A DNA stretch of 32,425 bases from Saccoglossus kowalevskii (Eukaryota; Hemichordata; Enteropneusta; Harrimaniidae). Made by a program: the position numbers and the translations under genes. The stretch is from NCBI RefSeq assembly GCF_000003605.2, contig NW_003112489.1, positions 68,196 through 100,620 on the forward strand, written 5' to 3'. The notes beneath the pieces are model-generated. The model did no database searches. It was not told the DNA's origin and saw nothing but the letters and a program-made list of their open reading frames with translations. Positions 1-32,425 of the stretch are shown here, piece by piece (the stretch's first letter is position 1; every line of letters starts with the position of its first letter).

Positions 1-1060
1 TTGCTAAGTGTGTGAAGTGTGTGAAAATATCAAATGCACACTTTGTTGCACGCCACCAACAGGTTTTGCCTTGAGCACCATTGTATACATCACATGCTTA
101 TAGTACCACAATGTTTACAATCAAGTGATTACCTGTGAAAGTATATAACAATGACAATATTTTGTGTCCAAATCTGTTGTTAGTATTAGTCAACAATGTG
201 AGGACTTTTTTGTTATTAGGTAATTAATATTCATGGATTAAAAATAAAATCTAATCAAATCTGCACATTAGCCCAGAGCATCTATGCATTAATTTCATTA
301 AAAACGAACATATGGGTCTTGAGATATCAGTGGAACAGACAGACACACTAATTGCTTCCCTGACCGACGCAGTACCCATTATTTTTATCATTTTTTTTTT
401 CTAAAAAAAAATCCCTTCATGCAGTTGTATATCACAATTGGCAATACAACTACCGTATTGGGTAGTAACAGTTTTTAATGTATGTGATGACGTGTTCTGC
501 AAGGTTTTGTATTTGGAGCGTGTTTTAATTATAGTCCACCAAAGCAAGCTATCACAGCGTTTTTGCCTTGAATTCAAAATAAGCGAGTGCAATGTTCTCG
601 CCCTTTATCACAAATCCTGGATCATGAACATTTCTTGTTCTACAATTAACACTACAAAACAATGCTGTTTGCAGTTACATTAAAAGTCAAGGGTAGATTA
701 TCCTAAAAAACAACACAGGCTTGTCTTTAAAGGATTAAAAATGGCCACAGTTAAAAAAAAAAACGCTTTCAACTTTTTTTGATTTTAAAAAGGGTAAAAA
801 ATGAATAACAAAAATGACTATAGCAAAAATCATTATTTTCAGTAATTTTAAACTGTATTTGTGATGTGTGAAAAAATTTTTTAGTCTATTTTCATTCAAC
901 AGCTGTATACTGGATTATTGAAATATGACAATTGACACACCACAAGATATCAACAGAAATTCTAAGTAAATATGCAAATGAAATCATTGATTAAATTGAA
1001 ACTCAATATTGCATAGCATATATCTTATATTGACAAATCAAGTCTTAAACAAGTTTGGTC
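1..1060. other. Intergenic or intronic AT-rich DNA, no gene seen
   Basis: No convincing coding exon is visible on either strand. The short open frames here have no recognisable domain and are typical chance frames. Two copies of an 'aatatgcaaatga' string, near 970 and 1115, suggest the start of the repetitive DNA that follows. Confidence 0.6.
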
Positions 1061-1099
1061 TGATTTGGACTATTAGTTCGCAAGACACTAACAAGAATT

Positions 1100-1700
1100 C
1101 AAATTAATAATTAAATATGCAAATGAGCTCATTAATTGATTCCTTGAAAAAATGTGCATCTGTATCAGTGGTCATTCTGTCTTTGTACAAAGTTTCAGCA
1201 AAATCGTTCCAGGCATCTCTGAGAAATGATGATGGACACACCCAAAAAACTGGATTTTACAGGATTTTGACATTCAAACTGGCCGCCAGGCAGCCTTATT
1301 TGATCAAATCAAGAAATAAATCCATGTGAATATGTATACCTCCTCACTGTGTCACTTTGTAGCTAGTATCATTGAAATCAGTCAAGGCATCTCTGAGAAA
1401 TATCAATGGACAGACAAAAGCCATGATTAACAATCAAAATGGCTGCCAGTCGGCCATATATGATCATTTCAAAAAAGTAAAACATGGTGCATCTGTATAG
1501 GTGGTCCCTTTGTCTTTGTAACAAGTCTCAACAAAATCAGTCAAGCCATCTCCGAGAAATGACGATGGACACACAAGGACAGAATTTCACTGAATTTTGG
1601 CATTCAAAATGGCCGCCAGTTGGCCATATTTGATTGAATCAGGAAAATAAATTGACGTGTACATGTATGGTTGACCACTATGTCTTTGTACCAAGTTTAA
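1100..1700 (+). repeat. Degenerate repeat family, about 170-bp units with a 'ggccgccag' core (array 1)
   Basis: Three to four diverged units follow one another. Each has a 'caaaatggccgccag' type core (near 1278, 1436 and 1607), then a 'ggccata' block with 'tttgat' or 'gatcattt', then 'tctttgtac' or 'ctttgta', and an 'atctctgagaaat' or 'atctccgagaaat' block with 'gatggacacac' (near 1216, 1390 and 1550). The blocks recur in the same order at roughly 150-170 bp, so this is a tandem or chained dispersed repeat. The short open frame at 1117-1329 lies inside it and should not be read as a gene. A related family member lies at about 17.5-18.1 kb. Confidence 0.7.
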
Positions 1701-2455
1701 AACAAGCAGCCTCTCGGCTGAGATAGCTCCGCTGTTAGCAATGCACATTTCAATTAAAGAACAGAAGATATCATTAGAAAATGAACAATATGCATAGTAT
1801 CAATGCAATGGGACTTGCTGTTTTCAACAAGAATTCAAAAATATCATTTTTCACCATAAATGATTGTGGTTTTTAACAAGAAGAAAATATCACTTTTTAC
1901 CAAAAATGACAAAAATATTCACCAAAATTAGAGAATTAAAGATATCATTACAAAATGAACAAATCTGTGAGAGGTCCACATGTAGTACCTATATATGTAA
2001 TATCAAAGCAATTGGACTTGCGGTTTCTAACAAGAAGTCAAAAATATCACTTTTTACCAAAAATGACAAAAATATTCACCAAAATTATAGAATTAAAGAT
2101 ATCATTACAAAATGAACAAATTTGAGAGTGGTCCACATGTAGTACCTATATATGTAATATCAAAGCAATTGGACTTGCGGTTTTTAACAAGAAGTCGAAA
2201 ATATCACTTTTTACCAAAAATTACAAAAATATTCACCATAATTAGAGAACTAAAGATATCATTACAAAATGAACAAATCTGAGAGAGGTCTACCCAAGGA
2301 ACATATACACCAAGTATCAAAGCATTCAGGCTTGTAGTTTTCAAGAAGAAGTCGAAAAAGTAAAACATTGACACGGACGACGGACGACGGTAGACGGACG
2401 ACGACAGACAATCACTCATATGATAAGCTCCACTCGAAAAAGTCGATAGCGGAAC
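1700..2455 (+). mobile_element. Helitron/pearl-like element with about 157-bp core tandem repeats (copy 1)
   Basis: A core unit recurs about every 157 bp. The block 'ggacttgc' plus 'ttaacaagaag' lies near 1811, 2013 and 2170, followed each time by 'actttttaccaaaaat', 'aaaatattcacca', 'aaagatatcatt' and 'gtccacatgtag'. The array ends in an 'acgacgg' microsatellite (about 2377-2410) and then 'aagctccactcg' to 'gatagcggaact', which matches in inverted form the 'agctccgct' near 1726. Dispersed short arrays of a 150-160 bp core beside a microsatellite are typical of pearl elements in bivalves and of Helitron-like DINE/HINE elements. No replicase is present, so this would be non-autonomous. The family assignment is inference from structure. 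Confidence 0.6.
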
Positions 2456-2459
2456 TAAA

Positions 2460-4000
2460 AAAAGAAAAAAGGGTCCAGCGATCTCCGAGAAATCACTCTT
2501 GACAGACTGACGGAGGCGAAACTACAAGCTCCCTCCTGGACTTTGTCCTGGTGGGGGCTAATAAAAGCAGGCGAGAAATAGGTTACACAATAGAAAACAA
2601 TTTTCTATAACTTTATAATTCAAAATACAAGAACACACCAAATAATATTGTATCTGTGAACAGTATTTAAGGAATTTCAGGTTGGTTGAATGTGTTACTG
2701 TCTACTATACAAACTGTTTTTAATGTACTTCCCAAATTGACTATGGATGGAAATGTTGCTACTGTGCAACAATTATTTTAATGGGTGTATATCCATCCCT
2801 ATAACTTCATACATTTTATAAATATGATTTAAAGTTCACAGCTGGTTGATATTGCAATATTAAAGGTTGTCCATGGGGTTTCAGAATTGTTTTCACAAAT
2901 ATTGTATTCACTGACATTTATTTTGTATTTACATAGTCATGTACCCTATACCATGGGGTCCATTTATCTTTCTCATACTGATTTGACTACCGGTATGTTG
3001 TGTAGTTCTCTAAAAGCCAGTTGGCAATATCAAGAGAGCAGCAGATCGAACCACAGCAATCTGTTGCCCACAGAAGTGATATAATTACACATGCAGAGAT
3101 TAAAAACTGCAAAGGTAGACACATTATATCAAAATGAACACTATACAGATTTTGAATCATCAATCGCCATGAGTGATTTAATTCTATTATCACTATTCTT
3201 ACAAGTAAAATGCACACGTGAATGTTGTCAAGTTTATGAGTGTTTTAATCTGTTTCAAGAAAAAATGTATATTATTTAAAATTTTACCCACAACTTATCC
3301 AACCTGAGCAATGAAGTGACACTAACAATATCAACACATCTGGGACTTTCAGAGAGAGCTTTATACGAAATATTGCATATAAGTAACCAAATCAATATAT
3401 CGGTATTCAAAATTAAATTACCCACTTCTGAATATATTTCTGCAAAAACATTTTGGAAAATTATTGATTAAAATAAGTCTAAAACTTGCGGTCAATCATC
3501 TATGTAGTCTGCATGTACTATAATGAATGCACCACAACAGTAACATGTATGATTGTACGTTTCCAGGTATTTGATTGCAATGGCATAGAAATTAAAAATT
3601 CAATTGAGCAAAAATCTGTGCTTTAAATGTGTCAGGTGAAACTCTATAAATCTAAAAACAAGTCATGGTTGAAAAACAGAAACTGAACATTGCTAGATTT
3701 ATTGTATTTAGCATTTTCCTCGATGAAAATTCAATATGTTACTGAACAGTTACTGAATAGCTATGAACACCTTCAGAAAAAAGTTTATCTGCTTAGCTTT
3801 GGTCTACAATGTATTAACACCATTGCTATGTATTTCAGGAAAATGCATCAAATGTGATCTGATTTTAGAAGTTGTACTTGAACTTGTGATACTAGTGGCA
3901 TTTTGATGTAAAAATCAGAACCGGCTGTGTTTTAGTAGTCTTCCTTACTTGGAGCTCATTCAGGTTAATTTCAAACACTCGTAATGTATCAAGCATTTTC
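2460..4000. other. No gene recognised
   Basis: AT-rich DNA, with one odd 'cgagaaatcactcttgacagac' block near 2485 that resembles the repeat at 1.1-1.7 kb. The short open frames at 2887-3279 on both strands overlap each other, have no domain-like composition, and are probably chance frames. Confidence 0.5.
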
Positions 4001-4005
4001 AACTA

Positions 4006-4215
4006 CTGTGAAATAATTTATTTTCATTGGAATTATAATTTTCGCTGAAAAGACTTTTGGGGTATTTTGCGTGGAATTTATTTTCACTGATTTTTGGTGA
4101 GTTGAATGTAAAATATAGGAAAAAAGGTATATTCGCTGAATTTTATTTTCACTAAATCATTTCTTCAGTGAAAATAGCGAAAATTAATTCCAAGCAAAAA
4201 TAAAGTATTTTACAG
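4006..4215. mobile_element. Palindromic MITE, mariner-like, with TA target duplication
   Basis: The 210-bp segment starts 'ctgtgaaataatttatttt' and, read on the other strand from its right end, starts 'ctgtaaaatactttatttt'. The arms continue to match over about 45-50 bp, including 'tggaatta' and 'attttcgct'. Both ends abut the dinucleotide TA (4004-4005 and 4216-4217). Long inverted ends, short length, no coding capacity and a TA duplication fit a Tc1/mariner-type MITE. The element is not perfectly preserved, so the insertion is not very recent. Confidence 0.75.
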
Positions 4216-4600
4216 TATGCATCATTGCAGCTGCCAAGTTTACAGTACTTTCTTTGCTTAACCACAATATCCTCACCCTTGCTTTGTAAGGGCATGGAAG
4301 GTAGTAGGGAGGAAATAGGACGAATTTTAGTCCAGATTTATATATTTATTTATATATTATTTTGTTTCAAGCCTTATGGTCATTGTCTATTTTTTCTTTC
4401 AAAACGTTATCTCTTCCGCTTATTTACTCAACAAAATAGGAATGACTTCTAATTTTTAGAACTAAAAAAAAATTTTGACCAGAATTTTGTATAATCATAC
4501 GAGAAAAGAGGCAGCAGTATACAAGGCCTGTCACTGGAAATAAAATACTTGCATGAGAAGATGATGGAGTGCTTTACTGTTCCTGTAATTGTTTCATACA

Positions 4601-4760
4601 CAGTGGCGGATCCAGAGGGGGGGCCAGGGGGGATATGGCCCCTCCCAAACTCATGACGATTCATATCATCTGGATTACGCATAGCTTCTCTGCAATTTAT
4701 GCTCCGTATATCTTAAGCGAAGCTTGGACCCCCCAATACATTTTGCTGGATCCGCCACTG
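4601..4760. mobile_element. hAT-type MITE with perfect 15-bp inverted repeats and 8-bp duplication
   Basis: Left end 'cagtggcggatccag' (4601-4615) is the exact reverse complement of the right end 'ctggatccgccactg' (4746-4760). Immediately outside, the same 8 bases 'ttcataca' occur at 4593-4600 and 4761-4768. Ends starting CAG with an 8-bp target duplication are the signature of the hAT superfamily. At 160 bp the element is far too short for a transposase, so it needed one in trans. Just inside the left end is a G-rich run (4615-4631), and a C-run occurs near 4730, so the inverted similarity extends further in degenerate form. The perfect ends and target duplication suggest a comparatively young insertion. 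Confidence 0.88.
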
Positions 4761-4769
4761 TTCATACAT

Positions 4770-5400
4770 ATTTGAAAGGTCCAAGTGGGGTTTTCTACCA
4801 GATACTTTCAGATAAGCTCAGTCGATTACATGTGCGCTGATGTGATGTGATGTGATGTTTTACACAACAGTTTTGCCACCATATTCATGACAAACTGACT
4901 TTTAAATAAGTTGTGTATACAAAATATGATGGTAGGAACTTAATATTGGAATAAAATATCTTTATATTGCAAAGATCTGTGATCAGTCATGTTGTGTGAT
5001 TTTGGTGTCAATTCATCTCCATAAAACTCTGACTGCTTCCGAGCTGACCTGAATACTGATTATTCTTATTCTATGACTTTTCTTTCGTTTTAAAAACTGA
5101 GATCGCTGGTGCCTTCATCCCTTGTCTATTTAAATTTCTCTTGACCTATAATTACGGTGACTGAGATTTATATGCTTGCCCATGATTACACACATAATTA
5201 CATTACCGTGAGGAAGATATTGTAGCTAGGTGCAACTGATATTTATTTGTCTTCTATTTGCAATGTTTTGTATTCTGTAATTGCAATGTCATTTTGTTGG
5301 GTTAAAGGTCAAAAGGGCAGATCACTGATTTCATCGGTAGTATTCATTGTGACTTTATATCAAAAATAAATATTCCCCTGTATGCAAGCAATTTTTTATG
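4770..5400. other. No gene recognised; short GATGT microsatellite
   Basis: The only pattern is a short 'gatgt' tandem run at about 4838-4860. No exon-like open frame or RNA gene was seen. If the SAM-like gene at 5808-5460 continues leftward, this stretch would be part of its first intron. Confidence 0.5.
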
Positions 5401-5459
5401 TTTGAGTATTTAGTGTGCCGATCTAGATCCTTATTTAGCAAGCTCAAATCTAAGCTCAC

Positions 5460-5808
5460 CTTCTGTGATGCTGTCGTTTCTTGTTGCGCCTTGGCTTTGT
5501 GTTTGTAGATTCACTATGCCCTGAGAGTCGATTGCAAGTGATTCGTTGAGTTGTTCGTTTTTCTGTTGGTCGCTGTGTTTCCTGATGTCAGGCTTTTCAT
5601 CTCCAAAGGCCTTCACCCCCTGGACGAGTTTTCTCAGCACGCTACGCTGGCCGATCGGCAGACCGAGTGCCAAAACGTCTTGCTCCGCTAAGGTTGATAG
5701 GATTTCGGTCGATGTAATGGACTCAGTTGTTAATTTTTGGATTGTGTCTTTTGACAGCTTACAGCTTTCGCACCATTCGGTGAATGTAAAATCGGCTTGA
5801 TTCGACAT
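5460..5808 (-). CDS. First coding exon of a SAM-like domain protein (partial gene)
   Basis: The start chosen is the ATG at 5808-5806 (MSNQADF...), in a favourable 'aaaatgt' context and at the border of the domain. The frame is open back to 5973, but that extension looks like untranslated leader. Residues 1 to about 65 form a compact helical segment with the pattern FTEWCES...TIQKL...ILSTLAEQDVLALGLPIGQR, resembling SAM-type domains and especially the WCE...LGL..GQ variant I associate with multi-copy invertebrate proteins, some linked to mobile elements. Residues 66-116 are polar, rich in Q, N and S, and likely disordered. The exon ends at a strong donor, 'cagaag|gtgagc' (GT at 5459-5458), in phase 1. 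The frame then runs only a few codons into the intron before a stop. Downstream exons should lie to the left but were not found. Function unknown; a protein-interaction role is inferred from the fold only. Confidence 0.6.
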
Positions 5809-5999
5809 TTTCAACAGCAAAAAAATTGTAAAAAAAAAAAGCGAACAGGTGAATAATAACTGAATGCAATGGCTGCAACATCCGGGATACTGCCTCGATC
5901 TCGCCCAGTTGTCAAGTGTAACAGTTCCTATTGCCATTGTAACAGTTCTTGTCGGTACCCCGGGCGATAGCATCTTCGTAACTGGTAGAATATGCGTCT

Positions 6000-6700
6000 T
6001 GAAACAAGGAGTCTGAGTATAAACATCTCTTTGGCTTCATGTTAGGAAAACCTGTTTTCGCTTGCAAATTTCCCTGTATGTGTTTGTAATCACGTTAATC
6101 ACAATAATGTTATAACTTGGCCCATAATTCCATCATTGTTTTATAACACTTTTGTTGAAACAGGGGTTCAAACGACTGCAGTTAAAGGGCGGACACGGAG
6201 TGAAAAAAAAATACATAATAAAAAATCCACTTGTAATTTGTTCGGGGCAAGGGTGTGACAGCTGGTACAGGTTACAGAAAATAAAAAAGGCAATTTACGT
6301 TCAAAGTGTATAAAATGAAAGTTTCATTTACAGTAAAAAATAGATTTTAACACTTTACAGATAAAGCAAATTCCTAATTACATTTTTATAATATACTTGG
6401 AAATGGAAATTGCGTACAAACTGCGACATTTAATGTGGAAATGCCTTATACGCTTACAAAAAATAAGCTAGATTACATTTTACACCTTGTCCGTGTCTAC
6501 GAATGTATTTAAATTACATTATTACGAAAATAAAAAACAATTGATTACAGCTTACGAAAATAACCCTTGCCGACCCTCTTGTTCATGTATGTGATATATG
6601 TGGTGTACATTAATCAATAAGTCTTTATTACATTATAAATACTTACACCAGAACAATGGAAGTTCTGACAATTCAGGTACTTCTAATCAGAAACCAAATA
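6000..6700. other. No gene recognised; possible decayed inverted-repeat element
   Basis: Very AT-rich. The strings 'ggacacgg' (near 6191) and 'ccgtgtc' (near 6490) are inverted to each other, as are parts of the 'caagggt' and 'acccttg' blocks near 6248 and 6565. This might mark an old foldback transposon, but the arms are short and broken. Confidence 0.3.
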
Positions 6701-6714
6701 AGGCAAACAACTGT

Positions 6715-7150
6715 ACCCATGATTCGTTGATTTGAGAAAAGCGTTTGACAGTGTTTGGCATAATGCTTTATTTCAAAATTACTGGAGTATGGTGTGAACG
6801 ATAAAACTCATAAAACCATTAAAAACATGTACAGCGACGTCGATAAATTTAATGGCTGTTTACAACACCATTTTTATCAAACTCCGGGGTGAAGGAAGCA
6901 AAGGTGTAGTCTAAGCCCCCAACACTATTCAATATTTCTATTAATGATCTTCCTGGTATTCCAGGCTCAGTCAATCGGAAGATTAGAAATGGAAAATCCA
7001 AAGAAACAATGATTAATTTAAAACGAAAGAGCCGAAAGACCATGTCCTCAATTAAAGAAAGTATAAGATATGAACGAAGGGTAAAAATAACTACTTTTAA
7101 ACACACAAAAAATGTTGATGCATTTAAGTACTTCAATTTAAGATTGCGTT
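6715..7150 (+). pseudogene. Decayed non-LTR retrotransposon reverse transcriptase fragment
   Basis: A conceptual translation on the plus strand shows the RT palm signature FVDLRKAFDSVWH (from about 6729). After a one-base shift near 6777 comes LLEYGVNDKTHKTIKNMYS, and in another frame TLFNISINDLPGI (about 6918-6958), the degenerate form of the 'SPxLFNIFINDLPGI' block. Still further, at about 7111-7137, VDAFKYFNLRL matches the 'FKYLGLRL' block that follows the palm. These blocks occur in the order expected for non-LTR (LINE-type) RTs. At least two frameshifts and in-frame stops break it, and the catalytic YADD segment expected after INDLPGI is absent, apparently by deletion. No endonuclease or 3' tail was recognised, so this is a dead internal fragment. 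The clade cannot be assigned by eye. Confidence 0.85.
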
Positions 7151-7439
7151 TGTATATAGTTAGTCAAAGCCGAACAGAACAGCTCCCTCAATCAATTATT
7201 TGAGAATTAACATCTCTTAGACATTGATGTCTCCTGGTGACCACCACAATTCTTCGGTTTTATGACATAACAGCAGCTACATTCTTTACGAAACGGGTAC
7301 GATAGGAGAACACAGGTAAGAATGTAGTAAACGATTTGGGCCGACGACGAACAACACCTAACTTTTTCGATCATGGATGCTGACGATGTTGACGACACAT
7401 GAGCTACCCCGAGTTTAATAGAACGCAAGTTCATCAAGA

Positions 7440-7600
7440 GAATCAATCCACATCAACCAAACCATCAATCGAATCGACCCACCCGAACACCCACCCAGCT
7501 ACCCACCTAGTCAGCAAATTTGCTCACCCGAACCACCTAGAGAGCGAATTGGTCTACCAACCCATCTAGCGGATTGACTCGCCTTTATTACTGACAGTTA
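7440..7600. repeat. Low-complexity ACCCACC-rich tract
   Basis: The motifs 'acccacc', 'acccacctag' and 'caacccatctag' recur irregularly between about 7477 and 7575, giving a C-rich, G-poor strand. No repeat period holds for long and no coding sequence was seen. Meaning unclear. Confidence 0.45.
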
Positions 7601-8029
7601 AATATTTGTCGCAATGTTAATCATCTACATTTTCAGATTAGCGAATTATTTATGGCGGTATATATTACAAAATTAACATCAGCTGGAATATCTGTCATGA
7701 ATTCGAATGGAAAACTATTAAAATAGTCAAGTAAATTTTTGAAAACTAAATTAAAATTATAGAAATTTAACTGTTATTGTTCAAGTTGTTATGCACTGTG
7801 CGTACGTACGGCCGTTACTAGAAGATGGCATCAGGTTCCGCAAGTTGCTTCTCGGAATATTGAGAGGGCGCTTGTGCTCGCAACAATTTCCTTAGTAAAC
7901 CTATTCATAATTATACTGACAATCGAGATGTATCATCACTGTACAGTGAGGCAAGATTGTAATTCAACTTCCAGACACGTGACTTACTATACTATCGTTT
8001 GAGAAATATTTGGTTGCCAATCTAGAAAA

Positions 8030-8371
8030 CCCAATAGTAACATATAGCCTACATACAAAATATTAATAGTCACGTTATGGCCCAATAGTAACATATAGCC
8101 TACATACAAAATATTAATAGTCACGTTATGGCCCAATAGTAACATATAGCCTACATACAAAATATTAATAGTCACGTTATGGCCCAATAGTAACATATAG
8201 CCTACATACAAAATATTAATAGTCACGTTATGGCCCAATAGTAACATATAGCCTACATACAAAATATTAATAGTCACGTTATGGCCCAATAGTAACATAT
8301 AGCCTACATACAAAATATTAATAGTCTCGTTATGGCCCAATAGTAACATATAGCCTACATACAACAAATAT
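8030..8371. repeat. 51-bp minisatellite, six full copies plus a partial one
   Basis: Units start at 8030, 8081, 8132, 8183, 8234, 8285 and 8336, an exact 51-bp period. The first five are identical as read, the sixth has a single change ('gtcacg' to 'gtctcg'), and the seventh is cut off in its last third. Because 51 is divisible by three and the unit lacks stops in one minus-strand frame, a 126-residue open frame (8367-7987) runs through the array. It encodes a 17-residue repeat, but it has no other coding feature and is best read as a by-product. The near-identity of the units indicates recent expansion or homogenisation. If the secreted-protein gene at 9690-9183 continues leftward, the array is intronic. 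Confidence 0.92.
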
Positions 8372-8379
8372 TAGGTCAT

Positions 8380-9170
8380 CTAAGTGGGCGTAAGTTGTCG
8401 TGTCACAAGTTGTCACAGAACAGATGTTGGTAAGGACTCTAAAATCCGATAATTCATTACCCTATGGCCGTTTGTAAATGAAAAGCAAGGGCAAACCATC
8501 TAGAACAATATCTGATTCAAATATGATCCTAGTTTAGACATTTTTAATTGTTATTTCAATGTTTATTTAAATCTGTATTTAAATATATTTTTAAAAATAA
8601 GAATTAAATACATAATATAAAGCAATGATAAAAATTCAAAATTTAAAAAAAGATATCATTTTAATCAGAATAATCTGAAGAAAGAACGTCAACTCATCGA
8701 ACTAGCAATAATATAATGCAAAGGTATCATCTAATAATTATTATTGTTTTGATGAACTATATGTTATCCTTCAACAAAATATTAAACAGCGCCATCTACG
8801 ATATTTAAATAAAGTTATCAAAATAATTTAAATGTATTGGTGGATGTATAGCAGACGGTTGATGATTTAAGTCACGTGACAGACACATAAAACCTCACAC
8901 TGTGATGGTTTTCAGAAATTAAATAGGGTGACATTCCTGACTTCGAGCTGATATCCGAAACCTTAACATAAATTTGCTGGTATATTTCTGTCAAAATTGC
9001 TGTTTGTTTTTTCAAGTCTCATTCACAGTTACTACGAGGCAACAACCAGTACACATAAAATATTTGCAAGACGTGTAAGTACAAGTTTGGGAAATTATCT
9101 GTCTGCATATATTAATTAGGTCACAGGCCCTAAATAACTAGAAATATGGAATTTATGCAATATATAAAAC
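8380..9170. other. No gene recognised
   Basis: AT-rich DNA, particularly 8540-8860. No exon with domain-like content could be identified on the minus strand that would continue the coiled-coil gene whose first exon ends at 9183. Any such exon is either short, further left, or missed by eye. Confidence 0.5.
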
Positions 9171-9182
9171 CAGTTTACGCAC

Positions 9183-9690
9183 CTGTCTGATTTGTTAAGT
9201 TAATATACTCGTCAATTAATTCGTTTGCCTTCATAACTGTGTCCCTTGCTTCATTCGCCCGGAGTGACAATTCGTTGGTAATTCTGTTGTTTAATTCTTC
9301 CATTGTTTTCTCAATGTCTGCATTTGTTCGTGAGCACCTGTCTACCTTGTTTTCCATTGCGTTCATTCGCCTCCTGATATCGCTATTGCCGTTTTTCCCT
9401 GCATCGCTGCTTGTGTCATCCACATCATTTCGTTCACCGGATATCACACTGTGTGATACATCCCTCCTTTTCAGAGAAGGTTGAGAGTCTAATAACGATC
9501 GTAATTTGATATTGTCATTACTAATTACTGCATACTGAGCTTCAAGTCGTTCTATTCGACGAGTTAGTGATGCTATAATGTCAACTGCATCACGCTGTCC
9601 GTGCGCCATCCCATGCACCAAACCGACAAATGTTATAACCAGTATCGCCGTTATCATCGTCAAATTCAGTTCACTGAGCGAGAAAAGCAT
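9183..9690 (-). CDS. First coding exon of a secreted or type II membrane coiled-coil protein (partial gene)
   Basis: The frame starts at the ATG at 9690. A second Met twelve codons in (9657) precedes the hydrophobic stretch MITAILVITFVGLVHG directly and would make a more canonical signal peptide. After likely cleavage near HGMAHG, residues about 35-70 (IASLTRRIERLEAQ...) and 105-165 (RRRMNAMENKV, IEKTMEELNNRI, ANELIDEYINL) have heptad-like spacing and are predicted coiled coils, separated by a polar Ser/Asp-rich linker. There are possible N-glycosylation sites near the end (NLT, NQT). The exon closes with the donor 'cagacag|gtgcgt' (GT at 9182-9181) in phase 1, the usual phase for extracellular modules. 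This architecture commonly precedes a C1q, fibrinogen-like, lectin or collagen module in invertebrates, but no such exon was found, so the family remains open. Confidence 0.7.
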
Positions 9691-9786
9691 AGTTAACGGT
9701 GTTTAGAACAAGATAAAATTGGGTTCGCCTAGTCAGCAATGGTAAAGGTCAGTTAACATTGGCTAAGCTCAGTTGGAACACTTGGA

Positions 9787-9792
9787 TTTATA
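9787..9792 (-). promoter_or_regulatory. Candidate TATA box for the coiled-coil gene
   Basis: The minus strand reads TATAAA about 95 bp upstream of the first ATG at 9690. With a start site about 30 bp further on, the leader would be around 65 bases. TATAAA is frequent by chance in AT-rich DNA, so this is only a placement argument. Confidence 0.3.
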
Positions 9793-9799
9793 AAGAAAT

Positions 9800-12590
9800 G
9801 ATAAAGACGGCACATATCACATATGACACTATGAGATAATGCTGCACACCAGAGATAGAAATGTTGATAAATGCAGTCCGCAAATATGCATAAAATTAGT
9901 TGTTTTAAAGTTTTCCTGGATAAGTATAAGTTTAGGTGGTACAAAATATGGTACAGACAATGTATTATTTCAGACTTTTGTATAATTTATCATCTCGACG
10001 TTGACATGACAACCAATATAGTTTCCGAGTTTGCCCAGGCTGTGTATTGGACAACACTACTGAACGTCACAATGTAAAACATAATTATAGACTCTTATTA
10101 ACGTATGGTATCATTTTTATCATTGCTGGTATGTTCACCTCAGATAAACTAAAGGTGGGCAACACACACACTGGCCATTATGATTATTTGACCTGACACA
10201 GTTCCCACAATTCAGCATACATTTAGTAAAGAAGCGGGTATGTTTACAAAGAAAAAATACACTTGAAATAAATGTATGTATTTAAAAAACAAATTAGACA
10301 TGTTTTTTTATTTTTACAGGTACCAATAAAAACAGTGTCACGTCGAAGGGATAACTTCAGTTCGAGGAAGAAACTGATCTCACCAATCCAGGGATGGCTA
10401 ACTGATTGAATGAAGTAACAGCCTAACCGATTTGCCACGTACACATTTGTTTCGCAATGCCAGTAATCATAAAATGGTTCTGGTATCGAACTATTCACTA
10501 ATCAATCTACGCGTGTAACACGAACGGACGTAACGCTTTATAATAAGATATCTGTGAAACGTAACACATTATACGAATATTAAACAATCTTTAGTTATTT
10601 TAAACATTACTAATTGCGGTGAACATATATAGCATTGTCGGTTTATTTGTTGTTCGCATGACAATTACACAAATACCACACTGACATAAGACGATATAAT
10701 CGACACGTAGACCACGGAACGGCGTATCTACATAAAATTGAGTTGGTTAGCACAAAATCATAAATTGTTGCAATTCTGTTTAAATATTAACTTATTGAAT
10801 TACGTTGTATTCATTGCAATGTAGCGTTACTATGTACTGTGTATTATCATAATTATTTACTAAATCATATTCACTAAGGCAAATGATTTTATTTGGTGTT
10901 ATTATTAACGATGAATTGTATTGGCGTCATATGGTAATGGTGTGACTTTCGTGCAAAAGGGAGAACCATTTATTCTACCGAGGCTAGATAAAGTTACAAT
11001 TTCCTTGAGGATTAATATTTGATCTAACACTTTTTCTTTTTCTTAAAGATGTTTGTCTCTAGATCATGCATTCCGTGTACAATGTACATCTTTATTCGTA
11101 TTTTTCTGGTCGTAACTTACCCTCCCCGAACAAATAATGGTCGTTTCCTTAATTATTGACCTATCACCCCAGAGATCGCAGCTGTCTCTTACCGCCACAA
11201 GTTACGTCATGTACAGAGTGACAACTGTACAATAAATAAATAAATGGGCGTTCACCCAGTGGTGGAAACCAAACGAAAACAAAACGAATAAGATGTCATA
11301 TAAAAGTATTCCCCTAGCAAAATAACTCGAATTTAAATAGATTTATATTCTATATTCTAAGTTGTTCCCCATTCTTAAATTGCTCTCAATGAATAGTTTG
11401 AGTGGACTGTTCTCACTGTTTCGTTACTCGTATATCTGTAGTTGTAATACGTTGATATAGTTGCATCCACACATTAACTGACTATACAGCCAACGATATT
11501 CGTTTCTGAGCTAACAGTGACACTGTCTGCTTTGCAGAACACACTGTGCATTCCATTTTCAGCGGCAGCATTGCATATTCATATTGTAAGAAATCAACAT
11601 ACCTTCCCGACTTCGGCACTCGATAGCAAGGTGAACTCTTGGGCTGGGGACCTCTATGATATGATTTTAATTTCTTTCTGGAGAAATTGATAGTTCTATT
11701 TGAATAAAATGGACGAAACCATACTGTGTGCAGTGACAGGTAGGAACTGCAACAGGTGTTCGATAGATGGTATTGGCGTTCAAGTTGAATACAGGACGTC
11801 AAAATACAACAGATGGCGTCCGCATCGTTCGTGACATGGATTACTATACAGGGATTCAATGGTGTGGTCAGTTTTTGTTCTCTGTGAAAAGTTTTCCGTA
11901 TTATGGACACATTATTCCATAAACTTTATAATTCAACGGTTACGTTTCTCGTTATCGTGTATACTACATATCTACACCAGACAGCTGAATGTCTTCCCAG
12001 CAGATGATATCCTCGTTCAAGAATCAGGACGAAGCTAAAACTTTCACAACTGCAATTCAGATCAATACCTAATGTCTGATGTTTAAAACATTGACCAACA
12101 GACATCTACATGAATGGTGTACATATTACTGTCCAATATACTGTTATACACTCTGTGTATACTAGTACAAATGTGTACACTCAAAGTGTCAGTTTTCGGA
12201 AACTTGCCGGTGGTTATTTTAGTTTCCGCTGAATTAATCGAAGTTTGGAATGATGTTCAATAACTAAAATTTGTCTGTGATAATTATTCAATAATCGATC
12301 TAGTTTTTAAAATGTATTTTCTCAACGAATTATCACTCACTACATCATCGTACGTAATTGTTCGTTTCTATTACCCCCAACAAACTAGTGCATGAGTACG
12401 ATGACGTAAACATCAGTGTCGACTAATCAGACTATACTTAAGTTCTACAAATCTCCGCAATGTATCTTCCATGGCAAATTACATCATGTCGAGTGGCTAT
12501 CCATGCAGTGGAAAACGACTACTTTGGTCATCTTTGGCATTGGATCGAACAGAGTGTAATCAGTAGTGATGTGGCGTATTGAGTACTCGA
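9800..12590. other. Intergenic region, no gene supported
   Basis: No exon with recognisable domains. The longest open frame (minus, 11910-11482, 142 residues) has no domain, no clear low-complexity or signal features, and no obvious homologue. It could be chance or a lineage-specific exon. A good minus-strand donor, 'ggggagg|gtaagt', occurs near 11120, with a CRE-like 'tgacgtaa' on the same strand near 11202, so an unannotated leader exon is conceivable. Relative to the right half, CpG dinucleotides are visibly more frequent. Confidence 0.4.
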
Positions 12591-12604
12591 CATCGAATAT
12601 CGGC

Positions 12605-12648
12605 TAATATGATATAAATATGATATAAATATGATATAAATATGATAC
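12605..12648. repeat. 11-bp tandem repeat
   Basis: The unit 'atgatataaat' is repeated about four times ('atatgatataaatatgatat...'), ending in 'gatactgtatcagtgatat'. A simple AT-rich tandem repeat. Confidence 0.85.
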
Positions 12649-12649
12649 T

Positions 12650-13670
12650 GTATCAGTGATATTTCTAACGTAACAATGTAACGATTATGGTATATCTAAT
12701 TACTAGTATAGGTATAGTATATGGGTCCGGTCGAGCAAAAACAATTTTGGCGAATATATAATTCGCGGGTTTCTTAGAACAATGTTCTGTCTGATAACGT
12801 CATCACTTGTAGGCTCGTCCCAGGTTCGTTTATAACGCACACAGTGATCAATCTCGTACACACGAACAATTGAGCCAAATTGGCTGTGTTACAGATCAAA
12901 CATTTACCTGTCATGCGTGCAGTGTTGTGCACTGGATATTTTTAAGACGATTTTAGCGATTGCTGCTACGCTGGACACGTGCAAGACGCGCTGGGACACA
13001 AATACCACCAAAATATCTCTTGGATAAGTAGATAATAACAATTGAAAAGGTATTTACGGCACTCAGTTTGAGCTACCGAAAGCTCCGATTAATCATGTGG
13101 TAGTGTCACCAGACTGCCGTATTGAGAGATTTATTCAAAATGAAAGATTTGATCCCTGATAAATGACACCAACTTATGTCGGTTGATATGCAGGACTTGG
13201 CTCCCAGGTTTGCCATAAATTACGCCACTAGCGACACAATATCGAAGTGTATCAATTGTCAGTATCACATGAACGGGCCAACCAATAAACAACCTTGAAA
13301 ATATGCTTTTAATTATTGACATTTTACACCTAATTTATTTCTTTGGATGCCTTTTAACGACGACGTTCATCCAAGTTCTGGAGACATTTTAGGCCGACAT
13401 GTTACGATCCATGATGGCGTTTATTTCACACAGACACAAAAAATCCTTTCCAATATAACGTGCCATCACGTTTACTAAAACCGTTAGTAACCGTGGTGCC
13501 ATGTGATATGAATTGGATTTTTTGTGATTACAGGGTCTGTCAAGTAAATAATTCATTAACCCAAAAGGCACGTTTATAGCTCGATTTATAGCGAATAGGA
13601 ACTTAGAATAGGAACATTTCCGAACAGTAATGTCAGTATGTACAGTGTATAACGCCTTGCTAATACGCTG
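12650..13670. other. No gene recognised
   Basis: Mixed-composition DNA with fair CpG content. The minus-strand frames at 13322-13131 and 13571-13389 are short, with no domain-like pattern. Confidence 0.45.
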
Positions 13671-13754
13671 CCTTTACTTAATATGTATTTATGCTAACAA
13701 GAAAATACTCCATGTACCGTAACTTTAACAATTTATTTAGAGCCCTACACAATA

Positions 13755-13860
13755 TCAGACTGCCCTCTCCCGGCGTTACTTGTTGGCGATTGAAGTCCAA
13801 CGGCGAGGGCGTACGAAATAACGCCCAACTGGTTCTAAAACGCCAGCAAGTACCGTGGAT
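13755..13860. repeat. GC-rich imperfect foldback
   Basis: A local GC-rich island. 'gccctctcccggcgtt' pairs imperfectly with 'aacggcgagggcg', and 'acttgttggcg' pairs with 'cgccagcaagt' (one mismatch). The two pairs overlap, so alternative stems are possible. It could be the remnant of a foldback transposon or a structured RNA. Open frames exist on both strands here (13691-13912 plus, 13902-13678 minus), but neither has a recognisable domain. Confidence 0.4.
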
Positions 13861-13919
13861 GGTGTCTATTCTACTGCAAACACGTGTCTTTTTAGCTAGC
13901 ATATTATTTTAGCTTATCC

Positions 13920-14245
13920 GTAATTTTGCTAATTCAAGATAAATTACATTCTCACAATGAGATTGTTAGGCCTCTAAATATTCACAAAAATAGTATATAG
14001 TTATTTAAATGCGTTTTACAGTAGCTCATTGAATTCATTTAATTTGTCACCCTGAAAGATCTGCAATGTTTTTGAGAATAATTTACAAGACCGATTATTA
14101 TCGCAGACATGTTGCAGGTCACAGTTGTTGGCTAAAAACTAAGATGCTTTAAAACACAATTTTCATTACTCAAAGCCTCACATTAATCTTGCCCAACAGG
14201 CAATGTTATAAGGTATCCTCTATATGTTGAATCATCTCTGGTTAT
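13920..14245. other. No gene recognised
   Basis: AT-rich unique-looking DNA between the GC-rich foldback and copy 2 of the 157-bp family. No exon or RNA gene seen. Confidence 0.5.
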
Positions 14246-14299
14246 CCAAATGTATATTTTCTACAACCTACCCGGCAGACAAGAAAGTTCTGTTGCTGA

Positions 14300-14545
14300 T
14301 GGACGTACCTATCTACGTACCAATGCATTTGAGTTGGTAGTTTTCAACAAGTCGAAAATATCATTTTTTACCAAGAATAGAGAATTGAAGATATCCTCAC
14401 AAAAGTCCACCCAAAGTATGTACATACTAAGTACCAAAGCAATTGAGCTGTTAGTTTTCAAGAAGTCAAAAATAAAATTGTTGACGAACAACTATCCATA
14501 TGAACAGGTCAGCTCTGTTATCTTTAAAGACAGCGGAGCTTAAAT
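14300..14545 (+). mobile_element. Helitron/pearl-like repeat element (copy 2)
   Basis: Shares the ordered blocks of the 1.7-2.45 kb array: 'agttttcaacaag', 'gaaaatatca', 'ttttttaccaa', 'agagaattgaagatatc', 'gtccaccca', 'accaaagcaattg'. About one and a half core units are present. The right end contains a short hairpin, 'agctctgt' to 'acagcggagct' (about 14512-14540), the same type of terminus as near 2430-2450. A terminal hairpin of this kind fits Helitron-like 3' ends, by inference. The overlapping open frames (14250-14543) are repeat by-products. Confidence 0.6.
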
Positions 14546-14782
14546 GATAATTTTAAAGTAACTATGTTATGGAGAAGGCAGTTATTTCTTTCCATGGTGT
14601 TGTACCCTCGGGCAAGATGCAAAACAGTCTCTCTAACGAGGAGAACATGGAAACCAGTTATGGAATGTTTAGCTAAACCTATATGCATGTACGTGTCAGC
14701 AGGGGCTGCTTCCAAACAAGGTTGGTTTGGTTTTGTTCATGTATGTGGAAGCCATATAAAAATAGACTTGTTATACATGACC

Positions 14783-15126
14783 ACAGGGAGCCCAGGAACT
14801 ATGATCAACTGTATGCAGTCTCTATGGGGGGGGGGGGGGGGTATCGGCTGGTATCTTGTGTGAGAAATAGACAAATGATGAAGGCTCCAGCGAGCTCATA
14901 TTTTTTAAACTGGAAAAAACGGACAAACAGAATGAAAAATAAAATCTATAAAAAATACCAGGTTGAAGAATGTTAGTTGCTCTTTCAAATTTCGCCAAAA
15001 TAAATCTGCAGAATAAATCAAGAAAACTACACAAATTGACTCCATTTATGAATAATTAAAGCACGGCACATTTGGAGGCTCATAGGGACTGTGTAGAGTT
15101 GATTATAGTTCCTGGGCTCCCTGGGA
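14783..15126. mobile_element. Foldback / MITE-like element with about 45-bp inverted arms and a poly-G run
   Basis: The left arm, beginning 'cagggagcccaggaacta' (14784-14827), and the right arm (15081-15126, ending 'tagttcctgggctccctgg') are inverted copies with a few mismatches, the match running through 'atcaact' and 'agtc' to 'tatg'. The arms enclose about 255 bp with no recognised gene. Right inside the left arm is an uninterrupted run of 16 G (14826-14841). No clear target duplication was found. Short open frames crossing this segment on both strands are not credible genes. Confidence 0.7.
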
Positions 15127-15129
15127 TAT

Positions 15130-17270
15130 GACTGCACAATTGATAGTCTTGAATATACCAATGTAAGAACATTGTGGAGTTGAAGCTAGGATTATTGTAA
15201 TAAGTAGAATCATATTCATTGACGACAGATTGCTTTTTTTTATTACACAATAAGGCATGTCTAGTAAATACAGTAATTGGATTTAATCACACATGCAGTT
15301 AGTATTTTAATCAGCCATTTCGTGCAAAAAGTAGTTTTATCTAACCAAAAAATATATATAATCTAACAGTAACTGTAAAACAAATCACAATTGCTTCTTC
15401 CATGTCAAACTATTTACATCACATTCAAACATTTGTTATTGTTTACAACGAATGTGGCAACAACAGTGTAGTATGTAATGGAAATAGAATCGTCACTTGA
15501 CATCACAGGCATGTATACTTTAGGCTGGCCATTTTGAACCATCACGATGACAAGCAGTAAAAGTTGGGTAATATTGAGGTTATCACAGGAAAATTTGGGT
15601 AATAAAGGATTCAGCACCACTATGTGACACCACACTGTCTCCAGGTATACATTGTAGTATTCATGTGACTACCTCATAAATCTGAACTGATGATAATCCT
15701 GCAATTACATGAGTACATTCCATAAGTACCAACTCTCAAAGATGTTTTCTACAATATAATGCATGTCAAGTAAGTATTTTTCTGCATAAAAGTACAAACT
15801 CCAGCAAATATTCTCTGGATGCCAATTAGTATCTTTGCTGAAAGTCAACACAACATTCTTGATATAATACTTCATTGTACAAATTTACAGAGTCTGCGAG
15901 TGTGACTACACGTGTGTAAAATGGTTAATTCCAATCTATCGAAAGTCAGCTGCTTCATAATCTCAAATATAAAAAAAATCTTGCACATTAACGTAAATTA
16001 ATTTTGCAGTAAAGAAAATTACTATAAAAGACTAAAAACTAAAAGAACCACCATGCAATTCAAGCATACATGCAGCTATATGTACTAATTCACCACTTTG
16101 TTTCATCAAATGAATCAGTGACCATGATTATACCAAATAAGCACAATTTTCAGATAACCAAATAAACTTGTTTAGTAATCAGCCTGGGAAAAAACTACAA
16201 GTCTGAACAAATGGGAAAAAAAATAATTCTAATACTAAAAAAGTATTTCAGATTTTCATTGATAAACAAAGTAACTTCCTGACTTGGAGCAAGGATTAAA
16301 CAATATTTCAGAAATCCATTGAGAAACAAAGTAACTTTTTTTCTGCAATGAATATTACACACCAAGTACAGTACTATTAATGTCTCTTTTAGAAAATACA
16401 TGCAATTTATCTGACCAGGTTTGCAATATCCAGTTAATGTGGAAATGCTAGCATTTAATTGGAGTTTGTTAATCACAACCCAAGTCTGGCAAGTTAGAGC
16501 AAATAAGATGAAGGGAACAAGTGTTGTTCATTTTTTGCATCAATAGATTACACAATAAATCAAATCTGGTTATCACGTTTCAGTTAAAAGTCCATTAAGT
16601 GTTTAAAATAAATGCTTAATTGGCAGCTAATCTAAGAATCTTGTAGTAAATTATCAGTTAACAGTGATACCGAATAGAACAAGTCTGATGTGCTGACAAT
16701 AGACGATTGCATTCTTGATCAGAACATCCAACTGCGAAGATGTGATTGTGTAATTGATGATTTCAGACTTCTTTGTAAAGAAAGTTCCATTTTCACGATA
16801 AATGAGCACACTGCATTTCCAATTTATCAGAATGCATGGGAAGTGATTTTTAACAAACCTGTTTGTATTCAAATACTTTGGCAAGAAATAATTCATAATA
16901 AAATATATTTTAGATATCTAATTTATTCAATTATTTTTTCATTATAGTTATCTGTCTAATTAGTTAGATATTCTTTCTTACAGCTAGCATCACCAGAGTA
17001 TAGCATCACAATTCTTGTAATATTGTTCTTGCATTTTTTTAAGCAATGAGGGTGTAATTCAGTTTAACCACTTACATCTTGTAGTCTCCATATTGATTTT
17101 TAACCCACAAGCAAAAGAAAACTCAACAGTTTGATACACGTGAATGACACATTTTCAGGACTCTCACATGACAGAATGTAGCATTTGAGAAAACTTGGAG
17201 GTCAATTGCTTTGTATAGGTTGTTATAGAGCAGGAAAATACTTGGCTAATCGAAATATAAGCTACAGATA
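15130..17270. other. No gene recognised; downstream of glycogenin
   Basis: AT-rich DNA without exon-like frames. The opposed frames at 16690-16947 and 16896-16654 overlap and have no domain. Near 16236-16340 a roughly 75-bp block ('aaagtaacttcctgact' and 'aaagtaacttttttt', each preceded by 'tttcag' and 'ccattgagaaacaa' or 'tcattgataaacaa') is duplicated once in tandem. Confidence 0.5.
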
Positions 17271-17280
17271 CTGAGGTAAG

Positions 17281-17359
17281 TTAAATTACCTGCTGAAGTC
17301 AGTTTTTTTTTCCATTCAGTTCAGCTATACATGGAGGCTTTCAGCAGGTAATGTGTTAA
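17281..17359. repeat. Small hairpin repeat (copy 1 of 2)
   Basis: 'attacctgctgaag' (17285-17298) and 'tttcagcaggtaat' (17339-17352) form a stem of about 13-20 pairs with a T-rich loop. A diverged copy lies at about 27931-28007. Size and shape are those of a tiny foldback element; a microRNA precursor is a less likely alternative. Confidence 0.5.
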
Positions 17360-17524
17360 GTAAGGTAATATGACAACAGATGAAGGCACCAAAACAAATA
17401 CACTAAGAACAAGCCATGCATGGCGCAGTCCCCGGTAAGTTATCAAATCTAAGATATATAGTTCTGTTTATAGTACTGTACAATACTTGTCCATATTGAG
17501 ATATTGCGCTGGAACATCATTCAG

Positions 17525-18110
17525 TAAAACAAAATGGTCATCAGTTGGCCATTTTTAATCCTATCTGATGCCGTGCATCAGGGACCCAATAATGTCTAAT
17601 GTATATACCAAATTTGAACAAAATCCATCTAAACAACCAAGATCCGGTTCCAGAAATGCTTGATTTTTTTACTACACCGCCATTCGGGCATTCGGAATCA
17701 GATCATCGAACCAATATATCTGTATATCTATGAGATAATGAATATTCAAAATTTTAACATAATCAGTCACAGCATGGCACTAGAACCAGATTCATTAAAA
17801 CAAAAAGGCCACCAGTTGGCCATTTTGAATCTGATCCGGGGAAAAAAAAGACTTGCATCAAGGTCCCATAATGTCCCAAGTTTGAACACAATCTGTAAAC
17901 ATCTGAGAAATGCTTGATTTTGACGGTTTTTTAGTACAAATATGGCTGCCATTTGGCCATCTTGAATCAGTTTTTGAAATAAATTGATGTGCACATGTAC
18001 AATATTATGTAAGTGTGAAGTTTGAATGTGATACATCCAGGCATGTCTAATATATAGGTCCAAACACATGGACTCAGAGATCAATCCATAAGTTCCGTTT
18101 TCAGACTGTG
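17525..18110 (+). repeat. Repeat family with a 'ggccaccagttggcc' core (array 2)
   Basis: Units near 17528 and 17797 share 'aaaacaaaa', 'ccagttggccatttt' or 'tcagttggccattttt', 'gggacccaataatgtc' or 'aggtcccataatgtcc', 'aagtttgaacaca' or 'aaatttgaacaaa', and 'agaaatgcttgattt', about 268 bp apart. A third partial unit starts near 17941 ('atggctgccatttggccat'). The family resembles array 1 at 1.1-1.7 kb. The open frames at 17660-17917 (plus) and 18114-17767 (minus) run through it and are not independent genes. Confidence 0.65.
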
Positions 18111-18157
18111 TCAAAACAGACTAAAAAGTTGCACCCAGTAATTACAGAGATCATATC

Positions 18158-18163
18158 TTTATT
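18158..18163 (-). promoter_or_regulatory. Candidate poly(A) signal for glycogenin
   Basis: AATAAA on the minus strand, about 1.3 kb downstream of the glycogenin stop. ATTAAA variants lie closer (19431-19426 and 19053-19048). Which one is used cannot be decided from sequence; in DNA this AT-rich the hexamer is common by chance. Confidence 0.2.
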
Positions 18164-18199
18164 TCACATCATGATTTTTTTACAAAAGGCATAAATATG

Positions 18200-19440
18200 G
18201 CCACCACTGGACAATCAACACAATGGTACATGCTGATCCAAGATTAAGATTGATCACATTTCTGTATTCAGTGTACGTTTTTCTTATTTACGTCATTGAT
18301 GCAATCAAGCATCAATAGTTGACAATGTTTGGCCAGGTTAAATATACAGATTTATACAACAAACTATACTGTCTGAAAATTTGACATGTATTGCGAGCAC
18401 TTCTTTTGAAATTTTAATACAGTAGACCATGGCACCTAAAATCATTTTAGTTGCCCAAATTCACTCATTTCCTAAATAGTGAATGTATACCTCATTATGG
18501 CAATTTAGCCTTCTACCTGTGTTCACACAAGTGTCATTGGAATTTATGCTGATGCTGATATTCCCTTTCAAAGAGGGTTTAAAACGCTGCCATTTTAAGC
18601 CTTTTGTTGCCGGTGTAGCATGCTTGCATCTGTTTTTCTCTTACCCTAATGCAAGTTACACTGGCATTAAGACACAAAAAAACAGATATGAATTAGATAT
18701 GAATATAAAGGACATGCACAGATTACAAAGCTGTATTACATCAAAGCTCTGGTCTAGAAGAAAGTAAAATGTATGAAGTCAAGTTTTTATAATAGTGTTA
18801 ATTTGGTTATCATACAACTAGCAAGCCACATCTTCTCAATAACAATTATAATTTTGTTCTGAAAAATCAAAATTTACTTTTTTTCAACAAGGTATGAAAA
18901 ATTGCAAATCGACAAATATCTTTAAATGAAGTTGGAAGACATGTAAAAAGTCTGCCGAATTATTTGAAAATAAGCAAATGATAATAGACTATACAAGACC
19001 TAATTATGACCACAGAATGAAGTGTTAATAGATAATCCATATAAATGTTTAATGTCATAAACAAAAAGCAATAACTGCATATCGAAAAAAGTTAGACACT
19101 CATTAAACTGCTCGATGACAGTCATGAACAGGCTGCAACACAGTGCGACACCAAAACAATAACTTGAATGGCCATTTGGGAATATTAACTTAAACGACTG
19201 CACTGTTAACCAAGTTTATAACCACCACACAAGTTCAGTCAGATTGACACCATGCAAGAGATCTACATCGTAGATTATTTCTGCTTGTTTATACCCATAC
19301 ATTTATATTGACCCATATTACAATTTACAGCGTATCTACAAACACAGGCTCAGTCCCCACTAATACACAATGTATTCTTAACATCACTACCTTTTTTACA
19401 ATGATTTTTTTTACTTATCAAATAATTTAATATCAGTCAA
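18200..19440. other. Probable glycogenin 3' UTR and flank, no other gene seen
   Basis: No exon-like frame on either strand. Part of this stretch should be the glycogenin 3' untranslated region, transcribed leftward from 19457. The frames at 18483-18767 (plus) and 19203-19000 (minus) lack domains and are considered chance. Confidence 0.4.
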
Positions 19441-19457
19441 TTCTATGTCCACCTAAT

Positions 19458-19664
19458 TTATGGACCATTGTTGATCTTTTCGTCCAGTTTCTTCTTAATA
19501 TTTTCAAAACGATCTTCACCCAGGTAGTCAATCTGTCCCTGTTCCCACTGAAATTGACGAGTACGACTGTCAACAGGATGTGCTGGTACCCCAGGCTCTG
19601 TAGGACTACTGGGAGGTGTTGCTGTGCTCAGCAACTTCAGCTTACCCAACTCACTGCTCATAGT
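19458..19664 (-). CDS. GYG: Glycogenin terminal exon: glycogen-synthase-binding C-terminus
   Basis: The intron ends 'tttctgtag' (AG at 19666-19665). The exon reads in phase 0 from ACT ATG AGC, giving TMSSELGKLKLL..., and ends at TAA (19460-19458), 68 residues. The Met inside it is internal, not a start. A short Pro/Ser/Thr linker (about residues 13-34) leads to WEQGQIDYLGEDRF and ENIKKKLDE, which closely match the conserved C-terminal motif of animal glycogenins (human: [22 protein letters not shown]). In the family this peptide docks onto glycogen synthase and brings the priming glucan to the elongating enzyme. The exon follows the long linker exon 27623-26436 after a 6.8-kb intron with matching phase. 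The 3' UTR continues leftward. Confidence 0.95.
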   Translation of the reverse strand, partial: TMSSELGKLKLLSTATPPSSPTEPGVPAHPVDSRTRQFQWEQGQIDYLGEDRFENIKKKLDEKINNGP

Positions 19665-19800
19665 CTACAGAAACATCAATGAAAATAGAAGCATGATATT
19701 AGTCATTAGGTAGGAGTTTTGTTGTCTACATTCTGACCTGGTGGTGTGGAAATAATGGAAAACAACAATTACTAAAGTCAATCTGATGAAACTCTCTGCA

Positions 19801-19849
19801 TACAAAACATTGATAATCTTCAAAGTGTAACATTCATAACTAGAGAAAA
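19801..19849 (+). repeat. 49-bp exact direct repeat, copy 1
   Basis: Bases 19801-19849 are identical to 21911-21959 on the same strand, beginning 'tacaaaacattgataatc' and ending 'ctagagaaaa'. The flanks differ on both sides. Confidence 0.95.
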
Positions 19850-20964
19850 TCCTATTGCCCATGTTGTGAGTCTCGGTGAATATTTTCTATTCACTGTGAG
19901 ATCTTGCGTTATGCTGAATTTGAATGTAAACGAGGCAAACAAAGGGCATATTGTCATTGTGGCATTCAATAAACTTAAAACATTGAACTATAAAAAAAAT
20001 AATTTGAAGTTCAAAATCAATCATTCGATTTTGCAGCAGATGTTCTGTTTGTGGTTTTCATTACACAATGGAAAATAAACTATTTTAACTAGAAATAGAG
20101 CTTAATTAACATAACAATGGTTACAATATGCAAATCTACTGAAAAGTATGATGATCCCAAATATGATATACATGACATCAAAGTCCCTGTATAGTGTATA
20201 GAAGAACTGTGATGACATGTATACTGTCTCCCCAAGAGTGTACATGCATGTATATGGACCTATCACACTGTACCAATAACTCTGCTTGCAGCAGTTAATA
20301 ATTACAAATACTGTACAACAGCGACTTTTTTGCACACTTTACTGAGTTTCCTGAGGACACCCTCTCTGTCACTGTCAAGCCGGTGAGGCAAATGGGCGTT
20401 CTCAGAGTTCCATGATTTCCAGTCTTGTGAAATAACACAATAGGAGACTTCCAATGCAATTAAAACAGCTTCTTTTATATTGAATTACATGAACAATAAA
20501 TATACAAATTCTGTATCAAAAACAAGTATTCTTCAGCCATGGACAAATTCTATTTCATTTCCAAATCACTGGTTTGTGTCACAAATGGCTAGTGTATGTA
20601 TGAGCAGCATACAGATATAGCATGTGGAGTGCCATTCCACATTTTTATTCTGTTCAAGTACATAGACAACATACCATTATATTTCCATTTCTGTAATAAA
20701 TGATAAAATAGAATTAGTTACAATTTGGTACGTCAGTAGAAATCACACTTAAAAGCAGTTGTACCAGGAGCCGTCAACTGCAAATCTGTTTGATGACAAT
20801 GTTCGTTTAAATTAGTTGACTGCGAATAAAGCAAGATTAATATTGGTAATTAAGAAAATGTTAGAAGTTTATAACCATGCTTATTAACCATGCAAAGTGA
20901 TTTCAATATTTAATAATGCTCAATAACTGATAAATAAAAAGCACATTTTATACACGTGTAGTTA

Positions 20965-20986
20965 ACACAGCACAGCACAGCACAAA
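20965..20986. repeat. Short 'cacag' microsatellite
   Basis: 'cacag' is repeated four times ('aacacagcacagcacagcac'). Trivial tandem repeat inside the glycogenin intron. Confidence 0.8.
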
Positions 20987-21910
20987 ACAAAAACATTGAG
21001 CATGTACCAAAATGATAGGCAACATAATATTGAACGCTAATGAATGTAAAGTAGTTGAATTGTATCGGAATCCACCCCAAAAAATAATTATTTTCATGGT
21101 CTAATTATTGAAATGATTATGGTAATTTAGATGTAAATATGCAGGTAAATCACTCCTTATATTCTTGATGCAAAAGTACACGACAACTCTAAATGTCTGA
21201 CCAATTTCAAAATTAATAGAAGCCGTAATTTGATATTTTGTATGGTCCACAGCATAGTAATATATCGGTAGCTACTTGGCTAACAATTTATATGAAATCA
21301 TTGTTTGATTTGAACTGGTTAGTTTAAGAGACAAATGCAGCACATTAAACATTTATTCTTTGTATAATTGCAGTCATTTTTGTGTGTGTGTGAATGGTCA
21401 TCTATTGTAATATCCACTAAACCTGTTTACTGATCACTCGATAGTGGAAAATGCAGAAGTTACAGCGCTAGTCACACTGAACGCTGTGATAGCATTAATG
21501 TTTTGTATAGACAACACAGATTTACACATACTTGATGGCACCCACAAATACACTAAAAACACCAAGTGTTGTGTTGATACACATAACACGTACGTTTTTT
21601 TTTAGTTCTATTCACCTATGTTTGTAAGACTTATTAGTGGAGATAATAAACCACAAACACATTCTTGTATGCAGAAACAGACTGCATTCTGCATTTAATG
21701 TTTCACTCTCATAAAAGTGGTTTGATTCTGCCAGTTCAATTCAAACACAGACAACAATCAGCAGATGTGCTAATTAGTGAGCAAATTTGAGGGTTTTGGT
21801 GATCTAGAATTTAAGAGAGCAACAGTATTTAAATTTACAAATAGTGGTCGTATAATATCATGAGGACAATATCACAATATTACTGAAATCTTTAAAGCTA
21901 GTGATAAATT

Positions 21911-21959
21911 TACAAAACATTGATAATCTTCAAAGTGTAACATTCATAACTAGAGAAAA
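21911..21959 (+). repeat. 49-bp exact direct repeat, copy 2
   Basis: Second copy of the block at 19801-19849, 2110 bp away inside the same intron, with no mismatch. Confidence 0.95.
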
Positions 21960-23504
21960 GCAGTGAAAACATCAGCACACAAACTCTTAGTAAAATAAGC
22001 TTCAGCAATGAATAGCAGGAAAACATGAGTGGACCATAGACAATAAATATGCATGAAGATTGTACCTTTAACAATTAGAAGCTAAAATAATTTGGCTAGT
22101 CAAAAAAGGTTTGTCATTTGTTTTTGTCTTTTTATATTGAATCAAGTGAGTTATCTCAATTCCAAGTAACTTGGAACAATGCAATTCAGGTTGGTAAATG
22201 CAAAAAATAAATCACAGCCGGAGTTGAGTATACTACCAGATATTGACCATTTCATCTCAAGTGAATTGTGCAGTATCTAGGAGTATACATGATTGTTGCA
22301 GGGGTTTATTGCTATTGTATTATACCAACATCATTTTAAATGTAATTCTGAGACATGGGAATGATTTTAAAGCACCAAAAACAATGAAAAAATGTGATGC
22401 AGCCTCTAAATCATTGAACTTGCAACCGTGGTTAAATGAAATAGCATATCTATAGCAAATGTATACATCAAGCATTGGTGCAAATTCCACCTGTATTTCA
22501 GCATTGATAGGTTAATTAATGTAATTTCTCATTAGCAACAGCATTGATGTTAGTAAAATCATCTCAGTTATAATTATAATTTGGGGAATCAAAACTTCAC
22601 AAGTGAGACACTACAGGCAACAATCATTTTGTTGGTGTAGTTTGCATATAATTCTGAAACTTTTAATTGAGTATCTTTATTTGAACCAAAAAAATAAGAG
22701 TAGCGTTGTTTTTTTTTACGCTTTATGTCTGCAGCACAAAATAAAATGACAGCAGAGTTTACTCTTTACTATACGTTATTCATGTTTATGGTCCACTTCT
22801 AAACACTACATATCTGTAGTCCACTGTCTATTTAACCACGGCTTGCATAATCAAAAACATGCCCTCGCCTAATCAAGTAAAATGCTGGTATAATACAAAA
22901 AGTTGGAGGGAGAGAGCATAACAATCAACTGATAAAATTATGCATTTTAATAACAGAGACTAATACATTGTCTGAGTGTCTTGTCCTGTTCCATCAAAAC
23001 ACAGAGACTTTACTTGAAATTCTAAATAGTAGACTATCCAGCTCTTTCCTCACTGTTTTTAAGATATGCCATTCAAAACTGAGATTGCATGTGAATCTGA
23101 TAATGCCACTGGATGTGCTACATGAGTAATGAGAGAATCTATTAGATTATAGGTGTTAGTCTCTGTGATTATGATGTATTTACCTGTGATGCCGTGTAAA
23201 AAGAGCTGACTCTGCAGTTAATAGCATGCTACAGTGCACAATGCACATAGTTACTTCTTCGGTAGACTTTTGAACATATAGAAATGAAAATAAAGGTACT
23301 ATCCCACGCATGAAAAGCCATGCTGCACCCAGTATCCAAAAATTGTTATACAACACTAACGCATTATATTGCGATAGATAGTGTGAACAGTAATTACGGC
23401 ATTAACATTTTAATTTCAGTGTGAAACCCTAAAAACTCTCAATGCTAACTCAATGGCTAAAAGCACATTACAGTTGCACTAAGAAAAGATAGTTTACTAT
23501 GTTG

Positions 23505-23590
23505 CTATATACAGACTGTATCACTATATACAGACTGTATCACTATATACAGACTGTATCACTATATACAGACTGTATCACTATACCGGT
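23505..23590. repeat. 19-bp minisatellite, part 1
   Basis: Four near-perfect units of 'cactatatacagactgtat', period 19 bp. Each contains the palindrome 'atacag-a-ctgtat', so every unit can form a short hairpin. Confidence 0.9.
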
Positions 23591-23759
23591 ACATAGACTG
23601 TATAATATTTTCACTAGATCTGTACTTTACTGTGTTTGCTCTATTTGTAGCACATGCTCTTACATAAATTACTGAGATTTTTCTGTGGAGAATGCAAGTA
23701 ATATTTAGTATACAGCCAATGTGATATTTGGTTTATATGCACATCTATTGGCGATGCCC

Positions 23760-24290
23760 TTCTAATAGAGCAAATGTGGTAGTGCTATGTGTGGACTGTG
23801 TATTCTTATATATGACCTGTTCTATGTACTAACTGCGTGGTATATACGTTGACAATGTGTTACTATATGTGAACTGTATTGCTATACGTAGATTACATGT
23901 ACATATTGTTATACGTGGCCTGTATATTGCTGTTATATATATGGACACTTGCCATTTACGAATAGTTAATTGCTATATGTGGATTTTGCAATTTTATACA
24001 TAGGTGTACATATTTATAGGTGTATGTGGACTATATCGGTGTATATAGACTGTATGTAGAATATATAGACTGTATGTAGAATATATAGACTGTATGTAGA
24101 ATACATCGCTGTATGTAGAATATATCGCTGTATGTAGAATATATCGCTGTATGTAGAATATATCGCTGTATGTAGAATACATCACTGTATGTAGAATACA
24201 TCACTGTATGTAGACTGTATCGCTGTATGTGTACTATATTGCTGTATGTAGACTGTATCGCTGTATGTAGAATATATACTAGCCGCTGTA
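23760..24290. repeat. 19-bp minisatellite, part 2 (diverged, expanded)
   Basis: From about 24030 units such as 'gtatgtagaatatatcgct' follow at about 19 bp with variants ('gactgtatcgct', 'gaatacatcact'). Between 23770 and 24030 the same theme persists in decayed form ('tgtggactgt', 'gctatacgtagatt'). Unit length and the 'tagactgtat' core tie it to the array at 23505-23590. The open frame at 24185-23994 (minus) is a by-product of the repeat. Confidence 0.8.
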
Positions 24291-25146
24291 TATATTACCT
24301 CATTATGCATTCATACTTGTTCTAACCATTAGTTGTTTTTCCCTATGAAAATAGCAAGTTTTTATACTTGATCACTTTATTTAATACACATGTATATCGA
24401 GCTTCAAATGCTGAATGTAGACCTCTTTCCAGACGGGAAAGCTTTTTTCATCTCAAAAAATTGACCCATTCTATTCGACAGCACGCTCTAAATTAACTTT
24501 ACAAATGAAGCCCTGATCTGTGACCCCAAATCACCCACACCCATCCCAACCCAACCACTAGAATTAAATGCAATATCATGTGCACGATCCTCTTTCATCA
24601 ACACTTCTACCAATATACATTATAAAGCAGTTATATGCCATACTCATTTCTACTGGTCTAAGTAAATACTACTACATTAAAATGAGGAACTTTGTTGGTA
24701 CAACACTTGAATATAAAGATGAATTTTGATTTCAAAGTAAAAAAATAAAACATCAACCAGTCATGGTTACATGCATCTATACATCTATCAAATGATGCGC
24801 TCCGAGTAGTGTAAACATGAATCATTACTACGCAATAAAAGCCTATAGTATATAGAACATTGCAAGTGCATGTGCATGTTTGTGATGGTGATAACCTCAT
24901 ACACGTAGGACCCCGTGTTTCTTTGACAATGTACATGCATTTGTCAATTTACTATTAAAAACTGTTTCACATTCTATAACTTCAATGTATAGTAATGTTA
25001 AGTTAAATTATGTACAGAAAAGGCAACAATTAAAGGGGACCACGTTTATTATTACCAATCATTGATTAATTTAGTACAAATATTAACAATACATACACTA
25101 ACACCTGTATTAAAAACTTAAACTCACCTACATTGTAGGTGATAAT

Positions 25147-26078
25147 TTGACATAGTGAAGCCATACTTACCTTACATGTAATCTAAAGTTAGGTATCAAT
25201 TGAAAATCTTGGACATAGTACAATTATTGTTACTAATTCAGTAATAGAACACCTCTATTTTGCAATAAACTCAGACTTAGTGTGTCAAATTGCATCCCAA
25301 ACAGTAGCCTAAACTGAATCTGCGGACAGGACAAGGCAAGTATGGCTTCATTATGTAAAATATCATTGAATTTGTTAATTTTACTATGTTCAGCCATGCT
25401 TACTTTACAACTAATCGATAGTAAGGTATTTTAATTCTCTTGGGCAGGCTACATTAGGAAATTAACAATATGTATAGTATCAAAACAATCTGACTTGTAT
25501 AATACTTTTTACCAAAAATATTCATCAAAATTAGATAATTGAAGATATCATCACGAAATGAACAAATGTGAGAGAGGTCCACATGTAGTACCATACAAAA
25601 TGTATATGTAATATCAAAGCAATCGAACTTGCGAATTTAAACAAGATGTCGAAAATATAACTTTTTACCAAAAATGCCAAAAATATTCATCAAAATTAAA
25701 GAATTAAAGATATCAACACGAAATGAACAAATCTGAGAGAGGTCTACATGTAGCACCTATATATGTAGTATAAAAGCAATCTGAATTGTAGTTTTTAACA
25801 AGAAATTGAAAAAATCACTTTTTACCAAAAATTACAAAAATAGTAATATTCATCCTGCCAAAACAGACTACTATACAGTTCAAATAGGATTTTTTGTTTG
25901 ACTGACAATTTTTAGAATTTTACAAATAATCCTAAGTGGCCTGTTCAGGCCACTGCTTGGGGTGCAATTTGACAATGAAAAAAATAGAAGTTCTATTTTT
26001 GAATTTGGGACAAGATTGAATGATGCCCAAAAGTTTCAATTGATACCTTACCATGGATTGGGTGTTAAGTATGGCTGA
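25147..26078. mobile_element. Composite inverted-repeat element enclosing copy 3 of the 157-bp family
   Basis: A block beginning 'agccatacttac' and reaching 'aggtatcaattgaaaatctt' occurs at 25159-25212. It recurs, diverged, at 25392-25444 in the same direction ('agccatgcttactttac ... gtaaggtatttt') and at 26078-26025 on the opposite strand ('agccatacttaac ... aaggtatcaattgaaa'). A further inverted copy of its left edge lies at 25359-25333 ('aatgaagccatacttgcctt'). The outer copies bracket about 0.9 kb that contains the 157-bp core array. This is consistent with a foldback-type or Helitron-like non-autonomous element with nested duplications. No coding sequence. Confidence 0.55.
25480..25855 (+). 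repeat. 157-bp core repeat array (copy 3)
   Basis: Two to three core units: 'actttttaccaaaaat' near 25504, 25659 and 25817; 'aaagatatca' near 25705 and 'gaagatatcatc' near 25544; 'gagagaggtc' with 'acatgtag' near 25570 and 25735. Same order and spacing (about 155-158 bp) as at 1.7-2.45 kb. Confidence 0.7.
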
Positions 26079-26435
26079 ATAGAGTAAAACTACTGACATG
26101 CAGAACATATAATGTACACAGAAAATATAGCATGAAATAATTGCCAAACCATTGTTTTGTCTGGCTGGTATGAATAACTTACAACTCATTGACTGCGCTG
26201 ATCTGTTACATGTCAGTAACCAATCAGCGTTTGCTGAAAACAAATTGTGGCATACTATGCAACACTGTTACATGGTGGTCAAATGCAATCAACTGACCAG
26301 TGATAGCCACGACTATGTATCACAAAAAAAAACTGCCACTAATATCACCAATTTGTTTACATGCATTACTGCTAAATGTGAGAATGGCCCTTAAATTTTC
26401 AGAATAATGTTGGTATAATAAAAATGTTGACTTAC

Positions 26436-27623
26436 TTCTGTCTCTTCAGGTACTAATGGTTTCACAGGCTCGTCCATTTTCCTCAGAACAGTCTGAACTT
26501 CATGGGTTGTTAACTCCTCTTCCAGTAGCTCTTTTACAAATAACTTTCTCATTTCCATCTCCTCCTGCTCTTTCTTAATTCGATTTGCCTTCTCCTGTCT
26601 TATTTCAAGCAATGATTTGAATAGATCTTTGGACAATTCTTGGATATGTACATCTGTAGTTGTATCATCTATTTCTTCCTCACTTATTACATGTAATTTG
26701 TCATTAATTATCTTAGCTAAATCTATAATACGTTTTTGTTCAGACAATACATCTGTTTTCCTAGTCTTTTTCATGCGTTCATCTAACTTCACATTAATAT
26801 ATTTTGCTAATTGTTCCAAACGTTTTAGAACATACGTATTTTCTCTTTTTTTATCTTCACCTTTCCCACTGTCCGACTCCATTTTCCACATTGCTTCACC
26901 TAATCTTTTATGAATGTATTCTGCTAAGTCGTTGACACGCTTTTCTTCCACACTCAATTCGCGATGTTTATGGCATTCCACTAACGACTCATCACGCTGT
27001 TCAACCATACCCCATAATTCAGATATTTCACCAGAGTATTCCTCGAAAGGCTCACCTCTACTTATTTCCGAAGGTTCTCCAAGCTTCCTGTGAACATATG
27101 CAGCTAATTCTTCTACTCGTCTTTCTTCTGATGTCAATTCATGAAAATCCTTGCTCTCATCCGACAGCTCAACACCTGGTTTGACTATACCCCATATTTC
27201 CGTTAATTTACCACCATCACCCTCAAACTTCAAGAGTTTAACAGATCTACTCATTTCTTTTGATTCATCAAGCTTCTTATGAACATATGCAGCTAATTCT
27301 TCTACTCGTTTTTCTTCTTCTGTAAGTTCAGGATATTCAGCCTCATCAGGTTCAGGCACCTTACTTTCATGAGCATCTGTTGATTTGTTTTCATCTATCA
27401 TTCTAATTTCCCTGTGCACATATTCTGCTGAATGTTCTGGCACTGAAGGAGGGTGAGTGCACAAATCTGGATATAATTGTTCTCGCATTGGTGGGAAAGA
27501 TGATTCTGCTGGTTTAGAAGCTAATTCGGCATCTGGTTTAGAAGCTGGCCCAGAAGTTGGTTCAGCTGGTTTATCTATTTGACTCTCTCCTTCATCACTT
27601 GCATAGAGAGAACGGTCAGGTTC
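26436..27623 (-). CDS. GYG: Glycogenin linker exon with repeated amphipathic-helix modules (396 residues)
   Basis: Acceptor 'tatctag|gaacct' (AG at 27625-27624) and donor 'agaa|gtaagt' (GT at 26435-26434) define a 1188-bp exon that is phase 0 at both ends and open throughout. It starts EPDRSLYASDEGES, with a Pro/Ser/Ala-rich first 45 residues, then becomes strongly acidic and helical. A module of the form [E]KRVEELAAYVHKKL recurs at exon residues about 107-118, 170-181 and 230-241 (spacing 63 and 60), with looser forms at 269-280 (LEQLAKYINVKL) and 299-310 (IIDLAKIINDKL). LTEIWGIV and ISELWGMV follow the first two copies, giving a unit of about 60 residues. The rest (about 310-396) is a charged helix. 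Vertebrate glycogenin-1 has a much shorter linker here. Role unknown: a spacer, oligomerisation or scaffold function is only inference. Confidence 0.9.
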
Positions 27624-27930
27624 CTAGATAAGATTGTCAATTTACTAAATAACTGTCCAGTAATGCACTGCATCACACAATACATTCTATGAATTATAGT
27701 GTGTCAAAGTAGGTTTAGTTTTAATACAAGATATACAAATAAATGTTTATTATACTTAATAATACAAATAATCTGTGAATCTGAAGAGACAAAAGTTGAA
27801 TATTCTTTCATTGTTGAGCAGAAAGTGGAAGTGGAAGAAACAATCTTGTTTCTAGTGACATACAAGAGTACAAGTATTTCATTTCAGTAGCTGAATTGGG
27901 AGTAGCAAAATATGGACATTGCAAATGAGC

Positions 27931-28007
27931 CAAAACATTGCCTGGAAACACCATTTTTTCCCATTCATTTTGTCTATTATTGGAGGCTTTCAGAAGGTAA
28001 TTTGTGA
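27931..28007. repeat. Small hairpin repeat (copy 2 of 2)
   Basis: Aligns with 17281-17359 over about 77 bp: 'ccattcat', 'ggaggctttcag' and 'aggtaat' are shared, with similar T-rich centres. The stem is more decayed than in copy 1. Confidence 0.5.
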
Positions 28008-28999
28008 ACATGGTATTTACAAAATGAACTCCTAATAGAGCAAATATAGGTCATGTTGTGACATGTTATCTAACACGATTCCTGAATTGAAAACCTCAGT
28101 TATGTATTTTCAACAATTTTATATAAAAATAGCCAAAAGTGTAGGGTCTATTTGCTCTTTGTCATATATTTCAAGAAACCTTTATTTTATCCAGGTATCA
28201 AGAATTTGTAATGCTGCATCCATCTTCTAAGTGCAAAAACACTTTTATAATATCCCATAATGCATTGCAAATTTTCAAATTAATCTCATTTTGGACTGAT
28301 CTTATTGAGGTTGGTTGTTGATACCATATTTGCACTATTGAAAAACATGCGCATATAAAAAAAATGCTATAGCTAGTTTTATTGCTTAACTAGCTAAGTC
28401 AGTTTTTCTAGTTTAAGTTGTTACTAGCCAACTACTACCACTAATTTGTATTGTTCAGATTATTGTTAAAACTAAACAAATACAGTCCAAAATAAGAGCA
28501 ACAAGCAGAAAAAGTTATCAACAACACAGAGTCAGTAACGTAAAACAGTGAAGTAATCCTTGACTTCTATAACCAAATCATGGATCCAGGAAGTGTAAAC
28601 TTACAAAAATCTGACAAGCATGAGACAGTTCTATGTCCTGCTATTTGAACATTGGGCATTTGTAATTAATGATGCATTGTCAATTGTGATTCAAGAATTG
28701 ATATTTTAAACTATTTACAAAGAATAATTGACAGATGTACTGGTGTATATAGTAAATCAAATATGTCAACTCAACATAAGTGTTCTTGTAAGTTCTGTGA
28801 GTCCAAGTTTGTAATCTTTTGTCACACGACAATAAGACCTGTCATATAGCCTGCCTTATGTCCTTAAGGTAGTAGGAAATAAATGTGTTATAAGGTTTTA
28901 AATAAACTGCATCCAGCACAGGTCAATAACAGCTGCCAAGTCCTTACAACATGTAGTACAGCATCACTGGGGCATTTAACTTTGCATAAACAATCTTAT

Positions 29000-30900
29000 T
29001 AGTCTCCAGGAGCCATAGTTAGCTGGATACATGTGCCTACCTTTGACATGGCAAGTGACCCAGATCTGCATGTGGTGGCAGAAGTGTCATAACATGCTCC
29101 CTGCTAAACCAAGAGCGAGATTCAAAAGTGGGATGTGTATGGAGGTGGACAGTTCCCAGCAAATGATAAAGCTTGCAACTAACTGCAGCTTCTGGATGAT
29201 ACCAAGCTTAATAAGAACAGAATGTTGGATAATATGGCTCATAAAGCTTGCAACTAACTGCAGCTTCTGGATGATACCAAGCTTAATAAGAACAGAATGT
29301 TGGATAATATGGCTCATAAAGCTTGCAACAAACTGCAGCTTCTGGATGATACCAAGCTTAATAAGAACAGAATGTTGGATAATATAGAGGTTGCAGAAGA
29401 AATGCCAATACTGAAGATAAATAACAAGAAAACTTTAAAGATGAGTTGATCCATGAATGTGTTGTCTTCTGTTATGGTCCATCCACACAGATTGGCAGTA
29501 CATATTCTCCCACCATAAGAGGAAGATTTGTGATCTGAGTTAGCAGTATGATACAAACTGGGTATAAAGGAATAGAAAAGATGTGTTTGGTAATATACCG
29601 AGTGGCTCTGGTATAACCAGACAATCTGAAAAGCTATGTGCCAATATGAGCTTCAAGATTGAGAAAAACCTTGTGTCACATACATATTACTGTGAGGAAT
29701 CGTCAGCAGCAAGTAGCAGCTACAACAGAGTCTCTACTGCAAGGTTGCCAAGAAGCATTAACTTTGTCCCTCTCTCTTTGCTAAGGTAGGCGACAGCAAT
29801 GAAAATGACACACCTTGAGGACACTGTTTGGCAAAAACTGTTGTAGTGCTTTCAGCTCCTAGTTGAGGTGTTTGGATAACTGTGTGTGAAAGTGTGTTAG
29901 CAGATCCATCATATGCACCCCATCCCTCAATTGACACATCTGTCAAGTGATGACAGCACCAGACCCCATCCAACTTTAAAACATGCATACTAATGTTGAA
30001 TGTGCATTCCCTGATCTTGTCACTGAGTCAAAAATATGCTTCACACATGTCCATGCCAAGATTTCTCCTCATTACAAACCACAGTGATTGCAGGATGTCA
30101 TTTGGTACTGAGGATGTTCAGAAAGGATCTCCTTTGATGGATGATGGAGAAGCCAGTCATATACACAAATGTGTGTACCGGTAAAGTTTACTTTGGTAAG
30201 TAGGAAAACTACTACCGCATTTCTCATAAATACCAAATGGAAATACTACTCTGAATTGGTATGCAATTTCCTCTACCAGAAACCATGGAAAAGGTTGGCT
30301 ATAGTTTATTAGGTATGTGGAGAATGCATCCTTCAGAGGTGCCAAATCTGCCACTGGCCTCCACCCAAAAGATTCGATAGAACCCAGCGAACTGTCCACA
30401 ACAAAGTCACAGGACCTGGAGCGACCGACAGTGAATGCTAGAGTCTGTAAAGAATTACGGGATGCAAACTAGCTGTTGGTTCTGAACATCAGGACAGCAA
30501 ACCATAGTGTTGAATATTGGCCAAACTAAATGAACAGTCTCATTCAAAGTATCAAAAGTACAAAGACCTACAAAGACCAACAACCCACAAAACCCAGAGT
30601 TACCTTACATGAAAACTGAGTGTGCACCATGTCCTCCAGACTTGTCCTATCAGGTCAAACATCATGGCAGAAATCAATGGTGAAGCAACAGATTTTGCAA
30701 TGTTCTTTTTCACAAAGAGATGCAATATTCTCCTCAATCTGGCAAATGGTGAACTAAAAATTGTCACTTGCATACACATTAATTTTATAGCTGAGTACCC
30801 TTGGCACTAAATTTGACAAGTATGGTACTGCCACACAATGTAGCCAACCGGAGTTTGCACACATGCCCGACCAAAGCAAAGACTTCCTTGACAGAATACC
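29000..30900. pseudogene. Unidentified decayed coding-like tract
   Basis: This part of the intron is less AT-rich than its surroundings and has long stop-poor runs in several frames. Examples on the plus strand include MASDPDLHVVAEVS near 29047 and PDQSKDFLDRIPGITAIL near 30864. On the minus strand 30399-30157 gives SFGWRPVADLAPLKDAF and 29988-29758 gives GWGAYDGSANT. No frame stays open for long and no family was recognised. It may be an inactivated mobile element or processed pseudogene inserted in the intron. Both strand and identity are uncertain. Confidence 0.3.
29166..29385. repeat. 75-bp tandem repeat, three copies
   Basis: Units start at 29166, 29241 and 29316 ('ataaagcttgcaact...'). 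Only one base differs as read in the third ('gcaacaaac' for 'gcaactaac'), and the third unit stops five bases short. As 75 is divisible by three, a plus-strand frame passes through all copies. Confidence 0.93.
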
Positions 30901-30970
30901 AGGAATAACAGCTATCCTGGCTTAGATAGATGACTGAACACAATAACCATATTTAAAATATTTGTTTTTG

Positions 30971-30992
30971 GTAGTGTGGTAGTAGTAGTAGT
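30971..30992. repeat. Short GTA microsatellite
   Basis: 'gtagtagtagtagta' trinucleotide run. Trivial. Confidence 0.8.
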
Positions 30993-31383
30993 ATAAGTGA
31001 CAGTGTGTTGCATATAGGGAAATCCCAGGGTGCCTGGTGTTGCTAGGCAACCTTTGCTGCAACATGCTCCAACTTGCCTCGTTTAGACAATTATCTAAAC
31101 AATACAAAGTTGTCGTAGAGACTGGCTAGTAACGACAAAGACAATATATTGCAATGATCTTGGATTGGAGATGCTTCTAATGGAGTGAACCAAATCTGAC
31201 CAATCAGAGAAAGGCCAATTGTGTATAACAATGGTGATGGTAATTGATGTATTAGTGACAACTAAATGAAACTTTGTTTAACCTTACAGATTTCCAACAC
31301 CAGTCGTAGTTAACAGAATTTTGTGTTAAAAGCCTGTGATCAGCATGAGGCTTTACACAAATAAAGCCAGATGAGATACGTAC

Positions 31384-31579
31384 CTGAGCAGTCTGAGCGG
31401 CCTCCAGCTTTGGTTTGACCCTGGCAACGAATATATCCCACCATGCCTGGATGAATGTGAGCTCATGATGAGAGCTCATGCTTTCATGAGGCAGAACCAT
31501 ACCACTGCTTGTATCATAAGTAAACTGCCATGGTTTGGCTATGCCAATGAAATGCACCACTTTCACTTGATCACCATAT
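31384..31579 (-). CDS. GYG: Glycogenin exon: end of the GT8 catalytic domain
   Basis: Acceptor 'tcattag|atatgg' (AG at 31581-31580) and donor 'gctcag|gtacgt' (GT at 31383-31382) give 196 bp, entering in phase 2 and leaving in phase 0. The first base completes an Arg codon begun in the previous exon. The product YGDQVKVVHFIGIAKPW... corresponds to the FGA-KVVHFLG-KPW block of glycogenin. In the family, the His of VHF/IG ligates Mn2+ together with the DxD motif, which here would be encoded outside the window. HHELTFIQAWWDIFVARVKP follows, matching the WWxIF closing helix of the domain. The exon ends PKLEAAQTAQ, just where human GYG1 leaves its catalytic core. The next exon is the giant linker. 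Confidence 0.96.
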
Positions 31580-32231
31580 CTAATGATAAACAAGTATAAA
31601 CACAAACTTACACGTTATGGTTGATAATACAAGGTTATCATGACAACATCGCAAAATATGCATTACCTGTACAGTAATCATATTGAGCAACATGTAGTGG
31701 AGGTTGATGCATTCCTGTGCCGCCTGAGAGCATACTTTGCAGTGTTCTTGTGATAACCTTGTAATTGTACATTTTTTTCATGCTCGTAATAATTTAATGA
31801 GGTTATAGCCCAAAATGCCATGAAAAATGTTTGCACTGTGCAAACATTGAGTGTTCAGTGACAACTTTGATTATCATAGCATGCTATTGAGCATCTGCTT
31901 CATTATGAACAATGGAAAGTGTTCGAATGTGACGTCAATAAGGCAACAATTTGAATGTTTGAGCGAGTGTTTACAGAACGTCAAATTTGATTTCAAATTT
32001 CAAGCATTTTCACACACACACATGCAAAAATTAGCGATGATTTTACTTTGCACATTTCATTAGCTAATGATTTTGAATATTATTCTAACATAAACAAATT
32101 ACCCAAATATATTAATATAATTGATTGTAGTGTAAATAACCTTTATACCAATCTATGCTAATATCAAATGAAAACATGTTAGTAGTTTAATTCATCTGAC
32201 TTTGTAGTTTATATAATTAGGAACAAGTTAC
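31580..32231 (-). other. GYG: Glycogenin intron, 652 bp
   Basis: Phase 2 intron with GT at 32231-32230 and AG at 31581-31580. It contains a 136-bp inverted-repeat element (31628-31763) and a 23-bp near-perfect palindrome (31826-31848). No exon inside; the plus-strand frame at 31851-32063 is considered chance. Confidence 0.9.
31628..31763. mobile_element. Short inverted-repeat element (MITE candidate)
   Basis: 'tacaaggttatca' (31628-31640) is the exact reverse complement of 'tgataaccttgta' (31751-31763). The 136 bp enclosed have no coding capacity. A target duplication is not clear; a three-base TAA/ATT-type flank is ambiguous. MITE is the likely reading, but chance inverted repeats of 13 bp are not impossible in 32 kb. 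Confidence 0.5.
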
Positions 32232-32358
32232 CTGACAAATGCTGGTAAATAACTGTATGCTCTAGATGAAGTCATGTTATAAATAAATGGCAAATGCCTT
32301 GAAATGTCCTTAGTTGCCCAATCACTGAAATAGGTGTTGAGAAGCCCTTGGTCACCAC
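32232..32358 (-). CDS. GYG: Glycogenin exon with the autoglucosylation tyrosine
   Basis: Acceptor 'atttctag|gtggtgac' (AG at 32360-32359) and donor 'tgtcag|gtaact' (GT at 32231-32230) enclose 127 bp, entering in phase 1 and leaving in phase 2. The product, with the split first Gly, reads [29 protein letters not shown], then [13 protein letters not shown]. It matches human glycogenin-1 GGDQGILNTFFSSWAT...LPFIYNLSS...YSYLPAF almost residue for residue. The Tyr of 'AYSYLPAF' (codon 32257-32255) is the position that receives the first glucose in the family (Tyr195 of human GYG1). The Asp of GGDQG is a conserved active-site residue. The preceding exons, carrying the nucleotide-binding fold and the DxD motif, lie beyond the right edge, so the gene is 5'-truncated by the window. 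Confidence 0.97.
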
Positions 32359-32425
32359 CTAGAAATAATATAAAATCAATCATGACTGCATGTACAAATT
32401 GATCATCAAAACTGCGCTATATGAC

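Follow-up and report, generated by a model that had tools for sequence, protein, structure and literature searches.

A glycogenin gene of Saccoglossus kowalevskii with a long, internally repeated, acidic linker exon

Why should a glycogenin gene hold an exon of 396 codons between its catalytic domain and its glycogen-synthase-binding end, and why should that exon be internally repeated? I analysed a stretch of 32,425 nucleotides of the hemichordate Saccoglossus kowalevskii (the window; G000:C660:68196-100620), and searched the 572-Mb assembly of 4830 contigs. Splice borders and reading frame revealed that a glycogenin gene runs on the minus strand of the window, which carries its 3′ half, namely exons A, B, C, and D. 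The same contig carries exons 2-4 further upstream in the gene (L002). Exon 1 was not found, and the joined frame starts at exon 2. Exon A (32232..32358, minus strand; matched in the genome search at C660:100426-100560) reads (G)...AYSYLPAFV(R) and includes candidate acceptor tyrosines. Exon B (31384..31579, minus strand) encodes the end of the GT8 domain and ends in phase 0, as supported by a PDB match and the splice borders. Exon C (26436..27623, minus strand; 1188 nt, phase 0/0) is the linker exon. The terminal exon D (19458..19664, minus strand, stop included) encodes a canonical glycogen-synthase-binding C-terminus, WEQGQIDYLGEDRFENIKKKLDEK. Every internal exon border used in the model has AG/GT. 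The joined frame of exons 2, 3, 4, A, B, C, and D has one stop codon, the terminal one, and encodes, exon 1 left out, 731 amino acids with exon C or 335 without it.

The end of exon 4 has a feature of its own. At L002:1835-2029 and window positions 32383-32425, an in-frame tandem repeat with a period of 39 bp includes the 3′ end of this exon and its splice donor. Of the four readable units, three have the exon end followed by GGTAAGT and one has GGTCAGT; the array continues into a run of N. Immediately ahead of the exon A acceptor is a diverged unit, 74-79% similar to the others. Intron 4 may be built of exon-end copies, with several in-frame donors.

Is the gene truly a glycogenin? When exons B and D were joined and compared with glycogenin-1 in the PDB, the match had E=3e-22 and covered residues 2-128 of the 134-residue query, reaching the C-terminus. 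Searched alone, the end of exon D hits chains of rabbit, worm, and human (GYG1 and GYG2) with E=1.2e-7 to 7.1e-4, and is recognisable as the C-terminal glycogen-synthase-binding peptide. The worm match to the C. elegans GYG-1 C-terminal peptide (PDB 4qlb_G, E=1.3e-4) involves a 36-residue peptide chain, and the comparison covers the exon D end. The joined exons also read ...CVFMDADALVLQNIDDLF..., which has a DAD motif of the DxD type. The Pfam GT8 model matched the exon 3 region (E=0.002) and exon B (E=0.0072), each weakly alone and under the curated cut-off. The exon 2 region and exon A gave no GT8 match when searched alone, and the genome scan with this model did not list the glycogenin locus. 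The AYSYLPAF of exon A is an acceptor tyrosine segment, which I take to be the Y195 region of GYG1. Judged from its sequence, the gene is a glycogenin, as the sequence-only reading had proposed.

That reading had also put the linker exon between the catalytic exons (border at 31384) and the terminal exon (border at 19664). The coordinates and splice borders proved exact, with the acceptor ...TTATCTAG/GAACCT before 27623 and the donor GACAGAA/GTAAGT after 26436 (the slash marks the border), and the joined frame is open through all 396 codons. The codon-usage score per codon is +0.34 in frame and -0.61 in each of the two other frames; since the training set consisted of the other exons of the glycogenin gene and one acidic open frame of L003, this score is somewhat biased towards the acidic exon C. 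Could exon C instead be part of a different gene on this strand, such as a precursor of peptides whose repeats have dibasic flanks, and never be spliced to glycogenin? KR, RR, and KK pairs do flank the repeat copies described below, with acidic stretches between them. On the other hand, the phase 0/0 of exon C fits exons B and D, though such a fit is fairly often expected by chance alone, and the amidation site G[KR][KR] is absent from the linker. A crude same-strand scan for phase-0 signal-peptide-like exons, covering the introns from exon B to exon D, gave zero between B and C, three downstream between C and D, and zero in either plus-strand control. With stricter requirements (GTRAG donor, 45-900 nt), the search gave a single low-scoring phase-0/0 exon between B and C and none between C and D. 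I consider an origin of exon C in another gene improbable. Under the same requirements, no credible phase-0/0 candidate for an extra exon among B, C, and D was found.

There is probably at least one further gene nearby. Upstream, on the same strand, L003:2616-8510 (minus strand) is a single open frame of 1965 codons that starts with an N-terminal hydrophobic stretch, MAGFLYYVSCVVFVAVIWAYW, followed by acidic, internally repetitive sequence; it has no Pfam match at E up to 0.1. In the window, 4452-9702 (minus strand) has open frames that look coding by eye (5434-6036 and 9178-9702), suggesting one or more further genes, and none of them has a Pfam match over the cut-off. The window also has minisatellites at 8030-8373 (period 51), 24050-24277 (period 19), and 29166-29385 (period 75).

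What does exon C encode? All parts given here are on the minus strand. The N-terminal part of the linker (27441..27623, residues 1-61) is rich in P, S, and E and is probably disordered. It is followed by a degenerate helix stub, PEHSAEYVHREI (27405..27440, residues 62-73), with a weak profile match of 6.6 bits on residues 66-71. Then come three clear copies of a putative helix, found by both self-alignment and helix pattern: copy 1 (27267..27329, residues 99-119, core at 107), copy 2 (27078..27140, residues 162-182, core at 170), and copy 3 (26898..26960, residues 222-242, core at 230). A WG motif follows copies 1 and 2 only, as noted in the sequence-only reading: KLTEIWGIV (27183..27209) after the former and EISELWGMV (27003..27029) after the latter. 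Copy 4 (26778..26825, residues 267-282, core at 269) is diverged and was found by profile, at 13.1 bits. Copy 5 (26688..26735, residues 297-312, core at 299) is also diverged; it matches the helix pattern, with a profile score of only 2.4 bits. Copy 6 (26604..26645, residues 327-340, core at 327) is the loosest and is a pattern match only. A long charged stretch (26478..26603, residues 341-382) comes last and is probably helical. The cores are spaced by 63, 60, 39, 30, and 28 residues. Thus, the 60-63 residue spacing that had been claimed for the first three copies is borne out, and the regular intervals are limited to the first two.

The claim of internal repetition, with three clear and two looser copies, stood up to shuffling. 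The best ungapped self-alignments of the linker, at offsets 63 and 60, score 116 and 114, while 200 shuffles gave a mean of 39.8 and a maximum of 61. The profile of copies 1-3 finds copy 4 with its 13.1 bits, and the best domain in 1000 shuffles of the C-terminal part reached 5.7; copy 6 is absent from the domains listed for this profile. The self-alignment scores linking copy 5 to the others, 37-41, equal the shuffle mean. The helix pattern occurs six times in the linker and never more than once in any of 5000 composition-preserving shuffles. Since this pattern was devised after inspecting the copies, the self-alignment and profile tests weigh more.

The copies are putative amphipathic helices. 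In 18-residue windows starting at residues 105, 168, 228, and 297 (copies 1, 2, 3, and 5), the hydrophobic moment is 0.42, 0.55, 0.57, and 0.47, compared with a shuffled mean of 0.22 and a 95th percentile of 0.42; copy 1 is barely at that percentile, and windows with an earlier start give 0.41, 0.40, and 0.39 for copies 1, 3, and 5. Copy 4 has 0.36 (0.47 at the strand angle, 170 degrees) and the copy 6 region 0.26, both under the 95th percentile.

What might such helices bind? The sequence-only reading suggested that the linker reaches several synthase molecules, and the repeats would then be extra, degenerate versions of the C-terminal synthase-binding helix, with several synthases recruited per glycogenin. 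By eye the hydrophobic spacing is alike: the repeats have V/L/V/L at positions 0, 3, 7, and 11, and RFENIKKKLDEKI has F/I/L/I. The best ungapped match of the linker to its own C-terminus nevertheless scores 27, a value that 909 of 2000 shuffles of the linker and 920 of 2000 of the query also attain; for the rabbit peptide, the score is 22 and the corresponding counts are 1790 and 1868 of 2000. Because the helices resemble the synthase-binding peptide at chance level, the suggestion has no sequence support, and such docking seems a poor prospect. Still less probable, to the point of being very hard to credit, is that they are AKAP-like helices that anchor PKA and take the kinase to the glycogen particle. 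The hydrophobic-x-x-L-A-x-x-hydrophobic pattern of the copies resembles that of AKAP helices. Against this, a strict RII-binding pattern has no hits in the linker (a weak test, as shuffles average 0.34), and copies 1-5 have H or N at core position 8.

Other sources of the repeats were considered and rejected. For a likeness to the last GT8 helix (HELT...KL), shuffling reached the score in 425 of 1000 cases for the linker and 474 of 1000 for the query; for the linker against the whole GT8 part, the counts were 281 and 302 of 1000. The best Pfam hit of the linker is DUF7603 (E=0.0024, 19.1 bits), which does not reach the cut-off of 27; the best NCBIfam hit has 15 bits and does not reach the cut-off of 388; and the best match among PDB sequences, at E=0.06, is not convincing. 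Among viral contigs, 18 stretches fit the pattern, and none is a relative.

Is the repetition a selected module, as had been proposed, or does only length matter? If only length matters, the linker would be an acidic spacer, mostly disordered or a single helix, that was duplicated in tandem and has drifted. Its composition agrees with this (18.2% E; 97 acidic and 63 basic residues), and glycogenin linkers vary in sequence and length, according to PMC9188544. Copies were then compared for synonymous and nonsynonymous differences. A significant excess of synonymous differences was found for cores 2 and 3 (pS 0.86, pN 0.25, Fisher p 5.6e-5), cores 1 and 3 (pS 0.84, pN 0.23, p 2.1e-4), and the longer unit 133-183/193-243 (pS 0.68, pN 0.31, p 2.4e-4), a contrast that is inflated, since the cores were chosen for protein likeness. 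Synonymous sites are nearly saturated between copies 2 and 3 and between copies 1 and 3. No significant excess was found for cores 1 and 2, 1 and 4, 2 and 4, and 3 and 5 (p 0.54, 0.26, 0.18, and 0.081), nor for the unit 93-140/156-203 (pS 0.33, pN 0.34, p 0.64). For copies 3 and 4 (dS 0.75, dN 0.66) and copies 4 and 5 (dS 0.58, dN 0.56), the rates were counted outside the Fisher test. Thus, three of the eight comparisons tested, which overlap one another, support a selected module, namely those of copies 1 and 2 with copy 3 and that of one longer unit; the other five do not and would suit a spacer under no constraint but length. What speaks against such a spacer is this synonymous excess, together with the WG motif retained in two units and the six pattern copies that no shuffle approached. 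I consider it unlikely, while being the strongest competitor. Copies 1 and 2, which share 93 nt at 81% identity, may have been recently duplicated or converted.

How many glycogenin genes are there? The glycogenin protein gave six matches in the genome, all of them exons of this locus (seven candidates scored, E up to 0.1). The Pfam GT8 model gave five matches elsewhere, on three contigs (C2502, C1420, and C2561), and these were rejected as glycogenins, as tblastn detected no kinship to this gene (best E 6.8). Thus, one glycogenin gene was detected. The Pfam Glycogen_syn model matched four places in a single locus, G000:C355 (13 candidates scored). The linker module gave one match, exon C itself, both at E up to 0.001 (20 candidates scored) and at E up to 10 (19 scored). 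The linker as a genomic repeat family was rejected, since further copies were not found in the genome.

Another contig of the assembly, G000:C4830 (L015-L016; 17,037 bases), is mitochondrial. By eye, one strand reads cox3-nd3-nd4L-nd4-nd5-cob and the other carries cox1 and nd6; cox2 and nd1 are on the strand opposite to cox1. Close to atp8 (identified by eye), the end of the contig has a 191-base tandem repeat in four copies. Across five genes, codon counts gave no AGG and four AGA. These features look deuterostome-like.

The linker can be set beside known systems. Glycogenin-1 (GYG1; PDB 1ll2, 7zbn, 7q0b) shares the GT8 domain, the acceptor-tyrosine segment, and the C-terminal synthase-binding peptide. 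Its whole PDB chains, however, have 333 (7zbn) and 350 (7q0b) amino acids, while here the linker exon alone has 396 and is internally repeated. The oyster reportedly has glycogenin isoforms, CgGN alpha, beta, and gamma, an invertebrate glycogenin with alternative exon regions; these alternative exons could hold the same module. Exon C may be common among related animals. Glycogenin-2 (GYG2; PDB 8z0a, 501 amino acids) is likewise a longer glycogenin and, in PMC12267440, is tied to alpha-particle assembly. In contrast, GYG2 is a separate gene in human, and its chain is absent from the six PDB matches of the linker exon (E up to 5), so that no sequence kinship was detected. Giant ankyrins offer a precedent for one unusually long exon altering the role of a protein, although they are unrelated proteins whose giant forms are reported across major bilaterian phyla (PMC5135030). 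Among the open-licence matches listed, judged by title and abstract opening, no paper is about a repeated glycogenin linker, which is no proof of absence in print.

The literature on glycogen particles bears on what a long linker may do. Linker length governs particle size in vitro, according to PMC9188544, which cites other work. PMC12267440 reports that, in double-knockout cells expressing GYG1, addition of GYG2 brings alpha particles back, and that excess GYG2 leads to smaller particles. A chimera with the GYG2 linker and the GYG2 synthase-binding domain mostly gave compact round particles like those of GYG1, and at high expression alpha particles were also seen. The same paper states that the GYG2 linker may influence particle size. 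A review (PMC8116748) gives the proposal that glycogenin is the glue of alpha particles, and reports that alpha particles still form in glycogenin-deficient animals.

The amphipathicity of the copies and this literature on linkers and particles lead me to favour a multivalent, probably optional, interaction spacer. Exon C would be a skippable cassette whose repeated helices serve interaction; it would determine how far glycogenin reaches and might also link particles, a reading on which my judgement is evenly balanced. The cassette is in frame and phase-symmetric within the single detected gene. Its inclusion would separate the catalytic domain from the synthase-binding peptide by about 400 residues, and skipping it would give a glycogenin of the usual size. 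It may have grown as a unit of some 60 residues (an amphipathic helix and a WG segment) was duplicated, with shorter copies added later. The helices would most likely be docking or self-association elements, and self-association is my first guess. The long form would then act as a multivalent spacer, giving the tethered synthase a wider reach and able to hold glycogenin molecules or particles together, and alternative inclusion of exon C could affect particle size. A bolder version, which I find doubtful, is that this single gene covers the roles of the vertebrate GYG1 and GYG2. Leaving out exon C would yield a short initiator (335 amino acids plus exon 1); retaining it would yield a form of 731 amino acids plus exon 1, whose helices, through self-association or by docking a partner, would glue small glycogen particles together to make larger ones.

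How the size of glycogen particles is controlled, and how small particles are joined into large ones, is an open question in which glycogenin and its linker are suspected. Here, a countable array of one putative helix lies at one detected locus, perhaps under a one-exon switch, and would make linker length and helix number separately testable.
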